From Planctomycetia bacterium (lineage in GTDB: Bacteria; Planctomycetota; Planctomycetia; Gemmatales; HRBIN36): a stretch of 64,000 nt of DNA. Positions 1 to 64,000 of this stretch are shown here, one piece after another (positions within the stretch are counted from its first letter, which is position 1; each line of letters begins with the position of its first letter). Below the pieces are notes generated by a model. It was not told the origin of the DNA. It saw only the letters and a list, made by a program, of their open reading frames with translations, and did no database searches. The translations under genes were made by a program, and so were the position numbers. The DNA lies in contig JAEUIE010000055.1 of assembly GCA_016795155.1 (NCBI GenBank), forward strand, positions 1 to 64,000, written 5' to 3'.

Positions 1-58
1 TGCCTCCCTGAAAGTCTGCCAACACCCGCTCACGTAAATCAACCGAGTACGCTTTCAT
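1..58 (-). mobile_element. IS630-type transposase, N-terminal fragment at window edge
   Basis: The minus strand starts an open frame at 58 that runs off the left edge; its first residues read MKAYSVDLRERVLADFQGG. This is the typical start of the helix-turn-helix domain of IS630/Tc1-like DDE transposases. A GGAG ribosome-binding site lies at 65-68, six bases before the ATG, which favours this start over the in-frame ATG at 70. Only about 19 residues are visible, so the DDE catalytic part and whether the element is intact cannot be judged. No terminal inverted repeat was identified on the visible side. Confidence 0.75.
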
Positions 59-134
59 CTGTGACTCCATGACATGGACACGTCACAGTATTTCATGTAT
101 TACCTGAATGCGCAAGATGGTTTTTGAAAATGCT

Positions 135-1079
135 CTAGCCACGATCCTGTTGTGTGTTCAGCTCATCCAGTGAATCATGGATTCGTTGATCGTGTCGGGT
201 ACGGAACTGCTGCATCAGTTGCTCATGGGTCTGTTCATCCTTCCTGAAATAACGAGGCAGCAGGCACACAATGCACAGTACTGGTATTGCCATGATCAGG
301 AAAATGGTAACCAGATTGTGCCAATGGGATGCCTGATCAGGTGTTGGGGGGATCAGAGGCGATTTACCCACCAGCACTGGCAACATCCATGTTTTCTTTT
401 TGCCAGCATCCTGTTGAAAACGGGCTACTTTGTAAAAGTATCCCGAAAATTGAACATCACGCAAATAAAGTTGTTTCCAATCCTTCTGCAGTGTTTTCAA
501 TTTCTCAGGCAAATCGACGAACAGTATCAGGTACTGATGTTCTGGTTTGGCGTTGGTCATTAACCCCAGGTAACATACCTCCATGCCCGGCACCTTGCGG
601 TGCAATTCCATCGGTTCACCCAGCGAAATCAGATCGCCTTCGATTCGTATGATTTCGCCTCGAAAATATTCGGGTTTTTGCAGTAATGCCTGGTAACGCG
701 TTCCAGTAATGGCATCGTTTTCCAATGCTCCCGGCACAGCATCTCTGGCTAATTGCAGCAGATGATACCTGGCATCCGCATCCCGACTGGCACGTGCAGA
801 TGCCTGCATTTCGGGAAGTGCATCTGGAGCAGGTGTCAGAAAACCTTCGCTGTCCACGGCGCTCTGAATGGTTGCCAGATGAGGATACGGGGCTCGACGC
901 TGGCCTGCTTGCCGGGTTTCGACCTGTGGAATTGTTTCACTGACAACTTCGTTTTTCCTTTCCGGTTCAGCCTGCAGCCATTGCCATACCGTGGGCCTTC
1001 GGAAACTGGCCTGGGCCAACACTACAATCAGCAGCGATGTGCACAGAAGAACATAGGTAATGAGGCGTCGGCTCATCAC
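135..1079 (-). CDS. Membrane-anchored hypothetical protein in the ExbB/ExbD operon
   Basis: 314 residues with a hydrophobic N-terminal segment (about residues 6-24) and a second membrane helix near residues 252-275, followed by a charged cytoplasmic tail. The roughly 225 residues between the helices probably lie in the periplasm. I do not recognise a catalytic motif. The ATG overlaps the stop of the upstream ExbD-like gene by four bases (ATGA), so it is the last gene of a translationally coupled TolQ/ExbD/ExbD operon. By context it may be a partner of that proton-driven complex; this is inference. Confidence 0.7.
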   Translation of the reverse strand: MMSRRLITYVLLCTSLLIVVLAQASFRRPTVWQWLQAEPERKNEVVSETIPQVETRQAGQRRAPYPHLATIQSAVDSEGFLTPAPDALPEMQASARASRDADARYHLLQLARDAVPGALENDAITGTRYQALLQKPEYFRGEIIRIEGDLISLGEPMELHRKVPGMEVCYLGLMTNAKPEHQYLILFVDLPEKLKTLQKDWKQLYLRDVQFSGYFYKVARFQQDAGKKKTWMLPVLVGKSPLIPPTPDQASHWHNLVTIFLIMAIPVLCIVCLLPRYFRKDEQTHEQLMQQFRTRHDQRIHDSLDELNTQQDRG

Positions 1080-1639
1080 TGTTCAATGGCTCCCAGGCTG
1101 ACTCGTGGAAAGAGGTCGCGACGTTCCTTCGTTTGTGGATTGAAATTTCGGCGGGCAGCATCGATCACCCGCATCATAATTTCCCATCGCAATGTCGGTG
1201 TACCTTTGATGGTTATGCGGTCTTCCGTCGGGTTTCGGTTTTTGAGTTCAAGGAGTTCCCTGGTCAGCCCATTGATCAACGCTTCTGTCTTGTCAGGTTC
1301 CGTATCGTCTGGCTTTACATCCGTTGTACCCACCTTAATCGAACTCAGCCGTCCGCCTTCCATGGCACGCACTTCGATGAACAAGGTTGATTTGAGTTCA
1401 GTGGGCTGATCGGGGGCAACCTTGTCTTCCGGTTTGGGCGCCTTGTCTTCTCCGCCGACTTCTGCCTGGGCCAGGTTGATTGGAAACTGCCCTTCGATGG
1501 CTGATGGATTATAAGTAAAGACAAAAAATGCCAGAATCTGAAATGCCATATCGAGCATGGGCGTGACGAAGACCGAGGTCGAGGAGAATTCTCCCCCCGA
1601 TGCAGACTCAGCCTTCACCCTATGCCTTCGTTTTCTCAT
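1076..1639 (-). CDS. ExbD/TolR-type biopolymer transport protein
   Basis: 187 residues: a short basic cytoplasmic N-terminus, one membrane helix around residues 27-45 containing TPMLDMAFQILAFFVF, and a periplasmic domain. The Asp within the helix start is the conserved proton-conducting residue of ExbD/TolR. Such proteins form a channel with ExbB/TolQ and use the proton gradient to drive TonB-like or Tol-like work at the outer membrane. It is the second ExbD-like gene in a row after the TolQ-like gene at 2334-3179, a paired arrangement common in planctomycetes. It overlaps the next gene by four bases. Confidence 0.85.
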   Translation of the reverse strand: MRKRRHRVKAESASGGEFSSTSVFVTPMLDMAFQILAFFVFTYNPSAIEGQFPINLAQAEVGGEDKAPKPEDKVAPDQPTELKSTLFIEVRAMEGGRLSSIKVGTTDVKPDDTEPDKTEALINGLTRELLELKNRNPTEDRITIKGTPTLRWEIMMRVIDAARRNFNPQTKERRDLFPRVSLGAIEQ

Positions 1640-1678
1640 GACAGTTACTCGCTCAAACAGTGCAAAATACTAATCTGC

Positions 1679-1704
1679 TCCCCTCTCACCAGGGGGAGAG
1701 GGGA
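1679..1704. repeat. G-rich intergenic hairpin (GGGGAGAGGGG type)
   Basis: An inverted repeat between the two exbD genes pairs 1679-1687 (TCCCTCTC-type arm with four C's) perfectly with 1696-1704, leaving an 8-base loop. The same CCCCTCTC/GAGAGGGG signature recurs at 23680-23721 and 24091-24133, so it belongs to a dispersed repeat class. It could attenuate transcription within the operon, which is inference. Confidence 0.65.
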
Positions 1705-1706
1705 CT

Positions 1707-2294
1707 CTACTCATTCCTCGTATAAGCACGCAGTTCAATCCGTTGAAAGCCGGCATTTCTGCATTGCTGAATCAGGTCATAAATCAACTTGTATTCTGTT
1801 TCGACATCAGCACGAACTATAACGGGTACTCTCAGTTCCTTGATGGAATCGACCGGAATTTTATCGCGAGCAGCCATGCGTAACCGCAGGTCCTGCGCCA
1901 GGATTTTCATGCGGTTCATGGCACGCCCCAATCCGAGTGCTTTCTGGTCTGGTCGATCAAGAATGGTAATGTCCTCACCGCCCAGGATGCGGAAGCGAAA
2001 AGTCCGGGGCACGATGGGATCGCGTACCGGCTTGCCTTCGCTGGTCATTACGATGGTGCCCGCAGGAGAAAGCCTGTCCTTACGCACCAGTTCGATATTG
2101 ATCATGATGTATTCCTGCTCCGTCTTAGGTTGAATTTCCTGAGCGGAGGAGGATAAAGGCAACTGCACATTGCCACTGACCTGTTCAGCAGCAAAATTGA
2201 TGCAGGCCAGAAAGAACATGATCAACTGCAGCACCAGATCGAGGAGTGGTGTGAGATTGATCTCCATCTCGTTGCTGTCGACCGAAACTGCCAT
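1707..2294 (-). CDS. ExbD/TolR-type biopolymer transport protein
   Basis: 195 residues with a single N-terminal membrane helix that includes INLTPLLDLVLQLIMFF; the Asp is the proton-path residue of the ExbD/TolR family. The rest is a periplasmic domain ending in a region (REL.VPVIVRAD) like the conserved ExbD end, where the strand pairs in the dimer. It lies 39 bases downstream of the TolQ-like gene and upstream of a second ExbD-like gene, so the complex probably contains two different ExbD subunits. The transported load or outer-membrane partner is not evident from this window. Confidence 0.85.
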   Translation of the reverse strand: MAVSVDSNEMEINLTPLLDLVLQLIMFFLACINFAAEQVSGNVQLPLSSSAQEIQPKTEQEYIMINIELVRKDRLSPAGTIVMTSEGKPVRDPIVPRTFRFRILGGEDITILDRPDQKALGLGRAMNRMKILAQDLRLRMAARDKIPVDSIKELRVPVIVRADVETEYKLIYDLIQQCRNAGFQRIELRAYTRNE

Positions 2295-2333
2295 GTAACA
2301 TTCACCTCGCTGGTGCTTACCAGCAGAATTTCA

Positions 2334-3179
2334 TCAGGCTTTAGGAGGTGGTTTGCTTTGGACTGAGGCAACCGGTGGCACCGAAGCAGTACCGGCATCG
2401 GGCTTGCGGGAGTTGTAGTAGGTTTGCGTGAGCAGATCATCAGCCAGCAGACTGGCATCAATAACGATTCGAGACAACCTGTTTTTGAAATAGGTGTAAA
2501 CGGGAATCGCCAGCACCGAGAGAAAAATACCAATCAAGGTTGCATTGAGGGCATGTGAAATACCGCTGGCCAGCTTGCCAACATTGGGAGTAGTTCCTGT
2601 GCCCAGTTCAGCAAAAGTATCAATCATGCCCGAAACGGTACCGACGAGGCCAATCAGTGGCCCCAGTGTGCCCAGAACTGCCATATAGCCAAGCAGGCTG
2701 TCTTTTCGGTTTTTGGCGCTTTCAATCATGAATTCCGCAGCATCGCGGGCTTCGGGCAGACCTGATGACAGTCTGGCCATGCCGGCCGCCATGACTTTGC
2801 CAAAAGGTGATGGTTCAGCACGAGCCAATTCGAAGCCTTCCTTGAACTGTTTGTTAGCCAGCATGCCATCCAGTTTTTCAATGAAGTCGGCAGGCATGAA
2901 GTTGGCTGCCCGCAAATCAATGATCAAATAAACCATCAACCCGACGAAAAAAAGGTAAGCTGCTATCAGCACCCAGCCTGTTGGACTTTTGAACAAAAAG
3001 TCCATCATAGGTGAACTGCTCACTTCCGCTGTTTTGGCAGCAGGTGGAGGAGGAGCAGCAACTGGTGCAGCTCCCTCAGCCTGAGCGTTCACCGTTTGAA
3101 ACTGTGCCATGCAGCAACACAAGCACATCGCCAGGAGCCAACGTCCCATGAACTCATTGAATGAAAACCCGAGAATCAT
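2334..3179 (-). CDS. MotA/TolQ/ExbB-type proton channel protein
   Basis: 281 residues. An N-terminal hydrophobic stretch looks like a cleaved signal peptide (an in-frame Met at 3149 is an alternative start), followed by an Ala/Pro-rich linker and three membrane helices. The diagnostic motif LGTLGPLIGLVGTVSGMI lies near residues 168-185, then the small-residue helix around GISHALNATLIGIFLSVLAI. This is the ExbB/TolQ fold that forms a pentameric channel around ExbD. It heads the operon with two ExbD-like genes. An extended signal-peptide N-terminus is usual for planctomycete ExbB proteins. Confidence 0.87.
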   Translation of the reverse strand: MILGFSFNEFMGRWLLAMCLCCCMAQFQTVNAQAEGAAPVAAPPPPAAKTAEVSSSPMMDFLFKSPTGWVLIAAYLFFVGLMVYLIIDLRAANFMPADFIEKLDGMLANKQFKEGFELARAEPSPFGKVMAAGMARLSSGLPEARDAAEFMIESAKNRKDSLLGYMAVLGTLGPLIGLVGTVSGMIDTFAELGTGTTPNVGKLASGISHALNATLIGIFLSVLAIPVYTYFKNRLSRIVIDASLLADDLLTQTYYNSRKPDAGTASVPPVASVQSKPPPKA

Positions 3180-3361
3180 GGATTCCTTTCACCATGTGGG
3201 TATTGCTGCTCGCAGCCTGGTTTGACTGGAGCATTGCCTCTACCAGATTAACACTGTCTTTCTTGTAAGAACATGAGGCTGATGCTGGTCATTGTCAAGC
3301 GTTTTCCCCAAAATCCATTGCAGAGACCTGCGACAGTCCGTTTCCTCACCGAAGAGAAATC

Positions 3362-4810
3362 ATGCTCGATCTGTTTCGATTTATCTATTACGTTCGATAT
3401 TACAACTCAATCATGAAGTACACCCCGGAGCGTCTGCAGAAGCTACAGAATGACAAACTGCGAAAACTGCTCCATCATGCTGCACAACATTCACCTTATT
3501 ACCAGCAGAAGTTCAAGGGCATTGATCTGAATAGCTGTCAGCTTCGGGATCTCCCCATCCTGAAAAAAAATGACATGATGAATCATTTTGAAACCTTTGT
3601 CACCGATTCAAGATTGAAAAGGCAGCCCATCATCGATTTCATGAGTGACTTCAGCAACATAGGCAAATACTACCTGGATGACTATGTGGTATGCCACACA
3701 TCAGGAAGTCAGGGACAAGCTGCGGTCATTGTGCAACCCAAGGACAGTCCATTTCACCTTTTTGCCATGCAGGTAGCGCGTGGACATGCCATGCCTAAAA
3801 CCTGGGGCACTCTCTTCAAGAAATTGTTTAAAAAGCGATCACGATGGGCGATGATCCTTTTCAAACCCTGTTTTATCCCATCTGGTGCTGCCTTTGGATA
3901 TATGCCCAAAGCATCCAGCAAACTGGCAGACCTTATGCGGCTGAACCTGTCTGATCCGTTTGCGGAGAACCTCAAGAAACTGGACGAATTCAAACCCAAT
4001 TTCATAACGGCCTATGTGCACATTCTGGAACAACTGGCGCGGGCCGCCAAAAATGGTCAGACATCCATTGCGTCTAACGGCCATCTGGAACTGGTGATTG
4101 GCATCAGTGAGCCGCTTCCACCGGAAACCCAGGAGTATATTCAAAAGCATCTTGGTGTGCCGGTTGCCAACCATTATGCGATGGGTGAATGCCCGCAACT
4201 CAGTCTGGGTTGCCCCAAGGGCCAAGGAGCCCACATTAACTCCGATATGGCCATTCTGGAAAATGTGGACGCTGACTATAACCCGGTGCCGCCAGGAACA
4301 CCTGGTAGCAAAGTGCTGCTGACTAATCTGCTGAATTATGTTCAGCCGATCATTCGTTACGAAATCGATGATGTCATCACCATCAGCCCTGATCCCTGCC
4401 CGTGTGGCAACAAACTTCCGCTTGTCTCAGCCATTGCTGGCCGGGCCAATGATCAGTTCTGGCTCAAGACCGAAACTGGTGATATTCTGAAAATGTCGAA
4501 CTTCATCTTCAAGGATGCATTTCTGCTTCTGTTTGATCTGGCGGAATATCAGGTCATTCAGACGGGTGTCAATCAATTCAATGTTCTGGTGGAGGTGACA
4601 CCCGGTTCCAGTCTGACAACAACGCAGATTCGGGAATCCATTGATAAGCTGCTTCGCCATGAATCATTGCCCACGACTATCGAGTGCGACATTCGGATCG
4701 TGGATAAAATCCCACATGATGCCAAATCGGGAAAACTGCGTCGTTTTATCAATCTGGCGGGTACCCCGAACGGAAACGTCGTGGGAAGTGTCGGTTTCTC
4801 GTCACCTTAA
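3362..4810 (+). CDS. PaaK/CapK-like adenylate-forming ligase
   Basis: 482 residues. The N-terminus (YTPERLQKLQNDKLRKLLHH) and the motif HTSGSQGQAAV at about residues 112-122 match the phenylacetate-CoA ligase/coenzyme F390 synthetase/CapK family, which activates carboxylates with ATP; the Thr-Ser-Gly-rich loop binds phosphate. A later IRYEIDD segment and a Cys pair in PCPCGNKLP are also typical of the family. The substrate is unknown: no phenylacetate or capsule genes are nearby. It is divergent from the ExbB operon, with a 182-base shared upstream region, and is followed after 17 bases by hflX. Confidence 0.8.
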   Translation: MLDLFRFIYYVRYYNSIMKYTPERLQKLQNDKLRKLLHHAAQHSPYYQQKFKGIDLNSCQLRDLPILKKNDMMNHFETFVTDSRLKRQPIIDFMSDFSNIGKYYLDDYVVCHTSGSQGQAAVIVQPKDSPFHLFAMQVARGHAMPKTWGTLFKKLFKKRSRWAMILFKPCFIPSGAAFGYMPKASSKLADLMRLNLSDPFAENLKKLDEFKPNFITAYVHILEQLARAAKNGQTSIASNGHLELVIGISEPLPPETQEYIQKHLGVPVANHYAMGECPQLSLGCPKGQGAHINSDMAILENVDADYNPVPPGTPGSKVLLTNLLNYVQPIIRYEIDDVITISPDPCPCGNKLPLVSAIAGRANDQFWLKTETGDILKMSNFIFKDAFLLLFDLAEYQVIQTGVNQFNVLVEVTPGSSLTTTQIRESIDKLLRHESLPTTIECDIRIVDKIPHDAKSGKLRRFINLAGTPNGNVVGSVGFSSP

Positions 4811-4827
4811 CTCTTTGAGATATTTCT

Positions 4828-6156
4828 TTGAGTAGACCTGAAGTACGCGAACAACAGACCGTAGAGCAGGAAAAGACCGTACTGGTGGGCGTGGAGTTGC
4901 CACGCAGACCCTGGATTTCTGCCGATCCTCTGGACGAATTGCGCGGGTTGGCGGTTTCTGCCGGTGCCACCGTTGTCGGGGAACTGACGCAACGCAGGCA
5001 GGAAATTCAGCATGGCACCTACATTGGCAAAGGCAAAGTGGACGAACTGGCTCAACTGGTCGAAGCTACCGATGCAGATGTAGTCATTTTCGATAATGAA
5101 CTGACGCCGGCCCAGACACGCAATCTGGAAACTGCCACGCATGTCAAGGTGATAGACCGCTCGGAACTGATTCTCGACATCTTTGCATCACGGGCACGCA
5201 CCACAGCAGCCCGGCTGCAGGTGGAACTGGCCCAACTCGAATACAGCCTGCCCCGCTTGAAACAGATGTGGACGCACTTGTCCCGCTATAAGGGTGGCAT
5301 CGGATTACGAGGCCCTGGTGAAACCCAGTTGGAAGAAGATCGCCGACTGGTGACCCATCGTATTCAGGAACTCAAGAAGAAATTGCATGATGTCGAGTCC
5401 CGCAAGGAAAGAGAAGTACGCAGCCGAAGCGAGGAACATACCGTTTCATTAGTGGGTTATACCAACGCGGGCAAAAGTTCGCTAATGAACGCCTTGACCG
5501 ATGGCGGAGCTTACGTCGAAGATAAACTCTTCTCCACGCTCGAAACACGTACCCGGCAATGGAAAATCAAAGACTGGGGCAAGGTGCTTCTCAGTGACAC
5601 GGTTGGTTTCATCCGTTATCTGCCTCACCATCTGGTCGCATCCTTCAAAGCAACCCTCGAAGAAGCACGCCAGGCTCGCCTGTTGCTGCACGTAGTCGAT
5701 GCCAGCAATCCCTTTGTTGTTGAACACATCAAGGCAGTCAACCAGGTTCTCGAGGAACTCGACTGTCTGCAAAAACCAACGATTCTCGTGTTGAACAAAA
5801 TCGACAAGTTGGCTGATCCACTGGAAGCCGAGCAGCGTGTTGCTCACGCCATTGAGCGACGACCGGATCGCGTAGTTTCCATCAGTGTCCATCGCAAGCA
5901 GGGGCTGGATCATCTGGCCGAAGCAGTGATCAGCATTCTTTCCGAAGATCTTTTCGATCTGCATCTGGATATTCACAGCAGCAATGGCAAGGCACTGGCA
6001 TATCTGGCAGCACACGGTGAAGTCTATCATCAGGAGACACAAGGCGAAAAAATCTTGATAGACTGTCGATTGCCGAAGGTCCTGGCTCCTCGATTGGAGT
6101 CGATGGGCATCCGATTGCCAAAACCTGTCTCGACAAATCCGGCCTATTCCGAGTAA
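4828..6156 (+). CDS. hflX: GTPase HflX
   Basis: 442 residues, usual HflX length. The N-terminal HflX domain carries GKGKVDEL and the phrase VIFDNELTPAQTRNLE, then a glycine-rich GGIGLRGPGETQLE segment, a helical linker and the GTPase domain. The P-loop GYTNAGKSS is near residues 210-218, G3 is DTVGF and G4 is LNKID. HflX binds the 50S subunit and splits stalled or heat-damaged ribosomes. The best start appears to be TTG at 4828, because no ATG or GTG precedes the conserved N-terminus in frame. It follows the PaaK-like gene by 17 bases and may be co-transcribed. Confidence 0.93.
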   Translation: MSRPEVREQQTVEQEKTVLVGVELPRRPWISADPLDELRGLAVSAGATVVGELTQRRQEIQHGTYIGKGKVDELAQLVEATDADVVIFDNELTPAQTRNLETATHVKVIDRSELILDIFASRARTTAARLQVELAQLEYSLPRLKQMWTHLSRYKGGIGLRGPGETQLEEDRRLVTHRIQELKKKLHDVESRKEREVRSRSEEHTVSLVGYTNAGKSSLMNALTDGGAYVEDKLFSTLETRTRQWKIKDWGKVLLSDTVGFIRYLPHHLVASFKATLEEARQARLLLHVVDASNPFVVEHIKAVNQVLEELDCLQKPTILVLNKIDKLADPLEAEQRVAHAIERRPDRVVSISVHRKQGLDHLAEAVISILSEDLFDLHLDIHSSNGKALAYLAAHGEVYHQETQGEKILIDCRLPKVLAPRLESMGIRLPKPVSTNPAYSE

Positions 6157-6202
6157 ACTTCAGCTATTCATACCTTTACCTCTGTACACAGGCACGGAAG
6201 CC

Positions 6203-9200
6203 ATGATGACAGCGGATCGTTCGCTCATTCCTTTCAGCACTTCCATTCCATCCGAAGATGATCTCGGCATCAATCTTGGTGAATCGAATGGTTCGCTCGG
6301 TTTCAGACGCTACGGTCTGCCCACAGGCCTCTTGATATTTCTGTGGCTGCTCAGTGCCGGCATCCTGTCAATTGCAGCGATGTACTTTGCATTGCTAAGC
6401 CAGCCGGGCTACCGTTCACTGGCATGGACCGCCAGCCTGGGCGCCGTCGGCATGATGGCCGGCGCATGGTTCATCAGCAAAATTCGCTGGTCACTGGCAA
6501 CGGCGGAGCAGGCACAACAGGTTCAATCCCTTTTACTGCTGGCTGCGTTCAGCATTCCCACAGCTCAACTGCTGTTCACCATGGTGGTTAGTCAGGACAT
6601 CAGCTATACCACGTTTGCCTTGCTGTTGATGATTGGTTATGCACTGCTCTCTCCCAGTGCCGAGAGCCTGTTGTTGTTCACGACGGTAACGCTGGCAGCA
6701 TGGTCAGCTTGTGCATTGCGGTGTCCTCCTGGCTCCTGGCTTGGCTACGTACTGCCCTGGATGGGTGCGATCGGCTTATCGCTATTCATTCACTCCAGAA
6801 TCAGTCGAGGAACAGCCGATACGTCAGCTTCATCCGGACCAAAATCCAATCCATCTGTCATTGATGTCAACCTGGCAGAACCGCTGCGAGTTGCACTGGC
6901 TGATCGCGATCGTTTGCAGTTTGCCAATCAGCAACTGGAAGCAGAGATCAAGCTGATTCACCAGTTTCATGCCACGCGTATCAATTACCTGCCTGTTATC
7001 CAGGAACTGAGCCAACTGCTGGCTCAGGATGTTTCGCTGCGGGATGTCGGACAGCGCTGGCTCGATAAATTTATCGTGGTTCTGCAGGCAAAATATGCCG
7101 CTATCTGGATGCAGGAAGGTGATCAACCGCCCAGGCTGGCGGTCAGCACTTCTGCTACTGAATCTTCCAACGAAGAACTACTACGGCATGTGTTGCTGCA
7201 GGCACAATTCTCCAGACAACACCACGATTGCGGCATACCTCTCGATTTGGGATTGCATGGCAAGGGGGTTTTGCTGGTTCAGGACATCAAACCCAACGAC
7301 GATCTGCCGGTTCATGGCTTGATGCAGCAGGCGGCATCTCTGCTCAATCTCTTTTTACGCTGGCAACTGGCAGAGGCTGACAGCGATGATCTCACTCAGC
7401 AACTGCATCAAACTGCCGCCGAGATGCAGAAGCTGCATGATCAGGATGCAGGTCAACATACTCGTTATCAACAACTCTCCGAACAGGTCACCACGTTTCA
7501 GAACGAACGAGATATGTGGAAGAAGGAAGCTGACCGGTTCCAGCAGTTGCTTGAGACGGCTCAAACGGAACACGATACCCTCATCGAACTGCTCGATGAA
7601 GCAGAACAGTCTTTAAAACAGTTGCAATCCCAGCCTCAACAGGCGGATCGACTGAAGGAACTGGAAATTCAATTAGAGGTTGTCACAGCATCTGCGGATA
7701 CTGCCAAGACCCAGTTGCTCAAATCTGAACAGCAATTGAAACAGGCTCGTAGCGAATGCAAAGATCTGGAAGCTCAGTGGAACCAGGCGGAAGAGCAACT
7801 GGAAGAACTGCGAAAACAACGTGCTCAACTGCAGTCAGAATTTCGAGAAGTAGAACAGGCATGGGAAAGCGAAACCCGATTAGGTCAGCAATTCAAGTCT
7901 GCCATACTGACACTGCAACACCCTGCCTTGCTGACAGACACGTCGGGTAACATTCTGCTGGAAAACGAACCAGCCCGTGCTCTGCGAGGCAACACGAAAA
8001 GTGCACCAGGCGACCATCCGCTCTTTCAACTGATTACGAAGGAAACTGCCAACTCCACTTCGAACTGGTCAACACCGTGGCAGCGAGACGAAGCCGATGG
8101 GAAATCAGCTGTTTACGATGTTCAGATTAATCCCCTCACAGGCACAGGCAAGAATAGTTCAGGTTATTTCATTCAGGCTGTACCGCAGCAACCTGCTGAG
8201 ACAAACACCGGCATGCAATCGCTCTCCGGCACACGTTTCTTCAGCGGGCTGGCGCAAACGCTGGAACCACCGCTGGCTCAACTCATCGAACATACTGATT
8301 CACTCTTTGACAGCAGCACCGATCAGGATCAGCGTCGGCAATCGCTGCTGGGTATTCTGCAGCATGGCCGCCATGTCCGCCGCCTGTTGACCCAGGCCAT
8401 TGATTACGCACGGCTGGAAGCGGGCGAGGCATCGCTGGTCAAGGAAGCAGTCAATCCCTGGAAGCTGCTGCAGCACGTTACCGCCCAACTGCGTCCTTCG
8501 GCGGAAGAGAAAGGGCTTGATCTGGTCTTGCATCCTGCTGGCCCCCTCCCGGTCAGCATTACCACCGATCAGCACAGGCTTGTTGCACTTATCCAACAGT
8601 TGATTCATCAAGCGATCAGGGCAACTTCCAGCGGAATTATCGTCATCAAACTGGGCATGATTCAGCAAGGTAACCATTCGTATGCACCAGCCAGGCTGCA
8701 TATTGACATAGAAAGTGAACACGTTGCTTCAACGCATTCATTGCCTGCAACATTTGACATGGCACTGTTGACCAGACAATCGGAAGCATTGCATGCAGCA
8801 CTGCAGTTAAATGCAAATTCCATTTCACTGCAACTCCCCGTCAGCCCCTCGGAACTGCTGCATGTGGTGACAGTAGATCGATTGCTCGTGGATGATAGCG
8901 TGCCTGAGTATGAAATAACACAACCGTTGCTGGGTAAAGTTCTGGTGGTGGCAGATGGGCAGGATCAACAGCGTGTAGTGAGCTACCAACTCGAGCGACT
9001 GGGGCTGCGCTCTGAAGTGTTAGCTGATGCCGAACGGGCGATTGAGCGAACCAAGGAAGAGAAAATCGACCTGATTCTCTGGGATGTAGAGAAACGTGAT
9101 ATTCCATTGGTTGAGGCCTGTAACATCCTGCGGACACAATATTACCAGGGGGCCATCCTCGCAGTCGGTACACTGCAAGATGCATCTCAGCGAAGCGATT

Positions 9201-9673
9201 TCCTGCAAGCTGGCGGCGATGGATTCCTGACTCGACCTATCGTGCTGGCCACCTGGCGGCATACCTTGTCGATGTATCTGCCTGACAGCCCGATGCCGGT
9301 CGCGAAATCGGTGGAACGGATTCTTTCCCAGTTCCATGCCGATCGGGAATTTGTCCAACTCATCCGCAGCTATGTGGTGAAGTTGCCTTCGCACCTGGCC
9401 GACATGCGATCTGCCTTGCAGGTGGCTGACTCGGCACGCTTCATCCGCCTGACGCATGTCCTGATTGATGGTGGACAACTTTATGGCTATCCCACTCTTG
9501 CGGAAGCAGCGAAACAACTGGAACAGTTGAGCCTGGCTGGTGTAGATTCGCCTCGGTTGACTGCTCAGGTTGACGAGATTGCCCGGCTCATTCATGGCAT
9601 GGAACGTGGTGTCAAAGCATCTCCTTCCGCTGGTTATCTCGCGTTGCCAGGCACATTGACTCGGGCTGCATAG
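6203..9673 (+). CDS. Degenerate hybrid histidine kinase (pseudokinase) with receiver and Hpt-like domains
   Basis: 1156 residues. The order seen is: about six membrane helices (residues 30-200), a GAF-like segment (about 250-400), a long Gln/Glu-rich coiled coil (about 400-560), a PAS-like piece (about 565-660), a histidine-kinase core, a receiver and an Hpt-like helical domain. Key residues are missing. The phospho-acceptor His of the H-box is Gln685 (LAQTLEPPL where MSHELRTPL is usual). The N-box Asn is Gln (LIHQAI for LLSNAI), and no DxGxG ATP-lid motif is visible. The receiver keeps Asp961 but has Arg1011 for the invariant Lys. The Hpt-like part keeps a His (1085, THVLIDGGQLYG). It likely acts as a scaffold or phospho-sink rather than an active kinase; this is inference. 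Confidence 0.8.
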   Translation: MMTADRSLIPFSTSIPSEDDLGINLGESNGSLGFRRYGLPTGLLIFLWLLSAGILSIAAMYFALLSQPGYRSLAWTASLGAVGMMAGAWFISKIRWSLATAEQAQQVQSLLLLAAFSIPTAQLLFTMVVSQDISYTTFALLLMIGYALLSPSAESLLLFTTVTLAAWSACALRCPPGSWLGYVLPWMGAIGLSLFIHSRISRGTADTSASSGPKSNPSVIDVNLAEPLRVALADRDRLQFANQQLEAEIKLIHQFHATRINYLPVIQELSQLLAQDVSLRDVGQRWLDKFIVVLQAKYAAIWMQEGDQPPRLAVSTSATESSNEELLRHVLLQAQFSRQHHDCGIPLDLGLHGKGVLLVQDIKPNDDLPVHGLMQQAASLLNLFLRWQLAEADSDDLTQQLHQTAAEMQKLHDQDAGQHTRYQQLSEQVTTFQNERDMWKKEADRFQQLLETAQTEHDTLIELLDEAEQSLKQLQSQPQQADRLKELEIQLEVVTASADTAKTQLLKSEQQLKQARSECKDLEAQWNQAEEQLEELRKQRAQLQSEFREVEQAWESETRLGQQFKSAILTLQHPALLTDTSGNILLENEPARALRGNTKSAPGDHPLFQLITKETANSTSNWSTPWQRDEADGKSAVYDVQINPLTGTGKNSSGYFIQAVPQQPAETNTGMQSLSGTRFFSGLAQTLEPPLAQLIEHTDSLFDSSTDQDQRRQSLLGILQHGRHVRRLLTQAIDYARLEAGEASLVKEAVNPWKLLQHVTAQLRPSAEEKGLDLVLHPAGPLPVSITTDQHRLVALIQQLIHQAIRATSSGIIVIKLGMIQQGNHSYAPARLHIDIESEHVASTHSLPATFDMALLTRQSEALHAALQLNANSISLQLPVSPSELLHVVTVDRLLVDDSVPEYEITQPLLGKVLVVADGQDQQRVVSYQLERLGLRSEVLADAERAIERTKEEKIDLILWDVEKRDIPLVEACNILRTQYYQGAILAVGTLQDASQRSDFLQAGGDGFLTRPIVLATWRHTLSMYLPDSPMPVAKSVERILSQFHADREFVQLIRSYVVKLPSHLADMRSALQVADSARFIRLTHVLIDGGQLYGYPTLAEAAKQLEQLSLAGVDSPRLTAQVDEIARLIHGMERGVKASPSAGYLALPGTLTRAA

Positions 9674-9704
9674 GCAACTGCAGTGAATTTCCTATTACAG
9701 CGTT

Positions 9705-10637
9705 ATGGCAGAACGAGATTTCATCCGCTGGATTCGAGAACAAACCAGACAGCATGCTGATGTCATCATTCCACCGGGTGATGACTGCGGTGGATTGCGC
9801 TGGGCTGATTCACAGTCTCTGCTAGTAACCACTGATATGCTGCTGGAAGGGAGTTGTTTTCTGCGTGATGCAGGCCCGGAGCGCATTGGCCGAAAAGCCA
9901 TGAGTGTCAACCTCAGCGATATGGCAGCAATGGCAGCCATTCCGATTGCAGCAGTCGTCAGTGTTGGTTTTCCGCATGACATTTCAGAGGAGTGGGCCAA
10001 GGCCTGCTTCACCGCGTTACAACAGCAGGCCACTCGATTCAACACTATCATTCTCGGCGGCGATACCAATGCCTGGGATGGCCCAATTTGTATCAACGTC
10101 ACCTTTTTAGGCAGGCCAACGGATCGAGGTGCTGTGCGACGTTCCGGAGCTAAACCTGGCGATGCCTTGCTGGTCACTGGCGAACTGGGCGGCAGTATCC
10201 TGGGGCATCATCTCGATTTCACGCCACGAGTTGCTGAGGCGCAGCTGCTACAATCGCTGGTTGACCTGCATGCGATGATCGACCTGAGTGATGGCCTGGC
10301 AACTGATGTTCATCATTTGTGTAATGAAAGCGGCTGTGGCGTGGAAATCTGGGCGGATCAATTGCCGGTTCGTGAAGCGGTACATCACCTGCATGATGGC
10401 AAAACTCCCGTAGAACATGCACTCAGTGATGGTGAAGACTTTGAATTGCTGTTCGCCTGTTCGGAATCAGATGCAGCAAAACTGATGGAGACTCAGCCAC
10501 TCAAACACCTGGGCGTGAACCTTTCCCATATTGGGCGGTTCCTATCGGTACGTGCGGTGCAACTCAAAATAGATGGGATGTATTACCCTTTGGCATCAAC
10601 TGGTTATGAACATCAGTTTGGCCAGCATGTACGGTAA
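9705..10637 (+). CDS. thiL: Thiamine-monophosphate kinase
   Basis: 310 residues. The N-terminal FIRWI and PPGDDCGGL with the acidic pair, LLVTTDMLLEG, GRKAMSVNLSDMAAM and the later MIDLSDGLATDVHHL are the hallmark metal- and ATP-binding segments of ThiL, a PurM-like kinase. It phosphorylates thiamine monophosphate to thiamine diphosphate, the final step of cofactor synthesis. It lies 31 bases after the pseudokinase gene and 47 bases before a tRNA gene. No other thiamine genes and no recognisable TPP riboswitch are visible. Confidence 0.93.
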   Translation: MAERDFIRWIREQTRQHADVIIPPGDDCGGLRWADSQSLLVTTDMLLEGSCFLRDAGPERIGRKAMSVNLSDMAAMAAIPIAAVVSVGFPHDISEEWAKACFTALQQQATRFNTIILGGDTNAWDGPICINVTFLGRPTDRGAVRRSGAKPGDALLVTGELGGSILGHHLDFTPRVAEAQLLQSLVDLHAMIDLSDGLATDVHHLCNESGCGVEIWADQLPVREAVHHLHDGKTPVEHALSDGEDFELLFACSESDAAKLMETQPLKHLGVNLSHIGRFLSVRAVQLKIDGMYYPLASTGYEHQFGQHVR

Positions 10638-10684
10638 TCAACACTGGCACTTGGAGTTCGCAGGGAGTATACTGCCTCATACGA

Positions 10685-10758
10685 GTCCCCGTAGCTCAAC
10701 TGGATAGAGCGTTGCCCTCCGGAGGCAAAGGTTACGTGTTCGAATCACGTCGGGGATA
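10685..10758 (+). tRNA. tRNA-Arg (anticodon CCG)
   Basis: A full cloverleaf is visible. The acceptor stem GTCCCCG pairs with CGGGGAT (first pair G-T wobble). The D arm begins GCTC and closes with GAGC. The anticodon stem TTGCC/GGCAA encloses the loop CTCCGGA with anticodon CCG. The T arm contains GTTCGAATC, and the discriminator base is A. CCA is not encoded. It reads the Arg codon CGG. Confidence 0.95.
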
Positions 10759-10779
10759 CTCAGATCAACTTTTGCATTG

Positions 10780-12024
10780 ATGGATAATATGCAAACTCTT
10801 CGTACGCTTTTTCATGGATGGAAAGCACTTTTTCTTAAACATCCATACTGGTTACCGATCAGCCTCTGGTTGATTCTGGTTATTGTCGTCAGCGTTCGTG
10901 CAACTCTTTCACCAACCAAGGGAACTGTCTACCCAACATTTGCTTTGGCAGGTCATACTTTTGCCAAGGGGGAACCGGTTTATGGCAACTACGAAGCCCA
11001 TTTCCGCTACTCACCCGTCTGGGCTGCGTTTTTCAGTGTCTTCAATCTGATCCCGGACCAGATTGCCAGCATCGTCTGGCGACTGCTGAATCTGGTAATT
11101 CTCACTTGGGGTGCTTACCGTTTTCAAAAGTGTTTCTTTCCCGAATGGTCTGATCTTGCCTGTTCCATCTGGTGGGTCGGGCTGTTCCCGTTTTGCATAG
11201 GCTCCTTCAACAATGCCCAGGCGAATATGCTACTGCTCGGCCTGCTCATGGGCAGTGTGGCGACCTTTACAGCCAGACAATGGACCCTGTGTGGAATTCT
11301 CCTGGCTATTGCCATCAGCCTGAAAGTTTATCCGTTTGCCATGGCATTGCTTCTTCTCCTGATAAGACCGAAAGAGTTGTTGCCTCCACTTGTCGTCTCC
11401 TTGCTGCTGATCGCAGGGATACCTTTTGCGTTTCATGATTCTGCCTATGTCATCGATCTATACCGCGATTGGATCCACAGTTCGCTGGGTGATACTAAGA
11501 TCGAAATGGATTTAAAGAATTCCAACCGCGATATCTGGTTACTGATCAAAGCCTACTCGCTCCCCATCAGTCACCGTGCCTACCAAGTCATTCAATTGGC
11601 TGCAGCGGCGTGCCTCGCCTTCTGGACATGGCGGAACCGCAGCACGTTATTGAAAACCCCTCCTTCGAGAACTAAGTACGTCTGGCTCTTCTGTCTGACT
11701 ATCACCTGGATGCTGGTCTTCGGTCCGGCATCAGAATCGTCCACGTATGCACTGTTTGCTCCACTGGCGGCGATCGGCGTCGTGATGGCTATCTTCACAC
11801 AACAGACTCGAGCAACTACCTTGCTCATCTGCCTGGGGGTTATCGTCGGACTTCTCTCACATTTCAGTTCCGCGTTCTCTTTTGGACGAGAGCTACATCA
11901 CTATGGCATCCATCCGATCGGGGCTTTATTGATGCTGGTCGCGGTGCTACGGATTCGTTTCGATGCACCATGGCGGAATACTTTACCCAGCTTAACAGGT
12001 ACTTCTCCGACGGTACCCATTTGA
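10780..12024 (+). CDS. Polytopic membrane protein, GT87/DUF2029-like mannosyltransferase family
   Basis: About 414 residues from the ATG at 10780 (a TTG three bases earlier is possible). There are about ten hydrophobic helices. The first extracytoplasmic loop contains YEAHFRYSPVWAAFF; the aromatic RYSPxxA pattern is typical of GT87 (DUF2029) polyprenyl-phosphate-sugar-dependent glycosyltransferases. A later SLKVYPFAMALLLL segment is also characteristic. The family adds mannose or related sugars from lipid carriers on the outer side of the membrane. Acceptor and donor are unknown here, and no other glycosylation genes lie beside it. Confidence 0.7.
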   Translation: MDNMQTLRTLFHGWKALFLKHPYWLPISLWLILVIVVSVRATLSPTKGTVYPTFALAGHTFAKGEPVYGNYEAHFRYSPVWAAFFSVFNLIPDQIASIVWRLLNLVILTWGAYRFQKCFFPEWSDLACSIWWVGLFPFCIGSFNNAQANMLLLGLLMGSVATFTARQWTLCGILLAIAISLKVYPFAMALLLLLIRPKELLPPLVVSLLLIAGIPFAFHDSAYVIDLYRDWIHSSLGDTKIEMDLKNSNRDIWLLIKAYSLPISHRAYQVIQLAAAACLAFWTWRNRSTLLKTPPSRTKYVWLFCLTITWMLVFGPASESSTYALFAPLAAIGVVMAIFTQQTRATTLLICLGVIVGLLSHFSSAFSFGRELHHYGIHPIGALLMLVAVLRIRFDAPWRNTLPSLTGTSPTVPI

Positions 12025-12125
12025 ACGGTTGTAGTACCCCACTTGCAAGCCGATAGATACAGGGTGAGCGTCATCACGACGGATCGCTTCGTGCGTTTGG
12101 CATGTCAAGTCAGGGGGACTTCATC

Positions 12126-14057
12126 ATGAACAAGAACTTTGGAATAGCATCATTAGCATTGGCTGGCGTGATGTGCTGGCTGACGAGTTTCAGCCTGCAG
12201 GCTGCACCATCTGATGCGGTTGCCCAGGTACTTCGCTATCAGCCTTCCCAGAAGGACGTTCAGATATCTACACCTACTGCGGAAGAGGTGGCGAAATGCA
12301 CGGTGACCGGCGACCCCGCTGCTAAGCCGGGCCAGAACGTCTGGCTGCTCAAGGACGCCAAGGGCACGGTACTTCGCCGACTGATCGATACCAACAAGGA
12401 CAACTATCCCGATATCTTCAGCTATTACAAAGATGGCATGGAGGTCTATCGCGAGGTCGATACCAAAGCCGCCGGCAAACCAGACCGATTCATCTGGCTG
12501 AACACCGCTGGGTCACGCATTGGGGTTTCGAAAGCAGCCAACGGACAGCTTGACACGTGGCTTTCCCTCTCGCTCGAAGAGCTTTCCCAGGAAGTGATGA
12601 AGAGCGTTGCCAACAAGGATTATCAGCGATTTTCCACACTGCTGGTGAACGATGATGATCTGCGAACCATCGGCGTATCCGCCACGGAAGTGGAACGCAT
12701 CAAGAACGGTTTGAAGAATGTTCCGAGCAACTTTCAACAGGTAGCTGGCAAGCTGAATCTGAATGCATCCAGCAAGTGGCTGCATGTGGAAACGGGCATT
12801 CCCAGCCGCATGTTGATGGACAGCACTGGATGGAAGCAGGATGTCATCATTCATGCCCGCGCCATGATTCTCTGTGAAACAGCAGGCAAGACCGAGTACA
12901 TCCAACTGGGCGACATCATTCAGGTGGGCGATACCTGGAAGCTGAAAGATGCCCCCACCACTCTGGATACACCATCCTCGAACAATGGCCTGATGTCGAG
13001 CAATAACAGCTCAACTCCGAGCGCTCCAGCGGTTGAAGATGGCCCACTGCAAAAAGTGTTGAAGGAGTTGGCTGATCTGGATGCCAAGGTGCCGCAGGAA
13101 GTGAATGCCGGGCCGAACCCTGCCATGGTCGCTTATCACGGCAAGCGTGCTGAGATCATCAACCGCATCGTTCCACTCTGTGCAGAGAAAGATCGCGAAA
13201 GCTGGTACAAACAGATTATCGACAGCCTGGCAGCTACCGTTTCCGCCAGCGCCACCGGTGATACTACTGCCTACACCAATTTCCAGAGTTACAGCAACCA
13301 GGTTGCCAAGCAAGCGCCGGGCACGGAAATCGCCAGCTATGCGCAGTATCGCTTGCTGAACATGGAAAACAATCAGCAGTTGGCATCGATCAAGAAGGCT
13401 GAAGACCATCTGATAATCCAGGCAACCCATGCGGAAAAACTGGCTGCCCATGTCAAAGCCTATCCACAGGGTTCCGATACGCCCGAAGCCATGCATCACC
13501 TCGGCGAAATCTACGAGTTGCTGAACAAGGAAACCGAAGCACGTCAGTGGTATGAACAGGTTGTCGCCAAGCATGCCAACTCCCGCTTTGCCCAGAAGGC
13601 AACCGGCGCCATTCGCCGACTGACTTCACTGGGCAAGACCTGGGAAATCGGCGTGAATGCCCAGGTGCTCAACAACAATGGCCAGTTTAACGCCCAGGCA
13701 CTGCAGGGCCGAACGGTGGTCGTTTACTACTGGGCCACCTGGTGCAACACTGCCTCTGCCGACTTCGCCAAGCTGAAACAGATTCTGACTCCGCTCTCCG
13801 CCAAGGGTGTAGTGCTGGTTGCTGTCAACATTGATGATAAGCTGGAGGATGCCCAAGCATTCTTCCAGAAGAACAACGCCACCCTGCCCGCTGCGGTGCA
13901 TATGCACAGCCCCGGCAGCTTCGAAAGCCCCGCCGCCATCTACTACGGTTTGAATGTCTTCCCCGCCATGTTCCTGCAGGACGCCAGCGGCAAGATCACC
14001 AGCCGCACTCTGGACGTAGGAACGCTGGATGAGGAGTTGAAGAAGATTTTGAAGTAA
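12126..14057 (+). CDS. Secreted protein with C-terminal thioredoxin-like domain, single Cys
   Basis: About 643 residues from the ATG at 12126, which gives a clean signal peptide ending near SLQAAP; an in-frame upstream codon at 12102 is less likely. The middle region (about 100-500) has a TPR-like helical stretch around QGSDTPEAMHHLGEIYELL. The C-terminal 130 residues form a thioredoxin/TlpA-like domain with VVVYYWATWC. The active site is C540-N-T-A543, so the resolving Cys of the usual WCxxC is missing. It probably cannot cycle as a normal disulfide reductase. A strong intrinsic terminator follows at 14078-14107. Confidence 0.8.
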   Translation: MNKNFGIASLALAGVMCWLTSFSLQAAPSDAVAQVLRYQPSQKDVQISTPTAEEVAKCTVTGDPAAKPGQNVWLLKDAKGTVLRRLIDTNKDNYPDIFSYYKDGMEVYREVDTKAAGKPDRFIWLNTAGSRIGVSKAANGQLDTWLSLSLEELSQEVMKSVANKDYQRFSTLLVNDDDLRTIGVSATEVERIKNGLKNVPSNFQQVAGKLNLNASSKWLHVETGIPSRMLMDSTGWKQDVIIHARAMILCETAGKTEYIQLGDIIQVGDTWKLKDAPTTLDTPSSNNGLMSSNNSSTPSAPAVEDGPLQKVLKELADLDAKVPQEVNAGPNPAMVAYHGKRAEIINRIVPLCAEKDRESWYKQIIDSLAATVSASATGDTTAYTNFQSYSNQVAKQAPGTEIASYAQYRLLNMENNQQLASIKKAEDHLIIQATHAEKLAAHVKAYPQGSDTPEAMHHLGEIYELLNKETEARQWYEQVVAKHANSRFAQKATGAIRRLTSLGKTWEIGVNAQVLNNNGQFNAQALQGRTVVVYYWATWCNTASADFAKLKQILTPLSAKGVVLVAVNIDDKLEDAQAFFQKNNATLPAAVHMHSPGSFESPAAIYYGLNVFPAMFLQDASGKITSRTLDVGTLDEELKKILK

Positions 14058-14077
14058 GGCGTTCACAAGCCATTCAA

Positions 14078-14107
14078 CGCCAGGATTCAATCCTGGCGTT
14101 TTTTTGT
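14078..14107 (+). terminator. Intrinsic terminator of the thioredoxin-domain gene
   Basis: A perfect 10-bp stem (14078-14087 with 14091-14100, built from ACGCCAGGAT and ATCCTGGCGT) has a 3-base loop and is followed at once by a run of seven T's. It lies 21 bases after the stop codon of the preceding gene. Confidence 0.9.
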
Positions 14108-14188
14108 TTTGGATGAGATAGGGTGACTGCTATCGCCCGGAAATCACACCACCTGATCAGCGTTGCACCCTCACTTTCGCCAAACGAC

Positions 14189-14329
14189 CCCGTCACTGGC
14201 GTTCCGGGCTTTTCGTTGCATTGTGCCATCTTCGACACGTTTCAGGCATGATATACATTCTGCAGGTTAATTGTGAATTACTGCGATGAGAGTCAGTTGC
14301 AACGTTCAACCCGGAACGCCAGTGACGGG
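14189..14329. repeat. Long inverted repeat, MITE-like, no coding
   Basis: A perfect 20-base inverted repeat pairs 14189-14208 (begins CCCGTCACTGG) with 14310-14329. Inside it, a further 7-base pair joins 14214-14220 to 14298-14304. The spacer of about 77 bases is AT-rich. The whole fills the gap between two convergent genes and has no ORF. It may be a small non-autonomous element or a structured RNA; nothing here decides between them. Confidence 0.7.
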
Positions 14330-14383
14330 TGAGGCGTGCGGAGGGTAATAAACCGTTTCACACATGGCGGCGACACATCCCCA

Positions 14384-14659
14384 TCACATCAACTTAATCC
14401 TGCGAAGAACCACAATTGGATGATCTTCGGAAACGCCATACTCCACAAACACGGGTCTGATTGCTGCAGAGCATATCTGTAATTTCAGGAGTGGCAGTTT
14501 ATACAAGGGGTCGCCGAATTCTTTTGGGGATTCTGTTTAGCGACGATTGATTTCAGTCAGTGCAGCAAGAAAATCATGCTGGCGATTCTCTTTCACCGCC
14601 TGACGGTAACATGCCTTGATTCGCTCTCGAAGTTCGCCAGAAACATCCACATAGAACAT
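14384..14659 (-). pseudogene. RelE/ParE-like toxin gene interrupted by an in-frame TAA
   Basis: From the ATG at 14659 the frame reads 40 codons (starts MFYVDVSGELRERIKACYR) to a TAA at 14537-14539. It then continues open in the same frame for another 50 codons, containing PKEFGDPLYKLPLLKLQ and AAIRPVFVEYGV, to a TGA at 14384. The second part closely resembles, from memory, the core of small RelE/ParE-like toxins found in planctomycetes (FGEPLYxLPxLxLxxRxGxxRP). The stop falls where a Leu is usual, so TTA to TAA is a plausible single change. The partner gene 14666-14863 lies immediately upstream. Family assignment is moderately sure; the nonsense interruption is seen directly. Confidence 0.7.
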
Positions 14660-14665
14660 GTTGAC

Positions 14666-14863
14666 CTAGGAACCCTTCTTCTTTGACTTGTTTTGCTTCG
14701 TTCTCCTGGTTTCCATTTCTTCCAACTCGGCAATAACATCTTTCAAGGGATACGTCTTCCCCCCCTCGGTGTACTTGAGCAAATCTTCAACCGAGAACTC
14801 TTTCCGCCAGGCTTCGTATGCTTTGGCAGTTTTGCGATCCAAGTTGTCTTTTCTAATGCTCAT
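14666..14863 (-). CDS. Small charged protein, probable antitoxin partner
   Basis: 65 residues, very rich in Lys, Glu and Arg, ending in a lysine-rich tail. No known domain is certain. It contains the segment FSVEDLLKYTEGG. Its stop lies only seven bases before the start of the interrupted toxin-like gene, the spacing expected of a toxin-antitoxin operon with the antitoxin first. Whether it is still expressed, with its partner broken, is unknown. Confidence 0.55.
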   Translation of the reverse strand: MSIRKDNLDRKTAKAYEAWRKEFSVEDLLKYTEGGKTYPLKDVIAELEEMETRRTKQNKSKKKGS

Positions 14864-14983
14864 ATCCGTCTCCAGTTATACCGATCTTAGCTGTTACAAT
14901 AAAATGATGCAAGTTTGCTCCTGATCATAGGCATTCTACTCTTCATCGTTCCAAAGTTAGAGATTTTGGATCGCCAGGTATGT

Positions 14984-15043
14984 GGTACGTCTTGCTTGAG
15001 GTCGCGAGAACACCTGTAGCTTGAAGCTTTAGCGAGGTTGCAC
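14984..15043 (+). repeat. Dispersed 60-80 bp repeat, copy A
   Basis: This copy begins GGTACGTCTTGCTTGAGG and ends near TAGCGAGGTTGCAC. It aligns over its whole length with copies at 16187-16253, 21704-21780 and 22576-22658. It lies 11 bases beyond the 3' end of the WD40 gene, with copy B in the same orientation on the other side of that gene. Confidence 0.75.
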
Positions 15044-15054
15044 AAGACACGAGT

Positions 15055-16104
15055 TCAAACGACTTGCCATGATCTGAGCGTATTGTCAAATGATACAGAT
15101 AATAGTTCTTTCCCATCAGGCTTGAACACAATGCTACTTACCCTTTGTGTGTGTCCTACTAAGCGAACTTCTTTCCTGCCAGTTTTGACGTTCCAAACAT
15201 GGATCACTGAGTTTTTCTTGGATGATGCTCCGCCTCGAACCGTTCCTCCGCCCCCGGCAGCAACGAGTTTTCCATCTGGTGATACTGCTATGGCTTGAAG
15301 ATTGTGTTGTTCTGAGTCGAGTTCGTTCAGGGTTTTTCCAGATTTTCCATCAACGATCATCAGCCGGCCTGCGGTTGCGATAAAGAGCCGAACACCATCG
15401 GGATGCCATGCCAAATCACTGGGCGCTGAATTCAGTGCTATGGTTCGAGCGGCTTTTTTCTTCTGCAAATCCCAAAAAATAACTAACCCATAGCCTCCAC
15501 CGGTCACCAATTGTTCGTTTGTTGGATGAACAGCTGCAGACCAGAGAAAAAAGTTTTTCGGGTGCCCGTGCAGAACAAACCGCTCTTTTCCTGTTTTCAC
15601 ATCCCAGCCACGAACTGATTCATCACCCATGGTAGAAACCAGCAACCCTTTCTTTGGCAGATAAACCAGTGCATTGCTCCTGCCCATGATCTTCTTGCCA
15701 GACTGAACCACCTTCTGAGTGCGAAGGCAAGTTATTCTGAGGTCGCCATCGAAACTGAGAGTGGCTACTTTGTCATTGGAAACAAAAAGAGCCGCAACAA
15801 CGGGGCGTTCGTGACCGGAAAGAAGCGCCAACAACTCTCTGGTTTCTGTTTTCCAGATTCTAACAGCTGCGCTTCCAACGAACTTGACCTTCTTAATATT
15901 GGTCTGATTGAGAATCACAATACCGGGAACCATTTCGACACTGCCGCCAGCATCCAGACCACAACTGCCATCAGGGCTGATACACACTGAATACAGTGGA
16001 TCACGTCCACGAAACAGTATCGTACTTTTGTCATTCGTTTTGATTTCGTTCGCAAGCATTCTTGGCTTCTCCGCGCGATGCTGTGCCTGAGCCAGGCTAA
16101 ACAT
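15055..16104 (-). CDS. WD40-repeat beta-propeller protein
   Basis: 349 residues made of repeated blades with phrases such as LLSGHERPVVAALF, FVLHGHPKNFFLWSAAV, DLAWHPDGVRLFIA, IAVSPDGKLVAAGGGG and LVGHTQRVSSIVFKPDG. The GH...WD-like spacing marks WD40 repeats, about six or seven blades. There is no signal peptide, kinase or protease domain, so it is a free-standing propeller, probably a protein-binding scaffold. It lies alone in an accessory patch, bracketed by direct copies of a dispersed repeat (14984-15043 and 16187-16253), which suggests it was acquired or moved as a unit. Confidence 0.85.
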   Translation of the reverse strand: MFSLAQAQHRAEKPRMLANEIKTNDKSTILFRGRDPLYSVCISPDGSCGLDAGGSVEMVPGIVILNQTNIKKVKFVGSAAVRIWKTETRELLALLSGHERPVVAALFVSNDKVATLSFDGDLRITCLRTQKVVQSGKKIMGRSNALVYLPKKGLLVSTMGDESVRGWDVKTGKERFVLHGHPKNFFLWSAAVHPTNEQLVTGGGYGLVIFWDLQKKKAARTIALNSAPSDLAWHPDGVRLFIATAGRLMIVDGKSGKTLNELDSEQHNLQAIAVSPDGKLVAAGGGGTVRGGASSKKNSVIHVWNVKTGRKEVRLVGHTQRVSSIVFKPDGKELLSVSFDNTLRSWQVV

Positions 16105-16186
16105 AGTCTAGCCGAGTAGTTTGACGTTCAGCGAATTTAACGCGTCGGTAGTGTGATGTCGAGAGATTATTGGCCGCGCGCCGTAT

Positions 16187-16253
16187 GGTGCGTCTTGCTT
16201 GAGGCCGCGAAAATCCCTGCACTTCGATACCTTAGCGCGGCGACGGCATCCTA
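16187..16253 (+). repeat. Dispersed 60-80 bp repeat, copy B
   Basis: This copy begins GGTGCGTCTTGCTTGAGG and continues CCGCGAAAATCCCTG, then a TTAGCGCGGCGACGG-like end. It matches copy A closely over its first 18 bases and the remainder more loosely. A second partial tail (TACTTCGGCGACGGCACC) follows directly up to about 16274. It lies between the start of the WD40 gene and the aldehyde dehydrogenase gene. Confidence 0.75.
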
Positions 16254-16323
16254 CGATACTTCGGCGACGGCACCCCTCCGTTACTAAGATAATCATCCTG
16301 TCACTTTCATCCGAGTTAACACC

Positions 16324-17853
16324 ATGTCTGTTACGCATATCCTGGTTGATGGTTCGTGGCGGGCTTCGCAATCTGGGGCTACTTTTCAGGCAATGAATCC
16401 CAAAACGATGCAGCCTTTGCCTGGGCAGTTCCCCATCAGCACCTGGGCTGATCTGGAGCCGATGCTCGCTGCAGCAAGCAAGGCATTTGAGCAACTGCGT
16501 GCCTTACCTGATGAACAGCGTGCTCTGTTTCTGGAGAGCTATGCCACGCTTATTGAAAAGAATAAAAGCCAACTTGCGGAGTTGGCAACGCTGGAAACGG
16601 GTTTGCCGGTGGAGCCACGCCTGGTGGTCAATGAGATTCCGCGAACGGTGGATCAGCTCAGACAGGCGGCACAATCGGTTCGACGGAACGATTGGCAGTT
16701 GGCCACGCACGACGCGCAGCGCAACATCCATTCGTGTTACATTCCATTGGGGCCGGTGCTGGTGATTGGCCCGAACAATTTCCCCTTTGCCTACAACAGT
16801 GTATCGGGTGGCGATTTTGCTTCCGCCATCGCTGCAGGTTGCCCGGTGATTGCCAAGGGGCACCCGGCACATCCTGGTACCACGCAGAAGCTGGCGGAAC
16901 TTGCACAACAAGCTGCCAGCGATGCGAACTTACCGCCGGGAACGGTGCAGATGTTTTTCCATCTGGAGCCCAGTGATGGCTTGAAGCTGGTCGCTGACCA
17001 TCGCATTACATCGGTAGGGTTCACCGGCTCACGGTCCACGGGACTGGCGTTGAAAAAAGTGGCTGATGAACACGGCAAACCGATCTTCCTCGAAATGGGA
17101 TCGCTCAATCCAGTGGTTCTGCTTCCCGGTGCTTTGGAAGAACGATTTGATGCTCTGCTGGAAGAAGTAACGGGTTCATGCCTGTTGGGCATGGGACAGT
17201 TCTGCACCAACCCTGGCTTGCTCTTCTTCATCGAAGGGCCCAAAGCGCAAGCATTCATCGATGGCATGAAGACAAAGTACCAGACCGCAGCGGTTGGCAC
17301 ATTGTTGACTCAGGGAGTGCGGGACAATCTGCATGCCAGCGTGCAGGCTTTGCGGGAATCGGGAGCCTTACTGCTGACAGGCGGTCAGCCTGGCGGCGGT
17401 GCAGGCTTCAGCTATCAACATACCCTGATGCAAACGACCGGCAGTCATTTCCTCAAGCTCGCCGAGGCACTGCAACGGGAAGCCTTCGGCAACGCTACAC
17501 TGGCAATCGTTTGCAAGAACATCGACGAATTGAAATCAGCGCTCCAGCAACTGGAAGGCCAACTCGTCGGCAGCATCTACAGCGATACCACCGGCAAGGA
17601 TAACCAACAGTATGATCTGCTCTCACCAGTGCTGAGAAACAAGGTAGGCAGGCTTCTCAACGACCGTATGCCTACCGGCGTGATGGTCAGCCCGGCGATG
17701 AATCATGGCGGCCCATACCCTGCTACAGGTCATCCCCATTTCACTGCGGTGGGCTTCCCTGCTTCCATCCGCCGGTTCTGCATGCTTGCCTGTTACGACA
17801 ATGTTCGCCCGGAACGTTTGCCGGAAGTGTTGCGAAAAGGATTGAGTTCCTGA
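16324..17853 (+). CDS. NADP-dependent aldehyde dehydrogenase, 2,5-dioxovalerate dehydrogenase-like
   Basis: 509 residues. It has the aldehyde dehydrogenase fold with catalytic Cys294 in MGQFCTNPGL and the general-base Glu257 in FLEMGSLNP. The segment PNNFPFAYNSVSGGDFASA and the later AKGHPAHPGT are characteristic of the alpha-ketoglutaric semialdehyde (2,5-dioxovalerate) dehydrogenase branch, which ends oxidative pentose, hexuronate or hydroxyproline breakdown by making 2-oxoglutarate. The matching dehydratase and aldolase genes are not in the window, so the exact substrate is inferred. It starts at an ATG three bases after a TAAC stretch with no strong ribosome-binding site. Confidence 0.85.
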   Translation: MSVTHILVDGSWRASQSGATFQAMNPKTMQPLPGQFPISTWADLEPMLAAASKAFEQLRALPDEQRALFLESYATLIEKNKSQLAELATLETGLPVEPRLVVNEIPRTVDQLRQAAQSVRRNDWQLATHDAQRNIHSCYIPLGPVLVIGPNNFPFAYNSVSGGDFASAIAAGCPVIAKGHPAHPGTTQKLAELAQQAASDANLPPGTVQMFFHLEPSDGLKLVADHRITSVGFTGSRSTGLALKKVADEHGKPIFLEMGSLNPVVLLPGALEERFDALLEEVTGSCLLGMGQFCTNPGLLFFIEGPKAQAFIDGMKTKYQTAAVGTLLTQGVRDNLHASVQALRESGALLLTGGQPGGGAGFSYQHTLMQTTGSHFLKLAEALQREAFGNATLAIVCKNIDELKSALQQLEGQLVGSIYSDTTGKDNQQYDLLSPVLRNKVGRLLNDRMPTGVMVSPAMNHGGPYPATGHPHFTAVGFPASIRRFCMLACYDNVRPERLPEVLRKGLSS

Positions 17854-17877
17854 CAGAGTTAAAGCACAATAACTGAT

Positions 17878-19926
17878 ATGGCAAAGCGGCTTGATAAAAC
17901 CATGGCAGACTACGTGGTAGGCGGCGTGATGCCTGCCCTGCTCATGGGCCTGCTCATGAGCTTGTGCTTCTTCCTGCTCGAACTGGCCTATTCCGGTGCG
18001 TACATGGGCCAGCTCAAGTGGATTCTATTCTTCTTCATCGTTGGCACAGTTCTGATCGCCCGCATCTCCATGCGAGGCGATATCTCTGAACGTGCCGGGC
18101 TGTATGGCATCGGCCTAGCCATTGCTGCCGGACTTGTGATGTATCGTTACGTGGAAATCCCTCAAACAGCGCTCGGTGGGTTTGGTTGGATCATTCCTTT
18201 CTGCCTGATGTCGATCATCTGGTGGAGTGCCCACAAGCTCACGCAGGACTCCACCTGGGACGATGAGGATGATGAAGATGGCGGTGGCCTGCTCGATACC
18301 AATGCACCTGAGCCAGTGGCGGTTCCCAATTCAAAATCCGAAGAATGGTTCAACCAGTATCAGCAGCAGCGGGAAGATGAACAGCGGCGGAAAAAGCCCG
18401 GTTTGATGGTGGTCTATTTTTCGCTGGCGGCTTTGCCACTCTTTGGCGTGGGGCAGGCGATGATTCCTGCGACGGACCTTGTTGGCCGTCGCTATGCCTT
18501 CTGGATGCTGACCATTTATGTTGCCTGCGGCCTGGGCATGTTGCTGACCACCAGCTTCCTCGGCTTGCGACGCTATCTGCGTGGCCGTCGGCTCCAGATG
18601 CCCGCTTCGATGACCGCGCTTTGGCTGGGGCTGGGTGCAGCCCTCATCTTCACGTTGATGGTTCTGAGTGCCGTGCTCCTGCCTCGCCCGGAAGCTGAGT
18701 ATCATCTTTCGCAGTGGTTTACGCTCTCTTCGAAAGAACGTGATGCAAACAACACCCATTTCTTCGAGGGCAGCAGCGGGAAGAGCGATCAATCAGGCCC
18801 CGGTCCCGAAAACAAGCAGCAGCAGCAAGGCGGCAAGCAGGCCCAGCAGGGTAACAAGCAAGGCAATCCACAACAGCGCAACAATAGGCAGCAGCAGGGC
18901 CAATCAGACAAGAATGCCCAAGCCGTTCGAGCTGGCAATAAGAACAGTGATCAGCAAAATCAAGGACAAAGTCAGGGACAAGGCAAACAGCAATCTCAAG
19001 GAAAGCAGTCGCAAGGGAATCAATCGCAGGGTGAACATGGGCAAGGCGATCAATCAATCTCTTCTGAACAGAACAGCAAATCAGGCAAGTCAGATCGTGC
19101 CAACGGCAAATCTTCTTACAAGCGACAGGGGAAAAACGCGTCCTCTGAACAAGATGATAAACAGCAAGGCGACAAGCAGGGAGAGAATGGCGAGTCCTCG
19201 CAAGACCCATCGCAGCAGGGCCGCGAAGGGAACCAGGGGAACAAGAACGAAATGCGTGATAAACGTAATGCTGGCCAGGGGCAAAGTAAGCAAGACGATC
19301 AGAATGAGCAGGGCAACCAGGGTGAGCCACAACAGGAACCTGGCGCTGCCAACTCCCCTCCTCCACCGCCGCCACCACCCCAAGCCAGTCAAGCACCGTC
19401 CGCATCTTGGGACTGGCTCAAGTGGCTCTTCTATGCCCTGCTGCTGGGAGGGATACTCTTTGCCTTGTGGAAGTGGGGCAGGCAACTCTGGAACGGCTTG
19501 CTGCAAATCTGGCAGGAGATTCTGGCCTGGTGGAAAGGACTTTTCCCTGATCAGGATAAAGCCAACAATACTGCTGCTGATGTACCCGATGCCGAATCCA
19601 AACTGCCTCCCAAGCCCTTTGCCTGGTTCAGTAACCCGCTGAATAACCCGAGCAACTTCCGTTCGATGGAAGAGATGATCCGCTACAGCTTCGCAGCACT
19701 TCACTCCTGGGCCTACGAAAACCGGCTAGCCCGCCAGCCTGATGAGACTCCGCTCGAATTTGCCCAGCGGTTGGGGCAATCGATGAAGTTCGCCCATCAG
19801 GATATCCGCAAGCTGACTGACCTCTACGCCGTCGTCACCTATGCCAACAAACAGGCGCCATCCAGCAGCGAAGCCATCCTGCGTAACTTCTGGAATCGTA
19901 TTCAATCACTCTCCACCGTCTCCTGA
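17878..19926 (+). CDS. DUF4129 membrane protein with long Gln-rich linker
   Basis: 682 residues. The first about 270 residues hold roughly six membrane helices with an acidic cytoplasmic patch (DDEDDEDGGG near residues 134-143). Residues about 290-490 are extreme low complexity rich in Gln, Asn, Gly, Ser and Lys, closed by a run of eight prolines. Another membrane helix follows, then a C-terminal domain (MEEMIRYSFAALHSWAYE, DETPLEFAQRLG) that matches the DUF4129 tail usually found after transglutaminase-like domains. No transglutaminase triad is present in this protein. It lies 25 bases after the dehydrogenase gene. Its function is unknown. Confidence 0.75.
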   Translation: MAKRLDKTMADYVVGGVMPALLMGLLMSLCFFLLELAYSGAYMGQLKWILFFFIVGTVLIARISMRGDISERAGLYGIGLAIAAGLVMYRYVEIPQTALGGFGWIIPFCLMSIIWWSAHKLTQDSTWDDEDDEDGGGLLDTNAPEPVAVPNSKSEEWFNQYQQQREDEQRRKKPGLMVVYFSLAALPLFGVGQAMIPATDLVGRRYAFWMLTIYVACGLGMLLTTSFLGLRRYLRGRRLQMPASMTALWLGLGAALIFTLMVLSAVLLPRPEAEYHLSQWFTLSSKERDANNTHFFEGSSGKSDQSGPGPENKQQQQGGKQAQQGNKQGNPQQRNNRQQQGQSDKNAQAVRAGNKNSDQQNQGQSQGQGKQQSQGKQSQGNQSQGEHGQGDQSISSEQNSKSGKSDRANGKSSYKRQGKNASSEQDDKQQGDKQGENGESSQDPSQQGREGNQGNKNEMRDKRNAGQGQSKQDDQNEQGNQGEPQQEPGAANSPPPPPPPPQASQAPSASWDWLKWLFYALLLGGILFALWKWGRQLWNGLLQIWQEILAWWKGLFPDQDKANNTAADVPDAESKLPPKPFAWFSNPLNNPSNFRSMEEMIRYSFAALHSWAYENRLARQPDETPLEFAQRLGQSMKFAHQDIRKLTDLYAVVTYANKQAPSSSEAILRNFWNRIQSLSTVS

Positions 19927-19994
19927 TATTCCAGTAGCATTTCGATTTGCATCTGCCATAATATCGCCATCCTCAAATTGATTCGGAGTACACG

Positions 19995-21539
19995 ATGAAT
20001 CCTCTCAATCGCCGCCGTTTCCTGGGCAACACCGCACTGGGCGCTGCCGCTTTGACTCTGCCCGCCCAATCGTACGCCAAGGTGCTTGGCGCCAATGAAA
20101 AGATCGGCATCGCCTTTCTAGGCACCGGCGGCCGATGCATGGAATCGCACATCAAGATCCTCAACATTATGATCGGCGAAGATAAACCCGTTCGTGCTGC
20201 AGGCGTCTGCGACGTGTGGGATGGCAACAAGGAAGTAGGTCGCGGCCTCTACCCTGCTGCTGAGGCTCTCAAGATCAACCCCGACGACAAGAGCAAGGTC
20301 ACCAAGAATTATCAGCAACTGCTCGACAGCAAGGAAGTCGATGTCGTCTGCATCTGCACTCCCGACCATTGGCATGCCAAGATGTCGATTGATGCGATGG
20401 CCGCAGGCAAAGATGTCTACTGCGAAAAGCCGATGACCCGCACCATCGAAGAATCGCATGCCGTCGTTGATGCTTCCAAGAAGTACAACCGTGTGATGTC
20501 CGTCGGCGTGCAGTCGATGGCTAACCCCATCTGGCGGATGGCCAATGAATACATTCGCGCCGGCAATATCGGCCACGTGGCTCAGGCACAGACCAGCTAC
20601 TTCCGCAACTCGGCCCTGGGCCAGTGGCGTTATTACAAGCTGACCAGGGACATGAATCCCAAGACTATCGATTGGGATATGTTCCTGGGTTACAAGTACG
20701 ATGTCAACGGCGTGGCTATCGGCCCCAAGCCCGAACAGCAGCCTTTCGACCGTGCCGTCTACGGCCAATGGCGTTGTTACTGGCCATTTGGCGGCGGCAT
20801 GTTCACCGATCTGTTCGTCCATCAGACCACGCACATGATTGCAGCGATGGGCGTGCGTTACCCCGCCCGTGTCACCGGTTCGGGTGGCATCTACCTCGAA
20901 TATGATGAACGCGATGTGCCTGATGTTGCCACAGTCGTCGCTGATTACGATGAAGGCTGCCAGCTCATCATCACCGCCACTATGATCAACGACTATGCGA
21001 TTGATGAAGTGATTCGTGGCCGCATGGGTACGCTGAAGTTTGTTCGCAAGAACAATATCATGGGTTACGAGATTCTACCGCAGAACCTGGGCAAGGGCGG
21101 CCCGGCTGCTCCCAAGGCGAAGAGTGAAGAGGGTGGCAATTTTGTCGCCAGCCCGATGGACGATGCCGGCCCGAAACGCAAGTACAGCTACAACACCGAT
21201 ACCTATGCCCTGTGGGAAGACTTCCTGGATTGCTGCCGTGGACGCAAACGGGAAACGCTCAGTTCCGCCGAACTGGGTGCAGCAGCCTTCACCACGGTGA
21301 ACCTGGGCGTGCAAAGCTATCGCCAGGGGCATGTCATGTTCTGGAACAAGGAACTCCGTAAGCCCATGGAAGGCAACGGCTCCTGGGCCAGCAACTGGGA
21401 AAAACGCAGCAAAGCCCGCGGCAAACCCAACGAAGTGATGGGCTACCAAGGCGACCCCAAAGGCAGCATCCTCTTCCCACCCGAATACCAAAAACTAGGC
21501 GGCGCCTGGACGAATGGGCAAGACCCCGCGGGGGCGTAA
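19995..21539 (+). CDS. Tat-exported Gfo/Idh/MocA family oxidoreductase
   Basis: 514 residues. A twin-arginine signal (NRRRFLGNTALGAAALTLP) is at the N-terminus, followed by the Rossmann fold IGIAFLGTGGRC. CTPDHWHAKMSIDAMAAGKD and VYCEKPMTRT follow; the EKP motif carries the conserved Lys of this family. Such enzymes oxidise or isomerise sugars with tightly held NAD(P). Export with a folded cofactor fits the Tat signal, and planctomycetes encode many of these. The C-terminal domain (about residues 190-450) is the usual alpha/beta lid. The substrate is unknown. Confidence 0.9.
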   Translation: MNPLNRRRFLGNTALGAAALTLPAQSYAKVLGANEKIGIAFLGTGGRCMESHIKILNIMIGEDKPVRAAGVCDVWDGNKEVGRGLYPAAEALKINPDDKSKVTKNYQQLLDSKEVDVVCICTPDHWHAKMSIDAMAAGKDVYCEKPMTRTIEESHAVVDASKKYNRVMSVGVQSMANPIWRMANEYIRAGNIGHVAQAQTSYFRNSALGQWRYYKLTRDMNPKTIDWDMFLGYKYDVNGVAIGPKPEQQPFDRAVYGQWRCYWPFGGGMFTDLFVHQTTHMIAAMGVRYPARVTGSGGIYLEYDERDVPDVATVVADYDEGCQLIITATMINDYAIDEVIRGRMGTLKFVRKNNIMGYEILPQNLGKGGPAAPKAKSEEGGNFVASPMDDAGPKRKYSYNTDTYALWEDFLDCCRGRKRETLSSAELGAAAFTTVNLGVQSYRQGHVMFWNKELRKPMEGNGSWASNWEKRSKARGKPNEVMGYQGDPKGSILFPPEYQKLGGAWTNGQDPAGA

Positions 21540-21703
21540 TGGTAAACGAAGTTGTTTTAGTGTCGTGAATGAGGTATTCGCGACACTGTTGAACTTTGAA
21601 ATGCCCGGTACTTGGCAAGTAATTTCGAGTTTGAGTAAGGTGCTGTCAAGCGATAGAGCGTCAAGTGACAGGTGCTCTGCGAATCAGAGCGAGACGCACC
21701 AAG

Positions 21704-21780
21704 GTTTAGCGAGACGTTCGGTGCGTATTGATTGCGAACGCAAGAGCACCAGTACTTCGGTATTGTAGCACGGCGACATA
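21704..21780 (+). repeat. Dispersed 60-80 bp repeat, copy C
   Basis: This copy begins GTTTAGCGAGACGTTCGGTG and continues through ACCAGTACTTCGGTATTGTA to GCACGGCGACATA. It shares its leading GTTTAGCGA.A.GTTCGGTGCGT with copy D at 22576. A GACGCACC end just before it (21693-21700) may be the tail of a further degenerate copy. It lies 36 bases before the start of the frameshifted gene 21816-22540. Confidence 0.75.
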
Positions 21781-21815
21781 CACTAATTGGACTATATTTC
21801 TTTAAAGGGTATAAC

Positions 21816-22540
21816 ATGCCTGAAGATGCTGTCAAAGTAGAAGATAAGAAAGACGAGTCAGCCAAAACACTAATGTGGATGCCGTACGGCGACATAGCAA
21901 AGATTTTATTTGGTCTGCTGGTTGGTATTGCTGCAACGATTTTTACGAGTTATTGGAATGCGAAAGAAGCGAAGCTATTCTATTCCGTATCCCCACCTAT
22001 GACTCTCGACAATGTTTCTGTTGTGTCGATAACATTACTAATGAGGGCAATAAAGAGGCAGAAGATGTCATTTTTGTGTTTGGCGTTTCGGGAAAGATCA
22101 TTACCGAAGCCAAAGTTAGTCCCGATATTCTCCGTGCAGTGAAGAATAGCAAAGATGACACGTTAAATGTCGAATTGAAGATGCTGAATGTAGGCGAAAC
22201 TGTGAGGATCGTTGTCTCAACTAACAACCCTACTCCCAAGCTCGAATACGTTGCGAACCTTAGAGGAAAAGGAGTCATCGGAAAGGAAGGGAGCAATCTT
22301 GAACAATGGCTTGAAACTCAAAGATTTCAAGCAACAATTATGCAATGGGGAGTTTACCTAATTTCATTTTTGTCGCTAGCAATTGTTGTGATGTTAGTTG
22401 TTATTCGTAAGCGTACGGATAAGATTTTCAACATTAAGCAAGAGACCATAGACAAATTATTAGACGAGAGGAAATATGTGGAAGCTTACTTGAAGAGGGA
22501 GGAAGCTCGTCTAGGCATCAACAGAGCAAGCTCATCCTAG
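21816..22540 (+). pseudogene. Two-helix membrane protein gene broken by a frameshift
   Basis: An ATG at 21816, preceded by AAAGGG, opens a frame with a charged N-terminus and a membrane helix (AKILFGLLVGIAATIF), then NAKEAKLFYSV. Near 22020-22032 the sensible reading jumps to the -1 frame (DNITNEGNKEAEDVIFVF). From there it runs on through VELKMLNVGETVRIVV, a second membrane helix (WGVYLISFLSLAIVVMLVVI) and a charged tail to 22540. Neither frame makes sense alone across the join, so one intact gene of about 240 codons has been frameshifted, or there is a read error. The family is not recognised. The gene is bracketed by direct repeat copies C and D and looks AT-rich. Confidence 0.65.
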
Positions 22541-22575
22541 CTCGTTGACAGGATCGTTATTTTGTTCGCCAGTCA

Positions 22576-22658
22576 GTTTAGCGATAGGTTCGGTGCGTCT
22601 TGCTTGAGGAAGCGAGATTACTAGTACCTCGGCATCGTAGCGCTGCGACGCACCCTAC
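22576..22658 (+). repeat. Dispersed 60-80 bp repeat, copy D
   Basis: This is the best-preserved copy. GTTTAGCGATAGGTTC leads into GGTGCGTCTTGCTTGAGG and it ends GCTGCGACGCACCC. The start GGTGCGTC and the end GACGCACC form an 8-base terminal inverted repeat around a body of about 66 bases, which suggests a tiny mobile or REP-like element. The remaining bases between it and the gene at 22782 show nothing else recognisable. Confidence 0.75.
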
Positions 22659-22781
22659 TTGGACTGATGCCGCCTTTCGTAGCATAGATGAAAACACCAA
22701 GGACTCCGCAGACACCCCATCCAATACCGAATAATTGTGTGTAAACTCGCCAGAGTTTTCATGCCAATGAACTTTGAATGG

Positions 22782-23174
22782 TTAAGGATTGTTATCGAGG
22801 TTTTGGTCGTTAAGTTTGGTTAATTCCTTTGCAGTTGGTTTTGAACGGTTAAAGTTGCCCCATATGACACCAGTGATAACTCCTATCCATCCCAAGGGGT
22901 TGAGTAATGCAGACAGAACGCCTGCCTGTTGGTCAAACGAACTTTCACGGTTACCTCCTACGAAGAATGTTGCGACAAATGCGGCAATACCTATCCAGAA
23001 AAGCATATATCCAACTGGTTGTTTCCATGCCGGTTGCACTCCTTCTGCATACCGTAAGGTTTTCCCCTTAGGATCAACGATGATTACGTCTTTTGTGCAG
23101 ATCGGACATTTAATTGTCTCTGTTGCATTGACTATCATCATATCCTTGAAACAGAATCCGCAGCGAACATTCAT
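22782..23174 (-). CDS. Zinc-ribbon protein with two membrane helices
   Basis: The likely start is the ATG at 23174, giving 130 residues that open MNVRCGFCFKDM; an upstream in-frame start at 23282 adds an unsupported stretch. The pairs CGFC and CPIC, 18 residues apart, form a zinc ribbon. Two hydrophobic helices follow (VGYMLFWIGIAAFVATFFVG and a later LLNPLGWIGVITGVIWG). The C-terminus is charged and polar. It resembles small planctomycete membrane proteins with an N-terminal zinc ribbon, of unknown function. It sits in an accessory patch with decayed neighbours. Confidence 0.65.
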   Translation of the reverse strand: MNVRCGFCFKDMMIVNATETIKCPICTKDVIIVDPKGKTLRYAEGVQPAWKQPVGYMLFWIGIAAFVATFFVGGNRESSFDQQAGVLSALLNPLGWIGVITGVIWGNFNRSKPTAKELTKLNDQNLDNNP

Positions 23175-23413
23175 AATGCCTCCGAAGTTAATGGCAATTA
23201 CCAAGCAGTTGGCACTATTGTTGGTACTAACAACTATTAACCATAGACCTAATTTTAAAATCTGCAACTTTACTGTTGTCAATCAAGACTGGGTAAAACT
23301 TTGAATGTGCCCACAAAGTCGCAACGCTTTGCCTGGTTCATTGCTAATTCTTTTGCGATAGACAAGTCGAGCATCCGTCTGATTATCGGCACAAAACGGC
23401 TCATCACAAATCC

Positions 23414-23662
23414 CTATCGCTCCCGTAATTCCTGCCCAAACTGCAACAAATAACCATTGTTATCGTAGATGCCGAATTCGCGCATGCCGTAGTCGAAGTT
23501 TTCGATTTCATAACAGACTTCAGCCTGTTCGCGGAGGTGTTCCCAGAGAGTGTCCACGTCTACCACGGTAAAGTAGAGTGAGCCGGTGAAGGCTGGTTCC
23601 ACGTCGCCTTCGTGTTCGTTGGGAGCCATCCGCGCTGTGGCGAGGTCAGGAAACCTCGCCAC
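23414..23662 (-). pseudogene. VOC (glyoxalase-like) gene missing its N-terminal half
   Basis: The readable part (about 70 residues) contains APNEHEGDVEPAFTGSLYFT and DFDYGMREFGIYDNNGYL with LQFGQ. This is the second half of a small vicinal-oxygen-chelate protein of the glyoxalase/bleomycin-resistance type. The first half, with its metal-binding His, is absent. The frame enters directly from a perfect palindrome at 23631-23668, so insertion or recombination of that repeat has removed the 5' part. The family normally has about 120-130 residues. Any product would start inside the repeat and would not fold as a VOC monomer. Confidence 0.7.
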
Positions 23663-23668
23663 AGCGCG
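23631..23668. repeat. Palindromic repeat, CAGGAA loop (H1)
   Basis: A perfect 16-bp stem pairs 23631-23646 (ends GTGGCGAGGT) with 23653-23668, around the loop CAGGAA. It lies exactly at the broken 5' edge of the VOC remnant. Hairpins with the same loop and other stems occur at 24153-24178, 24231-24256 and 24766-24789. Confidence 0.85.
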
Positions 23669-23679
23669 TGGTTATCCAT

Positions 23680-23721
23680 CCCCTCACCCCCGGCCCCTCT
23701 CCCTCAAAGGGGAGAGGGGAG
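23680..23721. repeat. G-rich dispersed repeat, left copy beside DoxX gene
   Basis: CCCCTCACCCCCGGCCCCTC runs into CTCCCTCAAAGGGGAGAGGGG; CCCCTCTCCCT-type and AGGGGAGAGGGG arms can pair. A copy in the same orientation lies at 24091-24133. The last about 13 codons of the DoxX-like gene read through this repeat. Confidence 0.75.
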
Positions 23722-24091
23722 AAGCGGGTCGGCCGGTGTACAACCAGGCCCAGGCAACGAGGACAAACTGCAGGAGCAATCTGCCCCACAGGAATGCGGG
23801 CGAAACTTCCGGATAACGCTCCGCATGCACCAACATATCGATATGCACCGTGAAGAACACCAGCAGCATGGCTACGATACCCCAGGCTGCCAGCGACTGA
23901 GTTTGCCGATGCAATAACAATGCACCTGCAACTATTTCGCACACCCCGCTGAGATAGACGAGTTCCCGATGCCAGGGTAGATAATCGGGCATGATCTTGA
24001 GGTAAAAATCAGGATGCCAGAAATGATTGATGCCTGCTGCAATGAATGCGATGCCTAGCAGCCAGCGGAGTACTGTTTTCAGAATACGCAC
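23684..24091 (-). CDS. DoxX-like small membrane protein
   Basis: 135 residues with four hydrophobic helices. The N-terminal LRWLLGIAFIAAGINHFWHP and the later ELVYLSGVCEIVAGALLL are typical of the DoxX/DUF4870-like small quinone-related membrane family. The start is a GTG at 24091 and the stop is at 23684. Both ends lie in copies of the same G-rich repeat, so the last about 13 residues (PLSPLRERGRG) are repeat-encoded and probably not ancestral. The exact function of such proteins is unclear. Confidence 0.75.
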   Translation of the reverse strand: MRILKTVLRWLLGIAFIAAGINHFWHPDFYLKIMPDYLPWHRELVYLSGVCEIVAGALLLHRQTQSLAAWGIVAMLLVFFTVHIDMLVHAERYPEVSPAFLWGRLLLQFVLVAWAWLYTGRPASPLSPLRERGRG

Positions 24092-24133
24092 CCCCTCACC
24101 CCCCAGCCCCTCTCCCTCCAGGGGAGAGGGGAG
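24091..24133. repeat. G-rich dispersed repeat, right copy beside DoxX gene
   Basis: CCCCCTCACCCCCCAGCCCC runs into TCTCCCTCCAGGGGAGAGGGG, in the same orientation as the copy at 23680-23721, about 410 bases away. On the minus strand it lies just before the GTG start of the DoxX-like gene and so supplies whatever ribosome-binding sequence that gene uses. Confidence 0.75.
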
Positions 24134-24152
24134 AAATCGAAGCCCCGGCGCT

Positions 24153-24256
24153 GTGTAATGGTCTCCTGACCATTACACCCAGTATGACCGCAGGTCTTCA
24201 TTGAATACTGGAGACCTGCGGTCAATCTCAGTGGCGAGGTCAGTAAACCTCGCTAC
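24153..24256. repeat. Three consecutive hairpins (H2-H4) upstream of hicBA
   Basis: H2 pairs 24153-24162 with 24169-24178 around CTCCTG (reverse complement CAGGAG). H3 pairs 24186-24197 with 24212-24223 (12 bp) around a 14-base loop. H4 pairs 24231-24240 with 24247-24256 (one G-T pair) around CAGTAA and has the same arm as H1. Stems differ while the short loops stay near CAGGAG/CAGTAA. They fill most of the gap between the DoxX-like gene and hicB. Confidence 0.8.
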
Positions 24257-24347
24257 ACCGCGAGAGCTACTATGTGTGAATTCGAAGATATGTTTCATCT
24301 TGCGCTTTCATAGGGTACAATGCAAGAGTGCTGAGGAGTCATGGACC

Positions 24348-24566
24348 ATGCAGTTTACAGCAGTGTTTATGAAAGTTGCTGAAGGATACATCGGATACGT
24401 AGAAGAGTTGCCTGGAGCCAATACGCAAGGAGAAACCCTGGAGGAGGCTCGCACCAATTTACGTGAAGCAGTGGAATTAGTACTTGAGGCAAATCGGGAA
24501 ATGGCACGTCAAACCATTTCCGATCAAGAAACTATTCGAGAACCTTTTGCATTGGCAGTTTTGTGA
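24348..24566 (+). CDS. hicB: HicB-family antitoxin
   Basis: 72 residues from the ATG at 24348, with TGAGGAG upstream. The sequence MQFTAVFMKVAEGYIGYVEE, then PGANTQGETLEEARTNLREA, is the partly degraded RNase-H-like fold of HicB antitoxins, which bind and mask HicA. It lacks a long C-terminal DNA-binding extension, so it is a short-form HicB. The stop TGA overlaps the GTG start of hicA (GTGA). The order is antitoxin first, the reverse of the more familiar hicAB but common for short HicB. Confidence 0.87.
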   Translation: MQFTAVFMKVAEGYIGYVEELPGANTQGETLEEARTNLREAVELVLEANREMARQTISDQETIREPFALAVL

Positions 24567-24751
24567 AGCGAATTGATCTGATTCGTCATTTGGAAAGCCA
24601 CGGTTGCTATCTTCTGCGGGAAGGCAGCAAACATAGTTTGTATGTAAACCCCACTAATTCACAAACCAGTGCTATTCCAAGGCATCGAGAAATTAACAAT
24701 TATCTTGCTCGTAAGATTTGCAGGGATTTAGGGGTTCCAGAATTAGAATAA
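24563..24751 (+). CDS. hicA: HicA-family mRNA interferase toxin
   Basis: 62 residues from a GTG start that overlaps the hicB stop by four bases. The double-stranded-RNA-binding-like fold is clear from LIRHLESHGCYLLREGSKHS, where the His after GSK is the catalytic residue of HicA, and from AIPRHREINNYLARKICRDL. The toxin cleaves mRNA and is held inactive by HicB. The gene looks intact. A hairpin (24766-24789) follows 14 bases downstream. Confidence 0.9.
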   Translation: MKRIDLIRHLESHGCYLLREGSKHSLYVNPTNSQTSAIPRHREINNYLARKICRDLGVPELE

Positions 24752-24765
24752 CAACAGGTTCCAAA

Positions 24766-24789
24766 TGGCGGAGTCAGGAGACTCCGCCA
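24766..24789. repeat. Hairpin H5, CAGGAG loop, after hicA
   Basis: A 9-bp perfect stem (TGGCGGAGT with ACTCCGCCA) closes the loop CAGGAG. It shares the loop motif of H1, H2 and H4 but has a different stem. It lies between hicA and the 3' end of topA, which converge. Confidence 0.8.
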
Positions 24790-24858
24790 CAGCGCCATGT
24801 GCTCATCTGCATGGCTAGCGGAGTACCGCAAGCCATGGCACCCGATCCATATCACACT

Positions 24859-27660
24859 TTAGACGGAACCCAGTTTCGCAGCCAACTCTTCGCTGAGTTT
24901 CGCTGTCCCTTTGCACTTGGGATATTTGGTACATCCCAGGAAGTAACGGCCGCGGAATTCGCGTAGTTTCATGGGCCCGGCACATTCTGGACAGGTCTCC
25001 AATATCTCCACCTGAGGCAGTTCCTTCTTCGGTGGTGGCGGTGGCAGAATGTCCTTCAGCTTCTCCTTCAAATCTTCAGGTAGAGGCTTGGCATTGCGGC
25101 ACTTCGGATAGGCGGCACAACCCAGGAACGGACCGCGCGGGCCTTTGCGGATGGCCATCGGGCCGCCGCATTTGTCGCATGTCACACCGGTGTCAATCGG
25201 CTTCATCGGGTTGCCGTCTTTATCCACGTCCTTGGCATTCTTGCACTTGGGATATCCTGTGCAGGCCAGGAATGGCCCACGTTTGCCTTCGCGCAGCACC
25301 ATCGGTTTACCGCATTTTTCGCAGACATGCTCGGTCTTTTTCATGGCAGGCACCGGCACGCCGCCCTCGCCAATGTTCATCACCATTTTGCATTCGGGGT
25401 AGCCGGAACAGGCAAGGAATTTGCCATACTTGCCCATGCGTTCCAGCAGTGGCTTGCCACAATCCGGGCACTTGTGTTCTGTTTCCACCACCTGCCGTTC
25501 CTCACCCTCGCGTGGCTTGATGTATTTGCACTCGGGGTAGTTGGAACAGCCTGCAAACTTGCCTAGCTTGCTCCAGCGGATGATCAACGGGTTGCCACAC
25601 TGCGGACATTTTTCGCCGGTCTCGATACCCTTGACCGGTTCCATGGATTCTTCTGCCGTTTTAAGAAGTTTGTTAAAAGGCTGGTAAAACTCATCCAGCA
25701 CATCGCGCCAGCCGATCTTGGCATTTTCAATGTCATCCAGCTCATCTTCCATGTGACTGGTAAACTTCACATCCATAATCTGGGGGAAATTTTTGACGAG
25801 AGCATCGGTCACGACCATACCCAACTCGGTAGCGAAGAAACGGCGTTCCTTCAGTTCAACGTATCCACGCTCCTGAATCTTGCTGATGATACTGGCATAG
25901 GTACTCGGTCGGCCAATACCCTCCTTTTCCAGCGTCTTCACCAGCGATGCTTCATTGAAACGGGCAGGTGGCTGCGTGAAATGCTGTGTCGGAATCAGTT
26001 CCATCAGCGAGAGCGGATCGTTTTCCTTCATCGCAGGGAGAATGGCATCTTCCGATTTGCCGGGGGCCAGCACTTTGCGATAGCCGTCAAACTTCAGAAT
26101 CTTACCCTGTGCCTTGAAGATGCCTTTCTTCTGTGCTGCTTCGATCTCGACATTGGTGACAGCAAACACCGCAGGCGTCATCTGGCTGGCAACAAAGCGG
26201 CGATAGATCAAGTCGTAGAGCTTGAACTGCTCCAGCGGTATGACATTTTTCAGCTTGTCGGGAGTCTGCGAAAGATCCGTTGGACGGATGGCTTCGTGAC
26301 CCTCCTGTGCCGACTTGCCTGAGCTGTACATATTTGCCTGGTCGGGCAGATAGGGTTTGCCAAACCGTGCTTCGATATGTTCGCGCACTGCTTTCAAGGC
26401 ATCGTTGCTGACGCGGACGCTATCGGTTCGCATGTAAGTGATGAGAGCGACTGAGCCTTCGCCTTTGATTTCTACACCTTCGTAGAGTCGCTGGGCAGCC
26501 ATCATGGTTCGCTTGGCGGTGTAACGTAATCGAAGTGCGGCCTGCTGTTGCAGCGTGCTGGTGGTGAATGGAGGAACCGGCCGTTCCTGGCGGTCTTTCT
26601 GCTCGATCTTCGAGACACTCACAGAATGTTTGTTGATAGCATCAACGATAGCCTGCGAGGTTTCGCCATTGCTTGATTCAAACTTTTTCCCATCCCACTG
26701 GGCAAGTTCTGCCGTGAAAGCACCTTCGGGCATTTCTTCGACCAGTTCCAGTTGTGGAACAGCGGGAATAGCTTCTTCACCAGTTTCAGTTGCTCCTTCT
26801 GCCTCAACCGGGTCGTTGTCTTCGTCAGGCTTGGCTGCGGTCTTGTTGGCAGCAGCCTCTTTGCGTTTCAGCTCAGCATCACGCAATTTCTTGAAGAAGT
26901 CTGGCGCAACCTTGGCAGCCAGGTCAACGGGCATGAATGTACCAGTGATTTTCCAATATTCTTCCGACTTGAATGCCTGAATTTCCCGTTCCTTTTCCAC
27001 AATCAGGCGGACTGCGACCGATTGAACACGCCCTGCTGTCGCATGACGGGTGATCTTCTTCCTCAATAAGGGGGAAAGCTGGTAGCCTACGACACGATCA
27101 AGAAACCGGCGGGTTTCCTGGGCTCGCACCAGATCTTCATTGATCGCACGAGTCTGGGTAAATGCCTTCTGAACAGCCGACTTGGTGATTTCATTAAAAG
27201 TCACCCGTTGGACATGTTCATCGGTCAGTCCAAGCGATTCCTTCAGGTGCCAGGCAATGGCCTCACCTTCACGGTCAGGATCAGGCGCCAGATAGACCAT
27301 CTTGGCCTTGGCTGCCTGTTTCTTCAATCCATTGATGAGATCGAGTCGATCGGGCAGGTCCTGATAGGTTGCAGCCCAACCGTTCTCGATATCGATGCCG
27401 AACTTCTTCATGGGGAGATCGCGGACGTGGCCTTTACTGGCCGTCACTTCAAAATCGGGCCCCAGGTATTTACCAATGGTTTTGGCCTTGGCTGGTGATT
27501 CGACAATCACCAGATTCTTCCCCTTGCCCGGCTTGATGTATTGCTTGGGTTCGGGCGGAGCTTCTGCTACAACGGCTTTTTTCTTGGTCGTTTTGGGTTT
27601 AGCGGTTGCCTTGGTGGCTGCTTTCTTCGTCGTTTTTGCTTCAGTCTTGCGGGTAGCCAT
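24859..27660 (-). CDS. topA: DNA topoisomerase I
   Basis: About 933 residues from the ATG at 27660 (a GTG precedes it by one codon). The order is: a Lys/Ala-rich N-terminal tail (about 40 residues), the Toprim domain (NLVIVESPAKAKTIGKYLG), and the cleavage domain with the active Tyr409 in LITYMRTDSVRVS. The C-terminus has five zinc ribbons (about residues 680-930), each CPxCG...C..YP.CK. An acidic, Ala-rich insert near residues 270-310 is unusual. The enzyme relaxes negative supercoils and is essential. It is convergent with hicBA and has about 330 bases of free sequence upstream. Confidence 0.96.
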   Translation of the reverse strand: MATRKTEAKTTKKAATKATAKPKTTKKKAVVAEAPPEPKQYIKPGKGKNLVIVESPAKAKTIGKYLGPDFEVTASKGHVRDLPMKKFGIDIENGWAATYQDLPDRLDLINGLKKQAAKAKMVYLAPDPDREGEAIAWHLKESLGLTDEHVQRVTFNEITKSAVQKAFTQTRAINEDLVRAQETRRFLDRVVGYQLSPLLRKKITRHATAGRVQSVAVRLIVEKEREIQAFKSEEYWKITGTFMPVDLAAKVAPDFFKKLRDAELKRKEAAANKTAAKPDEDNDPVEAEGATETGEEAIPAVPQLELVEEMPEGAFTAELAQWDGKKFESSNGETSQAIVDAINKHSVSVSKIEQKDRQERPVPPFTTSTLQQQAALRLRYTAKRTMMAAQRLYEGVEIKGEGSVALITYMRTDSVRVSNDALKAVREHIEARFGKPYLPDQANMYSSGKSAQEGHEAIRPTDLSQTPDKLKNVIPLEQFKLYDLIYRRFVASQMTPAVFAVTNVEIEAAQKKGIFKAQGKILKFDGYRKVLAPGKSEDAILPAMKENDPLSLMELIPTQHFTQPPARFNEASLVKTLEKEGIGRPSTYASIISKIQERGYVELKERRFFATELGMVVTDALVKNFPQIMDVKFTSHMEDELDDIENAKIGWRDVLDEFYQPFNKLLKTAEESMEPVKGIETGEKCPQCGNPLIIRWSKLGKFAGCSNYPECKYIKPREGEERQVVETEHKCPDCGKPLLERMGKYGKFLACSGYPECKMVMNIGEGGVPVPAMKKTEHVCEKCGKPMVLREGKRGPFLACTGYPKCKNAKDVDKDGNPMKPIDTGVTCDKCGGPMAIRKGPRGPFLGCAAYPKCRNAKPLPEDLKEKLKDILPPPPPKKELPQVEILETCPECAGPMKLREFRGRYFLGCTKYPKCKGTAKLSEELAAKLGSV

Positions 27661-27663
27661 CAC

Positions 27664-27992
27664 GGCTCCTCTATTAATATGGCGCTCGGTGCATCTTCAA
27701 CAAATGGGTTATTGACTGTTCACTCAAGAATCCCCCTGTTGAGTCAGTTGTACGTGTTTTGCAACGCGTCCCTTGTCTAAAGTTCATTGGTATAGAAGGC
27801 AGTCAAGGGGTTAGACAAGGGCAAGCCCAGGGAATAGCGAGGAAAACAGGCATGTGAAAGGTGTTGTTCGTGGGCGTAAAGTCCCTACAATTCATACACT
27901 TGGGGAATTTTCCTTAAATTGATTGCGGGTAGGCCCAGGCAGTGAAGGACACTGCTCCTGGATACCTGGTTTCTCATGCAAGGTGCTGAAAT
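27664..27992. other. Intergenic region between topA and the PpiD-like gene
   Basis: This 329-base gap between divergent genes must hold the promoters of both. No ORF, RNA gene, strong hairpin or repeat was recognised in it. AATTTTCCTTAAATT and GTTGTTCG stretches are only weakly promoter-like. Confidence 0.5.
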
Positions 27993-30590
27993 ATGGCGAC
28001 GAAGGCCATGAACTATATTCGCAAGAATCAGAAGATGATGCTCGCCATCCTGACCATCGGCGTGATGTTCATCTTTGTTCTCAGTACTGATGTACCGGCC
28101 ATGGGCAATGGCGGCCAACGTGGCGGAATCATTAACTGGTTCAAGGAAAAGCTTGGTGGCAAGCAAGATGATACCGTCTTTCGTGTGGCAGGCACCAATT
28201 ACAATCAGGATCAGTTGACAGCATTGCAACAGCGCCGCCAGTTTGCTCTGCAGATCATGGGTACTGTTTATGCTAATGGCGAAGAGCGATACCTGAAGGA
28301 CTTGGGTTTCTCCGATGCAGAAATCAACGATAACAACAAGAAACAGCAGAAACTGCTCGAGATGATGGGCAAGGACAGCACCATTCGCGAAGCCATGACG
28401 GCACGCGACAACAGTATTCTCAGCCAGGTACGACCTTCGCTTTCTGTTTTCAACATGTTGAATCAGCCCGAAACACCCGAATCTTTGGCTGAATTTATCG
28501 TCATGCGTAACAAAGCGCAGGAACTGGGCATCTCCATCACCAACTCCTCGATCAGAGACGATCTGCTCAAGCTCGGCATGGGAAAAGTGACTGTTGATGA
28601 AATCAATACGACCGTCAGAAATCTTGCCCGCACGCGTGGCCCTTCGGATATGGGTAAAGTGGATAACGTCTTTTCGGTACTGGCAGATGAAGTCAAAGTC
28701 GGCATTGCTAAGCAGATTGCCGGCGAAGATATTTCACGTGTGATTGCAGAAATCGCTTACGCTCGTGCAGGAATGCCTTTCCCCGATCGTTCCAAGCCCG
28801 CCAAGCTAACTCCTGCTGATTTATGGTCCAGCTTTGTTGCAGTGAAAACCTCGCTCAGCACTGGCATCCTTCCCATCAAAGTGGAAGATTTTCTTTCACG
28901 CATTGCAGCACCGAGCGAAGCAACTCTGATGGAGTACTTCGAAAAGTACAAGAAGGATTATCCAGGGCCGGAGAAGGATACTCCCGGTTTCAAAATCCCA
29001 CCGATGTACCGCATCGGATTTGTGATGGCTGATATGAAGAAAGACCAGCCTGCTCAAAAGCACTACTACAAGGTGGTGGATGAATGGGATCGCCTTGCAC
29101 CGTTCAATGCACTGGCAGAACTGTCACAGGCCTATGAAGCCAAGAAGATGACCCAGTATCGCACGCTACAGCCATACATCGAATTCGCACTGACCAAGCA
29201 GCCCGGAAGCCCCTGGGTACGCGTTTACACCTGGCATGCTCAGCAAGATCATGCCCACCTGGCTGGCATTCTCGGCAACTTCGCCCTGGCTGCTACCAAG
29301 CTGGGAACCTTTTCTCCTGGCGATATCTTCTCCTTGCAACTCATCGGCGAAGCCGTGCCACAGCAAACGAATGAAATCATTCGTGCTGTAGAAACCATTG
29401 CTGGCGCAACATCACTGCCCGGTATGCTTCAACCAGCACTGACCATGCGACGTGGCCATAAAGATTCGTTTGTTCCCTTTGATGTGGTAGTTCCCGTACT
29501 CAAGGAACAACGCTACGAAACCAAGAGCAAGGAGTATCTGAACAATGATCTCACCACGATCACGGAAACCCTGACCGAATATGGCAAGAAATATTCTGAA
29601 TGGCGCAGCAAGGTGCTGCGTAAGCTGCCAACCAGTGCAACGCCTCCGCTTTATAAAGATGAACCCAAGCAGACCCTGCAGGAATATTTGACCAAATTCA
29701 CCACGGGCCGTGGACTGAGCTACTACGAGACAAAAGACCTGCGTTCCAAAAACAATCTACTGAATGAGCCGAACGAACGCCTACTCAATACCTTCATCAA
29801 GCCCCTCTATTACGATCCCAACGACCGGGCAACGCCCCGACAACTGGAAGATACGGTTCGTTATCTGCTGGCCAAGAATGAGATTGGTGGAGACAAGCCC
29901 AAGTTATTTGAAGCTACCAATTCCAGCCTGTATGATTCATCACGCAAGAACAAGGAAATTGCCTTGCATTGGGTAGCAGAAGCAAGCGACCCGCGTACAC
30001 CCACTTTCAAGGAAGCCGAAGCAGATGTCCTGAAGGCCTGGAAAATGGAACAGGCCCGTGCCCTGGCGCAGGAAGAAGCGCAACGAATCATCAAGGATGT
30101 ACAGGCAGGCCCCGATAATTATCGCAAACTCATTGACATGAAAGGTTATGCTCCGGGTCAGGTCATCGCGCGATACAGTGAACCTGAACTCAAGTCGACA
30201 ACAGACATACCCACTTACAATGCCTGCCCTATCCCCAAGGCTGTTGACAACGAGCCTGCTGACTTTGTCACGCAGTGCCTGGACAAGCTCAAGAACAAGG
30301 GTGATACGGTTGTCATTCCTGATCGTTCCAAATCAGTTTATTACCTTATTTATCTTTCCTCGCGATCCGAGCCTAAGACTTCCAATCCACTGGATCTGGA
30401 AGCGTTTCACAACGAAGTCATCAGGCCATCCATGATGCGACAACTGATGATTGATGGAACATCGTTCAGGAACTTTGTAGGCATGGAAGAGAAATCGCAG
30501 GATGTAAGATCCTGGATAGAGTACCTCAAGGAAATCACTTCGTATAACCCTGAACTGGGAAAAAGCCTGTCTGAAAACACCAGGCAGTAA
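27993..30590 (+). CDS. Membrane-anchored SurA/PpiD-like large periplasmic protein
   Basis: 865 residues. A short basic start (MATKAMNYIRKNQK) precedes one membrane helix (about residues 15-33), after which the whole protein should be periplasmic. The following VAGTNYNQDQLTALQQRRQF and long helical stretches resemble the N-terminal chaperone part of SurA/PpiD-type peptidyl-prolyl isomerases. The C-terminal part has a DVLKAWKMEQARALAQEEAQ helix as in PpiD. I see no convincing parvulin catalytic core, so enzyme activity is doubtful. Likely role: folding or quality control of exported proteins, inferred from architecture. Confidence 0.6.
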   Translation: MATKAMNYIRKNQKMMLAILTIGVMFIFVLSTDVPAMGNGGQRGGIINWFKEKLGGKQDDTVFRVAGTNYNQDQLTALQQRRQFALQIMGTVYANGEERYLKDLGFSDAEINDNNKKQQKLLEMMGKDSTIREAMTARDNSILSQVRPSLSVFNMLNQPETPESLAEFIVMRNKAQELGISITNSSIRDDLLKLGMGKVTVDEINTTVRNLARTRGPSDMGKVDNVFSVLADEVKVGIAKQIAGEDISRVIAEIAYARAGMPFPDRSKPAKLTPADLWSSFVAVKTSLSTGILPIKVEDFLSRIAAPSEATLMEYFEKYKKDYPGPEKDTPGFKIPPMYRIGFVMADMKKDQPAQKHYYKVVDEWDRLAPFNALAELSQAYEAKKMTQYRTLQPYIEFALTKQPGSPWVRVYTWHAQQDHAHLAGILGNFALAATKLGTFSPGDIFSLQLIGEAVPQQTNEIIRAVETIAGATSLPGMLQPALTMRRGHKDSFVPFDVVVPVLKEQRYETKSKEYLNNDLTTITETLTEYGKKYSEWRSKVLRKLPTSATPPLYKDEPKQTLQEYLTKFTTGRGLSYYETKDLRSKNNLLNEPNERLLNTFIKPLYYDPNDRATPRQLEDTVRYLLAKNEIGGDKPKLFEATNSSLYDSSRKNKEIALHWVAEASDPRTPTFKEAEADVLKAWKMEQARALAQEEAQRIIKDVQAGPDNYRKLIDMKGYAPGQVIARYSEPELKSTTDIPTYNACPIPKAVDNEPADFVTQCLDKLKNKGDTVVIPDRSKSVYYLIYLSSRSEPKTSNPLDLEAFHNEVIRPSMMRQLMIDGTSFRNFVGMEEKSQDVRSWIEYLKEITSYNPELGKSLSENTRQ

Positions 30591-30616
30591 TTGATTGCAA
30601 TAAAATTTCGATAATC

Positions 30617-30704
30617 TGTGGCAGGGTTATTCGGTACTCCGAATGACCCTGCTGGATATGCAACAACTTCGCGATCTCGCAGGGTCATGCATAACCCTGC
30701 CACA
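30617..30704. repeat. Convergent-junction repeat R1 (GGTACTCC type)
   Basis: A perfect 14-base terminal inverted repeat (30617-30630, TGTGGCAGGGTTAT, with 30691-30704) contains an inner 9-base pair, ATGACCCTG/CAGGGTCAT (30643-30651 with 30680-30688), and the motif TCGGTACTCCGA. It fills the junction between a plus gene ending at 30590 and a minus gene ending at 30747. Confidence 0.85.
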
Positions 30705-30746
30705 ACTCAATACGTTTCAACAGGCTCCTCATGCAGGTGTCTGTTT

Positions 30747-31670
30747 CTATTGCATCAGCCATTGCTGCAATTTCCAGTCGTGATCGGCTGGCACGAACAG
30801 ATAATCACACTCTGTGTAGACATCGGGGACTTTCAAAATTTTATCAGAAAAATTCTCAACACGTTTCAACTGAAACTGTTCTCCGGTTTTCACGACATGC
30901 AACAAATGGTAACTATGACTGACCAGCAGTTGCTGCATGGCGTTGATTGTCTTCTGGTAGGCATCTATCGGATACTTCGGATCGCGATGCAGCACCTCGC
31001 AGGTGATGAGAGGCCTGTCGTTCTTCAGCACTTCGGTCATGCCCTGCAATACCTCAAGCTCAGCGCCCTCCACATCAATTTTGACGAACGCGACCTGTGG
31101 GATACCCACCGACTGCCTGATGTCATCGAACCTGAAACAGGGGATATACATGTGGGTCAATTGTCTGTCAGGCCTTTGATATTCGGTGATGCTGGCATCC
31201 GATGCAAAGACCGATGATGATGTTTCCATGCTGAGGGAAACCACGCCTGCACTATTCGATAAACCAATGGGCACCAGGTGGATATCTGATAACTGGTTCA
31301 TCCTGATCAATTGCATCACATAAGCCACGGCATAGGCATTTGGCTCGAATCCAAAATAGCGTGCAGCCGGCTTTTGAACGCTGAGGTAATCAAGCAAGGT
31401 CTGTCCCACGTTTACGCCAATATCGAGCACAGCACCTACGCGCTGGTTCAATGCATGCGACATCAACTGAGTTTTCCAGTTCTCCGTCCAGTGCAGCAGA
31501 TGTAGCCCGGCAATATCAACCAGGGGCACCTTGATCTGCCTGGTTCCCACTTTAATATTGAGGTCCTTGAACAACCCTTTCAGCAAGCGATAGGAAACTT
31601 TCTGATAGTATGGCTTGCCAGCGGTCAAATTCATGAAAACACCGTAATGAGTTATCTTCGCGTGATGCAT
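30747..31670 (-). CDS. FkbM-family SAM-dependent methyltransferase
   Basis: 307 residues. The SAM-binding motif AVLDIGVNVGQTLLDYLS is followed by YFGFEPNAYAVAYV, and then FVKIDVEGAELEVLQGM, the signature IDVEGxE of the FkbM family. Members O-methylate sugars, polyketides or surface glycans. A downstream in-frame Met at 31634 is an alternative start. No glycosyltransferase or polyketide genes adjoin it, so the substrate cannot be named. It is convergent with the PpiD-like gene across repeat R1. Confidence 0.88.
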   Translation of the reverse strand: MHHAKITHYGVFMNLTAGKPYYQKVSYRLLKGLFKDLNIKVGTRQIKVPLVDIAGLHLLHWTENWKTQLMSHALNQRVGAVLDIGVNVGQTLLDYLSVQKPAARYFGFEPNAYAVAYVMQLIRMNQLSDIHLVPIGLSNSAGVVSLSMETSSSVFASDASITEYQRPDRQLTHMYIPCFRFDDIRQSVGIPQVAFVKIDVEGAELEVLQGMTEVLKNDRPLITCEVLHRDPKYPIDAYQKTINAMQQLLVSHSYHLLHVVKTGEQFQLKRVENFSDKILKVPDVYTECDYLFVPADHDWKLQQWLMQ

Positions 31671-31881
31671 TTATCCTACAGAATGAAACAGTTGCTTGCG
31701 AAACAGGTAGAAAACGATTTGTTGGCGTAATCCTACCCTCTTGACCCGCCATACAACCTGCTGGCACACACTTTTTCCCCACAAAGGCAACTGGTACAGC
31801 GTAAAATAGAGTGATGGAACGTCCTGCATGTGTCATTCTGCCAGCACAGGGGTGTAGGTTGGCAGAACCAAGGGCCGGGTT

Positions 31882-32484
31882 GTGCCTTCGTTATTGGACG
31901 ACAACAAGCTGATTCAACGCTGTCTTTCGCACCAGCCGGGCGCCTGGAACGATTTCGTAGACACGTATCTGAATCTTATCTACCGAGTTATTCATCACAC
32001 TGCACATCTACGAGGTCTGACGCTTCGCCCGGAAGATGTGGAAGATCTCGCATCCGATGTACTGCTACAGGTGGTCGCCAACAATTATTCCGCCTTGCGA
32101 CAGTTTCAGGGACGTTCAAGTTTAGCTACCTATTTGACAGTGATTTGCCGACGATCCTGCATCCACCTGCTGGCTCGTAAATTTGGAACTTCAGCCATCT
32201 TCCAATCGATGCCGAACTCTGCGCAGGCAATGGAAGAAACCGAAGAAGATCATCACGATTCTGATTCGCTGGAACAGGTACACGATCTGCTGACAGCACT
32301 GCCTAAAAATGTGCGTGAAGTGGTCCGTCTGCATTATCTGGTTGGTTTGAGTTACGAGGAAATCAGCAGTCGCATGGGCATACCGGTGAACAGCATCGGC
32401 CCGCTCCTAAGCCGTGCACGTCAAAAGCTCCGCATGAAACTGCAGGCAACTGAAGAAACTCCTCCCACTAATGTTGCTTCCTAG
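31882..32484 (+). CDS. ECF-type RNA polymerase sigma factor
   Basis: 200 residues from a GTG start. Region 2 includes DLASDVLLQVVANNYSALRQ and FQGRSSLATYLTVICRRSC, the planctomycete-style sigma-70 region 2. Region 4 contains LPKNVREVVRLHYLVGLSYE and RMGIPVNSIGPLLSRARQKL, a helix-turn-helix for the -35 element. There is no adjacent anti-sigma gene, so its control is not evident. A stretch of about 210 bases without a gene lies upstream and should hold the promoter. Confidence 0.88.
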   Translation: MPSLLDDNKLIQRCLSHQPGAWNDFVDTYLNLIYRVIHHTAHLRGLTLRPEDVEDLASDVLLQVVANNYSALRQFQGRSSLATYLTVICRRSCIHLLARKFGTSAIFQSMPNSAQAMEETEEDHHDSDSLEQVHDLLTALPKNVREVVRLHYLVGLSYEEISSRMGIPVNSIGPLLSRARQKLRMKLQATEETPPTNVAS

Positions 32485-32520
32485 ACAATCTGGTTGAAGT
32501 AACCAAGCGATGTTTTTCTC

Positions 32521-32602
32521 CTCCCCTTACCAAGGGGAGGCCGGGTGTGGTTATAGCTACAGCATGAACAACCCCGTCTAACTTCCCCTTGGCAAGGTGG
32601 AG
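32521..32602. repeat. Imperfect inverted repeat of the CTCCCCTT.CCAAGGGGAG type
   Basis: Left arm 32521-32552 (starts CTCCCCTTACCAAGGGGAGG) and right arm 32570-32602 (reverse complement starts CTCCACCTTGCCAAGGGGAA) align over about 32 bases with several mismatches. Each arm is itself a small palindrome. This is a dispersed intergenic repeat between the sigma factor and SDR genes, and no ORF covers it. Confidence 0.65.
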
Positions 32603-32673
32603 AACCAAAGCCCTGTTCGCCGCTGGCACATTTAGCCTGTATAACCCTCTTGAGTACCTCATGAGGACGATTC

Positions 32674-33426
32674 ATGGCCCATCATCGGCTGAATGGCAAG
32701 GTTGCGCTGGTAACAGGCGGTTCTCGTGGCATTGGCGCTGCCGTCTGCCGTAAACTGGCTCGAGATGGTGCAAATATAGTACTTACCTATGGCTTCGAGG
32801 ATGAAGCAGAGGCTGCAGAGCGTGTCTGCGACGAACTGGTTCTGCTGGGAGTGCAGGCATCCACGTATCGGTGCGATATGGAAATTCCCAGTCAGATTGA
32901 ATTGCTCTTTGCTGCGCTCAAGAAGAACCAGCCTCAGTTGGATATCCTCGTCAATAATGCCGCAGTGGGGGATATGATCCCGTTCGAACAGATTGATGTC
33001 GCTCAGTTTGCCCGTTTCTTCAACATCAATGTGCGCGGCCCGATGTTGGCTATCCAGCAGGCCCTGCCCTTCTTTGGCAAAGCAGGCGGCAGTGTGATTA
33101 ACATCAGCTCAGCCATCGTCCGGGAAAATCTGGTCGGCTCGATGCTTTACACCTGTACCAAGGCATCCATCGATGCCATGACCCGGTGCCTGGCGAAGGA
33201 ACTCGGTCCAAAACAAATCCGCGTCAACAGCGTCTCCCCTGGTTTAACCGAGACCAAACTGGCTCGCGACACCATGCCCGGCCCGATGTTTGACAGGATT
33301 GCCCGGCACACACCACTGCGCCGCCTGGGCCAGCCTGATGATATTGCCGGGCTAGTAGGTTTCCTGGCTTCTGATGATGCCTGCTGGGTTACCGGTGAAA
33401 TCATTGGAGCGACCGGAGGGATGTAA
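32674..33426 (+). CDS. Short-chain dehydrogenase/reductase (FabG-like)
   Basis: 250 residues. The nucleotide-binding loop TGGSRGIGAAV is at about residues 14-24. The NNAAVGD motif follows, and the catalytic pair is Tyr159 and Lys163 in YTCTKAS. The C-terminal VTGEIIGATGGM matches the usual VTGQ..DGG ending. This classical SDR uses NAD(P)H; the substrate is not determined and it could be a 3-oxoacyl-ACP reductase paralogue. The stop is one base before the ATG of queG, so the two are translationally coupled. Confidence 0.88.
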   Translation: MAHHRLNGKVALVTGGSRGIGAAVCRKLARDGANIVLTYGFEDEAEAAERVCDELVLLGVQASTYRCDMEIPSQIELLFAALKKNQPQLDILVNNAAVGDMIPFEQIDVAQFARFFNINVRGPMLAIQQALPFFGKAGGSVINISSAIVRENLVGSMLYTCTKASIDAMTRCLAKELGPKQIRVNSVSPGLTETKLARDTMPGPMFDRIARHTPLRRLGQPDDIAGLVGFLASDDACWVTGEIIGATGGM

Positions 33427-33427
33427 C

Positions 33428-34498
33428 ATGCCTTCCCTCAGTGATGCCATCAAGAGCCAGGCCCATCAGCTTGGGTTTGAGCTGGTGGGCATCACACCCG
33501 CCACAAAAGCGCCAACACACACATCCTTCCTTGACTGGCTCGACCAAGGCTATGCAGGCGAGATGGCCTATCTCGAAAAATACAAAGAGGCCAGGTCGAA
33601 TCCAGAATCTATACTCCCTGGCGTGAAAAGCATTATTGTTCTGGGCATTTCGTATCATCAGCCTGCTTTTCGAAAGGTGCCAGTGTCACCGCTACATGGA
33701 AAAGTAGCCAGCTATGCCCTGAACACAGACTATCATGAGTTGCTCTGGAAAAAGCTCAATTCCCTGTCCGCATGGTTGAATGAACAGCAACCTGCAGCAA
33801 ACACTCGTGGAGTAGTGGATACTGCTCCGCTCCTGGAACGTGATTTCGCGAGGATGGCAGGCTTGGGATGGTTTGGCAAAAACACCATGCTCATCAACAA
33901 GCACTTTGGCAGTTTCTTTTTCATCGCATCAATGTTAACTGATGTGGAACTCGAATATGACCCGCCGCATGTACCAAGCCATTGTGGAACCTGTACCGCA
34001 TGCCTGGATGCCTGCCCCACGCAAGCATTTCCAGAGCCGGGCAAGCTGGATGCCACGCGGTGCATCAGCTATCTGACCATTGAGCTAAGAGGGGCGGTGC
34101 CTGATCAGCAAAAGAAGGATATCAACCACTGGTTGTTCGGCTGCGATATCTGCCAGGATGTCTGCCCATGGAATCGTAAAGCGCCAGCGGGAAAGGAACC
34201 TGCCTTGCTGGCAGATCAGCAGCAGCAATCTGGCACGATAAACCTGCTCGAACTATTCACCTATTCCGCTGAACAGTGGCGTTCACGATTCAGACACACC
34301 GCACTCTGGCGGGCTAAACGGAATGGATTATTGAGAAACGCGTGTCTGCTACTCGGAAATGAACAGAATGCAGAGGCCTATGCATTGCTCAAAAAGGCCA
34401 TGATGGATGAAGATGCTGGAGTGCGTGATGCTGCAAGATGGGCCTGCAGGCGGATTGAAACTAAACAAAAACAGCCTGCTTCATTGGAAGCAGGCTGA
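33428..34498 (+). CDS. queG: Epoxyqueuosine reductase
   Basis: 356 residues from the ATG at 33428. The N-terminal cobalamin-binding domain has GFELVGITPA and the PGVKSIIVLGISY segment. Two ferredoxin-like clusters are visible as CGTCTACLDACPTQAF and CDICQDVCPWN, and a HEAT-like C-terminal helix pair follows (EDAGVRDAARWACRRIE). QueG reduces epoxyqueuosine to queuosine in tRNA, the last step of Q synthesis. Other que genes are not in this window. The last codons (QPASLEAG) fall inside a hairpin that terminates the neighbouring minus-strand gene. Confidence 0.94.
   Translation: MPSLSDAIKSQAHQLGFELVGITPATKAPTHTSFLDWLDQGYAGEMAYLEKYKEARSNPESILPGVKSIIVLGISYHQPAFRKVPVSPLHGKVASYALNTDYHELLWKKLNSLSAWLNEQQPAANTRGVVDTAPLLERDFARMAGLGWFGKNTMLINKHFGSFFFIASMLTDVELEYDPPHVPSHCGTCTACLDACPTQAFPEPGKLDATRCISYLTIELRGAVPDQQKKDINHWLFGCDICQDVCPWNRKAPAGKEPALLADQQQQSGTINLLELFTYSAEQWRSRFRHTALWRAKRNGLLRNACLLLGNEQNAEAYALLKKAMMDEDAGVRDAARWACRRIETKQKQPASLEAG
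34472..34497 (-). terminator. Terminator of the PEP-CTERM gene, inside the end of queG
   Basis: A perfect 10-bp stem pairs CAGCCTGCTT (34472-34481) with AAGCAGGCTG (34488-34497) around a 6-base loop. Read on the minus strand it is followed by TTTTTGTTTAG, making an intrinsic terminator for the gene ending at 34527. The stem also encodes the last residues of QueG. Confidence 0.75.
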
Positions 34499-34526
34499 CT
34501 CGATTGCTGACAGTTGATTGCAGAGA

Positions 34527-35180
34527 TTAGCAGTCAACCGTTTCGATTACCTGATCTTTCTTCTTGCGTTGGCGGTATACATATCCACCAACACCAGCGA
34601 TTGCCAATCCAATCATGGCAATACTGGCTGGTTCAGGCACAGCAACACCAACCGTGAAGTTATCCATGCTGTTGAATTGAGCTGCCAGAGGAGCTGACAA
34701 AACGAGTGAAGTAATGACCGTGCCGTTATCAGAAGTGAACCCTCGATAATCTGATGCACTAGTCGTGGTGAAACTCTCCACGGTACCGTCGCTGAGTGTT
34801 ATTGTGACCGTGCCAGTCAATGGATTATCAGTCACATCAGTCAGAAAGAAATTGCCACCCAGAGCAGTCACATTACCACTGGTGAATGTGATGGTGAGTG
34901 ACTGTTGAGAATAAGTGTTGCCAATGAATGCACCACTGCGATATAGTGGCTCAATTCCACCAGCTGCGTCAAATATGTACGAAAAGCCAAGGCTTGAAAA
35001 CCCTGCTCCGGAATCATAAGTTCCAGGGTTGCCAGTAAAGGTTTCGGTATAGAAACCAGGTGAAACATTGGCTAGGAAGGTTGCAGAAGACGTGTAGACT
35101 GTGCTCTGCGCTGATAGTTGACTGTGGTTGGATAACAAGCATGAAGCCAGAACGGCAACTGCGACCCATTTCTTCATCAT
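34527..35180 (-). CDS. PEP-CTERM sorted secreted protein
   Basis: About 217 residues from the ATG at 35180, which starts a signal peptide (KKWVAVAVLASCLLS). The C-terminus has VPEPASIAMIGLAIAGVGG, then YVYRQRKKK, the PEP motif, helix and basic tail recognised by exosortase. The central part is a beta-rich secreted domain with many Thr/Ser (YDSGAGFSSLGFSYIF). Exosortase removes the tail and the protein is delivered to the surface or matrix. No exosortase gene is in the window. Its biological role is unknown. Confidence 0.87.
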   Translation of the reverse strand: MMKKWVAVAVLASCLLSNHSQLSAQSTVYTSSATFLANVSPGFYTETFTGNPGTYDSGAGFSSLGFSYIFDAAGGIEPLYRSGAFIGNTYSQQSLTITFTSGNVTALGGNFFLTDVTDNPLTGTVTITLSDGTVESFTTTSASDYRGFTSDNGTVITSLVLSAPLAAQFNSMDNFTVGVAVPEPASIAMIGLAIAGVGGYVYRQRKKKDQVIETVDC

Positions 35181-35362
35181 CGATGCACTCCTGTGCGTTG
35201 TGATGAGTCTCAATCATCCGTTGAATGATTGAAACCCTCTATCCTTAGCTGTTGTTCTATGGAGAAACGTGGATGGGTACGTCTCTTAGCTTCTGCGTAT
35301 CATAGTACATTACGTTGACAAAATAAAGTCAAAAATAAACTTTTTCATTCGATTGAAACAAA

Positions 35363-35393
35363 ACATCCAACTTGGTATTTCCAAGCTGGATGT
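35363..35393 (-). terminator. Terminator-like hairpin after the gene ending at 35410
   Basis: ACATCCAACTTGG (35363-35375) pairs with CCAAGCTGGATGT (35381-35393), with one mismatch and a 5-base loop. On the minus strand it is followed by TTTTGTTTC. It lies 17 bases after the stop codon of the upstream minus-strand gene. Confidence 0.7.
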
Positions 35394-35409
35394 GAAATTG
35401 CATCCCAGA

Positions 35410-36489
35410 TTACCGTACTTGCTTTAATTCACTCCAGTTTCCAGTCAATGTGGCATTGGGATCGAATGTTGCATCATTGCTCAGAACCACCGTTCCGTTG
35501 GAGTGTACCCACGCCTGGTTGTATCCACTCGGTAAGCTGTAGTGCACACCGGCGTTGGTATATTCCTGTGTGCCCCGGATGTAGTCGCTGAACTGCTTAC
35601 TGATGCGATCTTCCGAAGCGTTCTTGTAAGCCCGTGCTTCACGCATCAGGGCCAAGGCATGATCATTGTTAGCGCTGATCTGCCTGCTGATGGTACCGGC
35701 ATCGGCAATGTTCTGCATCATACGTTTGGTAAACAGGCTTCTTACATAGAGCACCTGTTTGTAGTGTTCTGCATTGCCTTTCAGTGAATGGACACAAGCG
35801 AGTATGGCAGGCGTTGCAGCGTCCAGTTCGCCTGCTTCTGCCCGAATAGAAAATGCCAGCCCGACACCCCAGGAGATCATCGAGGCATTGTTTACACCCA
35901 GAGAAACTTCGGGATGATAGAAGCAGGCAACATAGAAATCTTCTTCGACTGACTGCCCCTGGAACTGGTAAGTTACCCGTGTTCGTGTTGCTTTCCAGTT
36001 GCCTTCGCCACTCATTTTCTGACAGAGCCTGGCCAACTCAGGCATATCAAAATGCCTGATAGACTCTGGTTTCACCTTGCGATGGCCGGGCAGTGTGAAT
36101 TCTTCAATCAACTTGCCCGGTGCAGTAGGTTCGAGAACAATCTGGCCCTGGTAGTTGCTCAGCCGCTGCATGGGGAAGACAGGATTCTTCAGGTGGCAGG
36201 CATAGGCGATGGGAAGAAATTCGAGTTGCTGGAAGGTTCCCGGCTTGCTGATAATGGCTTCAAAATTGGCTTGATGATACATATTCGGGTACCATTTCAC
36301 TCCACCTTGAAACTGCCAGCCTTCCGGCTTCAGGATACTCCCTGCCACCATGTTGTTGACCATGGGATCGCGAATGACGACGGGTGTCATGGTCAGCGTT
36401 TTGTCGGGCTCATTTGCAATCGAAGATACCAGGGCGTTGAGAACAACCATGGCTGCAGTGACTATGGATCGAGCGGAAGTTGATAACAT
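35410..36489 (-). CDS. Secreted hypothetical protein
   Basis: About 359 residues from the ATG at 36489, which gives a signal peptide ending near SSIANE; an earlier in-frame start at 36519 adds a polar stretch that would weaken the signal. The mature part begins TLTMTPVVIRDPMVNNMVAG. It shows mixed alpha/beta character, with QALALMREARAY-like helices and a C-terminal YSLPSGYNQAWVHSNGTVVL segment. I do not recognise the family. It is transcribed alone, with a terminator-like hairpin after it. Confidence 0.65.
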   Translation of the reverse strand: MLSTSARSIVTAAMVVLNALVSSIANEPDKTLTMTPVVIRDPMVNNMVAGSILKPEGWQFQGGVKWYPNMYHQANFEAIISKPGTFQQLEFLPIAYACHLKNPVFPMQRLSNYQGQIVLEPTAPGKLIEEFTLPGHRKVKPESIRHFDMPELARLCQKMSGEGNWKATRTRVTYQFQGQSVEEDFYVACFYHPEVSLGVNNASMISWGVGLAFSIRAEAGELDAATPAILACVHSLKGNAEHYKQVLYVRSLFTKRMMQNIADAGTISRQISANNDHALALMREARAYKNASEDRISKQFSDYIRGTQEYTNAGVHYSLPSGYNQAWVHSNGTVVLSNDATFDPNATLTGNWSELKQVR

Positions 36490-36679
36490 GTTTATGCTCC
36501 GGTTGGGGTTATGGTGCACCCATTACCGGAACAGGCTCGACTCGTGACAGAAAAAGTGAACTCGGCTTGCAGAAGTTTTGCAAGCAAAGTAATTTATGTC
36601 AAAATATAGAAGTCAGTAAAATCGTTAGATTAGGCACTCTATTTGCTCAGATAATTTGGGTACACTCGAGACTGTCAAG

Positions 36680-37075
36680 ATGGCTGTTCTGGAACGTAAG
36701 GATTACTCGATTCTGATTGCAGATGACGACCCGTTATGCAGGGAATCGTTAAGGGAGATTATTTCCCCGATAGGTTACCCTACCCTGGTTGCTGAGGATG
36801 GCGAAACCGCCTTGCAACTGCTGGAATCACAGCCAGTGCATTTGTTTCTCTGCGACATGTATATGCGAACCTTGAATGGTCTGGAAACCGTCACACTGGC
36901 CAGGCGAATTGTTTCAGAATTGCCCTGTATTCTCGTCACGGCTTCCTCGGATGATCAACTGGTACGCAAAGCCATGGAAGTTAAGGTGTATTCCATTGTT
37001 AATAAACCTGTCAATCGACATGAGTTAGTTTTCACTTTGCAGCGAGCATTGCGAAAGACTTACAGCTCGCAGTAA
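36680..37075 (+). CDS. Stand-alone response-regulator receiver protein
   Basis: 131 residues from the ATG at 36680. The receiver fold has the acidic pocket IADDDPLCRE, the phospho-acceptor Asp59 in LFLCDMYMR, the switch Thr in ILVTASS and Lys109 in VNKPV. All required residues are present. No output domain and no adjacent kinase are present, so it acts by protein contact in a CheY- or Spo0F-like way; its partner is unknown. It lies about 100 bases upstream of a lone groES, with no shared terminator seen. Confidence 0.88.
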   Translation: MAVLERKDYSILIADDDPLCRESLREIISPIGYPTLVAEDGETALQLLESQPVHLFLCDMYMRTLNGLETVTLARRIVSELPCILVTASSDDQLVRKAMEVKVYSIVNKPVNRHELVFTLQRALRKTYSSQ

Positions 37076-37171
37076 GAAATAGAACAGTTTTCAGCGCTGG
37101 TTTGTATAATCACAGTTATCACCTGCCTTATCAGCCTGTGATTGAATACATCCCCCCGGAGTTGCACATCA

Positions 37172-37459
37172 ATGAAGATTGTCCCTTTGAATGACAAAAT
37201 CATCGTCAAACGAATGGAGGCAGAGGAAAAATCCAAAGGCGGCATAGTCCTTCCCGATTCAGCCCGGGAAAAGCCCCGCCAAGGCAAGGTTCTGAGCATA
37301 GGCGATGGAAAGCTGCTGCCAAACGGCACGCGACAGCCATTCGTTGTCAAAGAAGGTGACAAGGTGCTCTTCAGCTCCTGGGCAGGCAATGAAGTGCGAG
37401 TTGACAATGATGAATTCCTGATCATGACTGAAGATGATCTGCTGGCAGTGGTTGGCTGA
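37172..37459 (+). CDS. groES: Co-chaperonin GroES
   Basis: 95 residues from the ATG at 37172. The sequence IVPLNDKIIVKRMEAEEKSK, then GGIVLPDSAREKPRQGKV and FSSWAGNEV, is the full GroES fold; the mobile loop lies around GGIVLPD. It forms the lid of GroEL. No groEL follows: the next gene is a surface protein 290 bases away after a terminator (37482-37507). It is therefore an orphan groES copy in this window; planctomycetes often carry several groES/groEL sets. Confidence 0.93.
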   Translation: MKIVPLNDKIIVKRMEAEEKSKGGIVLPDSAREKPRQGKVLSIGDGKLLPNGTRQPFVVKEGDKVLFSSWAGNEVRVDNDEFLIMTEDDLLAVVG

Positions 37460-37481
37460 TTGAGAAACCGAATGCGATTCA

Positions 37482-37507
37482 CGCCTCCGATTCTTTCGGA
37501 GGCTTTT
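37482..37507 (+). terminator. Intrinsic terminator of groES
   Basis: GCCTCCGA (37482-37489) pairs with TCGGAGGC (37495-37502), 8 bp around TTCTT, and is followed by TTTTTC. It lies 23 bases after the groES stop. Confidence 0.9.
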
Positions 37508-37749
37508 TCAATTCAAGCAGCGATTCAGGTAACTGCCTTAACTTCAGTAACATCTGTAACACCTGTAGGGTTAGTAGCTTTCCACTTGTAGCGTCCGGGG
37601 GGACTATAACTGGTCCGAAGCGGATCAAGTGTCGTGCGGTACATGCTTTTGAGCCATGCTCGAGGACGATTCCTCCGATCACAATACATAGAGTCTTGCG
37701 CGGGATTGCGCTGGCATGGATGCACAACAGGTCGCATGGAGTGACAACA

Positions 37750-39396
37750 ATGACTCGACCCCCAAGGCGTTCATACGCTTTAGAATTGGAATGTCTGGAG
37801 GATCGTCGCTTACTGGCTGGGAATATCATCAGTGGATTTGTTTTCGAAGATCTCAATGGCAACGGCATACGGGATACAAACGAACCCTCAGTAGCCAACA
37901 GCATTATCGAACTGAAAAACGCATCCGGTAAGGTAGCTGGCACCACAACAACCGATCAGTACGGCTATTATCAATTCAGTACAGACAGTTCACTCGGCTC
38001 CGCGATTCAGTCGCAATCGCAGACGTTGAATTTCTTCAATACTTCGATGAATTCCATTCGGGCCCAGGCCCTGCAGCAGTTCAATCCTTCGCTGGGAACA
38101 CTACAATCGGTTGAAATCAAGCTGAATGGCCAGATCGTCAGCTCCATCAAAGCAGAGAACAAGAGCAGTTCTCCTGTTACTCTCACAGGCTCCGTGGCAG
38201 GCACCATGCTGCTCAATGGACCAGGATTCAACCTCAATCTGCAGATCAGCCCCAGCGCTGTTACTGCACATTCACTTGCAGCCTTTGATGGATCCATTAA
38301 CTACGCTGGTGGATCGGGAATTACGCTTGGCAATCAGTCCGCGTCAGGCATTCAAACCCAGACATTGACAGGCAATGCGGTAAATGCCTTCATTGGCAAC
38401 GAGTCTGTCAACCTCTCCTTCCTGGCTCAATCCAATATACAAGTGACTGGTGGCAGCAATCTTGCCAGCAACATCTCCAGCCTGGGTAATGCCGAAATCA
38501 CTGTTACTTATCGCTATCTGACAGCCAGCCCGCTGAAGGCAGGTAAATATACCATGACGCAGAAATCACAACCTGCCGGCCTACTCGATGGACGCGAATC
38601 TCAGGCGAACACCGTTGTGGCTAATTCGCAAAAGACCGATTCCATCAGTGTGGTGTTAGGCACTTCCAACAGTTCCAACAACAACTTCGGCGAATACCGC
38701 CCTGTTGCCATCAGTGGCAAAGTCTACCACGATAGCAACAACAACGGGCAAATTGACGCGACCGAACAGTTCTTTGCCAATGTCCAGGTCAAACTGACTG
38801 GCACCAATGATCTGGGCAAGAAGCTGACTTTGCTGACTACCACTGATGCCCAGGGCAATTACCAGTTTGGCAACCTGCGGCCCGGCAATTATTCACTAGC
38901 CCAGATGTCACAGCCTGCTGGCTACGTTTCAGGTAAAGTGACTCCAGGCAGCCTGGGTGGAACCGCTGGCACCAAGAAAGATATCAGTTCAATCATGATT
39001 TCGGGCAGCCAGCAAGGAACCAGCTATAACTTCGGACTGAACGCCAAATCAGCAACAGGTATTCCCTCTTCCACACCCGTGCAGCCCAGCAATGGATCAA
39101 CATCGGGTGGCGGTTCAACAGGCATCGGCAAAGGTGTCTTACTGGGAAGCACGCCTATTCGACCACCTAGCAGTGGTGGCAGCACACCTGGAGCCATTGG
39201 CAAAGGACTTCTGCTGGGAAGCACACCTGTTGTACAGCCACCATCCAGCGTAACGCCAACGCCTCCGAGTTCCGCTGGTGGATCTCTGGGTAAAGGGTTG
39301 TTGCTGGGTAGCACACCCATCAGACCACCGAGCAGTGGAGGGAGCAGCTCTGCTGCGATTGGAAAAGGGCTTTTGCTGGGTAGCAGTTTCAAATAA
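37750..39396 (+). CDS. Surface protein with SdrD-type repeats and a C-terminal LLGS repeat tail
   Basis: About 548 residues from the ATG at 37750. The N-terminus carries the planctomycete ALELECLEDRRLLAG motif. A first SdrD B-like domain (GFVFEDLNGNGIRDTNEPS) is followed by an insert like a choice-of-anchor domain, then a second SdrD B-like domain (GKVYHDSNNNGQIDATEQF) near residues 330-440. The last about 90 residues are a four-fold repeat of (I/L)GKG(V/L)LLGS spaced by Pro/Ser/Gly linkers. It is probably exported to the cell surface and stabilised by Ca2+ in the SdrD domains. It is immediately followed by the barrel-protein gene 39459-41186. Confidence 0.8.
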   Translation: MTRPPRRSYALELECLEDRRLLAGNIISGFVFEDLNGNGIRDTNEPSVANSIIELKNASGKVAGTTTTDQYGYYQFSTDSSLGSAIQSQSQTLNFFNTSMNSIRAQALQQFNPSLGTLQSVEIKLNGQIVSSIKAENKSSSPVTLTGSVAGTMLLNGPGFNLNLQISPSAVTAHSLAAFDGSINYAGGSGITLGNQSASGIQTQTLTGNAVNAFIGNESVNLSFLAQSNIQVTGGSNLASNISSLGNAEITVTYRYLTASPLKAGKYTMTQKSQPAGLLDGRESQANTVVANSQKTDSISVVLGTSNSSNNNFGEYRPVAISGKVYHDSNNNGQIDATEQFFANVQVKLTGTNDLGKKLTLLTTTDAQGNYQFGNLRPGNYSLAQMSQPAGYVSGKVTPGSLGGTAGTKKDISSIMISGSQQGTSYNFGLNAKSATGIPSSTPVQPSNGSTSGGGSTGIGKGVLLGSTPIRPPSSGGSTPGAIGKGLLLGSTPVVQPPSSVTPTPPSSAGGSLGKGLLLGSTPIRPPSSGGSSSAAIGKGLLLGSSFK

Positions 39397-39458
39397 CAGA
39401 CAACCCTCTGAAGGATCAACTACTTCGCCGTAGGACAACGCATACTGGAGTGATGGCA

Positions 39459-41186
39459 ATGAAACGGTCGTACATCAAGTGGTGCAGCTTTGCGATTGTG
39501 GGATTTGGAGCATTACCCATCGTCGCCCAGGACTGGAAGCCTGTCAGCACCCATACCGCCCGTTATGAAGAGGCAGCTACCTCTTCGATGTCCCTGCTGG
39601 GCAGGCCCATCACGGGTCGATCCAAAGTGGATCAGGCCATCGAACGCACCGGCTTTGCTGGTGACAACAGCATGGCATTGCCCATTCCTCAGGCGCCAGC
39701 AGGGAAATCATATGGCGTTGAAACTCTGCCGCCACCGCGTGTTTCTGCTTCGGGATACCCGATTGCAACAGCACCCGCCAATGCGGTTTTACCTCCAAAC
39801 ATGAAACTGATGCCTGCTGCCCAGACACCTCCGATGGGTGCAGGAACTGTCATTTATCCAGGCAGCATGCCCTATCCTTCAGGAGATTTCGCCCAGGGTC
39901 AGCCGCAACCAGGTGGCCCGCCAGTGGTGGTCAATGGACCAATCGATGGGCAGATCTTTCAAGGTGCACCGATTTATGACGGCGGTGCGTTCCCCGGCAT
40001 GCAATACAGCGGGGGCATGTCTGATCGATACTTCCTGCAGTCAATTCATGGCAGCCCAGGCCTCTGGTATGGCAGTCTCGATTTTGTCCTCTTTTCGGTT
40101 ACTCCAGACAAGGCTCCTGCTCTGGTGATTACCGGCCCACAGAATACCACCAGCATTCTGGATGGAACCGTCGTCTATGGCGGAAGCGATCTGCCCACCG
40201 ATACCATGCTCGGTGGTAGAGTCAGCATGGGTGTCTGGTTTAATCGACGCCAGTCTTGGGGTATGTTCGGCAGCTTCTTTACCACACAAGACCAGGCCAT
40301 GCATTACCAGGCTGGCTCTGCAGATGGCAGTACCTTCTATGCTCGACCCTTCTTCAATACGAGCACCGTCAATTTTAATGGCACACCGCGTGTACCTGCG
40401 GAAGATTTGGAACAGGTTTCGCAGTTAGGAACAGCTTTACGGCCTGCTCTTGGTGGTTTCGTGAACATCGATCGCACGAGCAAGCTTCGCGGCGCGGATT
40501 TGAACTTCAGGTTCAATCTGTGCAATAACTTTCCACCTTGCCGAAGAACCCATTGGAACATCGATGGTTATGCAGGCGTGAAATATCTGGGCTTTGATGA
40601 AACGCTGAACATCACGGAGAACATCAACGTATTGAATGACTTTGTGATAGATCCCAATACTACACTGCTTCAGGGTACACAATTCTTCGTGCAGGATCGC
40701 TTCAGCACACAGAATGCATTTATTGGCGGCAATATCGGCTTGATCAGCGAAGCACGCATGGGACGATTCTTCATCGAAATGCGTACCGGCATTGCATTGG
40801 GTGGCACCCAGCAAACGGTAACGATTGGTGGCAATACGCAAGTCACTACGCCTAACGGCCAGACAACCGGGTTGCTGACAGGAGGCTTGCTCGCACAGGA
40901 ATCGAACATTGGCACCAATACCCGATCACAGTTCAGCTATGTTCCCGAACTGGGGTTAAAACTTGGATTGCAAGTGACCGATCATCTTCGTGTCTTCGCT
41001 GGTTATGAAATGATGTACTGGTCGAACGTGGTACGCCCCGGACAACAGATTGATCGCAGCGTCAACGCCAGCCAGTTGCCGCAATTCCCTGGACCAACCA
41101 GCGGTGAAGTCCGACCACTGTTCAACTACCAGACGAGCAATCTCTGGATCAGCGGTTTCTCTGCGGGCGTATCCTGGATTTTCTAA
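39459..41186 (+). CDS. BBP7-family outer-membrane beta-barrel protein
   Basis: About 575 residues from the ATG at 39459 with a signal peptide ending near PIVAQD. A Pro/Gly-rich linker region covers about residues 75-190. From there the sequence is beta-rich with alternating aromatic residues, containing GGRVSMGVWFNRRQSWGMFG, WNIDGYAGVKYLGFDETLNI and GFSAGVSWIF at the end. This is the BBP7 (DUF1551) planctomycete barrel family, thought to sit in the outer membrane. It follows the SdrD-like gene by 62 bases. Confidence 0.85.
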   Translation: MKRSYIKWCSFAIVGFGALPIVAQDWKPVSTHTARYEEAATSSMSLLGRPITGRSKVDQAIERTGFAGDNSMALPIPQAPAGKSYGVETLPPPRVSASGYPIATAPANAVLPPNMKLMPAAQTPPMGAGTVIYPGSMPYPSGDFAQGQPQPGGPPVVVNGPIDGQIFQGAPIYDGGAFPGMQYSGGMSDRYFLQSIHGSPGLWYGSLDFVLFSVTPDKAPALVITGPQNTTSILDGTVVYGGSDLPTDTMLGGRVSMGVWFNRRQSWGMFGSFFTTQDQAMHYQAGSADGSTFYARPFFNTSTVNFNGTPRVPAEDLEQVSQLGTALRPALGGFVNIDRTSKLRGADLNFRFNLCNNFPPCRRTHWNIDGYAGVKYLGFDETLNITENINVLNDFVIDPNTTLLQGTQFFVQDRFSTQNAFIGGNIGLISEARMGRFFIEMRTGIALGGTQQTVTIGGNTQVTTPNGQTTGLLTGGLLAQESNIGTNTRSQFSYVPELGLKLGLQVTDHLRVFAGYEMMYWSNVVRPGQQIDRSVNASQLPQFPGPTSGEVRPLFNYQTSNLWISGFSAGVSWIF

Positions 41187-41210
41187 GTTGCTTTTGAACA
41201 ACTCGAAAGC

Positions 41211-41312
41211 TGTGGCAGGGTCGTGTGGTACTCCACTCGACCCTGTATTATTGCAATAACTTTATGTCGCGGCATCAGGGTCGAAACGGAGTACCGTTAC
41301 GACCCTGCCACA
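41211..41312. repeat. Convergent-junction repeat R2 (GGTACTCC type)
   Basis: The outer arms TGTGGCAGGGTCGT (41211-41224) and ACGACCCTGCCACA (41299-41312) pair perfectly. Inner arms GGTACTCC/GGAGTACC (41227-41234 with 41288-41295) and CGACCCTG/CAGGGTCG (41238-41245 with 41276-41283) pair as well. It lies between the barrel gene and lptG, which converge. Confidence 0.88.
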
Positions 41313-41331
41313 GATTTTCAACAGATTTTTT

Positions 41332-42525
41332 CTACGTGCGCATGGTTGACAAGACGGGTGGAACAATCGGTCCGAGAACCAGTAACGGCAGCCAGGCTGC
41401 CAGTGCCGGGTCGATGGCATCAGTCTTGATGAGCGCTGAAGTCGCCATGCCGAAACCCTGCAGCAAGCCATAAATCATCAGGCACCAGGCAACACGCACA
41501 AAGATGTTCCATTCTGATCGTCCCACGATGATGGGCAGGCCTAACAGGAACAACAGCAGATCATAAAACGGTGCAACCAGCCGCTGATGCATCAGTCCGA
41601 TGACCGCAGAACGCTGGGGTAGACCTTCTTCGGTCTCCAGTGCTTCAAACAAATCTGCGGTGGATTGAAACAGATACCAATTCGGCCTTCTGACAAGTCT
41701 CTTGTAGCTCAGTTCTGTATGCAGGAAGAATTGCCCGGGTTTTAATTGCCTGATGGCCGGGTGTGCGATGGGCAGAACATCGGGAGTAGAGCCATTCATG
41801 AACCAGCCATGATCCTCAGGCCGGGTACCTGCATGGTAGAACATCTCCTTCGACTGGATGTGCAGAGTTTTACCTGTGATATCTGAGGGAAATGTCACAC
41901 GGGCAAACTGAATCATCTGTCGATTGGGATAAGCAACCTTCGCCTCAATATGGATATGTCGATTGTCGAATGTACCGGAGACCAGTAATGGACGCTTGCC
42001 CAGCGGGTCTTCTGCCTGCCTGAGCAGATTATCCGCGCAGTGAGGTATGACCAGTTCAGTATCCAGCCATTGCAGTACGAGAAAAAAACTGGTGATAGCA
42101 GCGAGTGGTATCAGCAAGCGTCGAAGCGGAACGCCTGCTGCCAGGATGGGCATCAGTTCGTTCTGCCGCTCCATCCAGCCTAATGTAAATGCACCAGCCA
42201 GGAGAATGATGATCCCGTTGACGCGCTGAAAGAACACTGGAACGCGGTAAGCATAGTACACGCCTACGTTTCTGAAAAAGGTAGAAACCTTTTCCATTGG
42301 CGTTTGTTCTACAGACGATTTGCCTTTCTTGTGGACAACCCCCGTGGTAGATGCCTGATTGGCTCGTTGTTCTTTCATCAGGACTTTAACAGGATCGGGC
42401 GCGGTAAATTCTTCGAACTTGGTAAAGACATCGATCACGATGTACATCATCACCAGGCTGGCAAAGGTTGCCAGGTAGGCAAACAGAAACTGCCTTAACA
42501 GGTATCGATCCAGCAGGGTCACCAT
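41332..42525 (-). CDS. lptG: LPS export permease LptG-like
   Basis: 397 residues with six membrane helices in the LptF/LptG (YjgP/YjgQ) pattern: LLDRYLLRQFLFAYLATFAS first, then the large periplasmic beta-jellyroll part (about residues 150-300), then three C-terminal helices. LptF and LptG form the inner-membrane ring that extracts lipopolysaccharide. It lies 27 bases after the lptF-like gene and is co-transcribed. The inserted QRANQASTTGVVHKKGKSSV stretch after the first helix is longer than in E. coli. No lptB, lptA or lptC is near. Confidence 0.85.
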   Translation of the reverse strand: MVTLLDRYLLRQFLFAYLATFASLVMMYIVIDVFTKFEEFTAPDPVKVLMKEQRANQASTTGVVHKKGKSSVEQTPMEKVSTFFRNVGVYYAYRVPVFFQRVNGIIILLAGAFTLGWMERQNELMPILAAGVPLRRLLIPLAAITSFFLVLQWLDTELVIPHCADNLLRQAEDPLGKRPLLVSGTFDNRHIHIEAKVAYPNRQMIQFARVTFPSDITGKTLHIQSKEMFYHAGTRPEDHGWFMNGSTPDVLPIAHPAIRQLKPGQFFLHTELSYKRLVRRPNWYLFQSTADLFEALETEEGLPQRSAVIGLMHQRLVAPFYDLLLFLLGLPIIVGRSEWNIFVRVAWCLMIYGLLQGFGMATSALIKTDAIDPALAAWLPLLVLGPIVPPVLSTMRT

Positions 42526-42552
42526 GTTGCTCCTGTTCCTGGGAATAAGCCC

Positions 42553-43698
42553 TTATCGGCGTCCGAGTCGCCATAAGAGCATCAGTCCGGCAACTCCCAG
42601 AACGGCATTGCCCAGCCACATGGCCAGGTACACATTGTTTCCATCCTTACCCAGGTTTTTCATCAGCAGATTGAGTGGATAGTAGACCAGCACAATAGGC
42701 AGAAAACAGGTGACGAAGGAACTCAGAAAATCACTCTTTTGAAACCAGATTGCTACCGGGCAGCCGATCAGAACAAAAAAGAAACAACCGAGTGCCAGCG
42801 ATGGTCGTTCCGCCAGTTCCACCCGCAGTTCGCCAACCTCACGACGAATGTCATAGTACTTCTGCCGTTGAACCAGATATTCCGTACTTCCCGGCGAATA
42901 CTTCTCCAGTTCTTCCTTTTGCTTCTCCTCTTCGACAACTGCATCGACCTGGCGTTCAAGGATTTCCGGAATAGACCGCTCTCGTGGCCGGGGATTGCGA
43001 TTGACCTTCTTAGGGAACGGAATCTTGATGACTTCCCGTTCAAACTGGCCTGAATTTCCCTCGCGAATGACGTCGGGCAGGATCAGCGTGACGATGATCG
43101 TCTTGGTATCCAGATCGACTTTGATTTCCGCTTCCTCAGCGGAAGCTATCATGACGTACTCACCCTTTTCATTGCGTTGTTTGAAGATAGGGCCAATGAG
43201 TCGTTTGCCGTGCACTTCCCGAACATAGATGGAGTATTGAAACCCAGGTTCGTTAAAACAGAGATCACGCCGCAGCTTGGCGTAGAGAAAATCTTCTGAT
43301 TCGTTGAATGCCATGCCCCTCAAGCGATGATGCGTGTGGGGAATATACTCGTAATGCAGCGCAAACACGCCCGCTGATATCAGCAGACTGAGCAGCACCG
43401 CAGGCCATAAAGCAACACGAATGGGAATGCCAGCAGCCTTGATGGCTGTAATTTCGTTATCAGCCGACAACCTGCCATACACCACTGCCACGGTAAATAG
43501 CATGGTGGCAGGAACGGTATAGGGCAAGGTACTGGGCAGAAGCAGCGGCACCAGCAACATGATATGTTCCGGACCCAGACCCTGCTGCGAGGTTTCCTGC
43601 ACAATGCCTGCCATCACCACGATGGAGGAAAGGCCAGCCAGGGCCATGATGAAGATGCGGAGCAATTCCCAGAGTATGTACCGATGGATAAGGAGCAC
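42553..43698 (-). CDS. lptF: LPS export permease LptF-like
   Basis: 381 residues. The N-terminal LLIHRYILWELLRIFIMALA, the LLLPSTLPYTVPATMLFTVA helix and the VVYGRLSADNEITAIKAAG motif are diagnostic for LptF. The periplasmic part (about residues 130-300) carries a charged helical stretch (QVDAVVEEEKQKEELEKYS), then the final helices end ALGCFFFVLIGCPVAI. It heads the lptF-lptG operon. Together with LptB2 it powers LPS transfer to the periplasmic bridge. Confidence 0.87.
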   Translation of the reverse strand: MLLIHRYILWELLRIFIMALAGLSSIVVMAGIVQETSQQGLGPEHIMLLVPLLLPSTLPYTVPATMLFTVAVVYGRLSADNEITAIKAAGIPIRVALWPAVLLSLLISAGVFALHYEYIPHTHHRLRGMAFNESEDFLYAKLRRDLCFNEPGFQYSIYVREVHGKRLIGPIFKQRNEKGEYVMIASAEEAEIKVDLDTKTIIVTLILPDVIREGNSGQFEREVIKIPFPKKVNRNPRPRERSIPEILERQVDAVVEEEKQKEELEKYSPGSTEYLVQRQKYYDIRREVGELRVELAERPSLALGCFFFVLIGCPVAIWFQKSDFLSSFVTCFLPIVLVYYPLNLLMKNLGKDGNNVYLAMWLGNAVLGVAGLMLLWRLGRR

Positions 43699-43828
43699 GA
43701 ACAGTCCCCGTTCAGAAAACCGTGTCGGCGGACTATACCGGCTTGGCGCTGGGGGTCAAGGCGGGGTTGCTGGAACCACGTTATTGAGGTAATTTGCGCA
43801 AGCTGAATGCCTAGCGAAAGGATGCACC

Positions 43829-44575
43829 ATGGCTGCGTTTCGAGAGCATATCGCCTTTTCCACTGTTTTGGGAGTCGGTTATGCTGTTGGCTTGAAATCG
43901 CTTGGGTTTGAACCCGCGCAGGCAGTACTCGCTGGCAGCATATGCAGCCTATCAGGCATGTTGCCTGACCTCGATAGCGACAGTGGCAGACCCGTCCGGG
44001 AGATGTTCAGCTTCATCGCTGCCGCCTGCAGCATTCTGATCTTTCACAAACTGGGGGATGGGAATCTCGAATTCCGCTTGCTCCTGGCCGGCGGTATGTA
44101 CTTGTTCATGCGTTTCGGATTTTCATACCTGTTCAAGCAACTGACCGTGCATCGTGGCATGTGTCACAGCATTCCTGCTGCACTGATTGCAGCCATTTCC
44201 GCTTATCTGCTCTTTGTCAGCGAAGGCGACCGCATTGCATTGGCGATGGCTGGTGGTGTTCTGATTGGATTTGTTTCCCATTTGTTGCTGGATGAAATAT
44301 ATGCTGTCGATTTTCGTGGGCTGAAGCCCAAATTGAACCAGTTTGCCGGCAGCGCATTAAAACTCTTCTCCAAGAACACTGCAGCTACCGTGGTAACCTG
44401 GGGATTGCTGTTTCTGCTCAGTTATCGTGTAGCAGTGGTGGAAGGAGTGTTGCCAGAAGGACTTCCAAGTGTTGCAGACCTGCGTGAAGCCCGTAATTCA
44501 CTGTTTGAAAAACTGGGTATCAGCAAGGATCGTGGTAAGCCACTCAGCATGAACACCACTATTTCAAAGAACTGA
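43829..44575 (+). CDS. YdjM-like membrane-bound hydrolase family protein
   Basis: 248 residues. AFREHIAFSTVLGVGYAVGL, then AGSICSLSGMLPDLDSDSGR, with FKQLTVHRGMCHSIPAALIA and GFVSHLLLDEIYAVDF. The spaced His and Asp residues around membrane helices match the YdjM (DUF457) membrane-bound metal-dependent hydrolase family. The role is unknown; homologues are tied to envelope stress in some bacteria. Its last 17 bases overlap the 3' end of the convergent gene 44559-45641. Confidence 0.8.
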   Translation: MAAFREHIAFSTVLGVGYAVGLKSLGFEPAQAVLAGSICSLSGMLPDLDSDSGRPVREMFSFIAAACSILIFHKLGDGNLEFRLLLAGGMYLFMRFGFSYLFKQLTVHRGMCHSIPAALIAAISAYLLFVSEGDRIALAMAGGVLIGFVSHLLLDEIYAVDFRGLKPKLNQFAGSALKLFSKNTAATVVTWGLLFLLSYRVAVVEGVLPEGLPSVADLREARNSLFEKLGISKDRGKPLSMNTTISKN

Positions 44576-45641
44576 TCCAGCTACGAATCAGATTGACACC
44601 CTCTTCATCCACCATGCGGCGTGGCAACTCAGGCATCATGATGCCTGGCTCCGTCGATTCGAGCCGATGAATCAGAATCGATTCATCTGGCTTGCCAGGC
44701 ACCACATCATAGAGTTTACCGCCCGAACCACGACCAGCAGCAACAGGAGTTTTCATAACACCACGCTTAGCTGGTTCCAGCTGCGTATAGCGCAAATCGA
44801 GCCCAGATTGACGTGCCGGGCCGGTGGGATCGTGACAGTGAGCACAGTTGATATCAAGCCAGGCTCGTACCCGTTGTTCCAGCGAACCGGTTGTTTCCTG
44901 ATTCCAGACTGGCACCGCATGTACCTGCTGCCCATTCTTCAAACCTTGCAGTACACCTGCATCCCGCCAGAGTTCCAACTGATTGGCTCCGGCCATCGTT
45001 CCTGGTGGCGGCCTGTTGAGATTCCTGGGCTTGGGGCCGATGGGTTGATTGGTCGGGCCATGACAGCCTTTGCATTGGTTGGCATTGGGAACGATGTAGG
45101 CATTGGTCCGTTCGTTGCCGTCAAAATGAGTCCATTTGGACTGCACGATGGAACCGGTCAGTTTCTGGGTCGCTGCTGTCTGCTCATCATTCCAGAGGTA
45201 GCTGACACCAATCCAGCCTGCCGCTTCCCGTTTCAGGATGCGAGTTTCCAGTAACTTCTGTCCTTTGGCGGGGTCACGCTGATCATGTGGGTAAGCAAAA
45301 GTCTTGGCAATCAGCGTTCCAACAGGAAACTCCAGTGATGCATCTTCGTTGATGAATTGCATGCTGCTCCCTGCCGGGAGCTTGATGAAGCGATACTTGG
45401 CAGTGTAATCGGAAAAGAGTGGCGTGTTCAACTCGTAATGCAATACACCTGCTACAGGCTCCTGCTCTGCAATAGGCCCCTGGAATAACTGAAGATCTGC
45501 CAGCGAATTGGGCAGTTCATCCCATTGCTGGGATGAGCCCGCCTTCTGAACCTTGGTGGCTTCCGTTTTCCCGCAACCTGAACATACGACTGCCAGACAC
45601 ACCCATGCTGCGAGGCTGATTCTTGTTGCTTGTCTTATCAT
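44559..45641 (-). CDS. Dihaem cytochrome-like lipoprotein, HNE_0200 (TIGR03806) family
   Basis: 360 residues. A lipobox (VVCSGC) closes the signal peptide, so it is a lipoprotein. Two CxxCH haem-binding motifs occur, NQCKGCHGP and NCAHCHDP. The beginning of the mature part, LADLQLFQG, then VLHYELNTPLFSDYTAKYRF, matches the TIGR03806 family, whose members sit next to beta-helix genes of the TIGR03805 type, as here. It is probably a periplasmic electron carrier acting with its partner; the chemistry is not known. It lies eight bases after the beta-helix gene. Confidence 0.82.
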   Translation of the reverse strand: MIRQATRISLAAWVCLAVVCSGCGKTEATKVQKAGSSQQWDELPNSLADLQLFQGPIAEQEPVAGVLHYELNTPLFSDYTAKYRFIKLPAGSSMQFINEDASLEFPVGTLIAKTFAYPHDQRDPAKGQKLLETRILKREAAGWIGVSYLWNDEQTAATQKLTGSIVQSKWTHFDGNERTNAYIVPNANQCKGCHGPTNQPIGPKPRNLNRPPPGTMAGANQLELWRDAGVLQGLKNGQQVHAVPVWNQETTGSLEQRVRAWLDINCAHCHDPTGPARQSGLDLRYTQLEPAKRGVMKTPVAAGRGSGGKLYDVVPGKPDESILIHRLESTEPGIMMPELPRRMVDEEGVNLIRSWISSLK

Positions 45642-45648
45642 AGGTTGC

Positions 45649-46908
45649 TTACTTCAACTCCACCGCAGGCAGTGCTGGCAATGTCCCGGCAACGGAAGCG
45701 ATGTTACGTTCGATTTTGGGCTTACCTAATGCGAACTTCAGAATATCGCCGCCGGTGTAATTCAAGTTAACAAAGCGTGCTTTGTCTTGATTCGAGATCT
45801 TCAAGCGTTTCTCTTCAGGCAGCTTGCCATCGACTTGCTTTTTGGGATCAGTATTGCCATCGTACAGAATGTCAGGCAATGGCTTGCCTAAGAGGCCAGT
45901 GAGCAGTAATCCCATTTCGCCACCGGGTGAGTTGCCATTCTCTTCAAATACATTGTCGTGAACGTAAATACCTTCAGGATATGGGTCATAATCCTTATCC
46001 TGAATCGGCTTCTGCACCAGGTGGTAGCTGATGATCGACAAACCAGTGGTATTGTTCTGCTTGACCTGATTCTGAAAGAGTTCCACCTGGTCGCTGGCCA
46101 GCACCATCATGCCCGTTCCCGGAGGTACTGTGGCTACAATGTTGCCCTTGGGTGCAAAGTTGCGATGATTGTTGGCAATCACCGTGTTCCTGAACACCCG
46201 CACCTGCTTACCATTCTTGGCGGGCAAGTCAGGCAGATCAAACACCAGCAACCCGCCGGTGTTGTTGGTCGAGTAATTGTCAAAGACATCCACTTCGGTG
46301 CAATTTTCGATCTCGATGCCTGCCACATTGCGGGTTGCCTTGCAATTCTTCACGATAACCTGCTTTGATTGACCGACATAGATACCAGCATCGGATGCGC
46401 ACTCAGCTTCGCAGCCATCAATAATTACATGGCTGCACTGTACCGGATACAGGCCGTACGCTCCATTGGTTTCTGCAGGACCACCCGTCCAGCGAGCACG
46501 CACTTTGGTCAGCGTAACATTGGTGGCGCCGTTGATTTTCAAAGCATCACCCTTGGTGTCTTCAATGGTCAGTCCTTCCATTTTGAAATCATTCCCGGTC
46601 ACCAAGATTCCTTCCTTGCCCTGATCCTGTTCCTTAAATGAAAGAATGGTCTGATCCATGCCTGCTCCGCGGATAGTCACACCGGGAACGGTTAGCGAAA
46701 GACTGGTATTGAAGGAATACGTCCCTGCAGCCAACTCAAGGGTTATCCCCGTTTTGGCCTTGATCAGCGCAGCAAGAATGTCTTCCTGTGCCTTATCCGA
46801 AGGATGGAATTGCAGCACTACGTCATTACAGGAATTCCCTGAAACATTCACCGGGTTGTTATTCGAGCAACCCGCCAGGAGTAACAGTGCCAGAAGTATG
46901 AAGCGCAT
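45649..46908 (-). CDS. Parallel beta-helix lipoprotein, TIGR03805-like
   Basis: 419 residues. A short lipoprotein signal (LLALLLLAGC) begins it. Then comes TLELAAGTYSFNTSLSLTV and many NVTL, VIVKNCKA and VDVFDNYSTNNTGGL units of a right-handed parallel beta-helix like pectate-lyase or NosD folds. It is the partner of the dihaem lipoprotein with which it is co-transcribed, and such pairs recur together in bacteria. It may present a polysaccharide or act as a surface scaffold; no catalytic residue can be named. Confidence 0.85.
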   Translation of the reverse strand: MRFILLALLLLAGCSNNNPVNVSGNSCNDVVLQFHPSDKAQEDILAALIKAKTGITLELAAGTYSFNTSLSLTVPGVTIRGAGMDQTILSFKEQDQGKEGILVTGNDFKMEGLTIEDTKGDALKINGATNVTLTKVRARWTGGPAETNGAYGLYPVQCSHVIIDGCEAECASDAGIYVGQSKQVIVKNCKATRNVAGIEIENCTEVDVFDNYSTNNTGGLLVFDLPDLPAKNGKQVRVFRNTVIANNHRNFAPKGNIVATVPPGTGMMVLASDQVELFQNQVKQNNTTGLSIISYHLVQKPIQDKDYDPYPEGIYVHDNVFEENGNSPGGEMGLLLTGLLGKPLPDILYDGNTDPKKQVDGKLPEEKRLKISNQDKARFVNLNYTGGDILKFALGKPKIERNIASVAGTLPALPAVELK

Positions 46909-46991
46909 GAAATCACCTCAATAGATAAGACATTACTGCTGTACCTTACAATAGTGCGAGAATCTTCGCTAGAACAATCGTCCCGCCTGTA

Positions 46992-47408
46992 TTAGTTTTG
47001 CAGACCAAGCAGTTGGCCCAACCAGCGAAACATGGAAAAAACCGGAAATCGCTCCGGACTGCGGCAATACTCCACCAGTAACGCAGCAATATGGGGACAG
47101 ATGCCATACTTGCCAATGGAACACGAACAATTCGCTTTGTCTATCCGGCCATCAACGACATTGGCACGAACCTGATAATACAGGCTGCCATGTCTTTTGC
47201 CTTCACAGTAGGCCTTGATCCAAGTGCCTCGTCGTGAATGGTGAAAGAGCAACGACTGTTCGACGTATTTGAGGCCACGATTAAACTGCACCTCACCCAC
47301 CCAGGTATGAATAATGTTCTCTGCAATGGGTGCCTGACCTCTGCGTGCAACTGTCTTACGTTGCCTGCTTTGTCTCGAAGTTTTTCTATGATTGACCGAA
47401 CTCATATC
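46992..47408 (-). CDS. SWIM zinc-finger protein
   Basis: About 138 residues from the ATG at 47408; an in-frame start at 47456 would add a less typical stretch. The N-terminus is very basic (HRKTSRQSRQRKTVARRGQA). The centre carries the SWIM signature CSCSIGKYGICPHIAALLVE, with CxC and CxH chelating zinc. Such fingers bind nucleic acid or protein partners. There is no helicase domain attached. It lies 64 bases beyond the APH-like gene, which is transcribed first. Confidence 0.78.
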   Translation of the reverse strand, partial: DMSSVNHRKTSRQSRQRKTVARRGQAPIAENIIHTWVGEVQFNRGLKYVEQSLLFHHSRRGTWIKAYCEGKRHGSLYYQVRANVVDGRIDKANCSCSIGKYGICPHIAALLVEYCRSPERFPVFSMFRWLGQLLGLQN

Positions 47409-47472
47409 ATTCCTTTTCGTTTCACTCCAATTATTGATTATATTTAGCCGGGGCATGAGTAGTCCTTTACGA

Positions 47473-48456
47473 TCAGAAAACAGGTTGATTTCTCAGACTG
47501 CAGAACCGATTAAGCAGGAACTGCAATCGCCTTTCACCCTCCTGAATGAAGGAAACAGCACGTTTCGCTTTCATCAGCCAGGTAAGCCAATTTCCGATGG
47601 CAACCAGCAATCCCCACGTTTCAAGCAGCGTGCGTAACTGATCGAACTCTGAAGATGTTGATCCATACTCTGCCAGGGCACTGGACCTGATTGCAGGGTG
47701 AACCGATTCCATCGATCCAAACAGCCTTGCCAAATCCTGAGCAGGGTGATCATAACGCATTCCACCGTAGTCCACGATACCAGTTATCAACTGGTCTTTG
47801 AACAGGAAGTGTTCGATACGGCAATCGGCCAGACAAGGGTGTTGACCGACCTTGCGAGACAACCAGGGACCAAGCGCATTCAGCCCCGATGCTCGATATC
47901 GCTGAATGGTTTCTGCAGCATGAGCGTACACAGGTAGATCCGGGATTGCCTTGAAAAAGCCATGCTGCCAGGCTAAGAGCTTTTCATGCTGAATTTGCAC
48001 AGCGCGACACTGCGTCATAACTCGATGACCCATCCGCCGCCAAATGGTATGCAGTTGGGAGATGACACGGACGATCTGCTTCAGTTGTTCTTCCGAAGGA
48101 TTCAGGCAGGGTTCACCTGGTATCCAGGTACAGACATCCCAATATTGGTGTTGCGATTCCACCGTTGTCGATCCAGTATAAGTGGGCAATACTGCAGGCA
48201 CACAGTTGAGTCCCTCCACTCTGGCTTGATTCATCATCGCATGTATTTCAGTCAACTGCATGTGGACGGGATGCCCCATCGGCCATTGCTTGACCGCCAA
48301 TATCTGTTGCGCTGTTTCTACTTTCCAGACCCTGGCGCCGGAAAAACTTGCCGGCTGCAGAGTTACCGATTTAGAGCGTTCCAAACATGGGAATTGCCTG
48401 CACACTTCATGCGGAATTTCCGTATTGTACTGGTGAGTCTTCATACGGTTCACCAA
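47473..48456 (-). CDS. APH-like phosphotransferase-fold protein with degenerate catalytic loop
   Basis: 327 residues. SVTLQPASFSGARVWKVETA and ILAVKQWP fit the small lobe of an aminoglycoside/choline-kinase-like fold. In the catalytic loop the usual HGDxxxxN reads LADCRIEH, so the Asp stays but the His and the Asn are lost. The Mg-binding GIVDYGGMRYDHPAQDLARL segment is intact. It may bind but not efficiently phosphorylate a small molecule. It is divergent from the DUF1080 gene and lies upstream of the SWIM gene. Confidence 0.7.
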   Translation of the reverse strand: MVNRMKTHQYNTEIPHEVCRQFPCLERSKSVTLQPASFSGARVWKVETAQQILAVKQWPMGHPVHMQLTEIHAMMNQARVEGLNCVPAVLPTYTGSTTVESQHQYWDVCTWIPGEPCLNPSEEQLKQIVRVISQLHTIWRRMGHRVMTQCRAVQIQHEKLLAWQHGFFKAIPDLPVYAHAAETIQRYRASGLNALGPWLSRKVGQHPCLADCRIEHFLFKDQLITGIVDYGGMRYDHPAQDLARLFGSMESVHPAIRSSALAEYGSTSSEFDQLRTLLETWGLLVAIGNWLTWLMKAKRAVSFIQEGERRLQFLLNRFCSLRNQPVF

Positions 48457-48506
48457 ACGATAAACAGACCACTTGCCGATTCAAACCATTTCATGGGAGC
48501 ACCTTG

Positions 48507-49100
48507 ATGCATTCTGGTTTAGCTTTTCTGATCTTAACCTGTGGCCTGTTGTCACCTCAAGAGGGATCGCCTACTCCGGGCAACGTCGCCTGGAAGGGCC
48601 TGGACAAACACTGGTCCGTTCGCCAGGACTGTATCTACGGCACCACGCAACCCAAAGGCATCGACTTCAATACGTTTCTCTGTTCCCAAAAGGAATTCCG
48701 GGATGTTGAACTGAGCCTGAAAGTCAACATCGTTAACGGAAAAGGAAATAGTGGTATTCAGATTCGTTCGAAGATCATCGATCAGAAGAAATTTGTTGTG
48801 GCCGGTCCCCAATGCGACATGGGCCAACAATACTGGGGCAGCCTGTATGGCGAACAGTTTGGCGGCATGATGAAAGCCTCTGACCCGGAAACTGTCAAGA
48901 AAGTTATCAAGACCAATGATTTCAACGACTACTACATTTTGTGCCAGGGCAAACGAGTGGTCATCAAGATCAACGGAACGACCATGCTCGATGGCAGCTT
49001 TGACAAGCTTCCCGATTCTGGCATCATCGCACTGCAGATTCATGGCGGCGGACCGATGGACGTCATTTTCAAAGACATCGTCATCAAGGAATTGAAGTAA
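48507..49100 (+). CDS. Secreted DUF1080 (3-keto-disaccharide hydrolase-like) protein
   Basis: About 197 residues from the ATG at 48507, which gives a signal peptide (SGLAFLILTCGLLS). The jelly-roll domain has FRDVELSLKVNIVNGKGNSG, then IQIRSKIID, and near the end SGIIALQIHGGGPMDVIFKD. These are hallmark DUF1080 motifs (concanavalin-like fold). Members act on, or bind, oxidised disaccharides outside the cytoplasm. The family is greatly expanded in planctomycetes. The next gene follows after four bases. Confidence 0.85.
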   Translation: MHSGLAFLILTCGLLSPQEGSPTPGNVAWKGLDKHWSVRQDCIYGTTQPKGIDFNTFLCSQKEFRDVELSLKVNIVNGKGNSGIQIRSKIIDQKKFVVAGPQCDMGQQYWGSLYGEQFGGMMKASDPETVKKVIKTNDFNDYYILCQGKRVVIKINGTTMLDGSFDKLPDSGIIALQIHGGGPMDVIFKDIVIKELK

Positions 49101-49104
49101 TTCC

Positions 49105-49860
49105 ATGAACGAACGCCTGCGTCACGAACAACACTTTCATGATGAGCAGGCCCAGGAACGCCGCCAGGGCTGGGAAGCAAACCCAGCCTTGTTGCGTTTT
49201 CCTGCCGAAGATTATCTTGACCATGAACCGTGGGTACGCCCGGCACTCGCCAGACTTGGCAACCTGCAATATAAGCGAGTTGTGGACTTTGGCTGCGGGC
49301 ACGGCATGGCGTCAACCAGCCTGGCACGCATGGGTGCCCATGTAATCGCTTTCGATCTTTCTTCAGGCTACGTGCACGAAGCAGTGTGCAGAGCGAAAAG
49401 CAACCAAGTCGCAATTGAGGGTGTAGTGGCTGATGGCGCTCATTTACCTTTTCGAGATGGCAGTATGGACGCCATCTGGGGTGTCGCCATACTGCATCAT
49501 CTGGAACTGACCCATGCAGCTAAGGAAATCAAACGAGTGCTGGCACCTGGCGGACAGGCCGTTTTCTGTGAGCCTTGGGGAGGCAACCAACTCCTAGAAC
49601 TGGCCCGGCGTTACCTGCCCTACGCCGGTAAGGAACGGACTGCCGATGAAAGACCGTTGACTGCGGACGATCTACGCCAGATTCAAACAGTATTTCCCAG
49701 TGCTGAATTACAGTTCGTGCAGTTGTCGGGCATGATCCGCCGAGCATGGAAAAACTGTCCGTTGCTTCCCATGCTCGATCGATTGGACGGTGCCATTTTA
49801 CGCCACTGGCTAACACTCCGGCCCTGGTGCCGGTATGTTGTAGTGCATTTAATCAAGTAG
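49105..49860 (+). CDS. Class I SAM-dependent methyltransferase
   Basis: 251 residues. Motif I is RVVDFGCGHGMASTSLARMG (about residues 53-72), motif II is HVIAFDLSSGYVHEA, then VVADGAHLPFRDGSMDAIWG and the late motif RVLAPGGQAVFCEPWGGNQ. This is a typical small-molecule Rossmann methyltransferase of the Methyltransf_11 type. The substrate is unknown. It is coupled to the DUF1080 gene and convergent with the thioredoxin-fold gene, the stops lying four bases apart. Confidence 0.87.
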   Translation: MNERLRHEQHFHDEQAQERRQGWEANPALLRFPAEDYLDHEPWVRPALARLGNLQYKRVVDFGCGHGMASTSLARMGAHVIAFDLSSGYVHEAVCRAKSNQVAIEGVVADGAHLPFRDGSMDAIWGVAILHHLELTHAAKEIKRVLAPGGQAVFCEPWGGNQLLELARRYLPYAGKERTADERPLTADDLRQIQTVFPSAELQFVQLSGMIRRAWKNCPLLPMLDRLDGAILRHWLTLRPWCRYVVVHLIK

Positions 49861-49863
49861 TTT

Positions 49864-50370
49864 CTACCGTTCCTTCAACAGCAACTTGATCTTGTCATGC
49901 ATGATGGTATCGCCCTTGGCGCCCTGCCACTTCAGTTCACCATCCCACCGGAAACGACCATTGCCTTTCTTGTCAATGAGATAAACACTGGGCCAGATGC
50001 GGTTGCCGTACCGGTTCCAGTTCGCCTGGTTATTATCCACTGCAACAGGATGAGTCAGGCCGGCATCTTCCAGTTTCTTTTTCAGCTTGTCAATTTTGTA
50101 CTCAGTCTCGGTTTCAGGTGTATGAATACCGATGATGACCACTTCGCTATTCTTATAACGTTCCTGCACTTCCCTGTACCAGGGATAGTTTCGGACACAG
50201 TTGATTCAGCCGAATGCAAAGAAATGGACCACCACCACTTTGCCTCGCAGTTCCGAAAGCTTCAGCGGCTTGGAGTTGACCCATTCGGTCACTTTGTTGA
50301 ATTCCGGAGCGGGGGTTTTGAATTCTGCCTGCGGCGCAGCAAGCGATACCAGCAACACCATCGGTAACAT
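49864..50370 (-). CDS. Secreted thioredoxin-fold protein with in-frame TGA at the redox Cys: probable selenoprotein
   Basis: The ATG at 50370, with AGGAGA at 50378-50383, starts a signal peptide (MLPMVLLVSLAAPQA). The domain goes on with SELRGKVVVVHFFAFG, TGA (50206-50208, codon 55), then INCVRNYPWYREV and VVIIGIHTPETETEYK to the stop at 49864. Relatives of this fold read F-x-C-I-N-C here, so TGA replaces the first Cys and C58 is the partner (UxxC). Both sides are open and conserved in type, and no other lesion is seen. A hairpin at 50171-50185 could be a SECIS. With read-through the protein has 168 residues. The alternative is a nonsense mutation or read error leaving only the C-terminal part. 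Confidence 0.75.
50171..50185 (-). promoter_or_regulatory. Possible bacterial SECIS hairpin
   Basis: On the minus strand TCCCTG, loop GTA, CAGGGA form a perfect 6-bp stem. The loop starts with G, and 26 bases separate the TGA (50206-50208) from the loop. Known bacterial SECIS elements lie just downstream of the Sec codon with an apical loop roughly 16-37 bases away and a G at its start. It is coding, as expected of bacterial SECIS. Confidence 0.6.
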
Positions 50371-50575
50371 CAGCGTTTCTCCTGTAACCCTTGAGAAGTG
50401 AGAGTAAGGGCTTGTTGCAGAGGATTTGAAGTTTCTGCAACAATGATTGGTATCAATAAACTATGCCATCCCGGTTGAAGTTCCATATTAATTCTGTCAA
50501 TGATTGACTTCCACACCTTGATGGAGTGCAATGAGCACACTCCTGATCTTTACTCTCTGATGAGGTTCAGAAACG

Positions 50576-51721
50576 ATGGCCGCTAAACCCCTGCGTATTG
50601 GAATGATCGGTTACGGATTCATGGGTCGGGCTCATTCTAACGGCTATCGTAAAGTCGGGAATTTCTTTGATCTGAAACATCAGCCGGTTCTGCAGGCAGC
50701 CTGTGCCCGCAATGAACAGGCAGTCAAAGCGTTTGCTGACAAATGGGGTTACGCCAGCACTGAAACCGATTGGCGCAAGCTGGTCGAACGCAAAGACATT
50801 GATGCCATCGACATCTGCACCCCCAACAACACCCACAAGGAAATTGCTCTGGCTGCTGCAGCCAACGGCAAGATGATTCTCTGTGAAAAACCACTCTCCA
50901 TGAACGGTTCGGAAGGCCGTGAGATGGTGGCTGCTGTCGAAAAGGCCAAAGTGAAAAACATGGTCTGGTACAACTACCGCCGTGTGCCTGCGGTGACACT
51001 CGCCAAGCAACTGATTGACAGTGGCAAACTGGGCCGCATTTTCCATTACCGTGCCAAATTCCTGCAGGATTGGACCATCAGCCCCGATCTGCCTCAGGGT
51101 GGCAATGGCCTGTGGCGGCTCGATGTCGGCGCAGCTGGTTCCGGCGTAACAGGCGATCTACTCGCACATTGCATCGATACTGCCCTTTGGCTCAATGGCG
51201 ACATCAACACCGTCAGTGCCATGACCGAAACTTTCATTAAGGAACGGCAGCACAACCTCACTGGCAAGAAAGAAAAAGTGGGCATCGACGATGCCTGTGC
51301 ATTCCTGTGCCGCTTCAACAACGGCTCGCTGGCTACCTTCGAATCGACCCGCTATGCCCGGGGCCACAAGGCACTCTACACTTTTGAAATCAATGGCGAG
51401 CATGCCTCCATCGCCTGGGATCTACACGACCTGCACCGGCTGCAGTATTTCGATCATAGTGACGAAGGCATTGTCCGCGGCTGGAGAAGCATCCATGTCA
51501 CCGATGGCGACCACCCCTATATGGGCAAATGGTGGGTGCCTGGCTTACAGATTGGGTATGAACATTCCTTTGTCCACCAGGTTGCCGATTTCTGCGAAAG
51601 TCTGGAAACCGGCAAGCCAGCTATGCCCGATTTCCGCGATGCACTGCGGACACAGTATGTGTGTGATGCAGTGCTCGACTCAGCACGTGATGGAAAGTGG
51701 AATAAAGTTGAGCAGGTTTAA
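50576..51721 (+). CDS. Gfo/Idh/MocA family oxidoreductase, cytoplasmic
   Basis: 381 residues. [18 protein letters not shown] starts the Rossmann fold, [20 protein letters not shown] and [11 protein letters not shown] follow; the EKP Lys is conserved. The C-terminal lid has [20 protein letters not shown] with the active-site-like DLLAHCID. No signal peptide, unlike the family member at 19995-21539. It oxidises or epimerises sugars or inositols with NAD(P). Its stop shares one base with the start of the next gene. Confidence 0.9.
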
Positions 51722-52011
51722 TGACACCGGAACAGATTAAACAACTGACGCAGCTTCCCACGGATCAATGCCTCATCACCCAAGCTCTCTGGCACGATGC
51801 CCACGGCGACTGGAAAGCAGCCCATTCCTGTGCTCAGGAAGATCATACCCACATGGGTTCCTGGATGCATGCCTACCTGCACCGCAAGGAAGGGGATATT
51901 GGCAACGCCCGTTACTGGTACAGTCAGGCGGGAAGGCCGGTGTTTCAAGGAGGCCTGCAGGAGGAATGGGCCGCCATCGCCCAGGCACTTAATGAAACAG
52001 CCCGGGATTAA
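51721..52011 (+). CDS. Small hypothetical protein coupled to the oxidoreductase
   Basis: 96 residues. The ATG overlaps the previous stop by one base (TAATG), so it is translationally coupled to the Gfo/Idh gene. The content is helical and aromatic with LWHDAHGDWKAAHSCAQEDH and YLHRKEGDIGNARYWYSQAG, like a short two-helix TPR-type protein seen in planctomycetes and other phyla. No catalytic residue can be named. A hairpin (51999-52020) overlaps the end of the gene. Confidence 0.7.
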   Translation: MTPEQIKQLTQLPTDQCLITQALWHDAHGDWKAAHSCAQEDHTHMGSWMHAYLHRKEGDIGNARYWYSQAGRPVFQGGLQEEWAAIAQALNETARD

Positions 52012-52020
52012 CTCCGGGCT
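51999..52020. terminator. Terminator-like hairpin at a convergent junction
   Basis: AGCCCGG (51999-52005) pairs with CCGGGCT (52014-52020), 7 bp with an 8-base loop, followed by ATCTTGCATTTCT. It lies at the end of the gene at 51721-52011 and before the stop of the convergent gene at 52053. Confidence 0.6.
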
Positions 52021-52052
52021 ATCTTGCATTTCTATTGTAGGCTGACAGTTGC

Positions 52053-52811
52053 TTACTTTTTCTCAGTAATCACAGGCAGTGGTTCAGGTGTTGTCGCATA
52101 AATCCACTTGTAGTTAACGAACTTTACCTGTTCACCTTTCAGGTTGTCATCATCGCCTACGCGTTTGAAATTGAGTTGCAGCGTTTTCACGCGGACAATT
52201 TCCTTGCCATCGGGGCCATCAACCTTGGTGTAGCCATTGGAAAGGCCGAACACCAAGATGCTGAACTGGGTTGACTTGGGATTGATGTCATCCCAGGTGG
52301 CAACGCCAGTGATTCGGAGCGGGTAGGCAATGCGGTTGCCACTGCCATCGAATTCCTTGCTGACAGGGATCGGTTCCTTGCTGATGGTCCAGGAGTTCTT
52401 GATATCGAGGATGTTCTGCTCATCCTCCCGTTTCTGCACTTCTTTTTGAACGGTGTGCAGCACCTTGTCGTGATGAACCGTGTTCTCATCCTGAGCAAGC
52501 CAGACAAAACGGGGATTGAAATTCCGAGGTTCACCCGTGGTATTGGAAATCTGATACCATAGGTACCAGACAACCTTGGTGCCCTTCCCCGGAACATCGA
52601 TCTTCATAATTCGAGGATCTTTGAAGTGGAAATCGAGCATCCAGATGTTGGCTTCACGATCTTCCGGACTGGCGAGTTTCTCCACCACGCGTTCGTTGAA
52701 ACCCACACCCACCGGTGGTGGTGTAGTCTGCGAAGAAGCAGGTGGCTCTTGTGCCAGGCCTGACAACGGAATGCAAGACAGGATGGCCAAACCAACCCAA
52801 AATCGCTTCAT
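52053..52811 (-). CDS. Secreted hypothetical protein
   Basis: 252 residues. The signal peptide (FWVGLAILSCIPLSGLAQ) precedes a Pro/Thr-rich linker. Then comes a mostly beta domain with FHFKDPRIMKIDVPGKGTKV, VWYLWYQISNTTGEPRNFNP and VKTLQLNFKRVGDDDNLKGE. It is of a type seen repeatedly in planctomycete genomes, without a defined function. It is alone on its strand and is separated from purA by a gap of about 260 bases holding both promoters. Confidence 0.7.
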   Translation of the reverse strand: MKRFWVGLAILSCIPLSGLAQEPPASSQTTPPPVGVGFNERVVEKLASPEDREANIWMLDFHFKDPRIMKIDVPGKGTKVVWYLWYQISNTTGEPRNFNPRFVWLAQDENTVHHDKVLHTVQKEVQKREDEQNILDIKNSWTISKEPIPVSKEFDGSGNRIAYPLRITGVATWDDINPKSTQFSILVFGLSNGYTKVDGPDGKEIVRVKTLQLNFKRVGDDDNLKGEQVKFVNYKWIYATTPEPLPVITEKK

Positions 52812-53072
52812 GATGCCAACTCCAGCAGTTCAGCGGCAAAATCGTTAAAACCGTAACACCAATACATCTGCACCGCAGGTAGTTTCCCACCCTACGTTCG
52901 ACCATACCCGTCTGAAGGCGCCCGGTCAAGGCTTACCCCATCGGAACATATGGTAGGCGTTCACTTTGTGTCGGCATAGAACGTATAAGTCGTACTTGAA
53001 TGGGTACGCAGAGTATTTTCCCCGTTTTGGTGTTCTCCAACAGTTGCATTGATTAAAACCGGAAAGGTTCTG

Positions 53073-54350
53073 ATGTCCTCTGTGGTGTGCGTTGTCGGTT
53101 TACAGTGGGGCGATGAAGCCAAAGGCAAAATGGTAGACCTGCTGGCAGAAAAGCATCGGATCATTGTCCGTTACAATGGTGGTGCCAATGCCGGGCACAC
53201 GATTGTACATGGCGATAAAACCTTCAAACTTTCCCTGTTGCCTACTGGCGTGCTCAGGCCTGATCGCACTGCAGTGATTGCCAACGGCGTGGTAGTGTAT
53301 CCGCCTCGGTTCATTGAAGAGGTCGATAGCCTTCAGAAAGCCGGCATCAGCATCACCGGGCAGAACCTCAAGTTGAGCGACCGGGCACATGTGATCTTCC
53401 CCTACCACATGGCGGAAGAAGCTGCTCATGAAGGCCTGGCTCCCAAGCCTATCGGTACCACTGGGCGTGGCATCGGACCCTGCTATGCAGACAAGGCTGG
53501 CCGAACCTATGCTATTCGTGTTGGTGAACTCTTGCAGCCCGACTGGCTGCGCGAACGACTGAATATCATTGTCCCCATCAAGAACAAAATCCTGGCTGCA
53601 CTGGGGTCCACCAGCCAGTTCAAGGCTAACCAACTTGCTGATGAGTACATTGCCTTCGGAGAAAAGCTGCGACCCCACATCACCGATACCACTGAACTGC
53701 TGCATCATGCCCTGGTGACCAAAGACACGATTCTTTTTGAAGCAGCACAAGGCAGCTTGCTCGATCTGGATCATGGTACTTTCCCTTATGTCACCAGTTC
53801 CAGCAGCACTGCAGCAGGCATTGGCAGCGCTGGTGTACCAGCACGTCGATTAACCAAAGTTCTTGGCATTGTCAAAGCTTACACAACAAGAGTAGGTGGA
53901 GGCCCCTTCCCCACTGAGTTGACCGACGCCATCGGCGACCAGATTCGCAAGGTGGGCAGAGAGTATGGCACCGTCACTGGCCGACCAAGGCGCTGTGGCT
54001 GGTTTGATGCCGTTGCAGTGCGCTACACCGCAGCGCTCAGCGATGCTGATTCTGTATCCCTGATGCTGCTCGATGTTCTCAGTGGACTCGAAGAAGTCAA
54101 AGTCTGCACAGCGTACGAAGTCGATGGCAAGCGGGTGGATCATTTCCCTAGTGATTCCCAGATACTGGCTAAATGCAAACCTATCTACACGACGATCCCC
54201 GGCTGGAAGGAAGATATTTCCAAGTTGCGGAAACTCAGTGACCTGCCCACTGCTGCCCGCCGGTATGTTGATGTCATCAGCGGTGCGGTCGGCTTGCCTG
54301 TATCCATGGTATCCGTCGGTCCGGATCGGGATCAAACCATTATCTGCTGA
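53073..54350 (+). CDS. purA: Adenylosuccinate synthetase
   Basis: 425 residues from the ATG at 53073. VVGLQWGDEAKGKMVDLLAE is the GTP-binding glycine-rich start, then GGANAGHTIVHG carries the catalytic His. The enzyme joins IMP and aspartate with GTP, the first step to AMP. The later GTTGRGIGPCYADKAGR (IMP binding) and the conserved VTGRPRRCGWFDAVAVRY confirm the family. It is immediately followed by uppS (two bases), so the two are co-transcribed, a combination without an obvious metabolic link. Confidence 0.97.
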   Translation: MSSVVCVVGLQWGDEAKGKMVDLLAEKHRIIVRYNGGANAGHTIVHGDKTFKLSLLPTGVLRPDRTAVIANGVVVYPPRFIEEVDSLQKAGISITGQNLKLSDRAHVIFPYHMAEEAAHEGLAPKPIGTTGRGIGPCYADKAGRTYAIRVGELLQPDWLRERLNIIVPIKNKILAALGSTSQFKANQLADEYIAFGEKLRPHITDTTELLHHALVTKDTILFEAAQGSLLDLDHGTFPYVTSSSSTAAGIGSAGVPARRLTKVLGIVKAYTTRVGGGPFPTELTDAIGDQIRKVGREYGTVTGRPRRCGWFDAVAVRYTAALSDADSVSLMLLDVLSGLEEVKVCTAYEVDGKRVDHFPSDSQILAKCKPIYTTIPGWKEDISKLRKLSDLPTAARRYVDVISGAVGLPVSMVSVGPDRDQTIIC

Positions 54351-54352
54351 GC

Positions 54353-55117
54353 ATGCCCACCAAACCCCGCTACACCCCTGATGCACTGCAGTCCTGGGGA
54401 ATCACCACGATTCCGAGGCACATTGCCATCATCATGGATGGTAATGGCCGGTGGGCAGGCAAGCGGGATGAAGTGCGTACCGTCGGTCATCGCCAGGGGG
54501 CAGGCAGTGTTCGCGTGGTGGTGGAAGAATGCTGCAGGCTCGGCATCGAACAACTGACACTGTTCTGCCTGAGTTCAGAAAACTGGAAACGGCCGCAAAC
54601 CGAAATTGATTTCCTGATGGCACTGCTCAAGGAATTCCTGATCGAAGAGCGCGAGGAGATTCTTGAGCAGGACATCAAATTCATGACCATAGGCCGCCGA
54701 GAGCCACTACCAGCGGACGTACTGCATGAAATTGATACCAACTGCAGACTGAGCGAACATAACCATGGCATGACGCTCTGCCTGGCCATCAACTATGGCA
54801 GCCGCATTGAAATTGTCGATGCGGTACAGCAACTGGCCCGAAAAGTACAGCAAGGGCAACTGAAGCCTGAACAGATTGATGAAGCATCCATTGGACAAGC
54901 CCTGTACACGGCGGGATGCCCTGATCCAGACCTGCTGATTCGTACTGCTGGAGAAATGCGGATCAGCAACTTTCTACTTTGGCAGATTTCTTATGCTGAA
55001 CTCTATGTGACTGATCTCTACTGGCCTGATTTCGATCGAGAAGCATTATTTGATGCTGTCAGAACTTTTGGAAAACGTGAACGAAGATTTGGTGGGCTAA
55101 CCGATCTGAATGCTTAA
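54353..55117 (+). CDS. uppS: Isoprenyl transferase (undecaprenyl diphosphate synthase)
   Basis: 254 residues. Near residue 27, IAIIMDGNGRWAGKRDE holds the catalytic Asp; LTLFCLSSENWKRPQTEIDF and the C-terminal DLLIRTAGEMRISNFLLWQI, then AELYVTDLYWPDF, are the substrate-binding segments of UppS. It condenses isopentenyl diphosphate onto farnesyl diphosphate to make the C55 carrier for cell-wall and glycan synthesis. It is convergent with the DUF1579 gene across repeat R3. Confidence 0.96.
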   Translation: MPTKPRYTPDALQSWGITTIPRHIAIIMDGNGRWAGKRDEVRTVGHRQGAGSVRVVVEECCRLGIEQLTLFCLSSENWKRPQTEIDFLMALLKEFLIEEREEILEQDIKFMTIGRREPLPADVLHEIDTNCRLSEHNHGMTLCLAINYGSRIEIVDAVQQLARKVQQGQLKPEQIDEASIGQALYTAGCPDPDLLIRTAGEMRISNFLLWQISYAELYVTDLYWPDFDREALFDAVRTFGKRERRFGGLTDLNA

Positions 55118-55140
55118 TCGCCTTTTGAAAAAGCGGAAGT

Positions 55141-55240
55141 TGTGGCAGGGTTGTAAATGTACTCATGTTCGACCCTGTAAATTCGTGACAATGTTCAAGC
55201 AAACAGGGTCGAGATGGAGTACCATCGCGACCCTGTCTCA
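55141..55240. repeat. Convergent-junction repeat R3 (GGTACTCC type)
   Basis: TGTGGCAGGGTTGT starts it; CGACCCTG (inside) and CAGGGTCG follow, with GGAGTACC and GCGACCCTGTCTCA at the right side. Its layout matches R1 and R2 but the outer arms have mismatches. It lies in the gap between uppS and the DUF1579 gene, which converge. Confidence 0.78.
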
Positions 55241-55268
55241 ACTATTCAGCATTTACTTAAGCTGAAAA

Positions 55269-55793
55269 TTACTTGCGTCGCTTGTAGCTGATCTCAAAGT
55301 TCACTTCCATCTTACCAGCTTTTTCTTCATACATGGTGAATGCCATTTCATCGTCATTCTTCCATGTCACGATTTCCTTAACTTTGCATGGCTTGCCTTC
55401 CATGTTGGTGCTCATGCCTTCGGTGGTCAGTGTCTTGCCAGATGCGTCCATGGTGCCTTCAAGCATGGTCAGCGTGGGGGACATGCTGTCGACCCAGGTC
55501 ATGACATATTTTTTCTTATTGGGATCCCAACCGCAGGTATCGCGGCCATAGAATTTCATGCCACCAAAATCACCTTCAAACTTGCCCATCACCCAGAATT
55601 CGCCCAGCATTTCATAGCTGTGGCTGCATTTCATCTCCATGCCCATCATCTTCATGGTGCAATCCCAGTTGCCTACCAGTTTCTTGAGATACGCATGTTC
55701 AGTACTAGGCTTGGGCATTTCGGGTGGCTGGGCTGCAACAACGCCAGCCATCGCCAGAACCAGCAGACACGAAGCTACTATACGACAACACAT
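55269..55793 (-). CDS. Secreted DUF1579 family protein
   Basis: 174 residues. The signal peptide ends near VVAAQP. The mature domain has EHAYLKKLVGNWDCTMKMMG, then GDFGGMKFYGRDTCGWDPNK, typical of DUF1579, a lipocalin-like beta-barrel of unknown ligand. Met content is high. It is transcribed alone, and its downstream end faces repeat R3. Confidence 0.83.
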   Translation of the reverse strand: MCCRIVASCLLVLAMAGVVAAQPPEMPKPSTEHAYLKKLVGNWDCTMKMMGMEMKCSHSYEMLGEFWVMGKFEGDFGGMKFYGRDTCGWDPNKKKYVMTWVDSMSPTLTMLEGTMDASGKTLTTEGMSTNMEGKPCKVKEIVTWKNDDEMAFTMYEEKAGKMEVNFEISYKRRK

Positions 55794-55968
55794 ACCAACA
55801 CTCCTTGAAATGAGAAAAGACTTGGCAAAGCAACTCTATGCATGCCCCCTACTGGGTGGCTAGTGAACACGGATTTTTACCGATTTTTCATACATCCTCC
55901 ACGCGATTAGCCCATGGATGACATCCAGATATCCTGCCCTAATCTGCTCAGGCTGCTAACATGATGCT

Positions 55969-56649
55969 ATGATCATCACGATTGATGGTACGAGTGCCTC
56001 TGGGAAGACGACTGCAGCCCGCGAGTTGGCAAACCGGCTGGGCTTTGCTTTGTTGCGCACCGGAGCGATGTACCGTGCCTTGGCCTATGCCGCTCATCAC
56101 GCCGGGCTGAAAGAGCAGGCTACCTGTGAGGATTTTGCCCCACATTTGAAAGACTGGCAGATTGATGCCGATGACCAGTATGTTTACCTCAATCAGAACG
56201 ATGTCAGCCAGGTAATTGAAGGCAACCTGATGTCGCACCTGAGCAGCACCTGGGCGGAACTCCCTGCGGTTCGCAAGCATATCAATGCAGCAATCCACAA
56301 ACGGGCTGAATGTTACCTGGCAGAGGGACGTAGTTTTGTCGCGGAAGGCCGTGATCAGGGATCCTTTGTTTTCCCCAATGCTGAATTAAAGTTCTATATT
56401 GATGCCGATGTCAACGAAAGAGCAAAGCGACGGCTACTCGATTTGCACCATCGCGAGGACAGGAGCAAGACCCAGGAACAACTGGCTCAGGAATTGCACC
56501 GCCGGGATCTGCGTGATAAAAGCCGGTCGTTTGCACCACTGGTGGTTCCTCAAGATGCAATCATCATCGACAGCACGCATATTTCCAAGCAACAGGTGAT
56601 TGATCAGCTTTACCAGGCTGTGCAACAGTATCGGGAGAAGGCTGGATGA
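55969..56649 (+). CDS. cmk: Cytidylate kinase
   Basis: 226 residues. The P-loop is IDGTSASGKTTAARELA, then LLRTGAMYRALAYAA with the nucleotide-binding Arg. FVAEGRDQGSFVFPNAELKF is the family's GRD motif in altered form (RDQG rather than RDIG). It phosphorylates CMP and dCMP. Its stop overlaps the ATG of plsC by four bases (ATGA), a cmk-plsC coupling known from other bacteria. Confidence 0.95.
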   Translation: MIITIDGTSASGKTTAARELANRLGFALLRTGAMYRALAYAAHHAGLKEQATCEDFAPHLKDWQIDADDQYVYLNQNDVSQVIEGNLMSHLSSTWAELPAVRKHINAAIHKRAECYLAEGRSFVAEGRDQGSFVFPNAELKFYIDADVNERAKRRLLDLHHREDRSKTQEQLAQELHRRDLRDKSRSFAPLVVPQDAIIIDSTHISKQQVIDQLYQAVQQYREKAG

Positions 56650-57314
56650 AACCGCTCTCCTTTTCCCGTCGGGCCTGGCAGCAATTCGGCTTCTGGCTTT
56701 TCGGCATGATCTTTTTGATCTTTAATTCGTTTCGCCGCTTTGGCATGCAGCGCGTTCCCTGGAAAGGACCGCTCCTGATCATATCCAACCATGAAAGCGT
56801 CTGGGATCCGCCTCTGGTGGGAATTACCGTGAGTCGCCCCATTTCGTACATGGCACGCAAGACACTGTTTAAAAACTGGTTTCTGGGTGGGTTCATTACC
56901 AGGCAAGGTGGATTCCCTGTGGATCTCGAAGGCATTGGCCTCGATGGCATCAAGGAAACTCTGAAACGATTTCAGGATGGTGAAGCAGTCCTCGTCTTTC
57001 CTGAAGGCACGCGAAGCACCACCGGCGAGATGCGAGAGTTCATGAAAGGCATCGTGCTGCTGGTACGGAAGGCGAAAGTGCCTGTACTTCCCTTTGGTCT
57101 TGCAGGTGCATTCCATGCCTGGCCGCCGAAAACGTTGAAGCCAAGCTGGTCCCCATTATGGTCGTCAGCTACCAAAGCCAGCTTGTGTGGCTACGCCGGG
57201 GAAATCATTCCGCCTGAGAAACTGCTGGCTATGAAGCCTGATGAAATGCTCGCCTATCTCCATGAGCAGGTTGCAGAAGCTCGCAGGCAGGCCTATATGC
57301 GCAAGCGAAAATAA
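56646..57314 (+). CDS. plsC: 1-acyl-sn-glycerol-3-phosphate acyltransferase
   Basis: 222 residues. The catalytic NHESVWDP (HxxxxD) is near residues 49-56, followed by the acceptor-binding FPEGTRSTTGEMREF and VLPFGLAGA. An N-terminal hydrophobic helix (FGFWLFGMIFLIFNSF) anchors it in the membrane. The enzyme adds the second fatty acid to make phosphatidic acid. It is coupled to cmk. Confidence 0.93.
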   Translation: MKPLSFSRRAWQQFGFWLFGMIFLIFNSFRRFGMQRVPWKGPLLIISNHESVWDPPLVGITVSRPISYMARKTLFKNWFLGGFITRQGGFPVDLEGIGLDGIKETLKRFQDGEAVLVFPEGTRSTTGEMREFMKGIVLLVRKAKVPVLPFGLAGAFHAWPPKTLKPSWSPLWSSATKASLCGYAGEIIPPEKLLAMKPDEMLAYLHEQVAEARRQAYMRKRK

Positions 57315-57390
57315 GTCGAGCTACTGAATGGGTACTCACCCATCCCATAAGATATCGAGCATGTTCAAGGTACGGAGGCTCGCGATCACC

Positions 57391-58623
57391 ATGAAACAGA
57401 CACTTCTGACAATTAGTTTACTAGCAGTCTTATCCCTCTCTTCACTTCACGGTGACGACTGGCCCGCTTTCCGTGGCATTCATCGCGATGGCAAATCAGC
57501 AGAGAAGGGACTGCTCACGCAATGGCCTGAAAAAGGCCCGGCGCTGCTCTGGAAAGCAACTGGGTTTGGTTCCGCTATGGCAGGTCCAGCCATCAAAGGT
57601 GACCGCATGTTCTGCATGGGGCAAACCGATGATGGACAATTCACCTACTGCCATTCGCTGAAAGATGGTAAACAACTCTGGTCACGCAAAAACGGGGCGA
57701 TCTACAAGAATGGCATGGGCGACGGGCCGCGCTGCACCCCCACGCTTGATGGCGAGTTGCTCTACGTTCTTGGAGCCAATGGCGATCTTCAATGCCTGAA
57801 CCAGGAGAATGGCGAAGAACTTTGGAAGCTCAACATTCTCGAAGAGTTTGGCGGCGAGAACATTGTCTGGGGCATCAGTGAATCACCCCTGGTGATTGAT
57901 AACAAAGTGATCGTCATGCCCGGCGGAACCGGTGGCACGTTGGTGGCACTCGATAAATCCAACGGACGGGTAATCTGGCGGTCGCGTGATCCAAACCATA
58001 ATGGTGCTGAACAAGCCGGATATGCTTCTGCACAAGTCATCACTGTAGGCAACATGCAACAGGTTGTCACCTTCACCAGTAAAGGTGCGGTGGGTGTTCA
58101 ACTGAACGATGGTAAATTCCTCTGGCGGTTCGACAAGATGGCCAACAGCACTGCCAACTGCTCGATGCCGGTCTTTTTCATTGGAAAGATTCTTTACAGT
58201 TCCGACTATGGCACCGGTTGCGCGCTCATCGATTTGAAGCCCGACGGTTCAGCGGAGGAAGTTTATTTCAACAAGAACTTCAAGAATCATCATGGCGGCT
58301 ATGTTCTGGTTGATGAACACGTTTACGGTTTCGACAGCAACGTGCTGGTCTGTATGGAATGGAAGACCGGCAAGATTCTCTGGAAAGACCGCAGCGTGGG
58401 CAAAGGCTCTGTCACCTATGCTGATGGCATGCTCTATGTATTGAGCGAAAACGGCACGATGGGCCTGGTAAAAGCCGTACCAACGGGTTATCAGGAAGTG
58501 AGTCGTTTCAAGATGCAGGAACTGAGTGGCAAACCAACCTGGGTCTATCCGGTAGTCGCCGCGGGCAAACTGTACCTGCGCGATCAGGATAAAATCTGGT
58601 GTTTTGATGTGAAGGCGAAGTAG
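57391..58623 (+). CDS. Secreted PQQ-like beta-propeller protein
   Basis: About 410 residues from the ATG at 57391, starting a signal peptide (LLTISLLAVLSLSSLHG). An earlier in-frame Met at 57361 would weaken the signal. The mature part has DWPAFRGIHRDGKSAEKGLL, then repeated blades with ELLYVLGANGDLQCLNQENG and GNMQQVVTFTSKGAVGVQLN. This matches the outer-membrane-biogenesis/PQQ-like propeller family expanded in planctomycetes. No quinone ligands were identified, so redox activity is not assumed. Confidence 0.87.
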   Translation: MKQTLLTISLLAVLSLSSLHGDDWPAFRGIHRDGKSAEKGLLTQWPEKGPALLWKATGFGSAMAGPAIKGDRMFCMGQTDDGQFTYCHSLKDGKQLWSRKNGAIYKNGMGDGPRCTPTLDGELLYVLGANGDLQCLNQENGEELWKLNILEEFGGENIVWGISESPLVIDNKVIVMPGGTGGTLVALDKSNGRVIWRSRDPNHNGAEQAGYASAQVITVGNMQQVVTFTSKGAVGVQLNDGKFLWRFDKMANSTANCSMPVFFIGKILYSSDYGTGCALIDLKPDGSAEEVYFNKNFKNHHGGYVLVDEHVYGFDSNVLVCMEWKTGKILWKDRSVGKGSVTYADGMLYVLSENGTMGLVKAVPTGYQEVSRFKMQELSGKPTWVYPVVAAGKLYLRDQDKIWCFDVKAK

Positions 58624-58690
58624 TTCATCTCGAACCGAATAGAGTCCAAGCAGAATAATTCCAGGTGAACACCGTTCTCGCAGCGTGTTT

Positions 58691-58777
58691 CTCTTGGCGA
58701 TCCTTGGCGATCCTTGGCGACTTGGCGACTTGGCGGTTCATAATTTTTACCGCCATGACGCCAAGAAGCGCCAAGAG
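58691..58777. repeat. Tandem CTTGGCGA repeats and inverse copies
   Basis: CTTGGCGATC occurs twice, then CTTGGCGA twice and CTTGGCGG once (58693-58736). CGCCAAG occurs twice in inverse orientation about 25-40 bases later. CTCTTGGCG (58691-58699) and CGCCAAGAG (58769-58777) can pair. It is a simple-sequence repeat cluster after the PQQ-like gene, with no ORF. Confidence 0.7.
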
Positions 58778-58834
58778 ATTCAGATAGAGCCATTGGAACA
58801 ATTCATAATTAATTCGGTTTGAGTTGCGGAATCT

Positions 58835-58961
58835 GTGCCACGCTCCGGCGGTACTCCGTTTGGGTGTGGTTGCGAGGAACCATGTGGCAACTCTTTTTTA
58901 AAAGTGTTGCCACAAGCGAAAGCAGCACACCTCGACGTGAGTACCCGTCGAAGTGTGGCAC
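58835..58961. repeat. Convergent-junction repeat R4 (GGTACTCC type, divergent)
   Basis: The outer arms GTGCCAC (58835-58841) and GTGGCAC (58955-58961) pair. The left side has GGCGGTACTCCGTTTG. An inner stem of 9 bp (58883-58891 with 58906-58914), TGTGGCAAC/GTTGCCACA, encloses a 14-base T/A-rich loop. It lies between the PQQ-like gene and the minus-strand split gene, which converge. Confidence 0.7.
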
Positions 58962-58981
58962 GATCACCGAATGATAGATTC

Positions 58982-59398
58982 TTAATATCCTCGCATTCTC
59001 GGACTAAACTTATTACCTTGTGATTCACCTAAGTAAAGCTTATTCCAATTGATTAACACGACAAAACCGAGAACTACCAATCCCAAAAAGAGTGGAATGA
59101 ACATCAGGCTCATTCCTGCTTCCACAGAATCCGCAGGGGAAATCACACAGAAAACAACACCAACGAAGGCTGACAAAGTAAAAGCTATACCACATACATA
59201 GCCAAGCAACTTAACCCATGGCTGTCTTGACCATCAATAGATACCCAGCACCAGTAGCCATCCCAATGCAGCAAAAATAGAGAGCACGATCGCAAATAAA
59301 GTGCTTCGCTCCCAGGCAGCGAACGACCATATGGTCACAACGATACCAACCAGGCCATGAAACCCGAGCATGAGTCCCATTCTTTGTTGTCGATCCAT
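58982..59398 (-). pseudogene. Four-helix membrane protein gene split by an in-frame TGA
   Basis: From the ATG at 59398 the frame gives 54 residues with two membrane helices (LMLGFHGLVGIVVTIW and FAIVLSIFAALGWLLVLGIY), then a TGA at 59234-59236. The same frame continues as WSRQPWVKLLGYVCGIAFTL with two more helices and a polar tail to 58982. In relatives of this type the stop would be expected to be an aromatic or Leu codon, so this is probably a nonsense mutation. There is no Cys partner, so selenocysteine is unlikely. A downstream TTG (59209) could start a separate product. Confidence 0.65.
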
Positions 59399-59410
59399 TT
59401 TTCTCACGGA

Positions 59411-60010
59411 TCATCCCTTCGGCTTCATCCGATGCTTCGTTCTCGGATCATCATCCAGTTCATCATCTTTCAGGTGCATGCCCTTCGTCCACGATTCTTC
59501 CGGAAAGCTGGTGGCATCTGCCAGCTCTTTATCAATGCCTGCAAAGGCTTTCATCCAGCGGGCTTGTTCCTCGGGGTTCACGGTAGGCGTTGATGTTGTT
59601 GATGGCGAAGGTGATTTCTGTCTTTCCAGCCAGTCGATGAACTGATCAGCCTTGATAGAGGTCGCCCGCTTGCGGGTAGTCGCTTCCACCAGGCGATGAT
59701 CCGAGGAAATAACTGTCAATTGTTTCGGCACATGGCACTGCGTGATGAGCCAGGCAATCAGGTCATCAGCTTCTTCCCGCCGTTTGGTGAAACGCACTTC
59801 AATGCCACGATAGACCCCATCACCTGGAGTGCGTGGAGGCGACTTGGCGGCATCAAACACCACGGAGCAGAATTTCGCTTTATCTCCCAGTCCATCAGCG
59901 AGCATTTCGAGCAGTTGCTGCCTGGCACGTTGCAAATCGCCTTCCCTTACCGGCGTTGGCACCATGCCCAGGCTGAACAGTACGTTGTAGCCATCAATCA
60001 GGGTTCGCAT
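59411..60010 (-). CDS. YacP-like NYN-domain ribonuclease
   Basis: 199 residues. TLIDGYNVLFSLGM carries the N-terminal Asp of the NYN/PIN-like fold, then CSVVFDAAKSPP, EEADDLIAWLITQ (second acidic pair) and LTVISSDHRLVEATTRKRAT. It matches the YacP/Rae1 family of endoribonucleases, which in Bacillus cuts mRNA on the ribosome. It lies five bases after the metallopeptidase-like gene and upstream of the split membrane gene. A Ser/Pro-rich stretch (residues about 133-148) precedes a charged C-terminal tail. Confidence 0.85.
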   Translation of the reverse strand: MRTLIDGYNVLFSLGMVPTPVREGDLQRARQQLLEMLADGLGDKAKFCSVVFDAAKSPPRTPGDGVYRGIEVRFTKRREEADDLIAWLITQCHVPKQLTVISSDHRLVEATTRKRATSIKADQFIDWLERQKSPSPSTTSTPTVNPEEQARWMKAFAGIDKELADATSFPEESWTKGMHLKDDELDDDPRTKHRMKPKG

Positions 60011-60014
60011 GAAT

Positions 60015-60809
60015 TTATCCCAGCAACGGCACCAGCTTGGGCACCGGTACCATCACGCCGTGCACGCTGCCATGCCTTTCGTGCAGTTCCTCGAAGCTGC
60101 TACGAAGAAAGCCGGTCAACGAGGCGTCATGGTGAACCTGTAGATACTTCTCCACATAGCCTTGCATGTGCGCATCGTATTTTTTCTTGCTGTGCGAATG
60201 CTGGTAGTATCGTCCTTCATGCCGACGCAGATCGCCATTGAACTCGGGTGAGATATGGAACAGCTCATGGAATATGGTGATCAGTTTCTCTTCGTAAGGC
60301 AGGTCTTGAAAGCGAGGCAGGCAGAAGGAAAGCAGATAGAGCATCTCGACGTTGTTCACATAATACTGCTGAACTTGGTAAACCCAGCTTCGCCGTTTTT
60401 GCGTCAATTGCCCATGTTTGAACCGCATGGGAGTAACCTTGGCCTGTAAGCCGGTATGTCTTCTTGTTTTGGCTCGCGTAATAGTCACCAGCACTCTGCT
60501 CAAATCGATATGCTTCAAATCAGGCGTGTGCTCGATAATATGCTGGCACAGACGAGTCATGTGGCCAGTGAAATCAAATGGTACTTGCGATAGCCCCATC
60601 ATGGTAGGCGTTGGTAATGGCCGGGATGGCTCCACCCGCCGCATCGGCAATGAACGCCGCCCCGGCTCAGCATGCCATTGGTACACCAAGGGATGTTGAC
60701 GAACGGTATGACGGGCCGCCGTGGTTTGTGGCAGCAGCTTCCTGATACGCTTCATCCAGGCCCCCAGACTCATATCTCTCTTTCCCAAACTACCAGGTCG
60801 TCTCATCAT
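60015..60809 (-). CDS. Putative zinc metallopeptidase-like protein
   Basis: 264 residues. It contains an HELFH (HExxH) motif near residues 175-180 in TIFHELFHISPEF, with a downstream basic HSHSKKKYDAHMQGYVEKYL. The N-terminus is basic and the middle has DLSRVLVTITRAKTRRHTGL. The architecture resembles small putative metallopeptidase-like proteins, and I cannot name the family with certainty. It heads an operon with the NYN ribonuclease. The first in-frame Met may be at 60773 or 60809. Confidence 0.65.
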   Translation of the reverse strand: MMRRPGSLGKRDMSLGAWMKRIRKLLPQTTAARHTVRQHPLVYQWHAEPGRRSLPMRRVEPSRPLPTPTMMGLSQVPFDFTGHMTRLCQHIIEHTPDLKHIDLSRVLVTITRAKTRRHTGLQAKVTPMRFKHGQLTQKRRSWVYQVQQYYVNNVEMLYLLSFCLPRFQDLPYEEKLITIFHELFHISPEFNGDLRRHEGRYYQHSHSKKKYDAHMQGYVEKYLQVHHDASLTGFLRSSFEELHERHGSVHGVMVPVPKLVPLLG

Positions 60810-60965
60810 AGCAGACTTTTTCCATGATACGACCCATCCAGCTGACAGAATCGCTAAATTCGTTGAAGCCTCGCTTCTGTACCATCCGATACAAAGGAGG
60901 ACTCAATATAAGTCTGGCTGCTCTTGATACAGCCGGGTTGCAGAACAATTTGAGGGGGATCAGGG

Positions 60966-61295
60966 ATGACAAGTTTGACACGAGCCATGATGGCCCTGGG
61001 CTTGGTTGGCACGCTGCTGGGTGGCAGTGTTGGCTGTCAGACCTGGGTTGGTGGCATGACCTTGCCTTCCCCTGACTATCTCAAAGACAAGCCTGATTAC
61101 ATTCAGCCTGCTCCGCTGTACAAACACAGCAAGGAACTGGCTTCGATGCAGAAGTCGATGGCGGAAGCCAATCCAGACATGTATCGCTATCCGGTACGCA
61201 ATGTACAGCCAGTGGTGACACCTCCGCTGCCTGCTAATCCTGGCATGATGCCGAATGTGCCTGTAGCGCCACCGCTGAATCCGCCACAGCAATAA
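60966..61295 (+). CDS. Small planctomycete-type lipoprotein
   Basis: 109 residues. The signal peptide (MALGLVGTLLGGSVGC) ends at a lipobox Cys. The mature part starts QTWVGGMTLPSPDYLKDKPD, then LYKHSKELASMQKSMAEANP, and the tail is very Pro-rich (VPVAPPLNPPQQ). It resembles the short Pro-rich lipoproteins common in planctomycetes. Function unknown. An intrinsic terminator follows 20 bases after the stop. Confidence 0.75.
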   Translation: MTSLTRAMMALGLVGTLLGGSVGCQTWVGGMTLPSPDYLKDKPDYIQPAPLYKHSKELASMQKSMAEANPDMYRYPVRNVQPVVTPPLPANPGMMPNVPVAPPLNPPQQ

Positions 61296-61315
61296 TACAA
61301 TTCGACTGAAACATC

Positions 61316-61341
61316 ACAACCCTGGCATTTACCAGGGTTGT
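61316..61341. terminator. Bidirectional terminator hairpin
   Basis: ACAACCCTGG (61316-61325) pairs with CCAGGGTTGT (61332-61341) around CATTTA, followed by ATGTGTTT. It lies between the lipoprotein gene and the convergent TIM-barrel gene, so it can serve both. Confidence 0.8.
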
Positions 61342-61358
61342 ATGTGTTTAAGCGTACC

Positions 61359-62705
61359 CTACATAACATCCTCCAAGACTTCCTGCAACACCCTGATGCC
61401 GTGTTCTACATCGCGAATGGCTTGAGCCTGATCGCTGACACAGCGTTCGATGCAAAGCGGGCCGGTGTAACCGATTTCCTTGAGCGTCTTGACAAAAGCC
61501 TTCATACCGACAGTACCTTCGCCTAATGGCATTTCGGTGCCCCAGTCGCCTGGCTTCGTCGGCCTGATAGCATCTTTCACATGCACACTCTGCACCAGGT
61601 GACCAATCTTTTTCAATGCAGGCAACGGCTCATCCTTATCGTAAAGCAGCAGATTGGCAGGGTCGAAATTGATCCGCACATTAGGTCGCTGCAGATCAGC
61701 GGCAAACGCCAGCAGTTGATCGCTACTTTCTTGCCCCGTTTCCAAAGCACAGATAATACCCCGTTCCTGAGCCAAGTCCGCCGCCTTGCGAAGTGTTGCC
61801 AGGAAGGGCTGATAGTCAGCATCGGTTTTCTCGGGAACAAAACCGGCATGGAACATCATATCGGTCAGTCCCAGCTTTTTCGTACGATCGAGCGCCCAGG
61901 CAAACCGATCCAAGCGTTCCTGACGCAGATGCTTGGGCCCAAAACCACCCGTGGCATGAATGGTCTGCGGCGTGGTGTAATCTTCACCGGGGAAGCCGAG
62001 CATGGTACACGACATCTGAAACCCTGCAGCCAGTGCTGCTTCAGGCATCTTGTCCCCTTCATCCCATGCAGCATGAAACGGATCGCCACAAGCAATCTGG
62101 ATGACGTTGACCTTGAGTTGGTTACAAAGCTGACGGAGTTCCTTAACGCTTTTGACGTTCAAAGCCCAGGAACAAACGCCGATAGCAAGGGGGTCGATAG
62201 AGTTACTAAGGTGCATTTGAATCCAATCAGTAATAGTTGGTTTAGGAGGACTCGGGCGAACGACTTCGTGGGCATAGTCTCGATACTCCGGATGGTTTTC
62301 TATGAGTTTTTCTGCGTTTGCTAAGCCAGCAGAGGTCAACCGACAGGAAGTAAAGTCGGGATGAGCAGGAATGACATTTTTGTCATCAGGATCTCCCCAA
62401 TTACCGTGCCCTTCGAACAGGACTATTCCGGAAGTCTTTGGGATATGGTCAACGCCACCATATTTGAATCGCGTCATGAGTCGAAGCGTATTGAATAGCT
62501 TGTCAAAGGTTGGATCACTAACTTTCTGATGCGACCTTGTGAATACAGCAGAAGCTTCTTCTTTCGAGAGGCCACTGAATCGAAGTGCCAGCCACAGGAT
62601 CCTGTTGGTACCAACGATTGAAAGATCTCTGTCTGGGCCTAATTGCCCGACTGCTGCTGCCATCAATAACAGCTTTTGGTCTTCGCTAAGCAGGACATCA
62701 GCCAT
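61359..62705 (-). CDS. TIM-barrel sugar isomerase/epimerase fused to an extra N-terminal domain
   Basis: 448 residues. From about residue 164 (a Met at 62216) it is a typical sugar phosphate isomerase/epimerase of the AP-endonuclease-2 fold: GVCSWALNVKSVKELRQL, MMFHAGFVPEK, ICALETGQES, RINFDPANLLLY and VHVKDAIRP hold the metal-binding His, Glu and Asp. The first 163 residues are foreign to the family: helical, with a wing-like CRLTSAGLANAEKL segment suggesting a winged helix. The frame is open across the joint. The gene lies 14 bases after vapC. Confidence 0.78.
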   Translation of the reverse strand: MADVLLSEDQKLLLMAAAVGQLGPDRDLSIVGTNRILWLALRFSGLSKEEASAVFTRSHQKVSDPTFDKLFNTLRLMTRFKYGGVDHIPKTSGIVLFEGHGNWGDPDDKNVIPAHPDFTSCRLTSAGLANAEKLIENHPEYRDYAHEVVRPSPPKPTITDWIQMHLSNSIDPLAIGVCSWALNVKSVKELRQLCNQLKVNVIQIACGDPFHAAWDEGDKMPEAALAAGFQMSCTMLGFPGEDYTTPQTIHATGGFGPKHLRQERLDRFAWALDRTKKLGLTDMMFHAGFVPEKTDADYQPFLATLRKAADLAQERGIICALETGQESSDQLLAFAADLQRPNVRINFDPANLLLYDKDEPLPALKKIGHLVQSVHVKDAIRPTKPGDWGTEMPLGEGTVGMKAFVKTLKEIGYTGPLCIERCVSDQAQAIRDVEHGIRVLQEVLEDVM

Positions 62706-62719
62706 TCGGCATCACCTGG

Positions 62720-63124
62720 TTATGTGAACCAATTTTCAACCTGCAAGCCTGGTATGACTTGAAAGTCGGAATCAGTCGTTACTAAAGTATAAGGGGACAA
62801 TGCAATAACTGAAGCTGCGATCATTACATCAACGGAACCAATCAATCGTCCTTGTCGTTTCAGAGATGCAGTGATGCGTCCATACTGATAGGCACAAGCT
62901 TCATCGAACGGCCAAAGATAGAGAGATTTCATGGCTTGCTTCAAAAGCACCATATTGCGATCACGAGTCTGGCTGTTTTCGATGCCTGCTGAAAGCTCCG
63001 CAAGTACGGTAACAGAAATGCCGACACGAGAACCTTGTCGATTAACATCATCTGATCGTATCTTGATTTGTTTGTTGCCCTGTAAATATGCTTGGGCAGT
63101 ATTGGTATCAAGCAAATACTTCAT
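62720..63124 (-). CDS. vapC: VapC-like PIN-domain toxin
   Basis: 134 residues from the ATG at 63124, which shares its A with the stop of the antitoxin gene (TAATG). It starts MKYLLDTNTAQAYLQGN with the first catalytic Asp. VTVLAELSAGIEN supplies the Glu, and SVDVMIAASVIALS plus TLVTTDSDF the remaining acidic residues of the PIN fold. It is a probable RNase of the VapBC system, intact in all key positions. Confidence 0.87.
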   Translation of the reverse strand: MKYLLDTNTAQAYLQGNKQIKIRSDDVNRQGSRVGISVTVLAELSAGIENSQTRDRNMVLLKQAMKSLYLWPFDEACAYQYGRITASLKRQGRLIGSVDVMIAASVIALSPYTLVTTDSDFQVIPGLQVENWFT

Positions 63125-63414
63125 TAATCCCACCCTTTACTGATTTTATCTAATCGAGCAATTGCCTGCTCCTTATCACGCTTCCTCATTTCGTTAATAT
63201 GGTTCTGAATTTCCTGGTGTGCCGCTTGATCAAACACTTGGGAAAAATACTCATCCCTTGCTTTCAGAGTTTGTTCAATTTCCTCCTTTGACATCAAATC
63301 ATCATAGTTCGTAGAACTTACCTGACTTGATTCGACATTTGAGCCCTCCGGCCAATCACTTGGTGCAATGAACTCTACACGACCTTGACGTACCTTGGAT
63401 ATGACTTTGCTCAT
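63124..63414 (-). CDS. VapB-like antitoxin
   Basis: 96 residues. The N-terminal SKVISKVRQGRVEFIAPSDW is beta-like; the rest is helical and strongly charged (DQAAHQEIQNHINEMRKRDK). Its position directly upstream, overlapping vapC by one base, marks it as the antitoxin, although its fold cannot be named with certainty. Together they form a complete pair that is divergent from recJ. Confidence 0.78.
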   Translation of the reverse strand: MSKVISKVRQGRVEFIAPSDWPEGSNVESSQVSSTNYDDLMSKEEIEQTLKARDEYFSQVFDQAAHQEIQNHINEMRKRDKEQAIARLDKISKGWD

Positions 63415-63471
63415 GGCATCACCTCTCTTTAACCCTCGTCATCCATTCTACCACGTCCTACAACACTATCC

Positions 63472-64000
63472 ATGCACATTCCCAAGCGATGGACGCTGCT
63501 GCCTTACAACCAACAGATGACGGATCATCTGGCCAAGGCACTCAACATCCCCTCTGCCCTGGCACAACTTCTCATTAACCGTGGCGTAGCGCAACCCGCC
63601 GACGCCCAGATTTTCCTTAACGCCAAACTGTCAGGGCTTCACGACCCTGCCTTGCTGCCGGGTATTTGTGATGCTGCAGAGCGTATCCACCATACTGCTC
63701 AGAACAAAAAACGCATCTGCATTTACGGCGACTATGATGTCGATGGCATCACCGCGTCCACCATTCTCTGGCGATGCCTGCAAATGGCCGGTGCAGACGT
63801 CGATTACTATGTCCCTGATCGGCTCGAAGAAGGCTACGGCCTGAACAGCGAGGCATTGCGTAAACTCAAAGACCAGAACATCCAGACCGTGGTGACCGTT
63901 GACTGCGGCATCACCAGCGTTGAACAGGCTCAGGTTGCACGTGAACTCGGCATGGAACTGATCATTACCGACCATCATGAGATGAAAGATGAACTGCCCG
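63472..64000 (+). CDS. recJ: Single-stranded-DNA-specific exonuclease RecJ, 5' part
   Basis: From the ATG at 63472 the frame is open to the window end (176 codons). RICIYGDYDVDGITASTILW is the DHH-type motif with the catalytic Asp residues, and VVTVDCGITS and IITDHHEMKDELP give the second and third motifs. RecJ degrades single-stranded DNA 5'-3' in repair and recombination. The DHHA1 part and the rest lie beyond the window. Confidence 0.95.
   Translation, partial: MHIPKRWTLLPYNQQMTDHLAKALNIPSALAQLLINRGVAQPADAQIFLNAKLSGLHDPALLPGICDAAERIHHTAQNKKRICIYGDYDVDGITASTILWRCLQMAGADVDYYVPDRLEEGYGLNSEALRKLKDQNIQTVVTVDCGITSVEQAQVARELGMELIITDHHEMKDELP

Follow-up and report, generated by a model that had tools for sequence, protein, structure and literature searches.

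A mid-gene TGA in a planctomycete thioredoxin-fold gene is very probably the selenocysteine codon of a secreted UxxC redox enzyme

We analyzed a 64,000-nucleotide stretch of planctomycete DNA (the window) and identified on its minus strand a thioredoxin-fold gene with a TGA codon in its middle. We hold with high confidence that this TGA is a selenocysteine codon and that the gene, far from being broken, encodes an intact secreted redox enzyme with the predicted active site Sec55-Ile-Asn-Cys58. The frame runs from an ATG at 50370-50368 to a stop at 49866-49864, and its translation, with the TGA read through, is 168 aa long. The sole in-frame stop is the TGA of codon 55, whose neighbors are HFFAFG on one side and INCVRNYPWY on the other. 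An earlier sequence-only reading of this DNA, which had placed a frame open on both sides of one TGA at 49864-50370, was therefore right in its coordinates. The parts of the gene are given in Table 1. We looked for a sigma-70-like promoter near the gene and found none.

Table 1. Features of the predicted selenoprotein gene in the window
Feature	Position	Strand	Description or basis
Predicted selenoprotein gene	49864..50370	minus	168 codons and stop; weak signal peptide, then DipZ/NHLRC2/ResA-like thioredoxin-fold domain with UINC active site
Predicted selenocysteine 55, first residue of UxxC	50206..50208	minus	TGA/Cys alternation in homologues and Sec machinery in the genome
Cys58 (TGT), second/resolving Cys of UxxC	50197..50199	minus	Invariant column in the homologue alignment
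SECIS hairpin UCCCUG-GUA-CAGGGA	50171..50185	minus	Fold, conservation and covariation in TGA homologues; 46/47 Cys homologues without the hairpin
Probable (weak) signal peptide MLPMVLLVSLAAPQA	50326..50370	minus	Sequence reading and ordinary signal peptides in homologues L023, L024, L025, and L028
Shine-Dalgarno-like AGGAGA	50378..50383	minus	7 nt upstream of the ATG; direct sequence reading

Two other minus-strand frames of the window were recorded. One, at 58988-59401, lies shortly downstream of the ORF at 59411-60010; it is membrane-protein-like, runs past a TGA at 59234-59236 (GIY*WSRQPW), and is not Sec-like in look. The other, at 23414-23671, resembles by eye the C-terminal portion of a protein of the VOC/glyoxalase type with no obvious complete start, and it may be a gene fragment.

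When codon 55 was translated as a residue, the protein matched the Pfam domain AhpC-TSA (PF00578) with 52.8 bits (E 4.9e-14; cut-off, 26) and also scored over the Pfam cut-offs of Redoxin (PF08534; 45.8 bits) and Thioredoxin_8 (38.4 bits). The downstream piece alone reached 23.5 bits, which is below the AhpC-TSA cut-off, and the upstream piece alone had no match in Pfam. Because the joined frame matches and the separate pieces do not reach the cut-off, the halves on either side of the TGA are one domain. An AlphaFold2 model gave a thioredoxin fold (mean pLDDT, 91.3) that is continuous through residue 55, and this residue lies immediately before helix 56-60, the usual place of the active site. 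The invariant W126-P127 precedes strand 128-132 in the alignment and the model. The protein thus has both marks of a thioredoxin fold, namely, a [C/U]xxC where a helix begins and a Pro ahead of a later strand, and the Foldseek search was concordant. Mechanical ORF calling breaks the locus into a frame of 54 codons and a product of 101 aa that starts at an internal GTG (50169), which is exactly what would be seen if the gene made two separate proteins of these lengths. However, neither of them would contain a whole thioredoxin fold, Pfam does not recognize the upstream one, and the predicted fold is unbroken through residue 55, so that we give this explanation almost no credence.

The best match to the read-through protein was the C-terminal domain of DipZ of Mycobacterium tuberculosis (2HYX/5CYY), both by sequence (E 2.3e-29) and by fold (Foldseek E 7e-17; TMq, 0.85). 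The two have in common the fold and the active-site sequence, CINC in DipZ and UINC here. DipZ, however, has Cys at this site and also a membrane part and a further domain at its C-terminus, whereas the protein described here is predicted to be small and secreted and to carry Sec. The other nearest solved relatives in the sequence and fold searches were SOQ1, NHLRC2, YkuV, and ResA. Human NHLRC2 and plant SOQ1 have a Trx-like domain of the same type, but it is set within large multidomain proteins and the match is limited to it. The ResA/TlpA-type extracytoplasmic thiol-disulfide oxidoreductases are alike in fold and in the place of the CxxC, but they carry Cys where Sec is predicted here.

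Despite these similarities, no NCBIfam model scored the protein over its cut-off. The ResA model (NF002854) gave 59 bits against a cut-off of 170, and a ResA assignment was not adopted. The model of the ResA-like WAxxUGC selenoprotein (NF041054), which is likewise TlpA/ResA-like but has UGC rather than UxxC, gave 27.6 bits against 300. Since gene calling splits the gene and no NCBIfam model covers it over the cut-off, members of the family have probably been annotated as truncated proteins or missed. A function as a peroxiredoxin (AhpC/TSA) was also considered and ruled out, as UINC follows AFG without a TxxC or TxxU and only the broad Pfam domain matches. By motif, the predicted protein is no peroxiredoxin, because UINC represents the redox pair UxxC rather than TxxU. 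We read it as a predicted secreted UxxC thiol-disulfide oxidoreductase, apparently without a curated model.

The signal peptide claimed by the sequence-only reading is plausible but weaker than was implied, because its n-region lacks Lys and Arg. An ordinary signal peptide (MRLTKTFLAAFFIGILAAPISAQ) is present in the TGA homologue L023, and those of L024, L025, and L028 are likewise ordinary. Some homologues, Sec and Cys forms alike (e.g., L055, L057, and L059-L063), have an N-terminal extension of roughly 200 residues, so that the family has two architectures. The long form, in which this region, helical by eye, stands before the Trx domain, was noted in many homologues, including L057, L059-L063, L038, and L066.

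To compare codon 55 across the family, homologues were taken from 199 related genomes, the order's 102 genomes, 398 genomes drawn from across the class, and the GTDB contig collection, and 64 were kept after removal of duplicates. The codon was TGA in 17 of them and TGC or TGT in the remaining 47, with no other codon in any. The in-frame TGA therefore aligns with the redox-active Cys of the homologues, which carry CINC there, and both the alternation and the proposal that the TGA stands for the first Cys of a CxxC motif were borne out. None of the homologue matches listed had a second in-frame stop, and the several unrelated disruptions expected of a gene falling apart were thus not encountered among them. 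A close homologue was present in 107 genomes of the class-wide draw, and 13 of these had the TGA form. The distribution of the Sec form over a maximum-likelihood tree takes five changes, at least four of them forced by well-supported branches, so that Sec and Cys have replaced each other repeatedly (at least four times) in planctomycetes. The TGA-bearing proteins are a group scattered through planctomycete bacteria, with Cys forms close by: G003, which belongs to the same family as the genome of the window, has TGC, a broken hairpin, and a retained selA, and within one genus G396 has TGC and G380 has TGA.

This distribution bears on two explanations that do without selenium. The TGA could be a nonsense mutation in a gene under loss, an option that the sequence-only reading had kept alive and to which the stops in other frames of the window, e.g., the TGA of the orphan frame 58988-59401, lend some color. 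However, 17 genomes share this TGA at the same codon of a frame that is otherwise intact, the residues 3′ of it are conserved in the homologue alignment, and the changes in the downstream hairpin are compensatory. The orphan frame itself had no homologue in the 100 other genomes searched and so gives no evidence for the local decay of a conserved gene. We consider decay very unlikely. A sequencing error has in its favor that a single base separates TGA from TGC or TGT and that the assembly is a draft, but we regard it as extremely unlikely, because the TGA recurs in 17 separately sequenced and assembled genomes, one of them that of isolate K23_9 (L063), which is a single contig, and comes together with a hairpin that the Cys genes lack.

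The genome that contains the window (G000; 5.28 Mb, 97% complete, a draft of 68 contigs) was searched for the Sec machinery, and selA, selB, selD, and tRNA-Sec were all found over their cut-offs. The three protein genes scored 564, 402, and 366 bits, respectively, with selB adjoining selA on contig C59. The tRNA-Sec scored 70.7 bits, well above its gathering score of 47, and ARAGORN called it as tRNA-SeC with the anticodon TCA. By gene content, the organism should be able to insert selenocysteine. Its selD (L018; C12:77743-78672, minus strand) has an in-frame TGA at the active site (SCAG-U-AGK), trailed downstream by a hairpin, GCUCC-CGG-GGAGC, and UxxK is the position given for the selenocysteine-containing selenophosphate synthetase (PMC13188914). 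The SelD of this organism is therefore probably itself a selenoprotein, and a second gene of the genome thus points to Sec decoding.

Among the genomes tested, selA was over the cut-off in 16 of 17 TGA genomes versus 13 of 28 Cys genomes (p = 0.001), and outside the order of the window it was so in 9 of 9 versus 4 of 19 (p = 1e-4). The one exception among the TGA genomes, G071 (79% complete), has a tRNA-Sec of 68 bits. Two other TGA genomes, G380 and G283, both draft assemblies, have selA, and no tRNA-Sec was over the cut-off in them. In the gene neighborhood of one distant homologue (L063), no selenium-linked gene was seen.

Some other bacteria have reassigned UGA to Trp, and the codon could in principle be read here as Trp or Cys, by reassignment or suppression, with no selenium involved. 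However, UGA ends ordinary frames in the window, e.g., the ORFs ending at 12022-12024 and 59411-59413, and the TGA of codon 55 aligns with Cys, not Trp, in all non-TGA homologues. The Sec machinery is complete, and the SECIS-like hairpin shows covariation. The probability of such a recoding appears negligible to us.

The hairpin downstream of the predicted selenocysteine codon has the perfect 6-bp stem and the GTA loop that the sequence-only reading had described, but the distance of 26 bases given there is that from the TGA to the start of the loop, and the stem begins at 20 nt. Bacterial SECIS elements are limited to a loop of 3 to 9 nt with G in the first two positions, a stem of 4 to 16 bp, a spacing of 16 to 37 nt, and an MFE at or below -7.5 kcal/mol (quoted in PMC13188914). 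Our hairpin lies within all of these limits (3 nt, G first, 6 bp, 26 nt, and -9 kcal/mol). Its significance comes from the comparison of homologues and not from its folding energy, which is unremarkable alone: 50 of 200 shuffles matched the -9 kcal/mol (z, -0.74), and the comparison of the MFE with shuffles was not retained in support of the hairpin. Of all TGA triplets in the window, 2.6% have downstream of them, in SECIS geometry, a hairpin with 6 bp or more, and under synonymous recoding the 6-bp stem at its exact place had a P of 0.006. A 5- to 7-bp hairpin with a GUA loop at this fixed place was present in 14 of the 17 TGA genes versus 1 of the 47 Cys genes (Fisher p = 2e-10, for sequences that are related and not independent). 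The loose SECIS limits were discarded as a discriminator, since 9 of the 47 Cys genes pass them with some hairpin elsewhere in the interval.

Within the 15 TGA genes that have the main hairpin, three pairs were changed on both sides and none was kept by a one-sided change; one stem pair is U-A in eight genes and C-G in seven. The covariation score of these 15 related genes was above all 500 shuffles and every slid version. Unpaired cells occurred at the outermost pair in six genes and at the second outermost and the loop-closing pair in one gene each, and most changes in the stem are matched by one in the opposite arm. The codon over the 3′ arm of the stem is AAG or AGG only in the TGA genes versus any of 14 codons in the Cys genes. 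The hairpin of L024 has an energy of -6.4 kcal/mol, and that of L031, which has a 5-bp stem, a 5-nt loop (CGUAC), and a compensated change, is weak (-3.4 kcal/mol).

Two TGA genes on a separate branch, L038 and L066 (from G050 and G071), are without the common stem and have another hairpin, whose GUC loop begins 32 nt 3′ of the TGA and which may be a SECIS of separate origin. Such a different and more distant SECIS would mean that the element was gained a second time, along with an independent change from Cys to Sec. Among the Cys genes, the single one with a 5-bp GUA stem (L083) may carry a relic of a former SECIS, since in its genome (G278) no tRNA-Sec reaches the cut-off and selA is found below threshold only. 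An Rfam scan of positions 49500-50800, up to E = 5, gave no match; such bacterial SECIS elements need not match any Rfam family.

A 2026 inventory lists among its UxxC selenoprotein classes a Prx-like thiol:disulfide oxidoreductase (PF00578), a Redoxin family protein (PF08534), and a thiol-disulfide isomerase-like protein (cd02966) (PMC13188914). The predicted protein shares with the first two their Pfam domains, both over the cut-off, and the UxxC motif, and by domain and motif the gene falls within these known classes. The table of that inventory, compared by domain and motif only, does not name a UINC DipZ/NHLRC2-like planctomycete subfamily. Selenoproteins and Sec genes have been reported from planctomycetes, including the Sec genes of Gemmata obscuriglobus and Isosphaera pallida, although the selenoproteins have so far been reported in little detail (PMC4807772). 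Among the main texts of open-access papers, we found none that names a DipZ/NHLRC2-like UINC selenoprotein. The UINC proteins may thus form an undescribed DipZ/NHLRC2-type subfamily of thioredoxin selenoproteins, widespread in Planctomycetota, with two architectures, repeated exchange of Sec and Cys, and a SECIS gained anew in L038 and L066, a proposal that we regard as evenly poised.

Taken together, the Sec machinery, the TGA/Cys alternation, and the conserved, covarying hairpin support the earlier proposal of selenocysteine at codon 55 in what would be a secreted UxxC oxidoreductase. In the mechanism that we propose, SelB with Sec-tRNA would bind the GUA-loop hairpin just 3′ of UGA 55, and selenocysteine would be inserted there in place of termination; such SelB-dependent insertion is suggested by the Sec genes, by the conservation of the hairpin, and by the mechanism established for bacteria. 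The protein would be exported via its signal peptide, weak in this copy and ordinary in the four homologues named above. The selenolate of Sec55 would then be the attacking nucleophile on substrate disulfides, with Cys58 as the resolving thiol, roles that the fold and motif suggest by likeness to the CxxC of DipZ, ResA, and TlpA proteins.

The gene would add an exported UxxC oxidoreductase to the planctomycete selenoproteins. The close TGA/Cys pairs, those of the same genus (G380 and G396) and of the same family (the gene described here and that of G003), offer a natural comparison of the benefit of selenium to the enzyme, and the same pairs also suit the study of how a SECIS appears or decays.
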